DNA of 64,000 bases from Schistosoma haematobium (Eukaryota; Platyhelminthes; Trematoda; Strigeidida; Schistosomatidae): the NCBI RefSeq assembly GCF_000699445.3, contig NC_067202.1:12367924-12431923 (forward strand). Reading direction: 5' to 3'. Within the stretch, counting starts at the first letter, position 1; each line of letters starts with the position of its first letter. This document shows, in pieces, positions 1-64,000 of this stretch. The notes under the pieces are model-generated. The model was not told where the DNA came from, searched no databases, and worked only from the letters and a program-made list of their open reading frames with translations. The translations under genes and the position numbers were made by a program.

Positions 1-309
1 TTACAGTTGTGTCTCATCAGAAGATAGTTCTGTTGCACTTGGATTACAAATATTCTTTGTCAGAACATTAGGTAAGAAAAAATTGTCGAACAATATTGTT
101 TTATAATTCGGTTTTCCTTTGTTTGTTTTATTCAAATAGGTAGTTGATTTAGTCATGATATGCTGTGACTTCAAATATCCACTCCAACTTCTAACTTTTA
201 TTGTTGGTCGATGTGTATAAGAGATACTAACAGACGATCTGTCATGGATGTTGTCTTCTTTCTTCATTTTCTTATAATTTATTAAGTTTGTTTTTATAGT
301 GATAAACAT
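1..309 (-). other. Unassigned open frame at the left edge
   Basis: A 102-codon open frame reads leftward to the window edge. It is Lys/Asn/Thr-rich with no recognised domain, transmembrane segment or repeat. It begins just before a dispersed repeat (330-720) on the other strand. It could be a terminal exon of a gene beyond the window or a chance frame in AT-rich DNA. I do not recognise it. Confidence 0.15.
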
Positions 310-329
310 TAGACTAAGTAATATGGTGC

Positions 330-720
330 ATAGCCTCTGCCAGGGAAGTCCTACTCACTGCCTTCTCGTGGAAGGGGTATTGTTTACAAAAATGAGAGGA
401 CGAAAAGCGAATGTCTGGCGCTTCAACCGGATTGCAAATCAATGGTGCACATAGGCTCCAGTATCCTGCGGCAACAATGGTATATGAACCAGTTGTTGGT
501 CACCAGCTACCATGGGACTGCATCTCCTTACGGTGCTCCACTGCTTTGTGGATCAGACCTTTGGGTCGAAGGCTCAGAGAGTGGCCCCCTAAGGAAACCA
601 CCTGCTTCGGTTTGGGCACCCGAGCAGTACCACATCCCTCACACATATCGAATGGGAATTGTGTGGCGTATATGTATTTGTTGCCTCCTTGTATCAATAT
701 CTATGCGTTAAAATAAATAA
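330..720 (+). repeat. Dispersed repeat B, copy 1 (500-bp class, A-rich tail)
   Basis: It shares long blocks with the copies near 5762, 8990, 13085, 30275, 34115 and 59400: a 5' block around cctctgccagggaagtcc, a middle block around tatgaacca...ggtcacc...ctaccatgggactgcat, a 3' block around cacctgcttcggtttgggca, and an end in taaaataaataataaa. The A/T-rich simple tail suggests a retroposed SINE-like or non-autonomous LINE unit. The open frames inside it are broken differently in each copy, so it is treated as non-coding. Confidence 0.75.
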
Positions 721-911
721 TAAAATGATGTACTCTGTTACTTTTACGACTGAATGTAAAGTCTAGGTGGTGTTTGTTTTCAAACGCAACTTTGCTGTAT
801 AGATAGAAAAGTCAAATTTGAATACTTCATTTTTTGGGTTAATAATTGGGGCTGGTCCGTTGAAACTTGATGCAACATCTCTCCACCATCCATTTGTTCT
901 TAATTTTTTGC

Positions 912-1106
912 TCAAAATGTATCACTGACATTGGTAACTGTGTCAGTTGTTTGGAATAATTCCAATATGTTCTGGCTGTTACTAAATTGATCTGCTCTGA
1001 ACTGAAGTAGTTGTTTCAACTCACTGATTGACATACTAACATTATTCAGAACACCCAAACCACGTGCAGAATTTGTTCTGAACTCACCTATATCCACTTC
1101 TAACAT
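912..1106 (-). other. Unassigned open frame, possible terminal exon
   Basis: A 64-codon minus-strand frame of ordinary amino-acid composition, with an Asn/Ser/Leu/Gln-rich stretch (LKQLLQFRADQFSNSQ) that could be helical. A possible splice acceptor (TATGTTAG) lies at its 5' side and a TGA ends it. I recognise no family. It may be an exon, a repeat fragment or chance. Confidence 0.15.
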
Positions 1107-1189
1107 ACATCATTTAATAAATCGAAACATTATTTTCAAATTGTTTTATGCTACTCTAAATCTAAAAAGCAGTTGATACACGTTTAAGT

Positions 1190-1395
1190 AAAGTTGGCTA
1201 TCAGTAGAATCCGAGACGAGCGTTTCGTCCTATTCAGGACTCATTAGCCGGATATACTACCTTCGTCCCATTGTTCACAATGGAACATAGCACCTTTCAT
1301 TTCAAATGGCTAACACGTTATTCACTGAGCTGTTGAGTCCAAATAACTGCTAGCTTGTACAATCGATATAAGTTTAATTCTATATTTCCTTTTAG
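1190..1395 (-). repeat. Sm-alpha-type repeat carrying a hammerhead motif
   Basis: On the minus strand this block carries the hammerhead listed at 1209-1253 followed by sequence resembling the Schistosoma Sm-alpha satellite ribozyme (CGGATTCTACTGATAGCC). The flank containing gagtccaaataactgctagcttgt recurs around 20015-20050 (gagtccaaatagccactaacttgt), so it is a dispersed family. Published Sm-alpha elements are about 330-bp SINE-like units; the true ends here are not resolved. Confidence 0.65.
1209..1253 (-). ncRNA. Hammerhead ribozyme motif, core-mutated (Sm-alpha type)
   Basis: Read on the minus strand: stem I ATCCGG pairs with TCGGAT (1248-1253 with 1209-1214, one G-U); core CTAATGA (1241-1247); stem II GTCC (1237-1240) with GGAC (1227-1230); then GAAA (1223-1226); stem III ACG/CGT; and a GTC cleavage triplet. 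All three stems are intact, but the invariant core G5 of CUGANGA is replaced by A. That change abolishes or strongly reduces cleavage in characterised hammerheads, so this copy is probably dead. Confidence 0.8.
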
Positions 1396-1985
1396 TCACA
1401 AATTTCAGTAAAATTGGATAGTGGTTATTGGTGGAATCAATGATATACAATTGAGTGACAATATTGAATCAGTCTACGTTCGAAATACACGAATATCATA
1501 AGGGACTGATTAGTTGAAATCCTGAACATTTCAAAAATTGGTAAAATACTAAATCTTTACAAATAACTAATATATGGATAACAAAATTAAGATGTAATTT
1601 TCTACTGAATATGAACAAGCAAACACTCAGTGTACTTACTATTTAACGTTTGATTTTCATGCTTTCTTTAATTTCTACTCGGGACTCATTGAGTGTAAAC
1701 TGATTATAATTGTACTGATTAAACTATTGCCTAGTTGTGTTCTCTGGTCTTCTTTATATTTGTTCGTGAACAGTGTATCTGGTACAACGTTATCCAGTCT
1801 CTGTATATTGTATCTATCGAGTATCTAGTCTAATGGTAACCTAATCTCGATCTCTATTGTATTATAGTAATGGTTACTAGAAAATATTCTTATTCTCTCT
1901 TTCTTTTTCAATGACAGTTGGATAGAAATGTTCATCTTTTAATCAGTGAATCAATGTTCTTTGTTCATTTTTTTTCGTTGATTAG

Positions 1986-2379
1986 CATATATTCCGGCAC
2001 CGATGTATTTCGGCCAACTATTCGATTTAGCTTGTCAATATCGTTCAAATCCTATAGATCACTATTCATCCAGTCCAATAAATAATAATGAATCGTTATT
2101 AATGAATACAAATGTATTATCATCATTATCAAACTCATCCATATTCTCATCGTCTTCGTCTTTTCCACCACTACCATCATCATCTCCACTGTCATCAATC
2201 TACTCGTCGTCTTCTACAACCACTGCTACTACAATGTCTTTAGATCAAAAGTATTCTACAACAGCTGGTGGATGTTTAGAGTATAATTTAGAAGGTTTAC
2301 CATTTATTTGGCTTGGTACTGTATGTGTATTAAAAATAATTAGTTTGATTGGATCCACAATTACTTGGTGGTTAGCTAA
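1986..2379 (+). CDS. OATP/SLCO transporter, penultimate visible exon (last extracellular loop and TM12)
   Basis: This exon of an organic anion transporting polypeptide starts after a pyrimidine-rich acceptor (TTGATTAG) and ends at a GTAAGC donor. It opens with YIPAPMYFGQLFDLAC, the conserved OATP segment IPxPxYFGxxxDxxC after TM11, and ends with CLEYNLEGLPFIWLGTVC plus a hydrophobic helix that would be TM12. OATPs are plasma-membrane carriers of bulky organic anions. Between the two conserved Cys-containing ends lies a Ser/Thr/Asn-rich stretch of roughly 60 residues, much longer than the 10-20 residues usual in this outer loop. Entry phase is 1 nt from the previous exon; exit leaves AA, which joins the exon at 4048 to give Lys. 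Upstream exons lie beyond the left edge. The ATG at 2003 is an internal Met, not the start. Family call is firm; subtype and substrate are unknown. Confidence 0.85.
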
Positions 2380-2384
2380 GTAAG

Positions 2385-3145
2385 CATTGTTGTTGTGTTT
2401 TTATCTATGTAGATTGCTTGTTCGGGTAGATATTAGGCCGTAATGACAGGAAAGCAGTTGTATGATTTCCCTCTCTCTTCCTAGTTCGATTATCGATTAG
2501 TTCACCTATATTGTTAGTGGGAACGGCAATCTTTTATTTACTAATTGACGCATCGATCAATGAACAACAGCCATGATCTTAACGATTATTTGTCTTCAAG
2601 CACTTTCTAACCCAGTAGCCAATTGGAAGACGAAGGTAGAGAGAGCGGATCTACTGTATTTTACTCAATTCAATCATGACTCAAAGCTCATACAATAATA
2701 TACTTGACATATTTTGACCACGCAGCAACACAGTTAGTGTATATAACTTAGTCACATGTGACACGGAACCGAAGCAATAGGGGAATAATTAATCAATGAT
2801 AAACCTGGAGTAATGAGACATATGACTACCATTTATGGAATGAACGCAAGCTTAGAAATTCCAGGTACTGTATATGTGGATTTAGGCATTCAGGTCTCCC
2901 ATCAGGTTGATCAGGCCCTTTCCTGAACATATCTCTACTGCAACCTCTCATTAAACTAGTCTTTATCGTCTTTGTTTTCATCATTGGTGTGCTCATAGCC
3001 CTGGATAAAATTCATCGTGATTCTCTCTTTTGGTCTTAAGAATGCTTTGGTGATTCTAGGTCCGTCAGATTCCTATCCTATAAGTGCTTTTCGTGCTTCT
3101 TTGGAAAACGTCGTGATCTTGCTCAAGATCATGGATCGATTGAAG
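2385..3145 (+). other. OATP intron, 5' part
   Basis: Intronic sequence after the GTAAGC donor. No exon-like frame or clear repeat was recognised before the ribozyme SINE at 3150. The rest of the intron to 4047 holds that SINE and unremarkable AT-rich sequence. Confidence 0.5.
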
Positions 3146-3149
3146 TTAA

Positions 3150-3325
3150 AGTCCGCACGCGAGACTTAGGGTCTTGCGTTCGAATCGTGGATGCGCACTG
3201 CTGAGGAGTCCCTGTACTGGGACGAAACAGCAGTCCAGTGTCTCCAAGTTTTTAAGGGTTGTCTAGCTTAGATCGACTCATGAATTCAACTGTGAAAATA
3301 CTAAAATCTCCACAAACCCCCATAC
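3150..3325 (+). repeat. Ribozyme SINE (SINE-H), 5'-truncated
   Basis: A partial copy of the tRNA-head/hammerhead repeat in the OATP intron. It keeps the B-box-like gttcgaatcg, then the hammerhead segment: stem I CACTG/CAGTG, core CTGAGGA, stem II GTCC with GGAC, and GAAA. Stem III (ACAGCAGT instead of ACGGCCGT) is damaged. The tail ends in ctccacaaacccc, like other copies. Confidence 0.8.
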
Positions 3326-4047
3326 TGATAATTTATATTTGTTTTTGTACCTAGTTGTATCAAACTTTTTGCAAAATATATAAATAAAGGACGAGTAACA
3401 CAATTTTGATAAATATTAACATATGATCTTAGCGGTGATACTATAATTTATAAACGTTTTTTTGAACGGCCGTAAAGTGACACTAGGTAAGTTCAACTAC
3501 CCTACCTAGGGTCTAAGGAGGGTTATGACTTAGTGTGAGAAATTGGAATCGAGATTTAGAGTTATAATATCGTTTAACAAACAGTCCACATTTCCCTATC
3601 AATCACAATTTGATTATCTTCGTATTAACATCTCTAATTGTGACATTGATATAGACTTCAATATCATGGACAGCTTAATTCACGTTGAAGATCACAGTTG
3701 CATCTTACTAAAATATCCCATTTACTATAAAGCTTAGGTCAAAGAGGACTTCATGTTAATCGCCTTGATTTATTACTTAGAACAAAACTACGATGCACAC
3801 CATGAAAGAAACCACCTAAACTAATAATATACGATGAAACTTGATCCAAACTATACAAGAGCGATGACAATTAATTAGTGTAACTTCTCAAACTGTTCAT
3901 TTTATTCTGTTGTTGTAATATTTTCATTTTGATCTGTTGAGACAATATCGTGATCATCATTATCATTATCACCTTAATGTATAATTTAATTGTTCTCTTC
4001 TCATACAATACACACATTCCTTTCTCTTTGTTTCACTTATTTCAAAG

Positions 4048-4168
4048 ACGTCAATTCGATTTGATGACAAAACACAAAGAAAAACAACAAAATATCGAAG
4101 GTGAAGAAACAAAGAAGGAAATGGAACTTGCATTACATCAGACAATTACCTCTGATCCAACTATCATC

Positions 4169-4206
<38 letters not shown>

Positions 4207-4279
4207 TAATAATAATAATAATAATGCATTTGAATTGATCGATTCAACGTCGAATGGTCATCAAATACAAATTGTATAA
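4048..4279 (+). CDS. OATP/SLCO transporter, C-terminal exon with poly-Asn tail
   Basis: Terminal coding exon, cytoplasmic tail. The acceptor is TTCACTTATTTCAAAG; the first base A completes the Lys codon left by exon 1986-2379, so the frame closes exactly. It encodes a charged tail (KRQFDLMTKHKEKQQNIEGE), then a run of about 19 Asn broken by one Asp, coded by an AAT microsatellite at about 4171-4226, then FELIDSTSNGHQIQIV and a TAA stop. OATP tails are poorly conserved and cytosolic, which is compatible. The homopolymer probably varies in length between individuals. The assignment rests on splice-phase continuity with the conserved upstream exon, not on homology of this tail. Confidence 0.7.
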
Positions 4280-4492
4280 TTAAATAATAATCATCATCGT
4301 CATCAAGGTCCAGTATGATCTCACATGTATGTGTCTTTGTATGTTTTTTTTGTTTTAAAAAAAAGAAAAGAAAAATTTTACTCAACCTTTTATTTGCTTG
4401 TGGTTTGTCTCTTTTCCGGGTTTCATTTACTTCGCTTTTCTCTCTACATTATATCATGGTATATGAATGTAGTGGGATTTCTTAAGAGAACT

Positions 4493-4498
4493 AATAAA
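4493..4498 (+). terminator. AATAAA polyadenylation signal of the OATP gene
   Basis: A canonical AATAAA lies 214 nt after the OATP stop codon, in a T-rich 3' UTR (4280-4520). It is the first such signal downstream on this strand. Confidence 0.55.
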
Positions 4499-4707
4499 GA
4501 TTTTCACTAACTTTGAAGAAGAAGAAGAAAAAAGAACATACAAACTTTTTCTCTTCATGTACATAATTCACTAGTAAAATTTCTTGGATTTCCTCTCTCT
4601 CTCATTTTTGAATCGTGGAACAGTGGTGGCTCACTGGTTATTTTTAATACATTCAACTTTTATTCACTAAGTCACACCTTCACACTATTTAATTCCATCT
4701 AAACAAC

Positions 4708-4710
<3 letters not shown>

Positions 4711-4757
<47 letters not shown>
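4711..4757 (+). repeat. (TAG)n microsatellite
   Basis: About 15 perfect AGT/TAG units. A degenerate GTAG/GGTTG tract follows at about 5046-5090. Confidence 0.95.
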
Positions 4758-4758
<1 letters not shown>

Positions 4759-4759
4759 T

Positions 4760-5760
4760 TATTAACCTTCTTTTCCTAGTTACATTATAACTTGTTATAA
4801 TCTCATGTAAAGTATAGTATGAATGAAATTGAAACTTTGAATTTTCATATTTATAGAATAAGCACTAAAACATTGATTATGTTTGTTTATCATCTATACT
4901 ATCTCTTGTGTTATCTAGATTTGATTCATTAAAAAAAAGAAAGTCTTATCATTTGTTATTGTATAATAGTTCCTCGATTATTTTTCCTCAGTTACTTTCT
5001 TTGTCTTCTTTACAATCACCATCGTGAATTGTGATTGTTAAGATGAGGTAGGTAGGTAGGTAGGTGGGTGGTTGCTTGGTTGGTTATTTATTGATGTATT
5101 TTTTTGTCACTTTAAATGTTGTCATTATTGCATTTTTCTTTTCGTTTAATGTTCACTATGTAGTTAGTTCTACAAAGTGAATTCATCCACTTTACTCTAT
5201 TACATTTAATATTATCTTGTGTAGTTTCTTTTCATTTAAATGTACTACATGTTGCTATGACCTTTTAAAGTGTGTATACATGTGTGTTCATTGAAATTTC
5301 TAATAGCCGGTGATAATAATTGTTGTCTACTATATTAGGCATATTTCCTTTTTGTATCATGTGTGTGTTTTCTCATATTTCTATATGGATTTCTTCTTGT
5401 ATAGTCTCTCTGTATGCTTATTTTCGAAGCGAATACATGTGTTCTTTCTTAACAATAATAACGATTATAGATTACTAACATCATTTACATTGAATTACAA
5501 TTTAATGACTTATTGTATTTGACCTGATCTAAGTGTTAAGTAGAGAATGATTATCATTTAGTTATAGTCGAAGATGTATTAAAGATCGCTCAAAGCTAAG
5601 AACAAACAAGGTACCAAGAACTCTTAGTCTGTATCAGATAATCAAGGTTTTACGATACAAAAACTAATAATTAAACCATCTGATGAGGCTGGATACATTT
5701 TGAATGAGATCTCATATATTACATGTATTAAATGAATAACTAGATTCGTTTTGTTGTGCG
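4760..5760. other. Intergenic, AT-rich, no gene seen
   Basis: Only short low-complexity frames rich in Tyr/Phe/Ile/Asn occur on either strand. No exon with plausible splice sites or recognisable protein was found. Confidence 0.5.
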
Positions 5761-5761
5761 A

Positions 5762-6265
5762 AATTTATTTATTTAAACATTTAAACAATGGTACAAGGAG
5801 TCACCAAATAGATATGCGCCACATAAATCATTCAGTTTGTGTGAGGGCTGTGATACTTCCCGGGTGCCCAAACTGAAGCGGGTGGTCTTCTTAGGGGGCC
5901 ACACCCAGAGCCTTCGAACAAAATTCTGAACCACAAAGCAGTGGAGCAACGTCAGATGATGCAGTCCCATGGTAGCCAGTGACCAGCCATTGGTTCATAC
6001 ACTATTTGTTTCCTTAGAATCCTGGAGACCATGTGCACCATTGGTTTGGAATCAGGGTTTCCCAACTCTCCTAGGTTGACTCTCTGTGTCCAACGACCCG
6101 GCTAAAGCGCCGAACATTCGCTTTTCGTTCTCTCAAATTCGTAAACAACACCCGTGGTGAGAGAAGGCAGTGAGTAGGACTACCCTGTCAGTCGTTGTAT
6201 TCACGTGGGCATGTGAGATCATTCGGAGAGCGAGAGAGCTGACTCTCAGTCGTACCAGGGCATTT
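5762..6265 (-). repeat. Dispersed repeat B, near full length
   Basis: Reverse-orientation copy, about 500 bp. Read on the minus strand it runs from tggtacgactgagagtcagc through the ctcgaag/gtgtggccccctaagaag block to an A/T-rich tail (TTTAAATAAATAAATT). It matches the copy at 13085-13600 along its full length, so the two define the repeat's ends. Confidence 0.8.
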
Positions 6266-6269
6266 TAGG

Positions 6270-8985
6270 GCTGTAGTACGAAAGGAAATTATTGAAATGG
6301 TATTGCATTTACCCAATAGATAAAGGTCTCAGGACAGTTATGGAACCTTTAGATTTTAGAGAATGAAGCTCAATAAATGTTTCATATCTAATATATCTAG
6401 GAGTTGAACTTTTGGGAAATTCCAAACTCTCTACATACCCAGAAATTGTCAGATCTTTTCCTCCAATTAACGTCAGGCAGAAACCTCCTCAAAATATCTA
6501 AGAAGATGAAGGATCATCTGATAGCATAATTAACCATACGGTTACTATATTTAGCATGTTCCCGAAAAGTTCTAGATCACATTTACGTACATATTAATAT
6601 ACACCCTCGATTTTCTGTAAATAAACGGATTCTCTTACTTATATGTTCCTCCTTTTCTCTGTTGTTTGAGTTAATGTGTAGAAGTAGTTTGGGGTTATAA
6701 CAATAAAGCGTTCCAGTAACAAATTTATCAGGAATGTAGTTTGGGTGTATAGATGAGAAGACTCGTTTAAGTATGTCTTGAATCAGTAAGCCAGTATTTA
6801 CATTATACACAACGTAAAACTTGGCCTAAATGTGCACCATCATTTCAAGTTGTCACACTTTTTCATCTATATATTCAAGAAGAAGATTAACTAGATCGAA
6901 GGCACGTAAATCGAAATAATTATTGTTCAGAGAAAAAAACTACACTCGGCATAGTAACAAGAGTAAGATAAGGATTACCTGTGTCCGTGCCACTAATCAA
7001 TTCTAGAAGTCTTTAACCATACATCGCGATTATTGCATTAATTCCAACCAATAAGTGTATATCTTCTGATGTGGCGGCTCATGTTCCATTGAGAGAGACA
7101 GGCGTAAGTAGGTAACTTTTTGTTTTGGTCTTATATTTTGGGTTGAGCTTTTCTAATTCTTTCCAATCCGACGTGAACCACGATCCCTCGTCACGGAGAC
7201 AGTGGCTGAGTATGTGTGACACATCTGTCAACTATTTCTGTTTACGAAGATTCACAGCCTTATAGAACGTTTCTAATGTCTAATTAGTATCCTACACCTG
7301 ATTCCACTATGTGATCGAATAGTAGTTACTTACAGATATCGATTGTATTCAAAGACATCCCATTGTCATCGTTTAAAACACATTGAACTCCTGCGTTATT
7401 TATATTCTCTATAGGGGGAAACTTACATTTCATAGCACAATTTGATAAAAGATGAGCGATCGTTTCACATAATAATAGTTCAAATTTGGTTAAAGTAATT
7501 GGCTAACAACTGGTTCATTAATAACTTATTTAGAGAACCCAGCATAAAACAACTAGTCCCTTTATATAGATTTACTTCATGTAATGGGAAAACGGAGTTG
7601 ATCTGTAATCGATTTCTAACCAATCTGGTTACAGATACTTGTTAATGAAAATCAATGGCAACCCATTGGGCAGATTCAAGGTTAAAACAAATTGTTTATA
7701 TTTACACAAAAGAGTTTCTAATCCCCAAAACTGTATGTCTTTAACAGTATCTACACAACAATTTTTTAAGGTGTTTTAAAATCAATCTTATGATCTGTTA
7801 CAACTATGTGTGTTACTAACGTGGAAAATGATTTTTTATTCCCTATTTTTATGTCCTTGGGCTGTCCATCCACTTTTGGTGCTGAGGATACTTATCTAAT
7901 CCAGATTAAGACCTTGGCGCGATAGGTTGACCGACCTAACTTGAGGCTAGTACGCGTGAGTTCGAAGTGGGGTAGAGAGAAGAAAACTGTTCTATCACCT
8001 GATTGGCTGACAAGCACGCGGATGAAAGAAGACAAGATAACTGAAACACTACTCGATCTATTCCCGATATCCTGATTTTCGGATTAGTGTAAAAAAGGTA
8101 CATGAATAAATAGGTTGACTAACCCGACCACAACGTACAATAATTAGGAAAGACACAATTATGTCCAAAGCCGGGAATTAGCGTAGAAAATAGGGTGCAA
8201 AATATTATGTTTAAATTACAATAGCTTCGGAACAGAAAATGGTATGGCAATGAATCATGCATCGAACGAAAGCTTATGTTCTGTAGAATAGATTAGGGAC
8301 AAAAATAGCTTTCGTAGTTTGTCAGGGCTTCTTGTTTTCCTGATCACATCACCTAATTTTAATGTGTTTTTTACAGTAATGTAAATGTTTTTCCTTGAAA
8401 CAGAACTTAATAAAGAGTTCCAATTTTCATTCACTTTTAAACTGATATATGAACTTCAACAGATATCTGTTCGATATCAATTTTTTTTAGTCAGCAGTTT
8501 TAGATCTTCAATAGTATTTGTAATGTAGATTCTTTGAAATATTTTCAGGAGGCTTCTTATCAAACCTCACCTGTATTTCAGTAGACAAAAATTGTAGGTT
8601 AGATATTGACCAGTCCATGTGAACTTCCTGTAAATTGGTTGTCTTTTTTAACCCGATCTTCCTTTCGATTAAAAGTTTGTTTAGAAGGGACAAATGGTCA
8701 ATATTTTCCCCTTCATAAGTTAGTACGAAATTTTGATGTTATTAAATCTATCTACAAATTGATCCATAACGAAATCTGGCAGACTATAATTTATGGAATA
8801 ATTAATGAATTTACAGATAGTAAGTCCTGGATTTTTGCGCGAAATTCACTCATCCATATGGTTAAATGAAATCTCGACATTATAGATGACGTAAGTTCGT
8901 GATGAAAATTTTAACATGAATTCTTAACCACAGCTTTTATTTGTAAATCCTAATCGTAGCCTTAGTGCACACGAGGCTTGGGAAG
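6270..8985. other. Intergenic, no gene recognised; scattered repeat pieces
   Basis: No supported exon. The minus strand at about 7960-8140 shares CGTTGTGGTCGGGTT and its surroundings with the LTR-like block at 14024-14417. Around 8830-8880 is a piece (gcgcgaaattcactcatcca) also seen at 52350-52380 and 39353-39370. An 87-codon frame at 8606-8869 overlaps that repeat and is not considered a gene. Confidence 0.45.
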
Positions 8986-8989
8986 GTCC

Positions 8990-9470
8990 GCTCTCCCTCC
9001 CAAAGTGTCCATATGCGACCATGCGTTCTTAACCTCTGTTAATGAAGTTCTACTCACTAATTTTCTTTCATAGAGGCGTTGTTTACGAAAGTAAGGGAAT
9101 GAAAAGCGAACGTCTGATGATGAAAACGAGTTGGTGAATATAGAGAACTTTGATTAGGAATTTTGAAAATCTTGATTCCTGACGAACAGTGTACATGCGC
9201 TCCAAGGGCCCTAGAAAACGAATGGTGTATGGGCCTATATTTGGCTACCGGTTAGAGCATCCCTTAACATTGTTCCATTCTCTTTTTTAATTAGACCTTT
9301 AGATCAAAGCCTAGATGAGTTGCCTCCTAACATTCTACTTGCTTCAGTTTAGGCCATTTTGCCGTATCCCAGCCTACACACAAACTTGTTCTGTGCAGTC
9401 TAGTCTATTTTTGGTGCCTAATTGTACTAGATTTTTATTCCATAGATCATAAACATAGAATTTTGTCTAT
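8990..9470 (+). repeat. Dispersed repeat B, highly diverged
   Basis: It retains landmarks in the right order (gaagttctactcacta, gttgtttacgaaagtaagggaatgaaaagcgaacgt split by changes, cttgcttcagtttaggc) but with many substitutions. It is an older copy than 330-720 or 13085-13600. Confidence 0.6.
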
Positions 9471-9663
9471 ATTTGTGAGATTCAAAGATAAACACTATGA
9501 TTGCATATATTGTAAAACATTAACCTTTATCGCTAGTAAATTTACAAGACGTATGAATCCACTAATCTAACCAGTTTTTACATAATCAATCAAATATATT
9601 TTTAAAAGAAGCGATCAATGACAACAGGAGAATAACAATTAGATCAACGGATAAGTTTTTATT

Positions 9664-10029
9664 GTGAACGAAGTGATCTCAAGTACTGTTAGAGGTGTGA
9701 CGCAGTTGTTAACTGTCGTTCGAATACGCTTTGAAGTAACAAATGATATTGAGATGCTTGAAAATGAAACTAGGTCGGAGATGGTCTTGACAAACTGGTA
9801 TAGTGATCACATTGCTAAAAGGAAAACCGCCTGCGGTCTGTCATGTACAGTTAGCAACAGAAATCCAAGCAATAAAGTGAGACGTTTTGTTTTTAAGGTC
9901 TCTCTACATAATCCTGGGTATGAAACACAGTTGTTGGAAGTAGAACACATATGTAGACCCCAAGTTTTTGTCATAGGTACTTCGAAGAACTATTTGTTTA
10001 TCGTGAGACGACCGGTTGAGAAATGTTGA
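9664..10029 (+). other. Unassigned 121-codon open frame
   Basis: A GTG-initiated frame with mixed composition (VRIRFEVTNDIEMLENETR near the start). No family recognised, no clear splice sites, no Met start. It lies between repeat B and a tRNA-like SINE, so it may belong to an undescribed repeat. Recorded because it is long for this AT content. Confidence 0.12.
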
Positions 10030-10504
10030 GCTACTAGTTAATAAAAGAAAATCGATCGATCAGGTAATAAATCATCACCTGAGGTGGTTAAGGCAGTTAG
10101 TTATTGACAGTTGGTCTAAGTCATATTGGCAGATGTAGAATACCTAGTTGAGATCAGCGTAATAACCGTCATCATTGATTTGAGACTTTAGGTAATATTG
10201 GTTCAGAATCTATCAACATTACACAAATACATTGACTCTTTATCCTCTATTCGGTCTTGAATTTCAGTGTTTCTTCGTATATACCTTCCAACACTATCTT
10301 TTCAAGCTGTATTCTCAATATATATTTTCTTTCATTATCAATGCTATCTATAATATTTGGATTCGACTGCAAATCGTCATGTTGATCTGGCATAGTAATT
10401 TGAGCCAACGCTAATTTGTATTAGGTTCTAAGTTGATTATAAGTGACTAGATCAATGGATTAAAATAAAGCACAACATTGAGATTAGATAGTGGTTGGAG
10501 ATAG

Positions 10505-10665
10505 TCGATAGAAAACCCTGGACCCGGGTTTTGTGCTACTTGGCACTCGTCAGCAAGGTAAACCTGTAATCTTGGTGGAACTGGTGCTCCCCGGCGGATT
10601 CGATCCCGTTTCAACCAATTTCATGGTCAGAAATGTTACCACTGAGATATCTAGATCCACACATG
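10505..10665 (-). repeat. tRNA-derived SINE, second family
   Basis: On the minus strand it begins TATCTCAGTGGTAACATTTC (A-box-like CTCAGTGGTAAC) and continues to a B-box-like GGGATCGAATCC, then GGGGAGCACCAGTTC. The same layout recurs on the + strand at 60600-60700. It lacks the hammerhead segment of SINE-H and its anticodon region is not tRNA-like, so it is a retroposed SINE head, not a tRNA gene. Confidence 0.65.
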
Positions 10666-10949
10666 ACATAGAAGAATCAATTGTAAAGCACAACATTGAT
10701 TTTTACAAGCAAAAAGAGGATATATTTGTTGTTTTAAAAATAGAATAGTCAATGCATAATGAAACTATGCGTATAACACATTATTAAAAGCATTAAAAAA
10801 AATGGTAAAACAGATTATTATTGTTATTATCCATCGTTTAAATGTTAGATTCCTTCTGAATGAAGATGAAAAGTAAATGAAGAGAAAAAAAAGGAATCAG
10901 ATTTTCTAAATAAAATAAAAAATTATTTACCAAACATCTTTTATTTCTG

Positions 10950-11303
10950 ATTGAGATCACGAACCGATTGATGTTAGACCACCTTTGGAAACGTGGAAGC
11001 ACTGGACAGCCTTTCCGTCCTATTGTGGGACTCCTCAGCAGTGCGCATCCACGATCCCGCTCACGGGATTCGAACCCAGGGCCTTCAGTCTCGCGCGCGA
11101 ACGCTTAACCTACTGGACCACTGAGCCGGTATCCAATGGTGATAGTGTCTAACATCGACCAATCCACGAAATTGCGCGACCATCTTCCATTGTACTGAGG
11201 TAGATACCTGTCTCTACCCGACATGGATTAGCTCCACTGGTCACGGCTTCTCAATAGAACTCCGAGAATTCCCTCACGAAGCTAGTCACTAGTGAGCACA
11301 TGT
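10950..11303 (-). repeat. Ribozyme SINE (SINE-H), near full length
   Basis: On the minus strand it runs from the 5' block (gctcactagtgactagcttc) through the tRNA-like head (CCGGCTCAGTGGTCC A-box region, GGGTTCGAATCCC B box) to the hammerhead: stem I GCACTG/CAGTGC, core CTGAGGA, stem II GTCC/GGAC. An extra G before GAAA (GGACGGAAA) and an altered stem III should disable it. The end of the unit abuts an inverted repeat at 11305. Confidence 0.85.
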
Positions 11304-11304
11304 T

Positions 11305-11423
11305 GATTACTAGTATAGGGGTTGTGAAGATTATTAAGTTTTTGACTAGCTTCGTGAAAAATCAGTCGGTTCATGATCTCAATCAAAAACTTAATAATCT
11401 CCACAACCCCTATACTAGTAATC
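11305..11423. repeat. Inverted repeat, 41-bp arms
   Basis: Arms 11305-11345 and 11383-11423 are reverse complements with one mismatch and a 37-bp loop. Each arm carries the SINE-H 3' tail (ctccacaacccctatactag), so the hairpin looks like two SINE-H tails or boundaries joined in opposite orientation. Confidence 0.9.
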
Positions 11424-11689
11424 TTTTATTTCTCTGTTACATAATGCAAACCGTTAACATGTTACATGAAGTGTTAACGTCAATGTTAAGTGATTACATA
11501 ACTTAATGAAAGATTAGATTTGCATTTAATCTAGATTTGTGTGTTAGTTAGTATTCATGAAAACAAGAAGTTTCCATAGTTTGGAAGGGGTTAGGAAAGA
11601 CTACAATTTGTGGACGAGTCAATCAGAAGCGTTTGAGGGAGTTCAAGGTCACGGCATCCATTTCAGTACTTGAGGTTTACATACAATCG

Positions 11690-12255
11690 GTTCACAGAGG
11701 ATTCTAGGGAAGATATGATAATTGAACGGCTACAACAAATGGAATTATTGAGAAGTTTTTTCATTTGTTGTTGTGGTAATCAAATGACTTGTTGACCTTT
11801 GTGTAGACTACCATGATGATGTTGTCCTTCGATATAATATATGTTAGAGGAAGAAGTCTGCAAGAATAAGGACTTTTTTCGTTTGATTCAGATAGAGACG
11901 ACGACAAATTCTGATATTTGTTGCGAACTGTACAATAAAAGCATCAGTAACATTGGCTGCAACATTCGCAGATGTTACCGAAGCTTCGGTTGTTTAGTGG
12001 TATGAGTACTGTAGAGATATATGTGTAATAAAAATGATAAGCTTACACAACCGGAGTACACACAAACAATATTGAGGGAATGTGGTCGAGGCTGAAATAG
12101 TTTTTGCGACCTTATCATGACTCCAGAGGCCTACTATTATAAAGCCATATGGATGAGTTCCTCTATCGAATGCATTACGACTTTAAAACCTCTGAATCTC
12201 TTTCTAACCTTGACAAGTTTTTGAACCATGTAAAAGAAGTGTATTTACTTTAATT
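11690..12255 (+). pseudogene. Merlin-type DNA transposon transposase remnant
   Basis: Merlin/IS1016-group transposase remnant. In one frame at about 11940-12110 one reads ASVTLAATFADVTEASVV, a TAG, WYEYCRDICVIK, then HTNNIEGMWSRLK, TAG and FLRP. A little further, SHMDEFLYRMHY matches the YLDEFxxR block that ends Merlin and IS1016/ISXO2-type transposases. The HTNxIEGxW motif carries the catalytic Glu of the DDE set. The segment between the WYxYCRxxC and HTN blocks, which should contain the first two catalytic Asp residues, is missing, and several stops and frame changes occur. Upstream (11690-11930) are weak traces of the N-terminal part. Terminal inverted repeats were not identified. It is non-functional and not linked to host genes. 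Merlin elements are known from schistosomes. Confidence 0.65.
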
Positions 12256-12259
12256 CTTT

Positions 12260-13080
12260 GGTTTTACATAATGTTTCTACTATATACTAACTGTTTTCTG
12301 ATTGATTAACATTTTTTAAGGTCACTTAAAATTCATTCAAAGGTAGTCCATAAATTATAGTCTCGTCAGGGATTGAGGCATCTCATGAGAATCAAACCAG
12401 TTTCAGAATTAAGGATGTTATCATCGAGTTATTCAGACCGTGATTGACTGCATCTTTAACTCTTCAGGATAGAATTCATTGTTTGCTAACTGAAATCAGT
12501 GATAAGTATTGTGCAGAGCATTTTCTTATTTACTTGGCAAGAATCTTTACAGAAATGATCTTCTTATATGCTTGTTTCCTTCTGTCGTTTAACTACTATT
12601 ATATCCTGTCTCTCTCTCTTTTAACAATTCTAGGATTCACCGTTTTACCTTTTAAACCGAAAAGATGTGTTGTACACAATGAATGGAATGGATGCTAGTT
12701 AGTAATTACCCATCTGTATGTTAAGTTATTAGTTATAAACCAGGTATCTGTGATGTATGGAAAAGTTATCCACAACAGACAACAAGTGAAAGTTGTGTAA
12801 TATCGTGAATTGACTGAATTTGGACACTAACACGATTGGATACCGGCTAATTGATCTAGAGTTTAGACATTCGTGAGCTAGACTAAAGATATTAGGTTTG
12901 ACTTCTGGATGTAAAGTTGTGAATGTACACTTCCAGTAAGGAGTCCTGTGCTACAATGAAACAGGCATTCAATTCTTCTTGCAAATTTTCCGTGGTAATC
13001 TAGTAAATATTAGTTCTTGATTTAAATTGAAAATTTATGATTGATTAATGAACACATGAATATGATAACATCTATGCCTC
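12260..13080. other. Intergenic, no gene seen
   Basis: It contains a piece (gtccataaattatagtctcgtcagg near 12345) shared with 52510-52540, and otherwise AT-rich sequence. The frame at 12444-12698 is Leu/Phe/Tyr-rich with no family resemblance. Confidence 0.45.
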
Positions 13081-13084
13081 CAAA

Positions 13085-13600
13085 TGCCCTGGTACGGCCG
13101 AGAGTGAAGAGAGTCCGCTCTCCCTCTCAAAATGCTCTCACATGGCCACGCGTATATAGCCTCTGCCACAGAAGTCCTACTCACTGCCTTCTCGTGGCGG
13201 TGTTGTTCACGAAATTGAGAGAACGAAAAGCGAACGTCCAGCACTTTAACCTGGTTGGTGGACACAGAGAGTCCACCTAGGGGAAGTTGGAAAACCCTGA
13301 TTCCAAACCAATGGTGCGCATGGACTCCAGTATCCTGAGGGAACAAATGGAGTATGAACCAATTGTTGGTCACCGGCTACCATGAGACCGCACCTCCTGA
13401 CGTTGCTCCACTGCTTTGTGGTTCAGAATTTTGTTCGAAGGCTCTGGGTGTGGCTCCCTAAGAAAACCACCCGCTTCAGTTTGGGCACCCGAGAAGTATA
13501 CCAGCCCTCACACAAACTGAATGATTTATGTGGCGCATATCTATTCGGTGACTCCTTGTACCTTGATAACATCTATGTATCGTTTATATAAAAGCGAACG
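13085..13600 (+). repeat. Dispersed repeat B, full length
   Basis: It begins ccctggtacggccgagagtg, passes ctcacatggccacgcgtata and all the landmark blocks, and ends near ttgataacatctatgtatcg. It is the best reference copy with 5762-6265 and 59400-59875. Frames on both strands run through it but are not conserved between copies. Confidence 0.85.
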
Positions 13601-14023
13601 TGAAAGAATTCATCTTAATAAATCATTTATGATTTAAACATGAACTTATTCAAAGTTTAACTATTCAAATCTATATAGTAGGTTTAATACAACTTGAATT
13701 TCTCAATTTCATACTAAAATTTAATCAGTAATGATTTTAACAAACAATAAGAATATAAGATGAATTGCTAACAAACGACAAGTGTAATTATTAAAATAAA
13801 CATTCAAGGATGAACTAATTACAAGGTTAACGTAACTGTCCATAATAAACATCAACTTAACCATTGACAAATAAATAAAATCATATGAATGTTTGTATTA
13901 TAGTCTTGTTGTATGACACTTTATTGCCATTATACATGTTGTATCCTGATGAGAATAATGAATGGTAATTTTTAGGATCCATTTATGGATCAATATTATG
14001 AGTATATTTCTATCGTATAATTG
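13601..14023. other. Intergenic, AT-rich, no gene seen
   Basis: No exon for the missing 3' end of ATP5IF1-B was found here on the minus strand, nor any other supported feature. Confidence 0.5.
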
Positions 14024-14417
14024 TTATGTAACTAAATTGTTCATATTCATGCCCCTCTTATTATGAGCTTTATGTTGACCTATGAACTATTATTGTATGA
14101 TTTACCATTCATGAATTATTCCCTATCTGTTAATTACTACCTCCCACATTCACAGCCACTTCTGGCTAATTATTGTACAAATGTTATTTTCTATTTTATT
14201 AGTACGTTGTGGTCGGGTTGATTGGTATATAAATAGAGTATGCTTGAAATACAATGATTCATATCTCAGAGGCTGGGACTTGCGTTCTGGACTCAACTAG
14301 CTGTGCTAGACAGGGAGGCGGGACCAATCAGAACTCTAGGCCGTCCTGACGTGTTTACGCGTCTTTGGTTCGGTCGATAACTGGCTGCCATCTAATCTGC
14401 AGTCCACAGTCACAACA
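14024..14417 (+). repeat. Solo-LTR-like block with TATA box
   Basis: A block of about 394 bp beginning TGTTATGTAAC and ending GTCACAACA, so with TG...CA ends. It has a TATA box (gtatataaatag near 14227) followed by a GC-richer segment (gggaggcgggaccaatcag). Related sequence occurs in reverse around 7960-8140. No flanking retrotransposon coding sequence and no obvious target duplication were found. Ends are approximate. Confidence 0.4.
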
Positions 14418-14659
14418 ATTCATATATATAATTCCAACTCAGATGTTGAATATTTTTGTACTTTCTAAGTAACCTAAATGTTATCAATTCAATGCCCTAT
14501 GAAGTTGTATGAATGTATAGTGGTAAACAGTTCCAAACTATCACAAGACAATAATGTTACGATGCTACTCAGAGTATTTTAAGTAGTACTATAGCTGATG
14601 TTAGTCGATGATGGAAAATAGACTTGGAAACATTGAACAATCTCCACAAGGATCTTATA

Positions 14660-14661
<2 letters not shown>

Positions 14662-14736
<75 letters not shown>
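14662..14736. repeat. (TA)n microsatellite in ATP5IF1-B
   Basis: A run of about 75 bp of alternating AT, about 150 bp past the exon 2 donor of ATP5IF1-B. ATP5IF1-A has a similar run 20 bp past its own exon 2 donor (31280-31363). Confidence 0.95.
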
Positions 14737-14737
<1 letters not shown>

Positions 14738-14885
14738 TTTTAATGGTCAATATTAAATGCCACACCCACCGAAGATTGATTCTCCACAACAGATTTCTTA
14801 TTCAGTTTATCTTTGAGTGCTTCGATGTTTTGTTTATCCTAAGAAAAGGGATATTTAAAAATTATTAATAATATTTAATGATTAC

Positions 14886-14975
14886 CAAACGTCGGAAGTA
14901 TTCATCTTCTAAAGTGGCTTCCCTTTTACCTAGTGAACCACCAGCTTCACGAATTGAACCACCGGGACCACCTCC
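14886..14975 (-). CDS. ATP5IF1: ATP synthase inhibitor IF1, copy B, exon 2 (inhibitory core)
   Basis: IF1 binds the F1 catalytic interface and blocks ATP hydrolysis when the mitochondrial membrane potential falls. This 30-codon exon encodes GGGPGGSIREAGG followed by LGKREATLEDEYFRRL, the minimal inhibitory motif of IF1 (GSIREAGGAFGKRExAxEExYF). The acceptor is TTTTAG and the donor GTAATC, both in phase 0, exactly as in copy A exon 2 (31383-31472, also 90 nt). The residues are closer to vertebrate IF1 (SIREAGG, KRE) than copy A is. No exons for the C-terminal coiled coil were found downstream (to 5 kb), so this copy is either 3'-truncated or ends in exons I cannot recognise. Confidence 0.85.
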
Positions 14976-15011
14976 CTAAAACGGATAGAGAATTATATAT
15001 ATATCAGAAGA

Positions 15012-15165
15012 GGTTTTGTGGAGATTGTAGTAATTTCGATATTTGAGATCATGAGCCAATTGAAGCTAGACCATCATGGAAAACCTGGAAACACTGGGCG
15101 GCCGTTTCGTCCTATTGTGGGACTCCTCAGCAGTGCGCATCCACGACCCTGCCGCACGGGATTCC
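15012..15165 (-). repeat. Ribozyme SINE (SINE-H), 3' part with hammerhead
   Basis: A copy inside the ATP5IF1-B intron, sense to that gene. Hammerhead at about 15091-15136 (minus strand): stem I CACTG/CAGTG, core CTGAGGA, stem II GTCC/GGAC, GAAA and stem III are intact, but the cleavage triplet reads GCC instead of GTC, which should prevent cutting. The head is truncated after the B-box region. Confidence 0.85.
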
Positions 15166-15618
15166 GTATCCTGTATCAAGAAACTATTATTCTGGTTTAT
15201 ATTTTGTCCTTAATAGATAATCAGATTGTGAAGAACCGAGCTTATTTGATCTACCTAATATATTATCAAGCATCAAATCGTATTACAGAGAATCAGAGAA
15301 ACTCATCTCCGTTATATAATAGTGGTATGTTAAATGTTTATGTTGGTAGATCCTTGTAACGCATAAACTTGTATCGCAAATCTGGTCATATAAAATAGAA
15401 GAGTATTTTCAAACATTTTTTTATTACTGCCACAATATTTCTGACATTTAAACATTATGTCATCGAGTAATTCATTCCATCAGAACTGACGTCAACATTG
15501 ACCGTTCTTTCTGTTCAATAGAAGAATACAGACTGATAAATCTATTGTTGTCAAGGTAAAAAGTTGATGTTATTATTATTATCAGCAGGATTCGTAAAGA
15601 AAATTATTTGAGAATTAC

Positions 15619-15670
15619 CTTTCCTGCTCCACAACCAGGCTCTGATCCTTCAAACATAATTTGTATTGTG
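15619..15670 (-). CDS. ATP5IF1: ATP synthase inhibitor IF1, copy B, exon 1 (mature N-terminus)
   Basis: A 52-nt exon with acceptor TTTATAG and donor GTAATT. After one base from a split codon it reads TIQIMFEGSEPGCGAGK and joins exon 14886-14975 in phase 0 to give GAGK-GGGPGG, the Gly-rich segment ahead of the IF1 inhibitory motif. It lines up with copy A exon 36291-36339 (MYPGDELGRGAGK) including the internal Met, the AGK end and the same entry phase. Translation could start at this Met if the acceptor is used for spliced-leader trans-splicing, or an upstream presequence exon could be joined (see 16349-16425). Confidence 0.75.
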
Positions 15671-16348
15671 CTATAAACATATAAAAAAACTGTAAGTTAA
15701 TAAACAAGTTCTTTAATTAGATTGGTTAAATCAACAACATCAGACAGTAGCTGTTACCTAGATAAGGTGGTCAGAGTTATCAAAAACGACAACCTATCCG
15801 AACCCTATACCCTGTAATAGGAAGGTCATGGGCGGATAGATAACACTAAACGAAACAACTTAAGATCTGAAAGCGAAGTTATACTGCTGACTGTAGTTAA
15901 GTATGAATAAAATGTTTTCCTCTCCAAAAACTAGCATCTGAAGTAGTGTAAGACTCTAACAAAGGGAATGAATTGGTTGACAAGATTAAATCCCAAAAAA
16001 GCACACCTCATCTAGTCGCACAGATTCGCATCCTTGGGAGTAACGCTTTAAAAGTTAACTCATAGGAAACTACATACAAAAAACCCTAGTGGTCACGCTT
16101 CAAAGTTGGTAAAATCATAACTAATTCAGTTTCTTTTACAGGCAACTAACTGAAAATGAAACTTCTGTCTGGGCAACGGGGAAGTGATAACTACAATCCT
16201 GCAACACTTACGGTAATCTTGTTGACGATCAAATTCATCCAACCTATCTCTGTTGTCCGATAGTACCGTATTTTTCTCGATGTGCCAACAATGCAAACGA
16301 TATAAATTCAGGAAGTGTTGTTTCTTGAAACCACGTCCAAATCTACAC

Positions 16349-16425
16349 GTTGAGGTGTTTAGTGTTTGAAACGTGTTGTAAACTACACAATAGGCTTTAT
16401 TAGTTAGGAGCCGTGCCGTTGACAT
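16349..16425 (-). CDS. Candidate presequence exon of ATP5IF1-B
   Basis: A 77-nt segment starting at an ATG preceded in frame by TAG. It encodes MSTARLLTNKAYCVVYNTF and then QTLNTS, basic and hydrophobic with no acidic residue, like a mitochondrial targeting peptide. A possible donor (AAC|GTGTAG) leaves two bases, the phase required by the acceptor at 15670. It lies about 680 bp upstream of that exon on the same strand. The donor is weak and the frame runs on beyond it (to 16126), so this is a hypothesis. Confidence 0.25.
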
Positions 16426-16429
16426 TTGC

Positions 16430-18105
16430 TACATCTCCGGCACTCACATACAGAGTCCAACTGTGGAGGACCAGTGCGATTTACACTTTGCTTATCTGGA
16501 AACTTGACTCCTACTTCTCGTGAGTTCGCTGGCTTAATTATGGAATTAAGTTCTAAGCCAGGACAGGCCCTCCAGAACTGACGTAGTGCTCCTGTATCGC
16601 CTGATAAATAACTACTGTGAGGACAAAAAAAAGGAACACGGGACTATCGCTTCGACATATCTGCCTACGCTCCCATTAAAGAAAAAGATGAATTTTGTAG
16701 AAAGTTTACTTACATTCTTTGAAAGCCTAAACCCTTGAAATCAGTAACTATGGCAACCGATTTTAATGACAAAGTAGGTAAGCCAGACCAAGGTGAAGGA
16801 AACTTCAGTGTTTACCATGACGACTCACAAAACCAGTTTAATGGCGGATATAAATAGATTACATTTCCATCGACTAATATTAGAGAGGCTCGATAGGAAA
16901 CTGGCACCCATTCTACAATATATGTTCAGATGTTTGAAAACGCGCTAAACAGGCACCCGTTTTTCTGCATCATACTGGACTCAGAAAATACATGGTTACA
17001 TCCCCTGAAGTTCAACTTGAAGATGAAAAATTTAAGCGAATTGCAACAATAACTATAACAGTAATTAGTCAGTCATGTAGCAGAAGAGATAACGGAATCA
17101 CGAGAATTCATAATATGTTGTATGCCTACAAAATCCGTGCTTTATTGAAATTATAAATGATATGACATGATAACATTATTTAGGTCATTATTTTCTGGCA
17201 TCTATATGGCATAAACTTTCTTCTATATGACAAATGTGAACTCTCGTTCAATGTGACAATTTTGTTTCGTATATTAATTCAGGTAAACTATATTTAGTGT
17301 TCTTCACAGTAATCCTATGTATCTCATAGTATTTCTTATTATGCGGTATGTGTAAAATTTGACACATAAATGATTGCGTCGTGGGAATTGTAATGATCGT
17401 CATTCTCCTGTATAACCAGTAGGATTGAGGAGTTGCAGTGGTTCCCGATTTTCAAGTAAAAGCAGTTAGGCTGTAAACTCAATAGGGTTGATACGTACAT
17501 AAGAGCGACGGCTCTTCAAATATAACAGTTGGTTATGCAGTTACAGTTACGGAGCCAATTTTCCTGGTTAACATTGGATACTCCTGGGATGTAACAGTAA
17601 ACAGTGAACCAAACCGACGAAATTGTTCTTTCTCTTTCTATTAATTTAGCTGAGTATCATGACTAACCTTCGTATAATAAATGCTACTAAGATCTTGTCA
17701 GCGAAATCCGATGTAAAGCCTCCCCGCGATGCTGCTGGTTAGTAGGGGCAACCGTACTAGCTAACTTGGCCAGTTGGCGGTGATCGGACTAATCCACCAC
17801 TCTGTTGTAAACGGAATTAACTGGGTTCCGTTCTCAGGGTTCTCCAGAAATCTGGCCGGCTAACCGATGTGTATGCTTATGCATATGAATTGCATGAGTT
17901 TTGGCTTGAGTGGTTTATGTAGATAGATATATGCAAAACGTACGCGTGTGGGTCAGCACAAGGAACGTACGCTGAAAAATTTCTGCCCTACGTCCAATGA
18001 AATCAGTGGACTGATCTTTCAGGTCGAAGACAATAAAGAAATATATAATAGAAAATACTAGGAAGAGTTGAACATCAACCTTCCCTGAAACAGTGCTTAT
18101 GTCCA
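16430..18105. other. Intergenic between the IF1 copies, no gene seen
   Basis: No exon or familiar repeat was recognised on either strand. A GC-richer stretch lies at about 17700-17850. Confidence 0.4.
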
Positions 18106-18109
18106 GGTG

Positions 18110-18265
18110 TACTTTGAGATGGTGAAGATTTGCAGCTCAGATGTGCTCCGGAAAATCATCAGGTAAAAGTGAAGTATTCGAATTCCACCACATATGATTC
18201 ACGGCTTTTCCTGTCGACCTCGATCTTCATTGGTTATTGTTGACCTTTAACCTGTCATTATTTAC
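18110..18265 (-). mobile_element. Fragment of Penelope-like family 2, 3' end
   Basis: The reverse complement matches 63850-63960 of the + strand closely (caacaataaccaat, agatcgaggtc, atgtgg, cacttctacctga and similar words in order). It is the region just after the GIY-YIG segment of that element. It is inverted relative to the fragment at 18530-18640. Confidence 0.6.
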
Positions 18266-18529
18266 CTCTCTATTTGTATGGAATCTCCATTTGATCTGAT
18301 TATTAGTCCTATATTTGTCCATGACTTTTCCGATTGGTTGGTAGATTGGATCAGTTTCGATGTTTGTTTGTTTGGTTGGTGATTAAAATGAGTGCCAAGC
18401 CTCTGAAAATTCTCAGATGTTTTTAATATTTCCTTTATGCATGATCTAAACACATATGCAACATCTAAACAGTCGAACGTGTGTCCATAGTATCTAAAAA
18501 ATAGACTATTTCAATTGCGAAAAGCACTG

Positions 18530-18640
18530 CGCTGGACAAAGTGAACACCCCCATCGTCGTTGTCTTCATGGACATCAATTAGCGGTCAAACGCTATGACA
18601 TCTTCGCTTATATCAATGCATATAGACAAATAGATTCAGT
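18530..18640 (+). mobile_element. Fragment of Penelope-like family 2, GIY-YIG region
   Basis: It matches 63735-63830 (catcaattagc, atcaa-acgctatgac, tcgcttatatcaatgcatat). In the better copy this encodes HEHQLAIKHHDVSSL. Together with 18110-18265 it shows a broken, inverted copy with about 270 bp between the pieces. Confidence 0.6.
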
Positions 18641-19029
18641 CATCGTCCAAATCATTAAGTCAACGTTCTACATAAGTCCTTAACACAATAAATATATAAA
18701 TGAACGAACAACCGAAAACATCTCACATGCATTATACAGTAGTAGTGATAATGAAAAGACAAAGTCTATCTATTAAAATACATTGTATGCAATAAATTTC
18801 AGTCAGTTTAATCACATACTTTTGGACAATAAATTAAGCAAAACAATTTACAGTAGTATTGTTATGATTCTTTCTACTTGTATCAGAGATTGCCCTAAGA
18901 AAACTGGTTATTGTTTGTTCATTTATGAATGAGTTCGTAACAGCTGTTTTCTTTAGTGACTATTGAAAATTTTAATCTGAGGAATTGCTTAATCACATAG
19001 GCACAAGTATCCATCCACACATCTATATG

Positions 19030-19215
19030 GTATTCGTTATGGGGGATTTGTGGATATTGTTAAATTTTATGTTTTACATCACGGAATGATCATAGCTAGT
19101 AAACCAGTGGACACAAGACAGATACTTAGTTCCTGTGTGGGATTCCATAGCAATGCTTCCTAGTTTTTAATAGTCAATTCATGATGTTAACCTTCAAATT
19201 CAACAATCTCTACCA
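19030..19215 (-). repeat. Degenerate SINE-H copy
   Basis: It keeps the tail (gggggatttgtggatattgt), the cactggac-like segment (ccagtggacacaagaca), the gtgtgggattcc block and the aattcatgat landmark, with many changes. The hammerhead core is lost. Confidence 0.4.
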
Positions 19216-19219
19216 AACC

Positions 19220-20685
19220 ATTTATACTAAATAATAATTATGTGACTACAAGTGACTAGATTCGAGAATCCCCGAGGTTCTAGTATTAAGCTGTCATCAA
19301 CAGAGTTTAAACAAGTCGAATGAACAACAGTCACTCGAGAAAAGCATCAGAAGATGGTTGCACAATATCACAAATTTATCGTAGACACGTAGAAAATTAT
19401 ACGCCGACTTATTAGTTCGCAAACCAAATATTTGCCGAAGATATGGTCATGAATCCGACTTTTGATGGGATCATGAGTACTTTTTCAGAAGTCTCATACT
19501 GGGGAAAGTTCATGATGCAGGATTTTCGATGTTCACTGTCACTGAGAAGTTCCATAATAGGACGAAATGGCTTTCCAGTGCTTTCAGGTTTCTAATGGTT
19601 GTATACTTAAGATGTGTTCGCGGTTTGAACTGTGAAAATTCTATAATTTCAACAAATCCTCTACACAAATTATAAATACTATGAAAATTCAATCCCGTTG
19701 TCTTGCCACTAAAAATCGCTACATTAAGTGGGATGTACAAAGTGAAAATCAATATATACCCTAAAATATGACCCAGTTACCTTCATCGGGACAATACGCA
19801 TAGTCTCCCCTCCTCTCTATTATGACTTTTTTAACCCAGACTTAAGGTTAAATGGATCAATGTAACACCTAACAAGTTCATTATCTTCGCTTAGTTTCTA
19901 AATAAACTACTCAAAATTACTTGACATTAAGGCTTATCATGTATTGGTTGTTTGAATCTTTCCATTGGAGCTTAGGACTGCAATTGATCAATCTCTTATT
20001 AGCCATCAACTTAGCTACTGAGTCCAAATAGCCACTAACTTGTGTAATATGGTGAAGTTTAACTCATTTTATTTTGGTTATTTGAACTAAGGCTTATTAT
20101 TAATCAGCAATACAGTCCATAATCCTTAATTACAGAAAAAAAGTAAAAGTGTGTCCCGATGTATCACTAAGCACCATATATAAGAAATATGGTTCACTGA
20201 CTAAACTAACTGTGAACATTTAGATAAATTAAACATTGACCTAAAACAAAACTTGAGTTTTACACCTGTTCTCATTCATCATTTAGATGTATATCTTACA
20301 TTATACTCAATGAAATTTAAAGATTCATTATCTAATCATTGATATTAAGGTTATTTTACTCATATTATTACATCTCCGCATCGTGGTTATATTAAGTCGT
20401 ATCACCATAATTTCAATGGTTTTTTAATATAATTAACAAATTAGTTTTCTTATGTTACTCAGTCAGTCAGCTACAACGTAGCACAGAGCAGGTATATGCA
20501 TCGGTCCAAGTTACCACATCTCATTAGCACAACAAGATGAACACCGAATTCATAGAAGTAGTCACTTCAATAGTAATGTATAAAAGAAAGATTGTGTATA
20601 AGGATCGGTAGAAAGAAAGATATGAAGCAATTTTAATCCGATAGTTTAAGGGAGGACAAACGATGTATACACCGACGCCATTGTG
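19220..20685. other. Intergenic, no gene seen; Sm-alpha tail piece
   Basis: Around 20015-20060 is a piece of the Sm-alpha-type repeat seen at 1330-1390. Nothing else was recognised. This is intergenic between ATP5IF1-A exon 4 and ATP5IF1-B. Confidence 0.4.
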
Positions 20686-20689
20686 GTCG

Positions 20690-21115
20690 ATTCTGAGCCA
20701 TGTCACCAAGAGTCTCCAACCATTGGTTACGATAGTCCCACCGGACCCCAACCAAGTAGTCTGCATCTATTAACATGGCTCGGACCAGAAGTTATTGACT
20801 TCACGCACTGATGCCACGTTTCAGTTTGGCCGACCCTAACTTTCTTCCAACCATTCCCAACGCTAGTCAGTATTGAGCGTCGTGGTAATCGATGTTCAGG
20901 CATACGTAACACGTGACCCAACCATCTCAGTCGATGAAGATTCACAACCTCATTAACTGATTTAGCATCATTCCCTAATACCCTGCGTCTAACATCACTA
21001 TTCCAGCAGATGCGAGCAATATTTCTAAGTCATCTGCGTTCAAATACTAGTAGCTTACGAGTATCTTCTAAACTTAATGACCACGTTTCGCAGCCATAAA
21101 GTAGAACAAAACGAA
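20690..21115 (-). mobile_element. RTE-like LINE 3' ORF fragment
   Basis: On the minus strand one reads YGCETWSLSLEDTRKLLVF, RNIARICWNSDVRRRVLG, then NLHRLRWLGHVLRMPEHRLP and VGQTETWHQCVKSI, the typical C-terminal ORF of schistosome RTE-type (SR2-like) retrotransposons. Frames are broken near the middle, so it is a dead, 5'-truncated copy. Shorter relatives lie near 26655, 29750, 32140 and 35560, all on the minus strand. Confidence 0.8.
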
Positions 21116-21386
21116 CTACCGCGCAGAATTCTATATTACTTAGAATTCTGCATGTATAATTACATTTACTTAATAGAAAGTTTCGTCAAAGGTGGGAAGT
21201 TATTTCGAAAACACCAATATGACACAATATCCGAAAACTGTTATTCTTTCTCCATTGCCAATCATTTCAGGCGAATAAATGACAAAGACTAGTTTACAAC
21301 CTAAACATTCCTCTTCACGAATGTACCGTTAACAAAGACGGTGGATTTCTAAAAACTTTCACCTTTTTCCTATTCCGTTACCATTT

Positions 21387-22511
21387 TTGAAAGAATTACT
21401 TTTATTATGTACAGCTAATGTTCAATTTACGTTTGATGGTGAATATTTTCGACAAGTTGATGGTGTAGCTATTGGTAGCCATTTAGGGCCTCTCTTAGCT
21501 GAGGTATTCATGTCATATGTGGAAAATATGACGAGCAACCTCATTAGTGAGACAACTCTATATAGAAGATATATGGACGATGTCCTAATTATATGTGATA
21601 AGGATTTTGATGTTTACCGATTACTGGATAAACTCAATGGTGTTCAAAACGATATTGTGATGACACATGAATCAGAAAGTAATGGCCAATTAGCCTTTCT
21701 AGACATACTTTTAAGTCAAAAGGATGATAGCACTATTAGACGGTCCGTGTATAGGAAACCAACTTGGACGGGACAATACTTAAATTCCCACAGTTTCTGT
21801 CCATTGCAATACAACAGAGGTCTAGTTAAGCGCCTCTTTAAGAGGACTCGAAGAATATGTACCTCTGATATGGTGGAAAAAGATGAAAAGTTACTGACTG
21901 ACACTTTAATAGCAAATGGTTATCCACTCAAGTTTATTAATAGGTGCAAAAGTCAGTTAATGCCAAGACCTCTAGTTTATTCAGTGCCAAAGAAAAAGGT
22001 TTATATCAATCTACCATATAGAGGCGAATCTAACAGTATAGTTTTAAGGCAGAGATTGAAAGCAGCCATCGAGAATACCTATTATGCTGCTCAACTGGTT
22101 GTGATTGAAAAGTCTAAGCCCATGATTCCTAATAGACCTAAACAATGCACTAATGATTACATCACATCCCATTGTATTTACCAATTTACATATTTGTGTG
22201 GATACACATATATAGGGAGGAGTAATCGAACAATGCAATCAAGGGTCAATGAACATGTGCCTAGATGGCTTCAAAATCAGTGTGTGTCAAATGATCCGAT
22301 CAATGTAGGAGGTAGAAAACCAACCTCATCGATAGCGAAACATATAATTGAGACGGGGCACAAAATTAACATGAATACAGCTTTTAGAACGTCGTATAGA
22401 AATTGTCAAGGTCGAATTTTTAAGTTTATTGAAGCCTTGGCCATTCGTAAATTTAAACCCCCCTTATGTGTACAAAAACAATTTGTCGTAACCTTGAATT
22501 TACCTTGGTAA
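21387..22511 (+). CDS. Penelope-like retroelement RT and GIY-YIG endonuclease (5'-truncated)
   Basis: A 374-codon uninterrupted frame. The reverse transcriptase part shows VDGVAIGSHLGPLLAEVF (about residues 25-42) and the catalytic YMDD box (62-65), then LAFLDILL and the thumb-like VYRKPTWTGQYLNSHS segment common to Penelope-like elements. The C-terminal third is a GIY-YIG endonuclease: CIYQ (263-266), YTYIGRSNR (273-281), NEH (288-290), SSIAKHIIETGH (314-325) and the metal-binding Glu in FIEALAIRKF (349). Penelope-like elements copy RNA into the genome and cut target DNA with the GIY-YIG domain. The N-terminal RT motifs are missing, so this copy is 5'-truncated; the frame has no stop, so insertion may be fairly recent. 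It lies between the two IF1 genes. One oddity is GSHLGPLL where GSPLGPLL is usual. No hammerhead was seen in its immediate flanks. Confidence 0.92.
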   Translation: MKELLLLCTANVQFTFDGEYFRQVDGVAIGSHLGPLLAEVFMSYVENMTSNLISETTLYRRYMDDVLIICDKDFDVYRLLDKLNGVQNDIVMTHESESNGQLAFLDILLSQKDDSTIRRSVYRKPTWTGQYLNSHSFCPLQYNRGLVKRLFKRTRRICTSDMVEKDEKLLTDTLIANGYPLKFINRCKSQLMPRPLVYSVPKKKVYINLPYRGESNSIVLRQRLKAAIENTYYAAQLVVIEKSKPMIPNRPKQCTNDYITSHCIYQFTYLCGYTYIGRSNRTMQSRVNEHVPRWLQNQCVSNDPINVGGRKPTSSIAKHIIETGHKINMNTAFRTSYRNCQGRIFKFIEALAIRKFKPPLCVQKQFVVTLNLPW

Positions 22512-22514
22512 TCC

Positions 22515-23678
22515 TTAAGTCATTCTATGGCTTAGGATAACACGACAATTTCTTATTCTTTCTCTCCCCTTAGTTATTTTAATTGTACTTTTATTTGTTT
22601 AACCTTTATTAATTTTCATATAAAAATGCCTTGACAAGTATATGTGTGTGACCAGATTGTTCGAAATGTATAGCGCAAATACATCACATTTTTCAGATCA
22701 ACTCCGTCTTCTCATTGTTCTATGGAAACCTAAACATTAATTGATAGAAAAAATAAGTAAATGTATCAATCATGTCAAGGGGATTTAGTCATTCTATGCT
22801 ATACATTGATCCTTAAAACAAAGAATAAAAAGATAGAATAGATATCTGTTTTGGAAATAAAATACTTTCTAAAATCTTGACAGGAATTAACCAACAAAAG
22901 TTGTGTTAGATTTGACACGCCGAAAAACTTGAAATCTTAGGGTCTGCATACCAAAGGAATCGATGGTTAGAGACATTGAATGACATGACTCAAAATCGTT
23001 TAAAATGGCGCAGGTGCATCTCCTCTTTGTGTTCTCACAAATTCTAACCTTCTGAATACTCCATGTCCCTTTTTTTCTCTTTCCAAATCTATTTCACTGG
23101 ATTCTACTCCTTGAACAACATCTTCAAACTCTCATCTTTCCGATTACTGCTTATACCCTTACTATCTCTACCACTACTGGATTTGAATATGACAACTGCA
23201 TCTCAGTGCTAATGTGGTATGGCAACTCGAACTGATGTACGTACGTACAAAGCTCTACGTTGTTACTGACTGACTGACGGAATAAGTTTCCCTCCTTGTC
23301 TTTTTATTTTATTATGAAATAGGTTAGAAAATGATTGAATGATACAGAGAACTTATGCTGTTAACTTTTTCGATTGCAATTTCGTGCTTTGTTTTTTCTG
23401 GGATTGCATAGGGATCATTTTTGCTTTTTCTTTTGATATAAGTAACACTACAACTTATTAATCGAACCGATTAGTTAAAGGTGACTGAAATTATACCTGA
23501 TAGAATAGATAGAAAAAAGTATTAAAGATTATTCAGTAATTTATCATCATTCGACTTTCAAGTACAGAAATCTGTTGGATATGTGAAAATCTACATATAC
23601 ACAGATACATATCATGCTAATTGGAATTTCAGTCTATAATATCTAATACAAGTCGATAAAAATGGTCGATCCTGTCAA
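22515..23678. other. 3' flank of the Penelope-like copy, no gene seen
   Basis: It holds a short T-rich 3' UTR-like stretch after the element, then AT-rich DNA up to the last ATP5IF1-A exon. No supported feature. Confidence 0.45.
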
Positions 23679-23732
23679 CTAATGCTTCTTTTCAAGATCA
23701 GCCAGTAATTTTTTCCGTTTTTTGAGTGATTC
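23679..23732 (-). CDS. ATP5IF1: ATP synthase inhibitor IF1, copy A, exon 4 (C-terminus)
   Basis: A 54-nt terminal exon with acceptor TTCCTTTAG. It encodes ESLKKRKKLLADLEKKH and a TAG stop, phase 0. The heptad-like Leu/Lys/Glu pattern continues the coiled coil from exon 3 and matches the length and basic character of the IF1 C-terminus that drives dimerisation. The intron to exon 3 is about 6.4 kb and contains two gypsy fragments and two RTE fragments. Confidence 0.75.
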   Translation of the reverse strand, partial: ESLKKRKKLLADLEKKH

Positions 23733-24015
23733 CTAAAGGAAATATAAAAAAAATGTAGAAGTTTCACATCACTGAGAAAAGTCCATCGCAATAATATCGA
23801 ACAAAAGAAACACCAACTAACAATATGGAATAGTTTTTAAATTCAGTGGAGGAAGAACTAGTAAAAGTATAGAATAAGGAGAGACGAGCCAATTACGGTC
23901 GAGGATTTTCGGGTTTCAAGTCTTCGCCAGCACTGATCGGATAATAAATAGCCAGCCAGCGTGCCCCATCACAATCCAATCTAGCAGATTCATAAGATCT
24001 GGTATTAGAGTCCCG

Positions 24016-25560
24016 CTAAGACCGCGAGAGTGGTCTGTGCTTTCGATTTATCCACCTTCTAGGCAATAATGAAGTGGTATCACTCTTTGCTGGCACAGAG
24101 ACTGACCTATCTGTTCCAGGGTTTTTGATTTGAAAGGTGTCCACCAGAACATCAAGAGGTATTCTATGTCTGGTCTTGTTGCTGGTGTTAGAAGTTGCTT
24201 TCAGTTGGTAAGCATGACATACCCAAACTTCTGATCCAACTGACGCCTCGTAAACCACACTTGCATTCATTTCACGATTCGGCAAGTTATCCATGTAGGA
24301 TGTTTGCTATGATAGTCTATAGTAAGTACTTTTTGATCCACCGTAAACAATCGCCTTTGTACCCCATGATGTTCCTAAAATCTTTTCGGTCGTCCCCTCC
24401 CTTTTTGATTTTTGAAGAGCAACAAAGCCTTCTATCTGGCCATTGGATCGGGGATGGAATGGAGGTTTTCGGGCATGACTGATTTCATTTGACTGACAAA
24501 ATTCTGAGAAGGTCGCAGACGTAATCTGTGTTCGATTGTTGTTAACTACTAATTCTGGGACCCCGAAACGACTAAACAGTTGCCGTAGTTTTCTGGCTGT
24601 GCAGCTTACAGTTGGATGTTCAATGATAAAAGTTTCTGGCCACTTGCTGTATGCATCAACTACTAGAAGGTAAGTTTGTTCATGAAGTATACCAGCAAAG
24701 TCCAAAGGTATACGCTACCACGGTGACTGTGGCGATGGCCGTGATTGCAGCTCCGCTTTCCGTGATACTTTTGTTTTGAATGCATATTTGGTACACGAAC
24801 AGGATAGCTGCTCCAGTTGAGTGTCTAAATGCAGCCAGTATACATGACTTAGTGCTAGTGCTTTCATGAGATTTATTCCAGAATGTCCCGCGCGTAACTC
24901 TTCAAGCACTGTTGGTAGCAGCTTCTTTGATATTATGACACGTTTGGCAAACGGAAGGTAGTCGCTTATGATTGAGGGAGATAGTCCGCGCTGATAAAAC
25001 TCCTGAAGCTCTGTGAAGCTGGTTTTCGAGGGCCACCCTTCTAGGTGGAACTTTTTAACTTGTAAAACTGGGTCTTGAAGAGTTTCTTCTCTGACTTCCT
25101 CTGATGACACTCGAGTGTGACGAATGGCATCTGCTATTATACACCTAATTTCTGAATCTACTATTATGGAGGCAAATTTTATTTTTAGCTTTTCTAGAAA
25201 CCTTTCACCTGTCTTTTCTGCAAGTATCGGGGTGTCCAATGATGAGCACGACAAGTTGCAGACACTGTTAATAGGTATATCTATTATTCCAAGTTTTTCT
25301 AGTATATCTAGATCAAGAAGATCAAAGTTCGGCTGTTCTGTTAGATAGCATATTCCTTCATAGTTAGTTCAAATGAAGGAAAATTCACACTGTAATTCGT
25401 CAACCAGTTTTAGCACTCCTCTTGATGAGCTTTTAGCGGTCTTCTTAGACGGCTTCATTGACGGTTTCCCAAGCAGGTTATACGTTTCTCTAGACACTAG
25501 GATGGTACCGGATGCTGTGTCAATTTGAAGACGCGCCCCAACATAATCCTGTATGGAATA
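24016..25560 (-). mobile_element. Ty3/gypsy-type element with internal deletion (protease-integrase)
   Basis: Read on the minus strand in order: an aspartic protease-like segment (QIDTASGTILVSRETYNLLG, then LEKLGIIDIPINS) at about 25560-25260; the very end of RNase H (VDSEIRCIIADAIRHT); the integrase zinc-binding region (AGHSGINLMKALAL...CSCTKYA); the integrase core (LDFAG...YLLVVDAYSKWPE); and a C-terminal piece (SEVWVCHAYQLK) with a linker tail to 24016. Reverse transcriptase and most of RNase H are absent, so a deletion joined protease directly to the end of RNase H. It sits in ATP5IF1-A intron 3 in the same orientation as the gene. LTRs were not identified. Confidence 0.8.
24307..25254 (-). 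pseudogene. Gypsy integrase, inactivated
   Basis: Integrase of the element above. It begins in the RNase H end and zinc-binding domain, then a TAG stop (about 24712) interrupts the entry to the catalytic core, where GAG/Glu is usual. In the core the first Asp is present (LDFAG), the second is replaced (VVNNNRTQ where the family has a D-N-G-like turn), and the Glu remains (NGQIEGF). Past it the reading frame is shortened by a deletion before the C-terminal piece at 24016-24294. A stop also lies in the protease part near 25368. Not functional. Confidence 0.8.
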
Positions 25561-25564
25561 TGCT

Positions 25565-26650
25565 TTGATCTAATCTGCATGCCAACAGTGTAGTACCAAG
25601 CATTTCAGTGAGTAAATTTTGTATATCACAGAATAATCTTTACTGGATATTTTATTTCATGATGCACTTTTCAATTTATTTGCTTTTTATCCGGTATGCT
25701 GAAATTAACCACAGTACAGTGTTTGTAGAAGAGACATGTGGATGGCTTCAAATGATTGAAATGGAATCTTCTAGAGAAAACTATGCTCTTATATGCACAT
25801 ACTTACTTATTAAATCAACAAAAAAAGTCTCGAAAATGCTAGATACCACACTTCTATTGAATATTCAGAACAGATTGATGACTTTACACGTACATTTTTG
25901 CCGAATGAATTGAAGTAATACAATAGGATAATGAAGTTTATCAAGACCATCTATATATGATATCAGATTACCTCAATATATTTTAAATAACTATCTGATT
26001 ACAAATATTTACTTGTTAAGACATTGATTTATGAGAAGTAAATGTCATATTAAGCAAATTGGAATATAGAAATAATAGGGAAAGACAGTATAAATTGTAC
26101 CACTTATGAAAAATAAATCAATATTACTAGGGTAGGTTAAAGGGTAAGGACAAATAGTTTTTGAATACACAGTGAAGATTTGAACTTTCATATGACCAAG
26201 CCAACGTTTCACAGCAAATCTAAGTATTTGGCTCAAAACACCTTTTACATAAAGCTACAAAGATTAAATTGAGATCGAGCTTATAACCTAATTCAACTGT
26301 ATATTTAGTAGTGGAAGAATATATTCTTTGTATCATTAACTTTTACTGATCAAACTCGAAATGGGATGATAACCAATTGTTCATTGATGCAAATCTTACT
26401 GCATCATATATATACTGTTATATTTCCTGCGCATCGACAGCCTTTAGGTTCAGTCAGTCAGTTATAATGAAACGTAGAACCTAACATATATATGTACCAG
26501 TTAAGGTTGGTTAGACATATCAAAAGTCCGATGAAATTATAAAGATAAATAATAGGGTAGTAGTCGAAAAGGTTAGGTGTAGTAAAAAAAATGAACAAAA
26601 AGGTATGAAATTCCAAGGTTCAAGAACCATGGAAAGATAAAGCGTAAATG
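25565..26650. other. Intron 3 of ATP5IF1-A, no exon seen
   Basis: A 101-codon + strand frame (25608-25913) of Ile/Leu/Thr-rich composition is present without recognised similarity or splice sites. Otherwise nothing was identified. Confidence 0.4.
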
Positions 26651-26654
26651 CGCC

Positions 26655-26900
26655 TGGGCTAGTGTGGATGACTCGCGGTGACTCCAACCAGGTAGTTCAC
26701 ACCTATCAGCATGGCTCAAACCAACTATCAATGACTTTATGAACTAATACTATGCATATCCTAACTTGGCCACCCCTAACTTTCTTCCAACCTATTCCTA
26801 CACCAGAAAACATGTTGCTTCGGAATAGGGGGTAGTTGGGGATACTTGACACATATCTAAAATAACTTCATCAACCCATATGCCATCTTTACCTAGTACC
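26655..26900 (-). mobile_element. RTE-like LINE fragment
   Basis: It shares with 20690-20920 the words caaccaggtagtt/caaccaagtagt, catggctc, ggccacccctaactttcttcc and gggtagttggggata, in the same order. Heavily mutated. Confidence 0.55.
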
Positions 26901-26904
26901 CAGA

Positions 26905-27910
26905 ATCAAAGTCTGATATGATATATATCATTTAACAAGTACAGGTTTATGTACTCCGCTTTGAGTCACATTGTTTATGAGCGGTAGTGACAGCAATCGG
27001 TTACACAGAATTGAATTCAGTCTTGCGCTATTGGAACTGACTACCTGAAGAGTTAGGGCTACATGGTTTAACTACGAAGCTACTGGTTCTGGAAAAAGAC
27101 CTGGGTTACCGCAAATTAACAATTAAGCAGAAATATGATTTATTTCAATAGGCATATCTCATCTTATTCACAATCGGATGAGTCTCAAGAAGTCTGAATT
27201 ATTAATTTAAATATTTCTATTCGATTAGATGAATTTTGTCAAAAAACTATGTAACTATTGAGAAATATGAAAATCCTAAGTCTGACTCCGGTGAACAGTT
27301 GTAAGTGAACAATGTCAAATATCCATACTCCTTCTATGGTTTCACAACTTCATATCAAATAGTGATCAAAATTATCTGTGATATGAAATTACCCTTAAAT
27401 GATCTTTTAACTCTTATGGAACAATTCGTCGAATGAGAATCAATACTACTGCTATTCATCTCGGTATTTTCATCTCATTGTGCTAATACAGTATGGCGCC
27501 TTGGATAGGCACATATCTGCGTACTAGACTCGATATAGATAACAACTGACTGTATGAAGATTGTACTTTACCATTTTCCTAAGCAATGTAAACACCGTTC
27601 AAGATCGATACATAAATAAAGTCTAGATAGATAAAGTGTTTTCTTCAAATGTGTTGCAAGATCGATACGTATGATAACATATACCTGAATACACATAGAA
27701 GTAAGGTTGTATGGCGAACACATAAACAGTAAGTTATTGATTAATTACATACATAGAGGTCACAAAGTATGGTCCATTATTTAAAAAAGCAGAATTTACC
27801 AACTAACTTAGACAACGAGGTAAAATAAGAAGCGTAATAGTTTCATCAATTAATAATGCAAGACAAAAATTTGAAATCAACAGATTAGTCAACTTCAGTA
27901 CATATATTGT
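26905..27910. other. Intron 3 of ATP5IF1-A, no feature seen
   Basis: AT-rich sequence without recognised exon or repeat. The short frames present are unremarkable. Confidence 0.4.
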
Positions 27911-27914
27911 TTGG

Positions 27915-28989
27915 AAAGATAGTGGTTGTGCCAGAATCTCCACGACCAAAAGTGTTGAAGCAATTTCTTATTGATCATCCTGGAGTAAAACTAATGAAGT
28001 TCATGGCTCGAAGTTAAGTATATTGGTTTCTCATGGACCAGTACATCATGAAGTTAGTAAGTGAATACACAGTATCAACAAGCGACGAAATTTAACGCTA
28101 AAGTGCCGCCGGTTTTATGGCCACAGCCTGAATAGCCCTGGTCCACGATACATATCGACTTTACTGGCCCAATCAATGGGACTACTTATTTAGTTGTAGT
28201 CGATGTGTTTTCGAAATGGTCAGAAGTCCTCTCCATCGTGCCACCAACGACGATCAAAACACCACAGCTGTTGACGGAGATCTACCGGGACAGATCACCT
28301 GATGTAATTGTATCAGATAGCGGTTGGCAGTTCATTTCCAGCCAGTTCCAGGAATTCTGCCGACGGCTAGTCACCAAATATTTCCGCTCTTCTCCTTACC
28401 ATCCAGTCGAATGGCCAAGCAGAAAGGTTTGTAGACACGTTTAAGAGGGCCCGACTTAAGTCAAAAGGGGAGGGGATGCCAGTCGAAATACCACAGAACT
28501 TTTTACTTGTTTATCGAACGACACCCAGTGATACGTTATCGGAGCAAAGTCCCCAGCAGAGACCCTCATGGGAAAAAGACTGAGGACGATCCATAATCTG
28601 GTACTTCCGAAAACTACACCAGGAGCTGCCGACGTAAGAGGCAGGATGTCCGGTATTTGCTCGGGACTACATACCAAAACATGGTCCCTGGACTGAAGCA
28701 CGTGTGATCAGAAGGCTGGGCCAAGTCATGTAAAAAGTTGAGGTAGGAAGAGACAGGTGGATTCGACACCGAAACTAGCTACGGAAACGGCTAGCCCAAG
28801 ATTGCCCGTCGAGAAACACAAATCTCCAGCTCCAAGTTCTATTAGATACCTTCAACATTCCTGAAGTCCCCACGCAAGAAGTACAACAAAAAATCAACCT
28901 ACGTTCTAAAAGGTGGTCACTTCGAAAACGGCAACAAACGGTCAAGATGCAAGTGAACGCCAAGAACATACGCTATTAAAAAGGGGAGG
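27915..28989 (+). pseudogene. Ty3/gypsy integrase remnant, 5'-truncated, frameshifted
   Basis: It starts inside the integrase (VVVPESPRPKVL, HPGVKLMKFMARS, then a stop before VYW). The core region is readable with a frame change near 28150: TYLVVVDVFSKWSEV, then VSDSGWQFISSQFQEFCRR. At about 28400 a one-base frameshift precedes the Asn-Gly-Gln/Glu catalytic block, after which PAETLMGKRLRT, a standard gypsy integrase C-terminal motif, is in another frame. The remaining C-terminal region runs to about 28977. A polypurine tract (aaaaaggggagg, 28978-28989) directly abuts the LTR. Orientation is opposite to ATP5IF1-A. Gag, protease, RT and RNase H are missing. Confidence 0.85.
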
Positions 28990-29528
28990 TGTTGGGGATG
29001 CTAGATACTCAAAAGTCACTTGGTAAACGTCCTATTTTGGAAATTTGAATTTCTCATTTTCGCGCCAAAAGCACCCATTTTCACCTTCAGATTCTATTTA
29101 CTACTTGGAAGGACCCTAAATGCAATTGGTTCGTTTCCTCCTTTAATACTCCATTTTGTGACGTTTCCTAAAGACATATTTATAATGTATATATACGTTT
29201 TAGTCGTGTGCTTGTTTGTCCGTGCTTTTGGCTGCTCGTGGAAAATACTTTTCCCTCCATTGAATGTGGTCCTCCCCCTCTTGTTAGCAGGGCTGGGGAG
29301 TATTGGAATAGTTTAGCTTGACCTGTTGTTGTATTGCTGACCGTTCTGTTCGCAGGTTTAGGTGATATTGTAATCTCTTCAACACAGCGAGGTTATCGAT
29401 AACTCACGTGTCATTCTTCTAGGTTCTATATATGCATAATTTTATGAAGGTTGTAAATAGTTAGTCGGTCATAACCAACGCAGAACTTAACTCGACGCAC
29501 CAGATTAGTACAATGATATAAAATCAAC
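28990..29528 (+). mobile_element. 3' LTR of the gypsy remnant
   Basis: It starts with TGTTGGGGATGC right after the polypurine tract. It includes a TATA-like run (tataatgtatatatac near 29180) and a GC-richer downstream part. The right end is uncertain; a CA-ended candidate is ...aatcaaca near 29529. No second copy of the LTR was seen in the window. Confidence 0.6.
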
Positions 29529-29550
29529 AAGTTGAATGGGAAAGAGTCGG

Positions 29551-29579
29551 AATAATAATAATAATAATAATAATAATAA
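29551..29579. repeat. (AAT)n microsatellite
   Basis: About nine AAT units at the right side of the LTR region. Confidence 0.95.
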
Positions 29580-29749
29580 CGATAGTCAAAACTAAACACT
29601 GAGGATACTGTTTGAGAAAAAAAACTGAATGAAAAAGTATGGATGCAGAAATACTGAAACTTAATATCCAGATGAAGATAAAGATTGGATACTTATGAAC
29701 TACTTTCATTTATGCTGAGTTATGTTACCGAACGTCTCTAACTACTGAT

Positions 29750-30010
29750 AACGCGAAATACAACAAGGTGGTTTGGATCCGCCAATATAGTCTAGTTCAA
29801 CAGTCAATGCTTTAATAGACTGAAATTACATTTTGGTTTGGCCAGCACAAAACTTTCTTCCAACCTACATCTACTCCACCTATCAAATCAGTGATGAGGT
29901 AGGCAATATACGGGGTCATAAATAACACATATCGCGAAAACTTCAATAGATAAAGATTCCCGATCTCGTTAACTGAGTTGTCATAGAATTCGAAGAATGT
30001 CTCGAAGATC
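29750..30010 (-). mobile_element. RTE-like LINE fragment
   Basis: It contains diverged forms of the RTE words seen at 20690 (ggtttggccagcacaaaactttcttcc, split by changes; cataaataacacat; gataaagattc...aacctcgtt-like gatctcgttaactga). Degenerate and 5'-truncated. Confidence 0.5.
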
Positions 30011-30126
30011 GGAGGATAGTAATTTGTGAATCTCTAATGAATTCATAAACACAGCTTAAATGGTTATTCCAGCTTGTTACAATACAGTAGCTTGAATAAA
30101 AGTAACATTACAGTCGAAAAACTTAC

Positions 30127-30207
30127 TTCAAGTCGTTTGATCTCCTTCTTTTCACGTTCATGTTCCTCTTCTAAATGCTTCTTTAATTCATGTAACTGTT
30201 GTTGTTG
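30127..30207 (-). CDS. ATP5IF1: ATP synthase inhibitor IF1, copy A, exon 3 (coiled coil)
   Basis: An 81-nt exon. The acceptor follows a T-run and GTTGTTGTTGTAG, the donor is GTAAGT, phase 0 at both ends. It encodes QQQQLHELKKHLEEEHE then REKKEIKRLE, a Glu/Lys-rich helix matching the IF1 segment after EExYF (QLxxLKKHxEEEIxHHKKEIERL). It joins exon 2 at KL and exon 4 at ESL, continuing the heptads. The four Gln are coded by a CAA repeat next to the acceptor, so length polymorphism is possible. Confidence 0.85.
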
Positions 30208-30274
30208 CTACAACAACAACAAAAAAAAAATAATTCACAACTTTATAAAAAGTTACTTTAATAGAGCGTAAACA

Positions 30275-30605
30275 GAGTTTATGGGTACGAAGAATTCATT
30301 TACGGAAGTTGGTAAACTGATTCCAAACCAATGGTACGCATGGGGACCAGGATCATTAGGGAATAAATAGCGTATAAACTAATCGTTGGTCACTAAGTAC
30401 CATGGGTCTGCATTTCCTGACGGTGCTCCACTACCTTGTGGACTAGATCTATAGGCCAAAGGCTCGGGTTGTGACCCTTTAAGAAAACAACCTGCTTTGG
30501 TTAGTGCAGCCAGGCCCTATCCAAGCCCTCACACAAATTTTGTTTATCGCATATATATTTTGGTGCCCCTTTCTACCAAAATTTATGTGTTTGAATAAAT
30601 AAATA
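30275..30605 (+). repeat. Dispersed repeat B, 5'-truncated
   Basis: It starts within the middle block (gattccaaaccaatggtacgcatgg) and retains the end (ctgctttggtta, ccctcacacaaattt, ttgaataaataaata). It lies in ATP5IF1-A intron 2, antisense to the gene. Confidence 0.75.
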
Positions 30606-30682
30606 CTCTTAAGTAGTCTCACATATCGTGATCGAATCACAACAGTTTTGTATCTATATTTACAACACAACGCATCTGGACC

Positions 30683-30685
<3 letters not shown>

Positions 30686-30730
<45 letters not shown>
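30686..30730. repeat. (TA)n microsatellite
   Basis: About 45 bp of alternating TA in ATP5IF1-A intron 2, between repeat B and exon 2. Confidence 0.95.
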
Positions 30731-30732
<2 letters not shown>

Positions 30733-31279
30733 CAGTAGGTACCATCTTACATCATCTAATTAATTAATTTGATATCCATAAGTTAAAAAATATAGTTCCT
30801 GGAATAAGTATGTACCGGTGCAAGTTGTCTCATTTTTGATATCCATGTAATAACAGAAGGAATTAACAAAATAAAGAGTAGCTGACCTCTTGACATGTTG
30901 GTATGGACTGGATATCATGATGACCCAATAAAGCTATTTCAGCAGGGGAACTTATTCCTTTGGGTTCTACCATGCTACGAAGGCCATTTGGAGAGCGGTA
31001 AGACTAAGACACCAAAAGCTTCTCCGGAAAAGGCAGTATGTGACGAGTCTCAAGCAGTTGACCTTTGCAGTCTGGGGTTCGCTCCCAGATCTTTAAGATC
31101 ACTAACAATTTAGCTTTGCTCTTAGGTATCTGAAGAATTATCCTCCCACGATGTGATGACCGCAAAGTAACAAGGGCTCACATAGGAAACCAGATCACTA
31201 GCTGTAGTTAAAAGCCAAACATGAGAAGTGTGGTTGAAAAAAAGGAAGGATAAAGAGTATGAAATGACTAGCAATAGTG

Positions 31280-31363
<84 letters not shown>
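31280..31363. repeat. (TA)n microsatellite next to ATP5IF1-A exon 2
   Basis: About 84 bp of TA with one early CA interruption, ending 20 bp from the exon 2 donor. Comparable in place to 14662-14736 in copy B. Confidence 0.95.
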
Positions 31364-31365
<2 letters not shown>

Positions 31366-31382
31366 ATGACATAATTGTTTAC

Positions 31383-31472
31383 CAATTTATAGAAGTATTC
31401 TTCCTCATTACGTGCTTCTAATTTGCCGAACGCCCCACCAGCATCCCGAATAGAACCACCAGTACCACCACC
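31383..31472 (-). CDS. ATP5IF1: ATP synthase inhibitor IF1, copy A, exon 2 (inhibitory core)
   Basis: A 30-codon exon with acceptor CTCTTATCAAG and donor GTAAAC, phase 0 both ends. It encodes GGGTGGSIRDAGGAFGKLEA and then RNEEEYFYKL, the conserved IF1 inhibitory motif in its invertebrate form (SIRDAGGAFGK, EEEYFYK, as in nematode MAI proteins). Assembled from the Met in exon 1, copy A predicts 87 residues, the normal size of mature IF1: Gly-rich start, inhibitory helix, then a coiled coil in exons 3 and 4. It acts on F1 in the mitochondrial matrix. Compared with copy B exon 2, length and splice phases are identical but many residues differ, so the duplication is old. Confidence 0.92.
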
Positions 31473-31479
31473 CTTGATA

Positions 31480-32135
31480 AGAGAAAATTAGTAAACATAC
31501 ATTAATACATAAAATCCATACTCAGTAAGATAAGTGGATGTCATTATCATATCTGAATAACGATTCTATCTAAATAAACATAATTTCCTGAAAAATTATT
31601 TGATTGCATACAAAAATAATGTATCGCACGATAAGTTATTGTCTTTCAGTTGTTGTCAAACATCCTATAGAACCATAATAGGAATAAATAAATCCTAGCT
31701 AATCAATACAGTGTAAATGTGTTACTACTTGAAAGTTAACCCATATTTAATGTAATATGAGAATAGTGTAACTTTATAAACTATTTCTTATTGATAACCT
31801 TTACCACTCATGTTAGTATATGGTGATGGTTACAAATTGTTAATTAGTAGGAAAATACGATCAGATAATTAAAATGATGAGTTATTGATCACAAATTTAA
31901 TCAGCCAACTTAGAGCCTGGCATAGAAGTGAGTTGTTTTAAGTCACTGTAGCAGATTGGCGCAGTGAGACGAAATGAACAATATGAATACAAAAACAAAG
32001 AGAAATAGTGTAGGAGCAGTAGTCATGAGAAAGACTGTACATTGAGAATATGATTAAAAAAAGACCGGGTGAAAGTGTATATGAAGGAATGCTGGGGTTG
32101 AAGATCTAGAAGGAGATAAAGAGAGGACGCACTTG
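31480..32135. other. Intron 1 of ATP5IF1-A, no feature seen
   Basis: AT-rich intron sequence without recognised repeat or frame. Confidence 0.45.
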
Positions 32136-32139
32136 CACC

Positions 32140-32640
32140 ATGGACTATTCTTAGTTGTCTCATCTAGTCTCCAACTAGGTAGTCTGCATATACTAACATG
32201 GTTCAGAACAACAGCCAGTGCCTTCATAGAATGATGCTACATCTTCGCTTGACTACCCGTAGATACTTTCCAACCTACTTTTGCACCAAAAAGCATCGTT
32301 CACTGAGGTAGATGGTGATTAGGCATACGTAACACATGCTCTAACCAACTTATCTGATAGAGATTCAAAACCTAATCAACTGACTTGCCACTTTTGCCAG
32401 GTACCTTGAGCCTAGGACTCAACACACTGCCCACTTAGTTGTTCCACAAAACGAGAATAATACTTCGAAGGCACTTATAATCAAAAACCTTTTGTGAGGT
32501 AAGTTGACAAACGTCAATCGGACTTTCTGCATAAGTATACCATTTTTTATCAGACACCTACTCACAAGGGCTGATGAAACTTTCAGGATACATGAGGTTG
32601 GGTATGAATACAAGGATGTCGACATAAACTGGTTAATAAG
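32140..32640 (-). mobile_element. RTE-like LINE fragment
   Basis: It matches 20690-21000 in its landmarks (caactaggtagtctgcat, catggttcagaac, ggcatacgtaacaca, agattcaaaacct). It extends further upstream in the element: the minus strand near 32510-32560 reads MQKVRLTFVNL, like the RxxKARAAFxNLRHLW region of RTE ORFs. Many stops and frameshifts. The + strand frame at 32504-32839 partly overlaps it. Confidence 0.6.
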
Positions 32641-32844
32641 TTCAAGAATTCATTATTCACTATTTTATACAATGATTATAGATAACCAGTGTTCACAAAC
32701 CATAAGTAATTTAGACGCAAAATATGTAAATTTAATTCATTCAATATCACAAACCGACTCTAGTAGATTTTATTGTGGAGTACATCAGATAAGCCGAAAA
32801 GAAAACTTATTATTTAAAAATCATAACTACAATGTTTAACCATG

Positions 32845-34110
32845 AATTCAGAATATGTATATACCTCCAACGACTGATTTTATGCAACAATTACACGTTA
32901 ACAACCAGTCAATGGCTTATGAAGTAATGTATAAAGAATAGATTAGAAACAGAATATTATAATATGAGACATGGATAACCATACTTTATGAATTATACAA
33001 TAGTCTTTCTATAAACAATTATCGTATCAAAACTATTCCTGAATCATATTTACAGGTTCGTTTACGTGATACGTGTCGATCTGGTGTTATTTATTTTTCA
33101 AATGTAACACAGTTGTCACATTTTCGAAAAAGTAGAAGCATGTTAGGCTGAAAACATTTTCAAAATGATGGAGAAGATTTGTAGCTCAAATGGATGTTTA
33201 CATCACCTAACAGTAAGATTTCATGATGTTATCGCTCAGTACAACAATGAAAACCACGCTAATAAACTATGCAAACTACAGAACACAAAATAACAAAAAT
33301 TCACATAATCATGTGACCATAAGTTGTTTAATTTCCGAGCCTAACTGGCTTAGTTGATGATTACCTATCTAACTGAATCAATGTTTTCGAATTTCGTTAA
33401 TTACAAGAATAGAATAGAAAAGTTATAACCCAATTGATTGTGTGTAGACTTAGAAAACAGAAAAAGAAGGGTATATAAAGCACAGAGATTATAAATAAAA
33501 GGGTTATACAACGAAAATGATCAGAAATTAATGTGACGCATGTAATCTAGCCAAAATTCCTTCTATCTTGCAGTCGCTTAAATTAAACTACGTGATTGCA
33601 ATCACAGAAATATAGTATATCAAATCAACTGCAAAACATTTACCCCATGAAATAACCTTAGACAATTGTCGACCTACAATCTTTTCTCCATATAAACTGA
33701 AATTGGTTGGTGTAGTGTACACACGATAAATATGCATGGTCCCAATGTTTTTTACATGCTGACTTTTACTGTAGTAATAAAACTGAACATTCTAGATATA
33801 TCATCTTATTAACAACAATTATAACTTTCAGTGACTAACAATAAAGTCCATGATTTTTCCTTCCTCTCACTAGGGAATTAACAACTAAAGTGACCAAAAT
33901 TCTAGTATTGATTTTAGTGATAAGTAGTATGTTGTTTATTGATACAAATAACCTAAAATTAAACAAGTAACGGCCTAATTATAAAATAGTCAACAAGTAA
34001 TTGTTTTAAACGAGAAACGATCAAGGATGAGTTGTCGTTACTTTGAACCCCTTACATGGTGTTGAAAAAAATAAATGTTGTTTGATCCTGCCTGGTTTAC
34101 ATAATAACTA
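32845..34110. other. Intron 1 of ATP5IF1-A, mostly featureless
   Basis: Only a piece around 33165-33200 (gatggagaagatttgtagctc) shared with 52125-52150 and the reverse strand at 18115-18140 was recognised. Confidence 0.4.
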
Positions 34111-34114
34111 GCAT

Positions 34115-34500
34115 AATGTACAATCCATGGTCGAGTAAGTACAATTCAGTGACTTCACTTGGTGAGGGTGCTTACGGAAATGAAACGACAAAAAGCGAAC
34201 GTATGGTGCTTAAACGAACTTGGTGGATACGGAGGACTCAACTGGAGGATTCGGGAAACATTGACTACAAAGCATTGGTGTATATGAGATCCTATGATCT
34301 TGAGGAAATGAATGTTGTAAGAGCATATTTGAGTCACCATCTACTTAGGTATCTAAAATTGCTCTACTGACTTGTGGAGTGGTCTTCTAGGGAAACCACC
34401 CACCTCGGTTTGACCTCTTGGCAGTATTCCAATCAGTACACAAATATGATTTGAGTGGCGCATACTTTTAGTATCCGATTGTACCAAGTTAAATTAAACC
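34115..34500 (+). repeat. Dispersed repeat B, diverged
   Basis: It retains aaaagcgaacgtatgg-like, gattcgggaaacattgac, agtcaccatctac, cacccacctcggtttgacc and ttgtaccaa landmarks. The tail is degenerate. Confidence 0.65.
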
Positions 34501-34504
34501 AAGA

Positions 34505-35555
34505 AATAAAGTTAGGGAAGTTTGAGCATCCTCAGACGTCCATGCAGATACATGAAACAAACGTATTTGAAAAACACTGACGTCGTATAGTATTACTTAA
34601 CTGTGATCATATCAAGTTTACATTTAAAATTTAATACAAAGCTGTTATATTGGTTATCATCGGATAATCGATTAGTTGTAACGTGATTGTATATTCAATA
34701 TTGGTGAAATCTGAATCCGTATGATGCCTCAACCACTGAACTTAATGTTAAAAAAACAACGAATAGCTAACAGCAGTACCAAATTATTAAAGATAACCAC
34801 TTAATTTATGTGAATCAACAGTACAGTCGATTGTCATCACTATCCCCTACTATTTAACTCTTAGGTTCTATCTAATACAATACACTGGCTACTTTAAACA
34901 TGCTACCGAAAACAATATATTACAACTCCAATTCACATAATCTTTTACTTCGCTTTGAGCTATACTTCACGTACAAGGGCTAGCGATACCATCCAGATGT
35001 TCAACCCTAAGCAGATGAGACGGGGTTTCGAAACTCAAACGTAGCGGCTGAAAGTCGAACATTAGATAGACACTATAAACTGAATACTATTAATTGTAGA
35101 ACTTGAAAAGAGACTGGTAATGTGTAGTTCTCTAAAGCAAAGTAACTTTGTGGCTGAATGAAAAACGGTTTAAACTAGGCTATACCAATCTAATATCTTC
35201 TATCACAAAAACTATGGGAAATAAGCAGCTGTCCAATTAGCTTGATGCAATTCCATTATCAAGTACAGGTTTATGCAATATTCTTTTGGTCACACTTGTT
35301 TTATGGGGTCTAATAATATTGCCCAGTCAGTCAGTCATAACCAGCATACAACCTGGGATAACTATATTCGTTAGCTCAAGTTCACTTACTACATTATCAT
35401 GACGAAACAAATAATAAAGGAATCAAAATAATGTAGTAGCAATTACGTTGACAATGACTGGACGTTAACACTATAATTAGAAAAGACAGTAAGAAGGTAT
35501 GTACAAAAGAATAGTGGAAATGAAGATAAAGAGGAAGGTAAAAAAGTAAAAGCAC
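34505..35555. other. Intron 1 of ATP5IF1-A, no feature seen
   Basis: No exon or clear repeat family was recognised on either strand. Confidence 0.4.
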
Positions 35556-35559
35556 CTGA

Positions 35560-35990
35560 GCCATCTTGAGCCACATCAATCAAAATCTGTAGCCACTAAA
35601 CGGGATTATCGTATGGACCTCAACCATGTCATCTGCTTTTATACATAAGCGGCTCAGACCAACAATAAAGGAATATAGGAACAATCAGTATGGGGGTTGT
35701 AGAGGCTGTTGAATTTTGAGATAACAAACCGATCTGTTAAACAACCATCGAAAAACTGGGAGGACTATACAGCTGTTTCGTCCTAGCACGGGGATCCTCA
35801 GCAGATCTGGGGACCAAACTCAAAACCTTCGGTCTCGAAAATATGCTGATGAACATGAACTGATGTATTTTTTGTTTGGTCGCCCCTATCTTTCTCTCAA
35901 TCTGTTCACAGACCGGCTAAAATTGCTCGTCGAAGTAGGGGGTAGTGGTCAGATAAACATTGTCCAAAATAAGGTTAGACTGGCTTAAAG
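35560..35990 (-). mobile_element. RTE-like fragment split by a SINE-H insertion
   Basis: The left RTE part (agccatcttgagccacatc, gacctcaaccatgtcatctgc, gcggctcagacc) and right RTE part (tttgtttggtcgcccctatctttctc, gtcgaagtagggggtagtgg) are collinear with 20690-20900 but separated by about 185 bp of SINE-H in minus orientation (about 35690-35870: tgggggttgtagaggctgtt, gctgtttcgtcctagcacgg, ctcctcagcagatc). The SINE therefore inserted after the RTE copy. Confidence 0.65.
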
Positions 35991-36290
35991 GAGATTATAT
36001 AATGAAGAGTATGGACATATCAACTAAATATGCAGAAGTGCATATATAACATTTCAATAAACATGTATTATAATTTTCAAAAGATGAGAACAAATTTTAA
36101 GTAGTCAAAATAAAAAAATGGACATACACTAGTAGATAACAAGTAACAATTTTATATTGATCAATGATTTACAAAAGCATTAACCACTACTGAAGTTATA
36201 AATAAACTAATTCACATAAAAAAGGTTATTTAAAGAGCATAAAGTAAAAAAATAGATTAGAAAACTTGTAAAATAAAATTAATTAAACAC

Positions 36291-36339
36291 CTTGCCTGCA
36301 CCTCGCCCCAATTCGTCACCAGGATACATACGAATACAC
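36291..36339 (-). CDS. ATP5IF1: ATP synthase inhibitor IF1, copy A, first visible exon
   Basis: A 49-nt exon with acceptor TGACTACTTTTAG and donor GTGTTT. After one base of a split codon it reads CIRMYPGDELGRGAGK, joined in phase 0 to GGGTGGSIRDAGG at 31472. It aligns with copy B exon 15619-15670 with the same entry phase and an equivalent Met. Its acceptor lies 61 nt past the MMAB stop codon on the same strand. Either IF1-A is the downstream cistron of a trans-spliced unit and starts at the Met here, or an upstream presequence exon lies beyond MMAB and MMAB is nested in the intron. No presequence exon was found. Confidence 0.8.
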
Positions 36340-36400
36340 CTAAAAGTAGTCAAAAATGGGTGAGTCTAAAGAATACTGTACTAAATAGCGTTTAAAGCAG

Positions 36401-37078
36401 TTATTTTTTAGATTTTGTGTTAGGTAACAAAAATGTTTTTTCAGTAAATCCTAAGCCATTGGTAATATATCGTGCAGCAGTAAACAGATAATCACTCAGA
36501 CGATTCAGGTACTTTACTACACTTTCTTCGACAACAGGATATTCGTGTTGAAGGTTCATGCTGATAACACACCGTTCAGCTCGTCTGCAAACAGCTCTCG
36601 CAAGTTGTAGGGAACTTCCGGGAGTTCCACCTGACGGTAATATGAAGACCTTTAGAAGCGGCAAAGCATTTGTCAAATTGTCAATCCATTGCTCTAGTTC
36701 AACTGAAACATCCTCTGGAAAAGCCACACGCTTATACCGCTTTGGACGCTCCGAAATATCGGTTTGGTTTTCAGGACGAGGAAGAGGTGTGGCTATTGAA
36801 GACGACATGCCCAGTAAACGACATTGTATTTGCTCTAATTGTTTTAAAACAGTTAGGACGTCATATTCGGGGAGCTGTCTGGATATATGATCATGAATAT
36901 GAGCTGACGCCAAGCCTATGCAACATGCAAGTTCATCAACTGTCCCAAGAGCATCGAACACAGGATCATTTTTGGGACGACGTTCACCAGTAAACAAACT
37001 ACTTGTCCCATTGTCACCTGTCCTAGTATATATTTTCACTGCTCGTTTTGGTACATGAGATATAAGGCTGGCACCCAA
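36401..37078 (-). CDS. MMAB: Cob(I)yrinic acid a,c-diamide adenosyltransferase, mitochondrial
   Basis: PduO-type corrinoid adenosyltransferase, which transfers the adenosyl group of ATP to cob(I)alamin to make adenosylcobalamin for methylmalonyl-CoA mutase in mitochondria. The frame shows the ATP-binding start KIYTRTGDNGTSSLF (residues 15-29), GERRPKNDPVFDALGTVDEL (31-50), the LPSGG turn (147-151), the signature ARAVCRRAER (160-169) and VVKYLNRLSDYLFTAARY (187-204), all in family order and spacing in one exon. Length matches the catalytic domain. The first codon of the ORF is TTG; the frame stays open upstream to about 37275 without an ATG, and in that extension a basic, Ser/Arg-rich stretch (RSLRSFNLFRFHSRN) looks like the mitochondrial presequence. 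The true start is therefore in an upstream exon; a possible acceptor is TATTCATTGTACAG near 37170. No AATAAA lies between its stop and the IF1-A exon. Adenosylcobalamin supports the helminth propionate pathway. Confidence 0.95.
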   Translation of the reverse strand: MGASLISHVPKRAVKIYTRTGDNGTSSLFTGERRPKNDPVFDALGTVDELACCIGLASAHIHDHISRQLPEYDVLTVLKQLEQIQCRLLGMSSSIATPLPRPENQTDISERPKRYKRVAFPEDVSVELEQWIDNLTNALPLLKVFILPSGGTPGSSLQLARAVCRRAERCVISMNLQHEYPVVEESVVKYLNRLSDYLFTAARYITNGLGFTEKTFLLPNTKSKK

Positions 37079-37179
37079 GTATACATTACGGCTGTGGAAT
37101 CGAAAAAGATTGAAAGATCTGAGACTTCTCGAACTACCAGAGATTTGTAGGTGACTACTGTATACAACTGTACAATGAA

Positions 37180-38220
37180 TAATATCAATGAAATAAAATA
37201 TACAATTTGCGAATCCCTCAGATAAAAATAAACCTTCTACTGAATAATAGTCATTAGTTACAACTACTATCTAATTATCTTCAAATTTCCTGTATGAGTC
37301 GACAAATGTGTATATACTACGACTCCCCATATAGTGGGATTTCAGTATCACTTATAATGAACCATAATTTTACGATATATGGTCTTAGAATTGATTTAGG
37401 CCCTATGTACAGAACTGATATCGTTTAGTATAGTCTGAATTGTGGCAATAAAAACTTAAGGCTAAAAACGAAGGGGAAACCAGGCACTAATCCGTATCAG
37501 ACAATCAAGTTTTTATGGTACAAGAATAATTAAGCCATGTGGTCAAGCTAGCTAGATTTTGAACGAAATCTCATATATTACAGGTATCGAATGAATAACT
37601 GATTTCATTTCGTAAAGCCAGAGAAAGTCCCAAGGTAATTGTTGTTTGTATTGCACTTACCCAATAGACAAAGGTTTCAGGAACGTCATTGAGTCTTTGA
37701 GCACCACCTTCAAATTTTGAGGGATGTAGGTTAACAAACGTTGCATGTCTAATATATCCAATATATCTCAAACTGAGTGTATGGATGAGAGTATCCGTAG
37801 GAGTATCTCCTAGGTCCTAATATATTCAAAGTTTGATTTAGTGAGCTTTCTTTAATCTCTCGATCTTATATTCCTGAAGAATAAGTGGTTTGCACCTCTA
37901 AAAGTGAAAAGAAAAAACTGATATCCCTTTGATTTGTGTGGTTGTATTTGAACATGAAGTGATCAATATAGAATTAGTGTAACGATAATATCATATACTT
38001 GTCATAAATTTCGGACGTACCTGTTGAACTTTTTTTACATTATTAACGGATAGACAAAAGAAATCGGTTAAGTGATTTAAATAAAATTAAGTTATCGGAA
38101 TCTCAAAAATATCACGTCATAAGAATCAAATTTCGAGACAAAGTACGTCAATCAACTTAACTTGTGATTCTACAAGACAGCATTGTATAATACTAACAAG
38201 TAAATCGGTGCTGAAGAGTT
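37180..38220. other. Upstream region of MMAB, repeat piece only
   Basis: Around 37560-37810 is a block (ttttgaacgaaatctcatatattacaggt ... caatagacaaaggtttcagg, in separate pieces) also seen near 5695-5740 and 6310-6420, so it is a dispersed repeat. No upstream MMAB exon was recognised. Confidence 0.45.
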
Positions 38221-38225
38221 CCTGA

Positions 38226-38780
38226 CTAACTAGTATTTGTAAACGTGAAAACTATCAACCAAAACTTATAAAAACGACGGCAACAAGGCTCAACAGGAAT
38301 CTCAGAAGTTGACCAAAGTATTGGACTGGGGTGCCATAAACCGAAGCACCTGGAAAATACATCTACTGGCCTGGGTATGATTAACTCTATCGTCCTGAGA
38401 TAAGTGACCTCATTTCCGGTAACATGCCTTTGTGTAATACTTTCGCATCCCTTTGGCAACGCCACGGTTTCAAATAAGCGAAAATTGATACACTTTGATC
38501 CAATCTTTGAAATGAAGCCAACACAATGATCCTGCAACCACTGGGCCGATCAATTTTTTTAGTGTTCTCCACGGTTATAGAGTCTAGTTGATGATGACGT
38601 GCGTGATTTATTTGAATCTCAAGGAACTTCTTTTTCGCCCAGTGGTTAACAGTTGTTAGCACTAGTTTGTTTGATTGTGGAGATAAGTGAAGCAAATTGA
38701 GTAGTTGAACTGTATCACTATTGCTCACATAAATATGGCTTAAAGCTGAGGGTAAAAGTATGGTATGGGAACGAGCTAAT
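38226..38780 (-). other. Unassigned open frames, possibly an exon
   Basis: Two overlapping frames of about 105-115 codons. The one from about 38770 to 38387 has the more protein-like composition: LPSALSHIYVSNSDTVQLL, LLHLSPQSNKLVLTTVNHW, KKKFLEIQINHARHH. It has no Met start and no clear splice sites. I do not recognise a family. It lies upstream of MMAB on the same strand, so an exon of that or another gene is possible. Confidence 0.2.
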
Positions 38781-39802
38781 CAGAATTAGAATGGCAAATT
38801 TAAATTTTCTGCACCAAATTTAAACACCACGTTTTGTAACGCATTCGAAACCTTACGACACCAACGTCTGGTCTCGATTATTAGATTATCTTAATCTTAC
38901 GCTTGTGTTATTGCCAATTGTTTTCAATCACTTTCATCATGAAAGATAAGTATTATCGGCGTGCTTATTAAATCATCCTTTTACTCTCCCCTTTTTTCGT
39001 CTTCCGATTCTCTTGTACTCATAATACCCCCCCCCCTCAGTACACAAGATACCTTCAAGCTGGACGTCAACCTACTAAAGGTTAGACATTATAGTATAGC
39101 GAGATATAGGAAAACCTTTGTATACTGCTCAAAACATTCGAAACGGTAGTGAAAAGTTAATCATTGACACCATAGAGTAAGTGGTAGTATTAAACTTATT
39201 ATACAAGCATCTAGTCTCTGAAGCTGTACACAGCAGGCAGATGGATACTATACCTAAATTCCGACCCTAAACCCTCAATCCTGAAACAAATCTTAACCTA
39301 GTGACACTACATTTAATGAACGAACAAATCAGACGGCGCCTTTTGGCATTCCCGCGCGAAATTCACTTAGCCTTAGGAGCTGACACCATAATAACTGTAG
39401 TTTTCTTTCCAGACGAAAGTTCTGAGGGTACGTCTATAAATACCTAAAAAGTAGTAATTGGTTTGTGATACCAAATTACGTACCCAAAGCATTTAAGTAC
39501 ACACCTTTCCTGCACAAATACAGACATCATTGTGTACAACAGATTACCACTGGTTGTGACTTGAATCTGAACTAGTAATAGCGTGAATACTAGTTCTAAT
39601 TGTTATTAAAATGGTAGCTACGACAATTGCTGGAAACAAGTTTAAGAAGTGGGGAGAAGTGAAGTATTGCGTATTGATGCGGATGCATGTGTGAATAATG
39701 TCTATATCACAATTGTTATGTTACCATTTTTTGACTTGTTTCCATACTACAATTCACAAAGCAGTGGACATGGTATATACATAAATTCCCTGTTGAAATG
39801 CG

Positions 39803-39808
39803 TATAAA
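39803..39808 (+). promoter_or_regulatory. TATA box candidate ahead of a short secretory ORF
   Basis: TATAAA in gcgtataaattttcggc, 82 nt upstream of the ATG at 39891. By itself a weak signal in AT-rich DNA. Confidence 0.25.
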
Positions 39809-39890
39809 TTTTCGGCTCAATTAGCTTCCAGCTAACTGCAGCTTTTCAATTAAAAGTATCGATTCAACCAATAAATCGGTCAGTAATTCA

Positions 39891-39977
39891 ATGACAAAGG
39901 TCATTTATCTTATTATGTTGTTATTGTTGCATCAGATTGCATATCTACGCAGTACTGTCAACGTGACTAAGAAATAA
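39891..39977 (+). CDS. Short ORF with signal-peptide-like sequence
   Basis: ATG-initiated 28-codon frame: MTKVIYLIMLLLLHQIAYLR then STVNVTKK and TAA. The hydrophobic core between a Lys at position 3 and a polar C-terminus looks like a secretory signal peptide. An NVT sequon follows it. GCGCAG|GTAAAA, a good donor, lies just after the stop; a weaker donor (AAC|GTGACT) lies inside the frame. The layout (TATA box, short leader, ATG, signal exon) resembles the first exon of schistosome micro-exon genes, but no downstream exon could be confirmed. Confidence 0.25.
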   Translation: MTKVIYLIMLLLLHQIAYLRSTVNVTKK

Positions 39978-41169
39978 GCGCAGGTAAAACCTTAAGTCTC
40001 AAAAATTAAAAGTTATTTGCAAGCTTCATGGTTTTCAGAATGTTTGGGTCTATATAATACATCCTAGATATCAAAAAAAGATTCGCTGTACTCGACCTAA
40101 AGGCTTCAAAAGCTGATGAGCGATAGGCTAACTACTATACCATGAACAGAAAACTAGTTTAGAGGAAACGCTATACATACATAAAAACTTACTGATAACC
40201 GGACGAAAATATAATTCGAAAGTGCGTAACCCAGACTGTTTAACTCCACTCGTACAATTTTCAATATCGGTTTCAGCTTAGAAAAGATAAGAAGTTAGAT
40301 AGTCTGTGTTATTCCTAGAAATGGTGGTCCCTCAGTTGATCAAATTGTTTGAAAGGGTCGGCAGATGGAGATCTAACCACGGGCTCAGATATTGAATCCT
40401 ATTCGCTGATGATTCGATTTGAAAGTCGATAGTTAGCTTATAATTTATTTGTCCTGTGTTTGTGAACATTTTTCGGAATGTCCTCGTAAACTATTTCCTT
40501 TGGAAGACAAGAAAAATGAGGGCATGTTGGGTGCGAATTATTCACAAAGTAATATAGAAACTGATCAAATAGCTTCTGGTTCTTCTATAAGACAATAAAT
40601 CCCCAAAATAAATAGCACTGTAAGTCTTCGACATTGGATGCTGACCACATTAGTTTTAATGGACTCACCTAGCTGAAGGCGCTCGGTCACGAATCCGCAC
40701 TAGATCACGAGTGGGGACGCCATGCTCTGTGATGAAAAAATTGAACAAACCTTCAAATGCTGTGGACTATGACCAAGGGAGATATCGTGGATGTTAATAT
40801 TGTGGCTCATTTCCTCAAATTAATCGGAAAAGAAGCCTACGGCTTATTGTAAGCTTTAACATCTCCAGAATAGTCTATCTTCTTTATGCAACTCTCATGC
40901 AACTACTGTTTCAAATGCTGTAAAGGAGGAAAGTGGTTCGTCAGGACATTAAGAATTCCACTGATTTACTACATCATCTCAATTCAGTATATACCCAAGG
41001 TTATACGGATAATGGTTAATTGAGAAGTTGAGAAGCAGTTCATGAGAATGAGCACAAGTTTGGTAGGTGTTTGCCCTGTGGGATATTTCACTCATGCTAT
41101 TCATGTATATTTCTCAATGCTAAGTGTAGTAAAATTGGACGTATTCTGTCAGTTTATAAAACTACTAGT

Positions 41170-42628
41170 CATTTCGTTGCAAGTTGTGCTTAACATTGTA
41201 ATACCGAACTTGTTAAGTTTGTATAATAATTCGCCGCTTAGCGTGATGTTCTCACACTCGCTAAGTCGAGGAAAACTACCAGAAAATTGGAGGCTGGCTC
41301 ACATCACACTAATTTTCAAAGGAGGTCGACGCAGCGAACCTTCAAGTTAGCGAACGGTGGCTCTTCTCTCAATGCCTTCAAAAATCATGGAGTCCCTGAT
41401 GTGCGATGGTATAAATGATTATTTACTGTCCTTAAATTTCTTCTCACCCCAACAGCATGGTTTCAGGAAGGATTACTCATGTATTACCAACCTGCTGACT
41501 GCGGTGGACAGATGGACAAGCATCCTTTATCACAAGGGGAAGGTTGATATCATCTACCTAGACTTCTCAAAAGCTTTTGATAAGGTTAACCATACATGTC
41601 TTATCAATAAGCTCAAACGATTGGGTATCAGACCACCTCTAATCGATTGGCTCACTTCATACCTGAAAAATCGGCATTTTAAGGTCAGGGTTAATTTAAC
41701 CTTATCTCAGGCTATGGAATGTCCCAGTGGGTTCCCCCAGGGCTCAGTACTAGGACCTCTTCTCTTCTTGATCTACATAAATGATCTTCCTCAACAGGTA
41801 ACGTCAGACTTATTACTTTTTGCCGACGGCGTGAAACTTTGGAGAGAGATACGCAACCAAGACGATATACAGGCACTTCAGGAGGATCTGACTCGACTTC
41901 AAAGTTGGGCAGATGACAACGGACTTACCTTTAACACTTCAAAGTGTAAAGTAGTCCATCTGCGACATGTCACAGAATACAGTTATAACTTAGGAAACTC
42001 CTCTCTAGTAGTATCACAAGTCGAAAAAGACTTAGGAGTCCTAGTGCCACACGATTTAAAGTCTTATGCTGCTTGTGATAAAAATGCCTTCCGAGCACAA
42101 CTTGCACTGGTAACATTGAAACGCATTTTTGGCCAGTTTGACGGAAGAACTTTCCATATAATCTTCATTAGTTGTATCCGTCCCCATTTAGAGTACGGAA
42201 ACATAGTATTTCCCCCCTCACTCCAAAAGGATAAGGACACCCCGGAGCGTATCCAACGGCGAGCCATGAAATCAGTCCGAGGGCTCAAATTCAAACCTTA
42301 CGAAGAGCGCCTCCATTCACTTAACCTTTACCCATTAGAGTATAGGCGTCTTAGAGGTGATCTTCTGATGGCTTATAGTATACTTAACACTTCTGGACAT
42401 CCTCTTAAACACCTACTTAAGCTTAGTTCCAACACTAACCTAAGAGGTAACACCCAAAAACTGGAGACACAACATAGCAGAACGGACTGTGGACACAACT
42501 TCTACTCCTTAAGAGTCGTCAAATGATGGAATTCGCTGCCGAGTGAGCTAGTCCAAGCAACTTCCCAGGAGTCCTTTAAGAGGCAACTTGATCTATTCTT
42601 AAGGACTAAGGATAGTATCACACTATGA
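41170..42628 (+). mobile_element. CR1/jockey-type LINE, 5'-truncated RT ORF
   Basis: The RT domain of a non-LTR retrotransposon begins abruptly near 41195 (LLSLYNNSPLSVMFSHSLSR) and runs to a TGA at 42626. Readable motifs include LPENWRLAHITLIFKGG, HGFRKDYSC, YLDFSKAFDKV, GFPQGSVLGPLLFLIYINDL, the FADG box, LQSWADDNGLTFNTSKCK and the C-terminal WNSLPSELVQATSQESFKRQL. There are two in-frame stops: TAG at 41348 and TGA at 42524. Endonuclease and ORF1 are missing. The 3' end of the element is not defined. Confidence 0.9.
41357..42526 (+). pseudogene. LINE reverse transcriptase with catalytic-site change
   Basis: The uninterrupted 389-codon centre of the LINE above. It contains RT motifs in order: YLDFSKAFD (67-75), FPQGSVLGPLLF (126-137) and FADG (155-158), where the family has FADD or YADD; the second catalytic Asp has become Gly (GGC codon). 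The same frame continues on both sides past single stop codons, so the copy is dead through point mutations rather than frameshifts and is probably of moderate age. It is not related to host function. Confidence 0.9.
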
Positions 42629-42634
42629 TTTACC

Positions 42635-43475
42635 AATTTCTTTTCCTCTTTCATTGTTAACATACCTAGGTTCCTGTCTGGAGGATTTGGTGATCCCCTG
42701 CTACTAGACACGGAAGCCTGTTAAGCGAAAGCTTCTTCTATTCCGTCCGCAACCATTTGAACCATTTTAACTTCTAAGTATCACAAAAACTCATTTAGCA
42801 GAACGAAGACATGATGTTTTTTAATGGCTACGGTGTTCAGTGTATGTTGTGGAAGGTATATATGAACTGAAGGGAAGGGTAAAACTGAATAAAAAGACGC
42901 AGCCACTTATTAATCCTCATTTTCCCTTAAACCTAATCTATCGATTTCTACTCAGGTTAACCCACTACTTTAATAGTCTGTTGAGTCATGCTCACATTCA
43001 TTACCGTATTGTAATACTAATTAGTACTCATAATTTAATAGTTCAGTCGATGGTAATAATTGATCATCTATATTCATGATTAGTTATTAGGATTCATCAA
43101 CAACCTTTAGGTTTGTTAAAACACAAACCACTAGCAAACGTGGCCTTTACTTGACTAAAATACACACTGGTTAGCAATATAAGCAGAGACTGAGTAGTTA
43201 TCTATACTTGATTCTTCATCTTGTTTACTCGTTGAACATCCTCATCTATTTTAAACGATGAACTATCACTCAGTATCCTTTTTTTCTACTATCACTTGTC
43301 TAATTTCCCATTTTCTTGTTCCACTGCCCAAAATCAAAGACAGTATTCCAGAAATGTAAGGTGACTTTAAGCTACGAAATTTCTGCAATCTTAAGCTCAT
43401 TGTATTTTAAAACCTTTTCAGTCTAACAGAAAGTTTATCGACAATTATCTCGAGCTTCCCGATATTGAGAATTTC
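42635..43475. other. Between LINE fragments, no gene seen
   Basis: It begins with the LINE 3' flank (cctaggttcctgtctggagg) and continues as AT-rich DNA. Confidence 0.4.
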
Positions 43476-43479
43476 TCTC

Positions 43480-43929
43480 GTCAGTACCCAGTAACATAAA
43501 TCTTTCCTTCCTCCTCCTTTTACAGAACAGGGTGAAAACCTCTTCGCTGAACCACAGCGAGAAGTTTCTCGTACCCCTTGGTGCAGTTTAAGGGATGTGC
43601 AATGCAGCGACTTTTATGTACAAATTTCTGAATACATCCCACTCTGTTTCAATGATGGACGCTGGACCTATTGACCAAGCTGCTGAGGATACTGAGTGTA
43701 CAGTATCTTGCGTATTTGCTTTCCAGACATTGGGTCTGGATTGGGCTGGCACATGCTCGTTATGGACAACTATATGTAAATCAAATAATAGAACTGAATG
43801 ATCACTTTTATCTTTGGGTGGCATATAATCGAGGTTTGTGATGTCATCTTCATAATGATTCAATATGAGATTCAGTAAGGATGATTCGGAGTCCGAGTCG
43901 TACCTAGTTGCTTCTCTCACATATCTCAC
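43480..43929 (-). mobile_element. LINE apurinic-type endonuclease C-terminal fragment
   Basis: On the minus strand: ATRYDSDSESSLLNLIL, PPKDKSDHSVLLFDL, SRPNVWKAN and ETEWDVFRNLYIKV. The SDH motif is the catalytic His end of LINE endonucleases, followed by the usual linker toward RT. A stretch to about 43485 continues with a frame change. 5' and 3' parts are missing. Confidence 0.7.
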
Positions 43930-44079
43930 TTAGGCACATGTGATGACCACATCAATTCGTCTCTGTTCGAAGAACATTTTTGACAATTCAGATCTCATCT
44001 GCAAACCATAGATTTTAGAGTTATAAGTATTTGTTCTGTATTTGCTCTGTGAACTTGTGGCATTTTGATCAGTGCTGAA

Positions 44080-44360
44080 CAATAATAAACAGACTCAGAT
44101 TTGTGTAGTAGGGACAGAATGCCTACGGCCCATGCTGTTGCTTTTCTAGTATGCTTCTCTGAGTGTCTAGTCTTTTCTTGAATGAGTCAGTTGAATATGT
44201 GGACACCATTGCCTCGGGTAAGAGGTTCCAGGAACTGACGACCCTGTGTGAAAACATGTATGCTACGAGTACGTTTGTTCACTTTTGGCTTTTCTGCTTG
44301 CCTCCTATGTCATCTAAGACGTCCCGATCTGGTGGGAAGTGGAAGAGAATGTGTTAGGTC
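44080..44360 (-). mobile_element. LINE RT C-terminal fragment
   Basis: On the minus strand: FSHRVVSSWNLLPEAMVS and YSTDSFKKRLD, the typical end of jockey/CR1-type RT ORFs (RVVxxWNxLPxxVVxAxSxxSFKxxLD). It lies on the wrong side of the endonuclease fragment at 43480-43929 for a single insertion, so it is a separate fragment. Confidence 0.7.
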
Positions 44361-44364
44361 CAAA

Positions 44365-47215
44365 ACTACAATCAACACTCCATATTATCTTCTAAAACTC
44401 ATAAACACCACTGAAAGTTATCTAATCACGGTTATCAGAACGAGCGATATAAGACGCATATGAATATACCGAACATTGTTTTCTAGATAATGACTTAAAG
44501 GAACTTCACCAAGTCAATTAATTACCGAATGATACTCATTATTAGTGTGGGCAAATTAGTCATACATGGAATTCATTCTTGTAAGGTCATGTGAACCCCA
44601 AGACGTAATCAGCAGAAAGTTTAAATTCAACAAGTTAGCTTTCGGTTAACAGACTTTATAAGCCTGGGAGGACTCATTTTCTCCTGTTGTTGATATTTTG
44701 AATTTTAACTGATCGGTCCTTAATGCCATATGTGCATCCTAGGCAGGATGCCTCGATATTACCCTTTTGTTGCACGTTTTTACTTATATGAGGAATGCAT
44801 GAAGCTATTTTCATCTTACTTAGGACTCGTCAGCTGTTCTTGCCTAATACCCCCCCTACATTAGGCAGTTTCTGGTTGTAAACAATCATATTAGAGCTTT
44901 TGGAAAATTAATGCACATAATGGCTCTGCTTCATCGACCATTGTTTCAAGATTTCCAGTTGGTCTGAAGAACAAAGAAGGAAAATGTAAGTGTACTTTTG
45001 AAAATTATTTTTAAAATGCCTATGAGCTTTGCAAAAGGGACAAATAATGTTGCACATCAGTGAAGTACGTTTAAGATTCTTTACGCCAGTCAGAGGTCGA
45101 GACCGTTCTTATACAAATATGAAACCTTTTCTTAACAAAAAGACCATTAGGCAGTTGTGAGCAAATTCCAGATTATTCGTTTACTTAACTACACCTAAAG
45201 GTAGAACTGTCATATTTATATCAGTAAAAGATGAAAAGCTAATAATAAAAGAAAAGTCAACAAACTTATTTTACATGCAGTATTTTTTAAACTATTTTGT
45301 GAACCTGATAGGATTACTAGAACGCGTAGATTTGTTTATATGTCCGTAACTATCGAAATTTCGTTGAAATGACTAGCTGTTGTGGAATCGTCACTGTTTG
45401 GTTTGGCAGCAAAACCATTTGAGAATGGATTATGCTTTACACTGACAGGATATAGACAATATTTTTCGACTGCTTGCTCTCTTTTACTTTGGTCGGTGGT
45501 ACAGTGGTTTGTGGTGCGAAAGTTGAAGCTGCGGCGTAAAAATGATTAAGTGTCTTGTTAGGTGGTGGCTGGTTGTTGACCGTAACTCGTACTGGACTGA
45601 TTATGTTTTCTGGACCTAATTGTAACTCCTAACCATTGTGTACGTAAAGGATTTCCAAATTAGGACCTTGTCTTTTTACTTATCCGTGTGCCTCGTCGGA
45701 AGTATATTACAAGGGGAAAAGCTAGAACAATGCAACAACGTATGACGTGGAGCGCAGTGAAAATGTGTCCATATTCAGTCAAAATAACAATACTCGATGC
45801 ACATCATTCAGGCGTAAGTAAATAAACTAGAGACAGTTCATGCAACCTCTTAACCATCAAGGAATCAACAAAATATTCAAGGGTTTACAAAATAAGGTAA
45901 CTAAAATATGAAACTGGTAATTTTGATATCGCATGAGTTCACAATATTTAGAACTAGACGATGAATATTCTAGAGTGTTATATGCATGAAAACAAACAGA
46001 CATCTTGACATATACAATTTGATATCGACTGGATAAGATTTAATCCAGTAATGGATCTCATCCTCCATGATAATTCGGTCTTATACTTTACTGTTAACTT
46101 TCAGTAGCTTTAATTTAGGTTCATTAGTTAAAAAGGGTTTTTCATTCTCTAGCAAGCAAAAGTTATTACGTGTACGTAGTAGTTTCATTTCAGTCGATAA
46201 TTTTCTTTAAGATTATGTCTCCACTCAAATATAAATAAACCATGATTTCAAGGATCGTATTATAATCAGTAGTACATTATTAGTATTTTTATTTCAACTG
46301 AAATGATTGTATTGATCTTGTAGTATGCTATCGAGTCGTGGTTGACTATGATCACCACTATAGGAAGACTACGTGCCAGTTAATCAATAAGATCCCCCGT
46401 AAGCCAAATATCAAAAGGCAGTTGATGGCTGTAGTCGAGATGTATTTGTTGGCGATCTCTTGGTATCGAAAGAATACTGAGATCGTGCCAGGTTACAAGT
46501 GTGGTTACTGAGCGTAACCGAATTAGTGCAAGGTCACGAGCAACGGAAGAATGTATGTGCTTTGGTACAGTTAAACAAACAAGTACGGTAAAACAATCGC
46601 TGGTACAATTGGTTATAATAATGATTGTTTCCATTACACCAATCGCGTTCTCTTGATAAAAGTAGGTCACTACAATCTAATCCTACCTAAGATACTTTAT
46701 CGATTCTCCCTCAACATGACTAAGAATAAACACTAGTGATGCAGCTGCAACTATACGATAATCTAGTACTTATCAATCATCTTTTGGTCCAGTCCAATTA
46801 GTATTTCATGTTTGTGTGAAACATAGATATGGTATATATCTTAATTAGAGCGGATAGAAACTGGTTAGTAAATTTATGAGCCAAGTACAATTCTTTGACT
46901 AGAACTTCATTGTCATCCCTCCGATTGTTCATACTTTCTATAATAACATCTTGTACAGAAAGAATTGCTGTTCATTATATTATTTGGCAAACTATTCATA
47001 TGTTACATCCAATTAAATTTCATAAAACTGATTAAAAGAAATCATCAAAGAAGAAAAAAAAGACATTTAAATCTGTCTAAGTATATTCTTAAATCTATTT
47101 AAAAGTTCTTTCTGTTGTTTTAACTTATCAACAAGAAAATTCGTTTCATTTTGATCGTTTCAACGAACACAGAGAAATATATGATGTATGTAAAAAGTTA
47201 GCATATATATTTATC
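44365..47215. other. Downstream of PDE1, no gene recognised
   Basis: A 96-codon minus-strand frame at 46380-46670 has mixed composition without family resemblance. No other feature was seen. The PDE1 3' UTR should start at 47529 and extend left into this region, but no convincing AATAAA was found close to the stop. Confidence 0.4.
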
Positions 47216-47220
47216 ACTTG

Positions 47221-47327
47221 TTAGTAGTATAGTAGTAGTAGTGGTGGTGGTGGTAGTAGTATTAGTAATGGTAGTGGTAGTAGTGGTAGTAGTAGTAGTA
47301 GTAGTATGAGTAGTAGTAGTAGTATTA

Positions 47328-47369
<42 letters not shown>

Positions 47370-47397
47370 ATAATAGTAGTAGTAATAGTAGTAGTTT
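47221..47397. repeat. (TAG)n-rich compound microsatellite
   Basis: About 177 bp of TAG with GTG, TAA and TAT variants, 130 bp past the PDE1 stop codon, so probably in or just beyond its 3' UTR. Confidence 0.95.
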
Positions 47398-47529
47398 TCT
47401 CAATGGTAAATGACTTAAAGAAAGTATTTTATCTAAGTTGTTCTTTTTTGGAATGATAGCAAGAATAAAGTTAATGTTAGTATTAATAGTTTTACATCTG
47501 AATTTGCTTCTTCTTCGTTTTCTATTTTC

Positions 47530-47618
47530 TTAAGTTTTTGGTGGAAGTCTCTTTGACCATGATTCTTTATTTTCTTTGAAATGATCAACCCATGGACGTG
47601 GAACTATTTGTTCACCAA
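47530..47618 (-). CDS. PDE1: PDE1-type phosphodiesterase, last exon
   Basis: Acceptor CTATTTATAG. A split Ile codon, then GEQIVPRPWVDHFKENKE and SWSKRLPPKT, and TAA. It matches the PDE1 C-terminus in which a helix with xNKERW follows the catalytic core. Frame from exon 48806-48946 closes exactly (1 + 2 nt). Confidence 0.85.
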
Positions 47619-48570
47619 CTATAAATAGTTTATATTCAAAATAAATGGGATTAATAATAAGCAAAGTATCATTAAAATATAAAAAAAACTATTCAAACGT
47701 TAACACTTTTCAGGGATTTCACTGTTTTCTACAATCGCCTTATAAATGTCATCGGAATGTCTACATTGAAGACACTATAAACAATGAAAAACAATTTAAC
47801 TAAGCATACTACAATACTTTTTGTTGATTTCTAAATTCCGATTTTCTGATTATCTTCCAATATCAAGACTTTGACCAGTCTTATAGGTTAAATACAAATG
47901 AGTTGGTACTTCAATCAAATAGAATATCTCTAAGAAAGAAAAAAACTATAACTGAAGCTAAACCACAATTACTTAATGGTAATGATAAAGTAGAAGAATC
48001 TAAACAGACCACTTATCAGTACTTACAGGTCACCCAAGGTCAAACCGTAAGTGGGAAATTATAAACGAAACACACTTTGAAGGAGGTCGGTTATTCACTT
48101 AGTCAAAGTTGAAGTTTTCATTGTCTACTGTATTTATTTGAAACCTTAATCTACGAACGTCTTACGTATATGATAATATTTGATCGCATCTGCAGTTGTT
48201 ATTGGTATTTTATTGTTGCAGAGATCCAGAATATTCAAACAGCACTGAATAGAACTTTCTCAGAAACATCTAGAAAGTGAAGAATCATATGTTACATTTC
48301 TGATTGGATGAATACCTATCCTGCTCTACTATGTTTACTAGGGTTCCGTTCAAAAAGACCTAGAAGACTCTTTAAGTTGTAAAAGTAGAATGTCTCATAA
48401 GAAGTGAACAATGGTCACTTTGTGACAACATCATCTCCTCAAGTTTCACTATATTTTTTTCAAACGAAAATCAATCTGATGTCACATGAAACATAATAAA
48501 CCTGATATTGTGCATTTTAATTCACTACAACATATCCATTTAGTTAAAGTCACTTGGTATTATTTACAGG

Positions 48571-48640
48571 CACATTTAACTGAAGAGTCCGAAATAGGAC
48601 GAAACGTGCGGTCTGGATTCGATTGCCAGCCACCACTCAT
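48571..48640 (+). ncRNA. Hammerhead motif, Sm-alpha type, decayed stem I
   Basis: Core CTGAAGA (48580-48586; position 7 is free in the hammerhead consensus), stem II GTCC/GGAC (48587-48590, 48597-48600), GAAA (48601-48604), a short stem III and a GTC triplet, then TGGATTCGATTGCCAGCC as in Sm-alpha ribozymes. The upstream half of stem I (ATTTAA) pairs poorly with TGGATT. It lies antisense to PDE1 in the last intron. Confidence 0.65.
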
Positions 48641-48805
48641 CTTTGTTTATCCATTTATTTATTGGTCATTTAGTAATAGGTTGACAACTTGTGAATTATA
48701 GAAAAAATATAGCTAAATCATACCATACACTGATCTTACATCATATTCTTCTGAAGTCTTTATTAATATAAGCAATTTATTGAATAGAATTGAAACAAAA
48801 CTTAC

Positions 48806-48946
48806 TAGTTTCTTGATCAGGTGATTTAGGCTTAGGACTTGTTGGATCTGTTGGTAGAACTCCTTCAGTTTGTGGTGGATTAACAATACGTTCAATCATA
48901 TCACCAAGAACTTGGAAACTTGGTTCAACAATGAAATCAATAAAAC
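48806..48946 (-). CDS. PDE1: PDE1-type phosphodiesterase, exon 6 of 7 seen
   Basis: Acceptor TTCTATTAG, donor GTAAGT. Encodes (G)FIDFIVEPSFQVLGDMIE, the PDE1 segment SQIGFIDFIVEPTF that follows the substrate-contacting Gln. After RIVNPP comes a Pro/Ser/Thr-rich linker (LPTDPTSPKPKSPDQETS) replacing the longer low-complexity region of vertebrate PDE1. Confidence 0.92.
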
Positions 48947-50444
48947 CTAATAGAACAATATTTTAAAAACAATATATATATTACTTAAATAAAAGTCAAA
49001 TACATATAATCATGGAAACAATGTGAATCTTGGTAGATGATGAGAATGATCTTTACAATTGTTAAATCAACTATCTTGACTGACACAACAATACAACTTA
49101 AATGAATACAACATTTCTATATGTTTCACAGATGTGAGAAGTTCGTGATCGGTTTTCTTATCTTAAAATCAAAGTATTTTCTCCTACAAGTAATCCATCG
49201 TTCTTGTTGGTTTCTTTACAAAACCACCTAATCAATTCTACTTAACCGTCATCAGTTTTGTACACAAAAAATTGTTGGCAAAACACAGTTATGAAATAGT
49301 GATCTTGATATGGTGTTTTCTACTGATTTCGACAGATATAAGTAGTCTGTATGATTAATCGATAGTGAAATGTTTGGAGGTAGGAGGTTAAGAAAATCAA
49401 AGAAAAGAGAACGAGAATAGTGAATGTTTAGTGTGGTAACAAATGCCCAATGAAGTCTGAAACGATTGAAGTATTTACTGTACGGTTCTCAAATTTGACT
49501 AAGAGATTCTGTAATTTTGTTCTTGAATACATTCGATTGTCCCCATTTGTATTCTCATTCACTACATTCAGAATATACAAATATGAATAAAATACACGTA
49601 AGAAGTCCTAATTAATTTATACCTTATTTATGGGATTATTTAGTGGAAAGTTTGCTTTGAACAAACGAGACTGGAACCAATTTTTAAATGAGATCAGAAA
49701 GAATCAGTATTCCGAATACTTTAACACATATATTATATTGTTCCAATCTAATCATAATAAAGTAGTCTTTCTTATTAAGCTTGAACACTTTTTAACATTC
49801 GATAAAGATACCTTCTATAAAGTTACTAGTTAGCTGAATGATAGTTGTTGGGGTGATCCGAAAGACAAGCAATGATCAGGAAACACTAAGAACTATTTCA
49901 TCCAATCAGCGTTCACTTGAAGTTTTAGCCAGAAACATCAAGGAAGTGAAACGTCATATGTAGAGGTTCTGTTTGACTGATTGCTATACTGCTACTATGT
50001 TTAGTAGCATTCCAGAATCTTTGAGCAACCCAAGTGCATTTAAAATATTATAAAAACCTTATATTTTCTGTAATGAAATGAACCTTTGGAGTAAAGTACT
50101 TCTCGCATATTTTTCATCTTTTCTCTCATGTTCAGGCCGCTGTGTAGTTTTAGCTTAGGGGTTACAGAATAGCTTAGGAAACGAATATAGCGTTCAATTT
50201 ACAAGACTTATCAATAATCAGCTGTATTTGGGAAGTTCGCTTAAAAAGAACCAGAAGTAGTTCTTTTGTTCTTGATTTATTTCAGTTGTATAATCTCACT
50301 GAACAGTTGGAACTTCAAGGAAATATTATGTGTAGACAGGTTATTTAAATTTAGACATAGAGCGTTGTCATATGGGTGAGGTATGTAGAAAGCAACTCAC
50401 TCCTTCACCTAATTGATTCTATATAAATGAATATTTCTGTAATT

Positions 50445-50575
50445 TCAATAGTTGAACTCATGAGTCGAATGAAGCTAGATCACCATGGAAAACCTGGAAG
50501 CACTGGACGGCTGTTTCGTCCTAGTATTGGACTCCTCAGCAGTGCGCATCCACGATCCCGCCCCCCTGAGATTTG
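50445..50575 (-). repeat. Ribozyme SINE (SINE-H), hammerhead best preserved
   Basis: A copy in PDE1 intron 5, sense to the gene. Hammerhead at 50500-50545 (minus strand): stem I GCACTG/CAGTGC perfect, core CTGAGGA, stem II GTCC/GGAC perfect with a 7-nt loop, GAAA present, GTC cleavage triplet present; stem III ACAG/CCGT has one A-C mismatch. All catalytic residues are present. The head is truncated where the inverted copy 50576-50815 begins. Confidence 0.9.
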
Positions 50576-50815
50576 AAGTTAGACATTAACACCGTTTGAC
50601 GCCGGCTCAATGGTCTAATGGCAAAGCACTCACGGACGAGACCGACAGGTCCCGTGTTCAAATCACACGAGGCGGGGTCCTGAGTACGCGCTGCCACGGA
50701 GGAGTCCCATACTAGAACGAAACGGCCGTCCATTGCTTGCAGGTTTTCCATGGTGGTCTAGCTTCAATTGACCCATGATTTCAAACATTGAAATTACTGA
50801 AATCTCCACAAAACC
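50576..50815 (+). repeat. Ribozyme SINE (SINE-H), inverted neighbour
   Basis: It contains the complete tRNA-like head (GCCGGCTCAATGGTCTAATG, B box GTGTTCAAATCAC), the hammerhead region with a damaged core (CGGAGGA for CTGANGA) and stem II (GTCC/GAAC), and a full tail to ctccacaaaacccc. Antisense to PDE1, head-to-head with 50445-50575. Confidence 0.88.
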
Positions 50816-50874
50816 CCTTCTGAGAATATTTTTGTCTTTAAATCTATGAAATTTACACTTAGATTAGCGGAAAC

Positions 50875-50876
<2 letters not shown>

Positions 50877-50912
<36 letters not shown>

Positions 50913-50930
50913 GTAATAATAATAAGGTAA
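50877..50930. repeat. (AAT)n microsatellite
   Basis: About 17 AAT units with one GGT-like interruption, 70 bp from a PDE1 exon. Confidence 0.95.
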
Positions 50931-50997
50931 ATGAAGGTATTCAATAGATTATTTGATTTATCATAGAATTACTTATGTTTATATGGAAACAACTTAC

Positions 50998-51079
50998 CAA
51001 TTTGTGATTGTGGTACAACAACTGTATTACGATCACATAGTGGTGATATTGGAAGGTTTAATTCGCGTTCCCGATCACC
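50998..51079 (-). CDS. PDE1: PDE1-type phosphodiesterase, exon 5 of 7 seen
   Basis: Acceptor GTTTTCACTCAAAG, donor GTAAGT. Encodes GDRERELNLPISPLCDRNT then VVVPQSQI(G), matching PDE1 QGDKEAELGLPFSPLCDR...QSQIGF. It carries the invariant Gln that orients the purine ring and the LPxSPLCDR loop shared by mammalian-type PDEs. Confidence 0.95.
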
Positions 51080-51204
51080 CTTTGAGTGAAAACAAAGTTT
51101 TAAAAGAATACGTGATTATATATATATATATATAGATAGATAGATAGAGAGAGAAGTAGCTAGTGATTAACTTCATATTCTGTTTAATGTGTAATAATGG
51201 TCAG

Positions 51205-51600
51205 AATAAGGGTTATGCGGAGATTGTAGTAATTTAATAGTTGAGTTCATGAGTCGATTTAAGCTAACCCCCCATGAAAAACATGGAAGCACTGAACGGC
51301 CGTTTAGTCCTAGTGTGGGACTCATCAGCAGTGTACATCCACCATCTTACACGCGATATTCGAATCCAGGACCTTCAGCATCGCGCACGAACATTTAACC
51401 TCTAGACTACTGAGCCAGCATAAAACGGTGTTAATGTCTAACTTTAACCAATTCACGATAATGAGCGACCGCCCACCATTTTCTTCAGTGAGTAACTGCC
51501 TCATAACATACACAGTTGAACTTCACTAGTCACGGCTTCTTATTAGAATTCCACGAAATTCATATGGAAGCCATTCACTGGTGAGCATATGATTATTATG
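51205..51600 (-). repeat. Ribozyme SINE (SINE-H), full length, tandem unit 1
   Basis: A complete unit of about 395 bp in PDE1 intron 4: 5' block, tRNA-like head (CTCAGTAGTCTAGAGGTTAA, GGATTCGAATATC), then hammerhead with the canonical core CTGATGA, stem I CACTG/CAGTG, stem II GTCC/GGAC and stem III ACGG/CCGT. The conserved G before AAA is T (TAAA), which should abolish cleavage. It directly abuts the unit at 51601-51815 in the same orientation. Confidence 0.9.
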
Positions 51601-51815
51601 AGAAAGAGGGTTATGTGGAGATTGTAGTCATTTAATAATTGAATTCATGAGTCAATTCAAGGTAAACCACTGGAAAGCCATCCTGTCGTAGTATGCAACT
51701 CCCCAGCAGTGCTCATCCACAATCCTGTACATGGGACTCGAACCCATACTACGATGAAACAACCATTTAGTGCTTTCAGGTTTTCCATGATGATCTAATA
51801 TAATAATAGATTTTA
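51601..51815 (-). repeat. Ribozyme SINE (SINE-H), tandem unit 2, rearranged
   Basis: Second head-to-tail unit beginning at the tail (gggttatgtggagattgtag). A deletion removes part of stem I and the tail, and the right end switches at about 51745 into a + strand SINE-H piece (actacgatgaaacaacc ... ggttttccatgatgatctaa). Ribozyme core degenerate. Confidence 0.75.
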
Positions 51816-52117
51816 AAATGAAAGCTAAATATGTTTAGTAGTGATCATGAAAGAATGAAGTAATTCAGATTAATTTTCTATCAACAGACATATAGGGAGA
51901 GTAAATTAATCACAAGAAAGTTTCTCATTCAAATCATCTATCTTAAAGAACCGATTACTAATTATTCTAATTTATAGATTATATATAATTTCCTAATGGT
52001 TTCTTAAAGACTCCTATAATTATCAGCTTTGCTTGTTTATTACTTAGCTATAATTTAAATTGAGTTTTGATTCTAGATTTATGCAATATTATGAAATGAG
52101 GTGATATAATGAGATGG

Positions 52118-52545
52118 TGGAGAAGATTTGTAGCTTAAGTGGATGATTTTGATGAAGTTTTGTCCTCTGATCTGAATGGGTACATGACTAAACCATCTAG
52201 CTCAGAGAACAAAAAAACGCCATCAAAAAGGTGATATAATCAATAGACCACTCAAATATATTATTCCTTTTAAGAAGAAGAGTGAGACTATAATTAATGG
52301 ACGAACCAATCAGATATACGAAAACAGGTCTCGGATTTGGGCGTGAAATTCACTCATTCATTTGGTTAAATAAAGTTTTGGCATTATAGCTAATGTCAGT
52401 TCGTGATGAAAACCCTGAAATCTAATTCCTCACACTGGTTTATAATCGTCATTTGGTCCTAGTTAGTAGGTGAATACTTTCAAGGTCACTCTAGCGTCGC
52501 TCAAAGGTCGTCCATAAATTATAGTCTTATCAGAGGAAGTAGTAT
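52118..52545 (+). repeat. Dispersed repeat C
   Basis: Contains gatggtggagaagatttgta, cgtgaaattcactcattcat and gtccataaattatagtctta, which recur at 33165, 18115 (reverse), 8840, 39353 and 12345. No coding potential recognised. Ends approximate. Confidence 0.5.
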
Positions 52546-52549
52546 ATAC

Positions 52550-53250
52550 TAAATGAATCTTGTGATTAGTTCAGTAAAATCCATTTTTTTAAATGTTGAA
52601 TTACACAAAACAGTTCAGTTTCTTCAGTTATGGAAAATAGTAAAAGTTCTTATCAGATTCTCAGAAACAGCTTCTGCCTTGATTTGGTGGTAAGAGTTGT
52701 TTTATTGTAATGACACAATCGTGTTATATTGGTTAAGACATATTGCTTTAGGTCTAAATATTACGGAAAGAGAAGTAAGAAAACAGTAAGATTAAAGGCA
52801 TCAACTAAAGAGATGAGGGCAAAGTAGGATTGTTTATCATACTGAAGTATGACAGCAGTAAGGTATGTCTCTCAAACAACCAGTATCTATAGAAATGCAG
52901 ATTTCGGACAAAAGATTAGCCGACGTCAGTCCTAAAAAACACACTCTACTTTTTGCCATGGATTATCGTCACTAAAGGTACTATGGAACTAACACATATC
53001 AGAGACTACTCACGAAAGTCCTGTGTACAATCACCTATAATTAGCTGTCTCTTGGATGGTGAGGTCATATTTTCATGTTTCCTTTATATGTACCTTATGA
53101 AGATGGACTCTTTCATAGTATGAGGAAAAGAGCAATGACAACTGTACTTGTAGCTCTAACAACACTTGATATCACCATATACGCAGCTAATTAAAATAAG
53201 ATATTACAATGAATAATAATAATAATAATAATAAAACGACTTCAGTTTAA
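52550..53250. other. PDE1 intron 4, no feature except an (AAT)n run
   Basis: An AAT run of about eight units lies at 53211-53233, close to the exon 4 donor. Nothing else was recognised. Confidence 0.45.
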
Positions 53251-53255
53251 CTAAC

Positions 53256-53376
53256 TTGTCTAAAGAATTCTTCACACAGTATATCAGACCATTGTTCGTG
53301 TAAAGACCATTCTTTTGCTGGATGTGAAATATCCGCACAATGAACAATGAGAGATAATGCTTTTGTTTTATCAACA
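53256..53376 (-). CDS. PDE1: PDE1-type phosphodiesterase, exon 4 of 7 seen (metal site)
   Basis: Acceptor TACCAACTTAG, donor GTTAGT. Encodes (S)VDKTKALSLIVHCADISH then PAKEWSLHEQWSDILCEEFF and RQ, matching PDE1 IDRAKTMSLILHAADISHPAKSW...EEFFLQGD. The Asp of CADISHP is the catalytic metal ligand shared by all class I PDEs. Confidence 0.95.
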
Positions 53377-53504
53377 CTAAGTTGGTAAGAAGAGATACAG
53401 AAAGAGAAGAATAATTAGTGCATTCATTGGGATGTCATTTATAATGATAATATGTAGTTCCGAATGTTTTTATTTATAATAAATAGGCATAACCGTTTTT
53501 AGGT

Positions 53505-53870
53505 CCCATAATTTATATCACTGACTCATCTTAATTAGACAATCCCTGAAAACAGAGGAGCATTGTACAATGGTTTCGTCCTAGTATGCAACTACTCAGC
53601 AGTATGTGTGTGTGTGTGTCAACGACCTCACCACTAGGGGATCGAACATAGAACCTTCGGTCTCTCGTGAGACTCTCTTGCTGTGAAACACCGATCTTCC
53701 ATCTCTTGTAATGGAGTCATGAGTAAACACTGACACTGAGAATTCTCTTGTCAAATAGCTATTTAGTTTTTGCTGGTTTTCAGTGATGGTATAACTAAGA
53801 TCACTTCATGATTTAAACTTAAAAAACTTTATAACCTCTACACCCTCCCCACAAAGAGTGTGGAGGTTCA
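53505..53870 (-). repeat. Diverged SINE-H with inverted tail
   Basis: Minus orientation hammerhead and head region at about 53540-53720 (tggtttcgtcctagtatgca, ctactcagcagt, gggatcgaacatag), with a GT dinucleotide insertion, then a + strand tail piece at about 53775-53860 (ggttttcagtgatggta ... cctctacaccc). Strongly mutated. Confidence 0.6.
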
Positions 53871-53874
53871 TAGA

Positions 53875-54775
53875 CAGTATTCACTACTAGCCTTCAGTAA
53901 ATGGAGGACCATTAAAAAGCAAATCACAACAAAACTACATGTTTTAATAATATTCATCTGGGCACTAACGGATAGCTTTGAGAAGAACTCTTACAACTAT
54001 AAATTTTATAGTAAGCAATAACGATGATGAGGCATTCATGAATCTATGATACTGGTTCATGTTACATTATATCTCTCATTAGCTGAAATTGAAAGTATCA
54101 ACGACCGTATTTTGCATTAGTGATATATTATGCTTACCATGATCTCTCATGGTTCTTTATTTGTTTAGACTTCATAATAAAGATCAAGATGTTGATCCGA
54201 AATCTCAATAGAATGAATAACAGTATACATTTCAATAATGATTAGAAAAGTTTATAATAATGAATGAAACATGACAAATTCAAGTGCCCTATTTTGTACA
54301 TTTGAAGAAGTACTGACCAATTGATTTGACATTAAGGACATTCGCTTTTAACAGAATTAGATTATCCATATTTATAACTTTAAGTATACTCTTTCTTTCA
54401 GGTTCGTTTACATTTATTCTCCGATCACCTGACTAAGTATACCTTAGATAAATATGGAAGGTACATATGTTTGTAAACTTATGAACTGTTAGTTTTATAG
54501 GCTAAAGCAGTCTCAAAAGCTGTGTAATATTCTAATGACCTTCTTGTGTAGAGAATTTACAGTTCTGAGATGTATATGGTAGTTTCATATTTTATAGAAT
54601 GTAATTCTTAGTCAGCTGGTGCATTAAAAATAAGATTGAAAATGTAGGTAAGTTTATAACTGGTGACATTATACTGTCTCGTTGGTTTCAAAAAATGTTT
54701 TATAATAGTTATACTACTTAAAATGTCATAAGTAGTTAAAAAATAACATATGTTAACTAGTACTGGATAATATGA
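53875..54775. other. PDE1 intron 3, no feature seen
   Basis: AT-rich intron sequence without recognised repeat. Confidence 0.45.
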
Positions 54776-54780
54776 CATAC

Positions 54781-54882
54781 CTTTCTGGCATTGAAATCAT
54801 AGTTTTCATATTTTTAATTTGTTGGAAGTGTAATGACATATCCGTGCATAAAACCATATCAATTACAAGTTGACGGAATTCT
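54781..54882 (-). CDS. PDE1: PDE1-type phosphodiesterase, exon 3 of 7 seen
   Basis: Acceptor AATTTGTTAG, donor GTATGT. Encodes (K)EFRQLVIDMVLCTDMSLH then FQQIKNMKTMISMPE, matching PDE1 LRNLVIEMVLSTDMSGHFQQIKNIR. The TDMSxHF motif is diagnostic of PDE1/PDE4-like catalytic domains. Phases join both neighbours exactly. Confidence 0.94.
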
Positions 54883-55079
54883 CTAACAAATTAAAGAAAT
54901 TAGAAAATGATCTGTCAGTCTGAATATAATAACAAAATGACTGAATAAATGGTCATCACAGTCATTACACAAATACATTAACTTACTGATAGTACTATTT
55001 CCCTATCATGATTCTGATTTATATTTTTTGTAAGTTAATATGTGATGTCAGACAATATTCCTAGTGGTTGATTATGATA

Positions 55080-55740
55080 TTTACTTACTGACGCGTGTTA
55101 CCCCTTGTGGAGGAGCATAGGTCTCCCAACATCACTCTCCATCCAACCATGTCGTGGGCAATCATTTCCAGCTCTTTCCAGTTGTTATTCATCCTTTTCA
55201 TATCTGCTTCTATTTACCGACGTAATGTGTTCTTTGGCCTTCTTCTTCTTCGTTTCCCTTGAGGATTCCAAGTTAGGGTTTGCCTGGTGATTCCGTAATG
55301 TATGTCCCATCCACTTCCAGAGTCTTTTCCTAATTTTCTCTTCAGCTAAAAGCTGGTTTGTTCACTCACACAATGAGCTGTTGCTGATAGTATCCGGCTA
55401 ATGGGTGTTGAGTATCTTGAGTAGACAGCTATTTATAGAGACTTGTACCTTATTAATGATAGTTGTAGTAGTTCTTCACGTTTCAACTCCGTATAGTAGA
55501 ACTGTGTTGACGTTCGTATTGAAGATTCTGACTTTGATATTTTTGGCAGTTGTTTTGAATTCCATATGTTCTTCAACTGTAGGAATGCAGCCCTTTCTTT
55601 GCTAATCTTCGACTTCACGTCTGTATCTGATACTCCTTGTTCATCGATAATGCTTCCCAGATACGTGAAGATTCCACATCTTACAGAGTTTCGCCCTCAA
55701 GTGTGATTGGGTTGATGTTCTCCGTGTTTTTGATTATGAT
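55080..55740 (-). mobile_element. LINE ORF C-terminal fragment
   Basis: Minus strand, with frame changes: SDTDVKSRISKERAAFLQLK, NIWNSKQLPK, FNTNVNTVLLYG-like, then LTWNPQGKRRRRRPK-like and [25 protein letters not shown]. This is the end of a schistosome non-LTR element whose ORF finishes with the W-x-ELExxAQDRVGWRMLV block. It lies in PDE1 intron 2, sense to the gene. A second piece is at 59915-60090. Confidence 0.7.
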
Positions 55741-56539
55741 ACCTTATTCATTATTTCAGAATGATTACCAGAATCAAAACGGTACACTCATATTCTGTCA
55801 GTTTCCTATACTTACAGTTTCATCACAGATCATTAAGAGAAGATCTATTTGCAATGACTAATATAGATAATTGTATTAAACGTCAATTTGAGTACATTGA
55901 TACTGACAGGAAAAATACTATATATAAAGAATAAGTCTCGATTTCATCGACAAATCAATAGCATAAACGTCTTTCAGTATGTCACATAATGGATTGTAAG
56001 CTTTGAAAGTAGCTTTTAGGTTTCAGATTCAACTTTCAATTTTCCAATGTTTTATAATCCAGTAAGTGATCTCTATAATCAGCGATCCTATAAAGATCAT
56101 AATATGTAAGTGGTACTTCCCGAAAAGTTTCGTTATATGATCCTTGTAAGGTAATGAATGGATAAGCAGATTTTTGATGACAGGATGGTTACATCCTAAG
56201 TACTAATCATGAATTAATAACGAAGTATTAAACATACTTTTTGCTACTTTTGGTAAATTGTATAAAGTCCGTAGAAAGAGTTACTTGGTAAAATAAAAAA
56301 ACCATACTCCATTACTTCAGTTGCAAAATGTTCGTCTATTGTTTTAGACTTCATTGTTCCTGCATTTTCATATCAATTAATTTTTGTTCCCGTTCATTCC
56401 TCTTCGAACTTCTCAACCTTCTGCTGCCAGGTATTCTATTCCTGATGAGCGCTATATACTATTTATGTCGATAATATTAGTACCCACCACATCAGTGTCA
56501 TTATTCGACATAAATACATATTTTAGTCTTATGGATAAT

Positions 56540-56730
56540 AATTTAATAGTCGAGATCATGAGTTAATCGAAGCTAGACCACCATGAGAAACCTGGAAGCA
56601 CTGGATAACCGTTTTGTCCTATTGTAGGACTCCCCAATAGTGCACATTCACGATTCCGTCTAGCGAGATTCGAACTCAGGACCTATCAGTCTCGCACGCG
56701 AACGACTTAACCTCTAGACCACTAAGGATA
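56540..56730 (-). repeat. SINE-H, head and hammerhead, decayed
   Basis: In PDE1 intron 2, sense. Head B box GAGTTCGAATCTC is good. In the hammerhead, the core is TTGGGGA for CTGANGA, and GAAA is AAAA, so it is inactive. Confidence 0.85.
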
Positions 56731-56817
56731 ATACTTACTTATCATTTAGAAATTGTATCACTGAAATAGTTTAAAATAAATTACAAAACTACTTATAAAG
56801 AAAATTATTCAACTTAC

Positions 56818-56943
56818 TTGTATTGATCAGCTTCTAGTCCAGTCAGTATTGAAAATTCTTCTTCTTGCATTAAACGAAAAACTGCACTAACATGATGATT
56901 TTCTAATACTCCACGATCATTATAAACTAAAGCTAATTCAGAA
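56818..56943 (-). CDS. PDE1: PDE1-type phosphodiesterase, exon 2 of 7 seen
   Basis: Acceptor CTTTTAG, donor GTAAGT. After completing Arg it encodes SELALVYNDRGVLENHHVS then AVFRLMQEEEFSILTGLEAD, matching PDE1 SDVAILYNDRSVLENHHVSAAYRLMQEEEMNIL. The YNDRxVLENHH block lies beside the metal site. Phase in 2, out 2. Confidence 0.96.
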
Positions 56944-57021
56944 CTAAAAGAAGAAATAAAAGAAAACAACAGAAGATTAGAAATGTGAAGGCCTAACTGT
57001 TAAGCTGAATGATGTTGGTGA

Positions 57022-57075
57022 GAGAGAGAGGGGGGAGGAGGAAGAAGAGGAAGAGGAGGAGGAAGGAGTATATAG
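57022..57075 (+). repeat. Purine-rich (GA/GGA)n tract
   Basis: A polypurine tract gagagagagaggggggagg continuing as gaagaagaggaagagg in PDE1 intron 1; a pyrimidine tract on the transcribed strand. Confidence 0.9.
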
Positions 57076-57419
57076 CTTTGTAGTACTTGAGTTTATAGAG
57101 AAAAGGTTATATACATTTGGAAACGCTAGGGTTAATAAGGATAGTTACTCAAGCCACTTATTTTCTACCACGCAAAATCAAACGCCCTTTACCATAACAT
57201 CATGTCATTTAAGAGTTACACTATAAACTTGTTTACAAAGTAATCATAAATAATTAGAGACTAGGTGGTATACATGCTTGTTAATAATAGATTTCATCAG
57301 ATAAATTAATCCTTGAACATATTTGTCTGTAGTTCTATGAGTTCTAGGTAGTACTAAACTTACGGTAACTAACACTTACAATTAAGAACTTGAAAAAGAA
57401 TTACTAATAAACGAAACAT

Positions 57420-57810
57420 AAAATTTCAATAGATGAGATCATAAGTCTATTGAAGCTGGGCCACCATAGAGGCACCACATGGAGGCACTGGACGACCATT
57501 TCTTCCTATTGTAGGACTCCTCAGAAGTGTACATCCACGACCCTACCCTGTGGGAATCGTACCCAGGACCTATCAGTCTCGCGCGCTAGCGAGTGTTTAA
57601 CTACTAGACCACTGAGCCGGCATCCAAAGGTGTTAATGTCTAACCTCAACTAATCCACAAAATTGAGCGACACACGCACCAATGTCTTCAGTGAGTTACT
57701 ATCTCACAACTGACCCAGTTGAACTCCACTGGTCACTACTTCTCACCAGAACTCCAGGCTATACATCTTGAAGCCAGTCACTAGTGAGCATATGTTGATC
57801 AATATCAGAA
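57420..57810 (-). repeat. SINE-H, full length
   Basis: About 390 bp, PDE1 intron 1, sense. Head with CCGGCTCAGTGGTCTAGTAG and B-box region GGTACGATTCCC (mutated). Hammerhead core CTGAGGA and GAAA intact, but stem II (GTCC/GGAA) and stem I are weakened. Includes the complete 5' block ending agtcactagtgagcatatg. Confidence 0.88.
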
Positions 57811-57814
57811 GGGT

Positions 57815-59075
57815 TTTTTTAATTGAAAGGTTTTATATACTCAAACTGGTTGCAGAATGATGATTATCATTAATTGATCTGATCAACATGTATGGACAAC
57901 CAAAATTATATGTGACTATTTAAAATGACCAATATATCACAATCATAAAATAAATGCCAACAGTAAAACTTTCTGAAATCATTGATTGGAATGTTTCTCA
58001 AACCAATCAATAAAGGTATGTTTAAACCTTAAAGTTATTCAGGCTTTTCTTAATAGATTTCTTTATAAGTTCATGTATATAATCATAGATGTTAACGAAG
58101 ATATCAGAATATGTAGTATTGTTGTGTGTGCTACTGATACTGTTAGATATAAGTAGTATGTATCATTAATCGAAGGTGAAATGTCTGAAGGCATAAGGTT
58201 AATGAAGATCAAAGAAAAGAGAATGAGAACAGAGAATGATTGTTTTAGAAATGAAAGAATAATCAAGTTTGAGACAATTCATTGACATTTTGTTAAATGA
58301 AGTATTTACTGTATGATTCTCAGATTTTACTAAGAGATTTGGTGGTTCCACTTTTGTGTTCTCGTTCAGTACAATATAAACGAATCCAATTAGATCATCA
58401 TCATCAATATTAAACCAAATAAGACCATTTATGTAATAATGGATCACAATCAAATAGATTACATAACTACACATAAGACATGAAAAGAAGCTGAGTGTAC
58501 TAATAGTAGTGGTAAGAATGATAAAATAACAAGCGTTCTAGTCAACAATTCGATATATGCGATAAATAGACTTTAAAATAACAATCACAAAACATTAATA
58601 AAATTGTATAATGAGAAGTGTGTAAATGACTAAATAGAGAAGAATGTAAATGGAAGAAAGAGGACGACAAAAAATAGTAAAATAGTTCATCAATTCATTC
58701 TCCAAACAAACAAGGGACAGTGGTGTCGTAAATTCCTGCTGAATATCTAAACTAAAGTTCGGATCCCTATAGCTTTAATTGTATGTAGGAGATAGGATCG
58801 AACCGCACTATGAAATGATCAATGTATACGATAAATCACCCGAAATAGTTTGATCTTATCTATCATATCACCATATGTCAAGATAGAGCTAATCATTCTT
58901 TTTACCTGGCCTAATAAGGATTTAATCGAATCCACTGTAACTCATTGCCTACTCTACGCAGTTACATATCAGCTAACTACTATATATATAAATTTGTTAA
59001 GAGAATCAACCCGGTAATGATGTGTTCGAATCCATTTGGTTATTCTCACTTTAAAATATGTATTCATATAATAAC
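57815..59075. other. PDE1 intron 1, no other feature seen
   Basis: Two minus-strand frames (58063-58474 region) are hydrophobic and AT-derived; neither resembles a known domain. No exon seen. Confidence 0.4.
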
Positions 59076-59079
59076 TTAC

Positions 59080-59183
59080 CGTGTGGCTATATGGAAATTA
59101 TTAGTTGTACCAGTATGTTCATAATCATGTATTACTGCAGCGAATAATACAGCAAATACATCCAAATCATTTAACCAATTCTG
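59080..59183 (-). CDS. PDE1: PDE1-type cyclic nucleotide phosphodiesterase, first exon in window
   Basis: The gene encodes a class I phosphodiesterase that hydrolyses cAMP and/or cGMP to 5'-nucleotides; PDE1 enzymes are activated by Ca2+/calmodulin. This exon (acceptor TAACCCAG, donor GTAAGT) encodes QNWLNDLDVFAVLFAAVIHD then YEHTGTTNNFHIAT(R), nearly identical to PDE1 (AAAIHDYEHTGTTNNFHIQT). The HD pair binds the two catalytic metal ions. Seven exons (59183 to 47530) give about 256 residues covering the catalytic domain from this motif to the C-terminus; every exon junction keeps frame. The preceding part, with the YHNxxH metal-ligand exon and any calmodulin-binding region, must lie beyond 64000 since nothing like it was found at 59.2-64 kb. 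Calmodulin regulation is inferred from family only. Introns are 1.2-2.8 kb and rich in ribozyme SINEs. Confidence 0.96.
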
Positions 59184-59399
59184 CTGGGTTAAAAATACAA
59201 ATTGGAATAGATAGACAAAAGAAAGTTAAAATATTAGTAATTTACACTACATTGTTTAATTATCCAAAATAGTTTTAGTGTAACAAACTTCCTTTTTAAT
59301 GACATAATTGCATACCATAAGTAATAGCCTAATGTGATAGAGAGAGAGAGAGAGAATAAACCAACTTCCAGTTGAAGAGGAAATATTAGGAAAAGATTT

Positions 59400-59875
59400 T
59401 GGTACGGTTGAGAGTGAGGACAGTCCGTTCCCCCTCTCGAAATGCTCTCACATGGCCACGCGTATATAGCCTCTGTTAGGGAAGTTCTACTCATTGTCTT
59501 CTCGTGGCGGGGGTGTTTACGAAAATGAGAGGACTACAAGCGAATGTCCGGCGCTTTAACAGGATCCCAAACCAAATCAGTGGTGCACATGGGCTCCAGT
59601 ATCCTGTGGGAACAAATGGCGTAGGAAGCAATTTTCGGTTACCGGCTTCCATGGGACTGCATCTCCTTACCATGCTCTACTGCATTGTGGGTTAGACTTT
59701 TAGGTCAAAGGCTCGGGGTGTGGCCCCCTAAGAAAACCACCTGCTTCGGTTTGGGCACCCGGCTAGTATCACAGCCCTCACACATATCGAATGAGATTTG
59801 TGTGGTGCATATGTATTCGATGCCTCTTTGTACCAATATCTATGTGTTAAAATAAATAATAAAATAATAATAACA
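59400..59875 (+). repeat. Dispersed repeat B, near full length
   Basis: Runs from ggtacggttgagagtgagga through all landmarks to taaaataaataataaaataa. Antisense to PDE1, upstream intron. A (GA)n tract precedes it at 59336-59354. Confidence 0.85.
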
Positions 59876-59914
59876 CTTAAGAAATCATCAAATTGCATCA
59901 CGACGCAAGTGCTT

Positions 59915-60090
59915 AGTTGATATGCTGAAGGGGAACGAAAAAGAGGAAGGTAGAAGAACACATTGCGTTGGGAATCGAAAGCAGATATGAAAAGGATCAG
60001 TGGCAACTGGAGAGGATTGTTGAAGACACAGTTGGATGGAGAATGCTAGTGGGTGGCCTATTCTTCTCCATGAGGGATAACTGAAGTAAT
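59915..60090 (+). mobile_element. LINE ORF C-terminal fragment
   Basis: Reads, with frame changes, KRGR-like, NTLRWESKADMKRIS-like, then WRGLLKTQLDGEC/VGWRMLVGGLFFSMRD. Same element as 55080-55740 but on the other strand, directly following repeat B. Confidence 0.65.
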
Positions 60091-60419
60091 TAATTAAGTA
60101 ATTTTTCAGAACATCCACTAGTTCATTAGTTATCCAATCTATATTAGGAGTAAATTAATGATAATTCTAGCATTGTCGTTCTATAAATTCTAACAAGAAA
60201 TAACGATTTCTTTTCGAATTAATTGTATAAGATTCATTTGTATTAATCACTTAAATCTTCCCAATGATGTTAAAGACTGGAGTTGTTCACTTGATATCAA
60301 CTCTTGGATTTAGCTAAATCCAGCTGACAAGTCATAAATAGAACAAAACAGCATCCTAGTTTCCTCCTGCTAACTATTATCTATCCCTACTTGTAATTTA
60401 ACAATAATTAAAAATATTT

Positions 60420-60572
60420 ACAATTGATCGATCACTGGGTGGTGATCAGTGTCATGTATGTCAAGTTCATCTTAGTGCAGATCGAATCCTATCAACCAAG
60501 TTGCAATATGGCCGCTAGGATTCGATCTGCACATACATGACATTGATCACCACCCATTGACCAATCAATTGT
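60420..60572. repeat. Long imperfect inverted repeat (hairpin)
   Basis: Outer arms (acaattgatcgatcactggg ... and ... ggtgatcagtgtcatg with its inverse at 60529-60572) and inner arms (gcagatcgaatcctatc at about 60478, gctaggattcgatctgc at about 60515) are reverse complements with few mismatches, around a loop of about 20 bp. The right arm continues into the tRNA-like SINE at 60600, so it looks like two opposed copies of that SINE's flank. Confidence 0.85.
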
Positions 60573-60599
60573 AAGTACATCTCAGTCCTATAGGAGGTC

Positions 60600-60700
60600 A
60601 GTCGTCGCCCAAATAGCTCAGTGGTAACGTTCCTGACCGTGAAGCTGGGTAATACCGGATCGCATCCCACAGGAAGCATCAGTTCGCACAAGATTACAGA
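60600..60700 (+). repeat. tRNA-derived SINE head, second family
   Basis: AAATAGCTCAGTGGTAACGT (A box) and GGATCGCATCCCAC (B-box region), followed by aggaagcatcagttcgcaca. Same layout as the minus-strand copy at 10505-10665. Not a tRNA gene: no cloverleaf closes. Confidence 0.7.
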
Positions 60701-61302
60701 GACATGTTGATAATTCTCTTTTGAAACTTTTCTCTTAATTATGAAAATTTTTTTTAAGAAGAACTTGTGTATCGGGAACAAAAATTAAATGTACTTAAAT
60801 ATGAATCGATACGTTCGTATGGGGCCTAGTGATGCTACCAGGTTATTCAAATTAAAGTGAACTTTTAATTTAGCATTGATTGGTTCAAAGACGATTGCTT
60901 AGAAACACTATTAGCCACATGTTTATTAAAATAGAAGTAAAATAACTGGAAATAATTTTCCATTACTTCATAGATAACACTGGAAACTTTTGAAGTAAAC
61001 TATTCATGAATAATTATTAAGTTGTAATATGATCAGCAATCTAACCCGCTTAACATAATAAGAACTATGCTTTGAAAAAGGATCAACTGAAAACTTTGGA
61101 CTTTGGTTTTGTGTTAGTTGTTACATGTTAACCAAGTGAATGTTCAGACTTGAGGTAACTGACTAAATGTAACCGTGAAAAACCAGATGAACATCGCACT
61201 AGTCAGTAATTAATTGTCGGTCGGAATAGGTATAAAAATTTTTCAAGTCAGTCATGAATAGAAATAGGTCATTGGCTAAAAGTGAAACTGTCAAACTAGG
61301 TA

Positions 61303-61712
<410 letters not shown>

Positions 61713-61714
61713 GG

Positions 61715-62295
61715 ATATTTGCTATACTTATATATTGTTTTCATGTTCAATCTGAAGAGTAACAAAACTTTACAGAACGTAATGTGCATTTTGTTTATTA
61801 TCCCATCATAATATATCAGTAATGAATGATAATACTTCATGTTGTTTAAATGTTCTAACAACAACCACAACAACAATGATAATGATGCTGATGATGTTAA
61901 AGTCGACAATCATTATGAAGGTATTGATGTTAATGATGATGATGATGACGATAAATGAAATACGCCTTTTTCATCATTTTTCTTTTTTTTTGTTTTCGTT
62001 TTTCGAAAAATGATTCAATATTCAATAAATTTTCACTATTTCAATTTGTCATTTTAACAATAAAAATGGGTGTGGTCCTTTTTTATAAACAAATAAATAA
62101 ACATTTTTTTATATCTAAGGTAATAAATAAATAAATAAAGGGAAATAGATCCCATTTATTTTTTTTAAATTTTTTTAAGGAGTGGACTGTTAAAAATAAC
62201 AATTATTGATTGATATACTGTTTCGTTCTTCTTTTTTTGTCCTCGTCAATATAACTATTGGATTCGAAAATATAATTTGTTTTGTTTTGTTTTAA
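61715..62295. other. No gene seen; short simple repeats
   Basis: Short GAT and AAT runs near 61875-61960, T-rich runs near 61980 and 62160, AAATA units near 62128. No exon. Confidence 0.45.
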
Positions 62296-62299
62296 TGAT

Positions 62300-62655
62300 T
62301 GAATTCATAAGTCAATGAAAGTTAAACCATCATGGATAAGCTGAAAGCACTGGATAGCTATTTTGTTCTGATATGGGACTACTCAGCAGTGTGCATCCAT
62401 GATCACACCTCCTGAGACATTCGAACCCAGGACCAATCAGTTTCACGCGCGAGTGCTTAACCATTAGACCACTGAGCTGGTCGGCATTTAACGTTGTTAA
62501 TGTCTAACTTCAACCAATCCACGAAGCTGCGCTACTGTACATCATTGTCTTAGAGTGAGTTGATATCTCACAACATACCTGGTTGAACTTCACTGGTAAC
62601 GGCTTCTTACTAGGACTCCAGGAAATGCCTGTTGAAGTCAGTTACCAGTGAACAG
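62300..62655 (-). repeat. SINE-H, full length, tandem unit 1
   Basis: Complete unit with head (CAGCTCAGTGGTCTAATGGT, B box GGGTTCGAATGTC) and a degraded hammerhead (core CTGAGTA; stem II GTCC/GAAC; AAAA for GAAA). Directly followed by a second unit in the same orientation. Confidence 0.88.
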
Positions 62656-62930
62656 ATTATTATTATCAGCAGGGGTTTTGTGGAGGTTTTTACAAATTTC
62701 AGTAGTTGAAATCATGAGTCAATTGAAGCTAGACTACCATGGAAAACCTGGAAGCACTGAACGGCCGTTTTGTCCTAGTATGGGACTCCTCAGCAGTGCG
62801 CATTCGCGATCCCGCCTCCCGAGACATTCGAACACAAGACCTGTCAGTCTCGCGCACGAACACTTAATCTCTAGACTAGTGAGCCGACATCCAACAGTAT
62901 TAATGTCTTACTTCAACTAATCCACAAAAT
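62656..62930 (-). repeat. SINE-H, tandem unit 2, hammerhead well preserved
   Basis: Hammerhead at about 62755-62800 (minus strand): stem I GCACTG/CAGTGC, core CTGAGGA, stem II GTCC/GGAC and stem III ACGG/CCGT intact; the conserved G of GAAA is A (AAAA), and the triplet is GTT. Head present; 5' block truncated at 62930 where a + strand copy begins. Its hammerhead is 407 bp from that of unit 1. Confidence 0.88.
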
Positions 62931-62934
62931 CGGC

Positions 62935-63060
62935 CTGGGGAGATTCACAATAGGACAAAACAACCGTCCAGTGCTTCCAGGTTTTCCATAATGGTCTAGC
63001 TTCAATTGACTCATGATTTCAATTATTAAAATCGCTATAGTATCCATAAAACCACTTCTG
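62935..63060 (+). repeat. SINE-H tail, inverted piece
   Basis: Begins in the hammerhead's 3' half (caataggacaaaacaaccgt) and runs through ccaggttttccataatggtc to ccataaaaccacttctga. Head-to-head with 62656-62930. Confidence 0.85.
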
Positions 63061-63184
63061 ATATTATACATTTGTGTCGTTTTTCTTCATTGATAACTCT
63101 TTGTCTATAGAAGTGAGATAAAACCGGATAACTTTAAATGACGTTGGCATAGTTACAAAGAAAATATAGTTTTTTTAATTAAAT

Positions 63185-63250
63185 TAAACGCTTAACCTCT
63201 AGACTAGTGAGCCGGTTGCCAATGGTGTTTATGTCTAACTTCAACCTCGA
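63185..63250 (-). repeat. SINE-H head fragment
   Basis: aaacgcttaacctctagact, gtgagccggttgccaatggt and gtctaacttcaacc: the tRNA-like 5' half only. Confidence 0.75.
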
Positions 63251-63399
63251 GAATAAAACAAAATAAAGAAATGATTTGAATAGAATAATGCTTTTTCTCA
63301 ATTCGATACTTGGAAATGAGTTGATGATAATAATTAACTAAGTTTCTTTCTTTAATGAAGTTTAAAATTCATTTTCTGACTAGTTAAAGTTCGAAAATA

Positions 63400-63990
63400 G
63401 TGGCTAGCAGGAGAATCCAGGACGTAAATGACAGTTTGAAGAACAACAAGAACGGCTACGCAATCAGCTTTATCAAAAAATATCAACTCAGGGCATCAGC
63501 AGAAACAAAATCAAGTACAAAAACCAACAAACGGATCATCCTGCCATATATAAAAGGTGTCAGGAACTACAACGAGATTATTGAAGCCATTTAGGATAGG
63601 TGTAGCACACAAACCAGCAAAATCACTTTAATCAATCCTATGCATACCGATGGACGAAATGAAAAGAAATGCCGAACATCATCTACAAAAATAAATTGTT
63701 CCAACCACGAAAAACACTACAACGTACAAAGTGGACGACCCCTTCATCTTCACCTGCACGAACATCAATTAGCAATCAAACACCATGACGTATCCTCGCT
63801 TATATCAATGCATATGGACAACTGTGGATATAATCAAAATAAGGAATTTAAAGGTCAACAATAACCAATCAAGATCGAGGTCAACTGGACAAGCTGTGAG
63901 TCCTATGTGGAGAAATCCGAACACTTCACTTCTACCTGAAGTTTGGACTGATGATATCGTCCAGAAGAACAACGAACACTCCACGATCAA
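63400..63990 (+). mobile_element. Penelope-like element family 2, RT end and GIY-YIG fragment
   Basis: Frame pieces: GYAISFIKKYQLRAS and KRIILPYIKGVRN (the PYIKG segment between RT and endonuclease), then KINCSNHEKHYNVQSGRPLH and LHEHQLAIKHHDVSSLIS MHMDNCG, a GIY-YIG endonuclease in which the YIG position reads YNV. Stops and short frameshifts interrupt it (for instance TAG at 63592). The element continues past the right edge. Shorter copies lie at 18110-18640. Confidence 0.75.
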
Positions 63991-64000
63991 ACCATCCAGC

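Follow-up and report, generated by a model that had tools for sequence, protein, structure and literature searches.

Head-to-head insertions of a hammerhead ribozyme repeat in Schistosoma haematobium

Within a 64,000-nucleotide stretch of Schistosoma haematobium DNA (the window) and in loci sampled from the genome, we characterized a repeat in which a tRNA-like head is followed by a type I hammerhead ribozyme and whose copies are often joined head to head. This repeat, comprising the subfamilies B1 and B2, is probably a putatively non-coding, SINE-like hammerhead retroposon of the W-element or non-LTR retrozyme kind, with a circular or multimeric template that would be primed twice. The ribozyme is a well-supported S. 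haematobium addition to the known schistosome hammerhead elements, and it is the insertion structure that matters more. If mirror-image doubles with one target duplication are regular, thousands of genomic scars would test a circle against a multimer or a dimer as the template.

The repeat unit and its ribozyme

The unit of approximately 400 bp (GC 49%) runs in the order spacer, tRNA-like head, ribozyme, tail and then spacer again. The working references, of 401 bp for B1 (loop CATACTA) and 398 bp for B2 (loop CACAATA), were partly hand-edited, and length differences of a few bases mean little; BLAST ends are uncertain by a few bases as well. The repeat is distinct from two further hammerhead families in the window. 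Searches with nhmmer and blastn placed a B1/B2 copy at all 13 positions listed by an earlier reading of the window (the initial annotation), which had named the repeat a tRNA-headed SINE. The tRNA-like head was supported, while the designation as a plain SINE was set aside, the unit being approximately 400 bp and copying being able to exceed one unit. Eleven arms were found to exceed one reference unit by at least 25 positions, one of which (in locus L078) is just 360 nt long because of deletions. Boxes A and B lie 45 nt apart in the unit reference. The Rfam tRNA model RF00005 gave no match to the head in 12 loci at up to E = 10, and ARAGORN called no tRNA in the window, with weak calls only at lowered thresholds. 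It was noted that a TTTT directly behind the ribozyme, at unit position 325, could end pol III transcription early. The ribozyme copies and the head sequences in the window are as follows, with scores on the Rfam model RF00163 (Hammerhead_1).

50500-50545, minus strand: type I hammerhead with all catalytic residues kept (45.1 bits, E 2.4e-08; alignment)
3195-3241, plus strand: second window copy with every catalytic residue (33.7 bits, barely under the gathering score of 34)
57485-57530, minus strand: catalytic letters intact, closing pairs broken in stem II (G-A) and stem I (T-C) (26.6 bits, under gathering)
50691-50742, plus strand: damaged hammerhead in the right arm of an insertion, core CGGAGGA (29.8 bits, under gathering)
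15091-15136, minus strand: hammerhead with the cleavage triplet altered to GCC (43.6 bits)
62754-62799, minus strand: hammerhead in which AAAA replaces GAAA and C17 is altered (39.9 bits)
51289-51334, minus strand: hammerhead in which TAAA replaces GAAA and C17 is altered (38 bits)
10999-11044, minus strand: hammerhead with GAAA changed to GGAA (36.2 bits)
50611-50621, plus strand: box A-like sequence of the tRNA-like head, TGGTCTAATGG (read by eye; unit reference)
50656-50664, plus strand: box B-like sequence, GTTCAAATC (read by eye; unit reference)

The RF00163 model reached its gathering score (34 bits) at eight places in the window, and five of these belong to B1/B2 (50500-50545, 15091-15136, 62754-62799, 51289-51334 and 10999-11044; 36.2-45.1 bits). 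Three further B1/B2 copies, at 3195, 50691 and 57485, match under this score, and the remaining three of the eight matches (1209, 48574 and 10515) belong to the two other hammerhead families. The initial annotation had proposed a type I hammerhead behind the tRNA-like head, which was recovered at 50500-50545 with 45.1 bits; its claim that this copy keeps every catalytic residue held in the alignment, with the strand corrected to minus. Going by the motif, cleavage in this copy is predicted between 50506 and 50505, 3' of GUC. With up to three mismatches allowed, the spaced core pattern was found seven times in the window and in none of 100 dinucleotide shuffles. All 12 catalytic letters are kept in three of the ten aligned window copies (50500, 3195 and 57485), and the other seven carry a catalytic change, such as the loss of G12 at 62754 and 51289 or of U16.1 at 15091. 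The majority of the old window copies are decaying relics.

Across the whole S. haematobium genome, the intact pattern CTGANGAGTCCCAYANTAGGACGAAACGGCCGTCC occurs 2,248 times (1,180 forward and 1,068 reverse), compared to 0 + 0 for the reversed control, and the consensus carries all catalytic residues as had been claimed. From these counts and the intact window copies, it is very probable that the catalytic core of the founding element was intact, and in many copies it still is. Exact-pattern copies from 12 loci score 47.3-55.2 bits on RF00163. The hammerhead as a chance fold was ruled out by the genome pattern counts, with their control of zero, together with the window shuffles (0/100).

We assessed conservation in two samples, which share some copies and whose fetched B1/B2 loci all lie on contig C1, to approximately 9.5 Mb. 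Among 87 B1 segments that lack the exact search pattern, 61 of 716 cells (8.5%) deviate at catalytic positions compared to 300 of 2,033 (14.8%) at other ribozyme positions (Fisher p 1.5e-05), and deviation elsewhere is 14.9% in the tail, 14.8% in the spacer and linker, and 22.6% in the head. All 12 catalytic positions are kept in 17 of the 54 B1 segments that cover them. The second sample was picked by tail sequence alone, using a pattern that retrieves only B1 copies and has 1,252 + 1,274 exact matches in the genome (control 0 + 0); it comprises 48 distinct places in 50 loci. Catalytic positions deviate in 37 of 538 cells (6.9%) in this sample and the remaining ribozyme positions in 189 of 1,520 (12.4%; p 2.9e-04). 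Of the 43 copies spanning all 12 catalytic letters, 20 keep them intact. A contrast between B1 and B2 (2/46 differences in the ribozyme, 81/367 elsewhere) was dropped as mostly invalid because the search pattern had fixed most ribozyme letters.

The B1/B2 ribozyme possesses CUGANGA, GAA, A15.1-U16.1, C17 and three stems. Two details of the initial annotation were revised: the G at core position 7, taken as a class marker, occupies the free N of CUGANGA, and stem III drawn as ACGG/CCGT lacks a loop and cannot close. The letters after GAA read ACGGCCGU, and without a loop there is no fold-back; within one molecule, stem III forms two pairs around GGCC, compared to eight pairs between two molecules. 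In an alignment of 16 ribozymes of three families, 91.8% of the stem cells are paired, with changes on both sides in 8 of 14 pairs, and pairing falls to 19-45% when the stem partners are slid out of register. The covariation score of 0.339 was reached by none of 500 shuffles; stems I, II and III all covary, which supports the fold described by the initial annotation. Thermodynamically, a lone B1 ribozyme favors a rival fold that pairs the core (-13.8 kcal/mol, with the hammerhead at -8.6 kcal/mol), and the energy advantage of the intact 46-nt ribozymes over their shuffles is slight (z -1.2 and -1.3 for two intact forms).

Several hammerheads outside B1/B2 were also recorded. The SMalpha-like hammerheads (family A) occur in the window at 1209-1253 (minus) and 48574-48618 (plus), both damaged there, and also in loci L001-L008; the best genome copies of this family score 73.2 bits. 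The third family is represented at 10515-10559 (minus) and has a compensated stem II (GUGC/GCAC), the stem III loop CCGG and another box-B-like head; in this copy GAAA reads AAAA. In locus L021, positions 2436-2506 (minus) match the twister-P1 model with 50.7 bits (E 1.3e-08), under its gathering score of 67.2.

Head-to-head insertions

The initial annotation had treated the copies at 50445 and 50576 as two elements, and these were found to form a single double insertion at 50441-50828. The head-to-head insertions in the window are listed here.

50441-50566, minus strand: left arm, spanning unit positions 252-377, of the double insertion at 50441-50828 (alignment)
50573-50828, plus strand: right arm of the same 50441-50828 insertion, covering the unit from position 155 onward, tail included, and containing the tRNA-like head and a damaged hammerhead
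50429-50440, plus strand: left target-site duplication GAATATTTCTGT (8-nt exact core; extension to 11/12 by eye)
50824-50835, plus strand: right target-site duplication GAATATTTTTGT (same basis as the left; overlaps the right-arm end by a few bases)
10944-11422, no strand: head-to-head double insertion of subfamily B2 with the 13-nt duplication ATCTTTTATTTCT
51210-51797, no strand: head-to-head insertion whose left arm of 537 bp exceeds one unit; a clear duplication was not found
62299-63074, no strand: head-to-head insertion whose left arm of 630 bp exceeds one unit; a clear duplication was not found

Four of the 11 window insertions are head to head, and the window was not picked for insertion structure. 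The long arm at 51210-51746 accounts for a strip of the repeat (51424-51592) that fell outside the scheme of the initial annotation.

We then compiled 63 loci and the window (192,879 bp, 184 segments), counting neighbors as abutting when at most 15 bp apart. Head-to-head orientation with the tails outward was found in 58 of 68 abutting neighbor pairs, with three tail-to-tail and seven tandem. In the tail-chosen loci, 31 abutting pairs are head-to-head, three are tail-to-tail and three are tandem. At a distance of up to 40 bp, 40 of 68 intact-pattern copies and 25 of 48 tail-chosen copies have a head-to-head partner. The SMalpha-like family has a similar profile, with 11 head-to-head, no tail-to-tail and one tandem among its abutting pairs.

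Outer flanks were compared for exact shared words of at least 9 nt, which were common to 25 of 54 pairs compared to 1.9% of mismatched controls, and to 13 of 21 tail-chosen pairs compared to 1.7% of controls. In the same test, single segments gave 8 of 43, some being simple repeats. One target duplication thus surrounds both arms in approximately half of the pairs, which fits a single insertion event, and the other half shows no target duplication at the 9-nt threshold.

The ends of the arms also follow a pattern. In both samples, 3' ends are bimodal and cluster around unit positions 372-380 and 404-412, and the listed pairs often have one arm ending in each group. Inner junctions fall at many unit positions, arm lengths differ inside pairs, and the arms commonly overlap at the junction by 1-4 nt. 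Across 38 comparable pairs, 33 have arms that overlap on the same RNA region by at least 40 nt.

The two arms of a pair resemble each other in sequence, sharing 34% of deviations, compared to the 12% (B1) and 8% (B2) shared by arms taken from different loci; this raised sharing could alternatively stem from gene conversion between the inverted arms. Subfamily is the same in both arms of 51 of 52 clearly assigned pairs, where 15.5 discordant pairs would be expected under independence, and different times of activity could alternatively produce such agreement. The right arm of the lone discordant pair (L051) does not end at the tail.

No 5' end lies within 6 nt of the cleavage site in the 48 tail-chosen copies, and 45 of these 48 arms read through the site, so the copied RNA was mostly uncut there, or was cut and then rejoined; this speaks against a linear template that had been cleaved. 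A cleavage-site signature in the 5' ends, suggested by a weak excess (7/92) in partly chosen loci, was not reproduced (0/48) and was dropped. It was also noted that the same head-to-head insertion occurs twice, approximately 24 kb apart on contig C1 (L011/L012 and L014/L015), which suggests a local segmental duplication.

Proposed template form and alternative explanations

In the mechanism that we propose, a pol III-type head would drive transcription of a unit RNA of approximately 400 nt, and a trans-acting enzyme would reverse-transcribe this RNA at the target. For roughly half of the examined copies, each target strand would prime one cDNA; one of these would start close to the end of the tail (peak 404-412, slightly beyond the 401-nt unit) and the other some 30 nt further in (peak 372-380), and the two cDNAs would fuse head to head, often via microhomology. 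The duplications and the microhomology are consistent with target-primed reverse transcription that starts on both target strands (twin priming). Because both arms re-read one RNA region, a circular or multimeric RNA of one source would permit this structure, and a ribozyme dimer of two RNAs would permit it too; the simplest account would be an RNA that is either circular or an uncut multimer, comes from a single source and is primed twice. We infer from the genomic pattern what form the template had, that transcription starts in the head and that the RNA cleaves itself 3' of GUC.

More broadly, and with somewhat less than an even chance in our estimation, schistosome hammerhead retroposons (B1/B2 and SMalpha) may largely insert head to head by use of two fixed priming places on a circular, multimeric or ribozyme-dimerised RNA, with the ribozyme shaping integration. 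If true, this would provide genomic evidence for the template form assumed by retrozyme models, at a rate far above human L1 and Alu twin priming.

One alternative is that the arms come from two RNAs joined as a double hammerhead, which the palindromic stem III ACGGCCGU would permit, the dimer bringing two templates to one target. Two B1 ribozymes co-fold to an exact double hammerhead at -36.1 kcal/mol, compared only to twice -13.8 kcal/mol for lone molecules, and stem III loops are palindromic in all three families (GCGC, GGCC and CCGG). However, SMalpha gives no exact double-hammerhead co-fold even though 11 of its 12 abutting pairs are head to head, and the arms share variants and subfamily, so the two RNAs would need the same source. 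We consider a dimer of two RNAs unlikely.

We regard as improbable a conventional pol III SINE that inherited the hammerhead as a useless passenger and formed its pairs by ordinary L1-type twin priming. Boxes A and B are present with their 45-nt spacing, the catalytic changes in 7 of 10 aligned window copies and the read-through of the cleavage site by 45 of 48 tail-chosen arms agree with a passenger, and the duplications are compatible with ordinary target-primed reverse transcription. Against this, catalytic positions are approximately half as diverged as the rest in two samples, and the stems covary between families. The paired copies (40/68 and 25/48) also stand against human twin priming, which the available text of PMC12016303 puts at 18-22% among L1 insertions and 0.02% among germline Alu insertions. 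The same text gives a median overlap of 12 bp for human twin-primed cDNAs that overlap, compared to the at least 40 nt found in 33 of 38 pairs here. A DNA transposon of foldback or MITE type, moving as a unit and carrying the repeat by chance, would explain inverted arms with a short target duplication, but it is most improbable and was rejected because the inner junctions vary across many unit positions, with arm lengths differing within pairs, and single and tandem copies also exist.

Relation to known hammerhead elements and other window features

The proposed retroposon, primed twice on one template, was compared to published elements through the accessible parts of the sources cited here. 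SMalpha and Sjalpha are described as hammerhead SINEs (PMC2770079), and the S. mansoni 'Sm' element as a second small non-coding hammerhead SINE beside SmAlpha (PMC4350168). B1/B2 resembles SMalpha / W36.2 and Sjalpha in its SINE-like plan of tRNA-like head, type I hammerhead and tail, and the SMalpha-like family of S. haematobium also inserts head to head. By its unit of approximately 333 bp and its tRNA-Gln(TTG)-like head, that family belongs with SMalpha, and it has stem I AUCCAG/CUGGAU and the stem III loop GCGC. B1/B2 falls outside SMalpha / W36.2, with a unit of 398-401 bp, another head and other stems; the initial annotation was correct in describing the stem sequences as unlike those of SMalpha.

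It had also left the novelty of the element in doubt, and this caution was justified: schistosome hammerhead elements of a similar size class other than SMalpha are in print (PMC8490949, PMC4350168, as far as their text is available). In PMC8490949, type I hammerheads are described in W25.2, W26.2 and W27.2, whose units measure 415-428, 399-402 and 403 bp, respectively. This group resembles B1/B2 in unit size (399-428 bp there, 398-401 bp here), in a type I hammerhead weakly similar to SMalpha and in dispersed partial autosomal copies, and W25.2 has a possible target-site duplication. Orthologs of W25.2, W27.2 and W36.2 are reported there from all examined species including S. haematobium, with the ribozyme kept in nearly all cases, and in vitro cleavage is reported for candidates 1-3, which derive from W25.2/W36.2 variants. 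Judged by published description, B1/B2 very likely represents the W25-W27 group in S. haematobium. The 'Sm' element (PMC4350168) is likened to B1/B2 by its description as a small hammerhead SINE. For S. haematobium, the accessible text of PMC5993326 records 16 hammerhead-like small-RNA elements, seven overlapping SINE/tRNA repeats.

Metazoan non-LTR retrozymes, for which platyhelminths are named among the hosts, are described as type I hammerheads in repeats of 150-450 bp that occur as dimers or longer, with target duplications and no protein-coding region (available text of PMC7229834 and PMC7761336). B1/B2 shares the type I hammerhead in a repeat of this size range, the copies exceeding one unit (11 arms) and the target duplications. 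The retrozyme GC content of under 45-50% makes the 49% of B1/B2 borderline, and circular RNA is the characteristic retrozyme product in these sources. In the largely open literature that was searched, a description of head-to-head insertion was not found for schistosome hammerhead elements or retrozymes. The term 'head-to-head' is absent from the available text of PMC8490949, and 'inverted' appears four times, none of them on paired insertions. Six words of 12-15 letters from the repeat matched eight papers in a literature text search, none with a schistosome title, and no relatives of the repeat were found in viral contigs.

Two reverse transcriptase fragments are present in the window, with no link to B1/B2 shown. 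The first, at 21333-22511 (plus), matches RVT_1 just under the Pfam cut-off and is a possible supplier of reverse transcriptase; the segment after RVT_1 looks like a GIY-YIG nuclease, which we take to be the arrangement of Penelope-like elements. The second, at 41351-42526 (plus), is an RVT_1 reverse transcriptase (101 bits) that we label as LINE-type. Retrotransposon integrase pieces were noted at 24307-25368 (minus), as weak Integrase_H2C2 and rve matches under the cut-off. Among six scanned reading frames, the clearest host gene is a cobalamin adenosyltransferase coding sequence at 36401-37270 (minus; PF01923, 169 bits). The window also contains an ATAG microsatellite at 61303-61717, with 104 copies and 99% matches.
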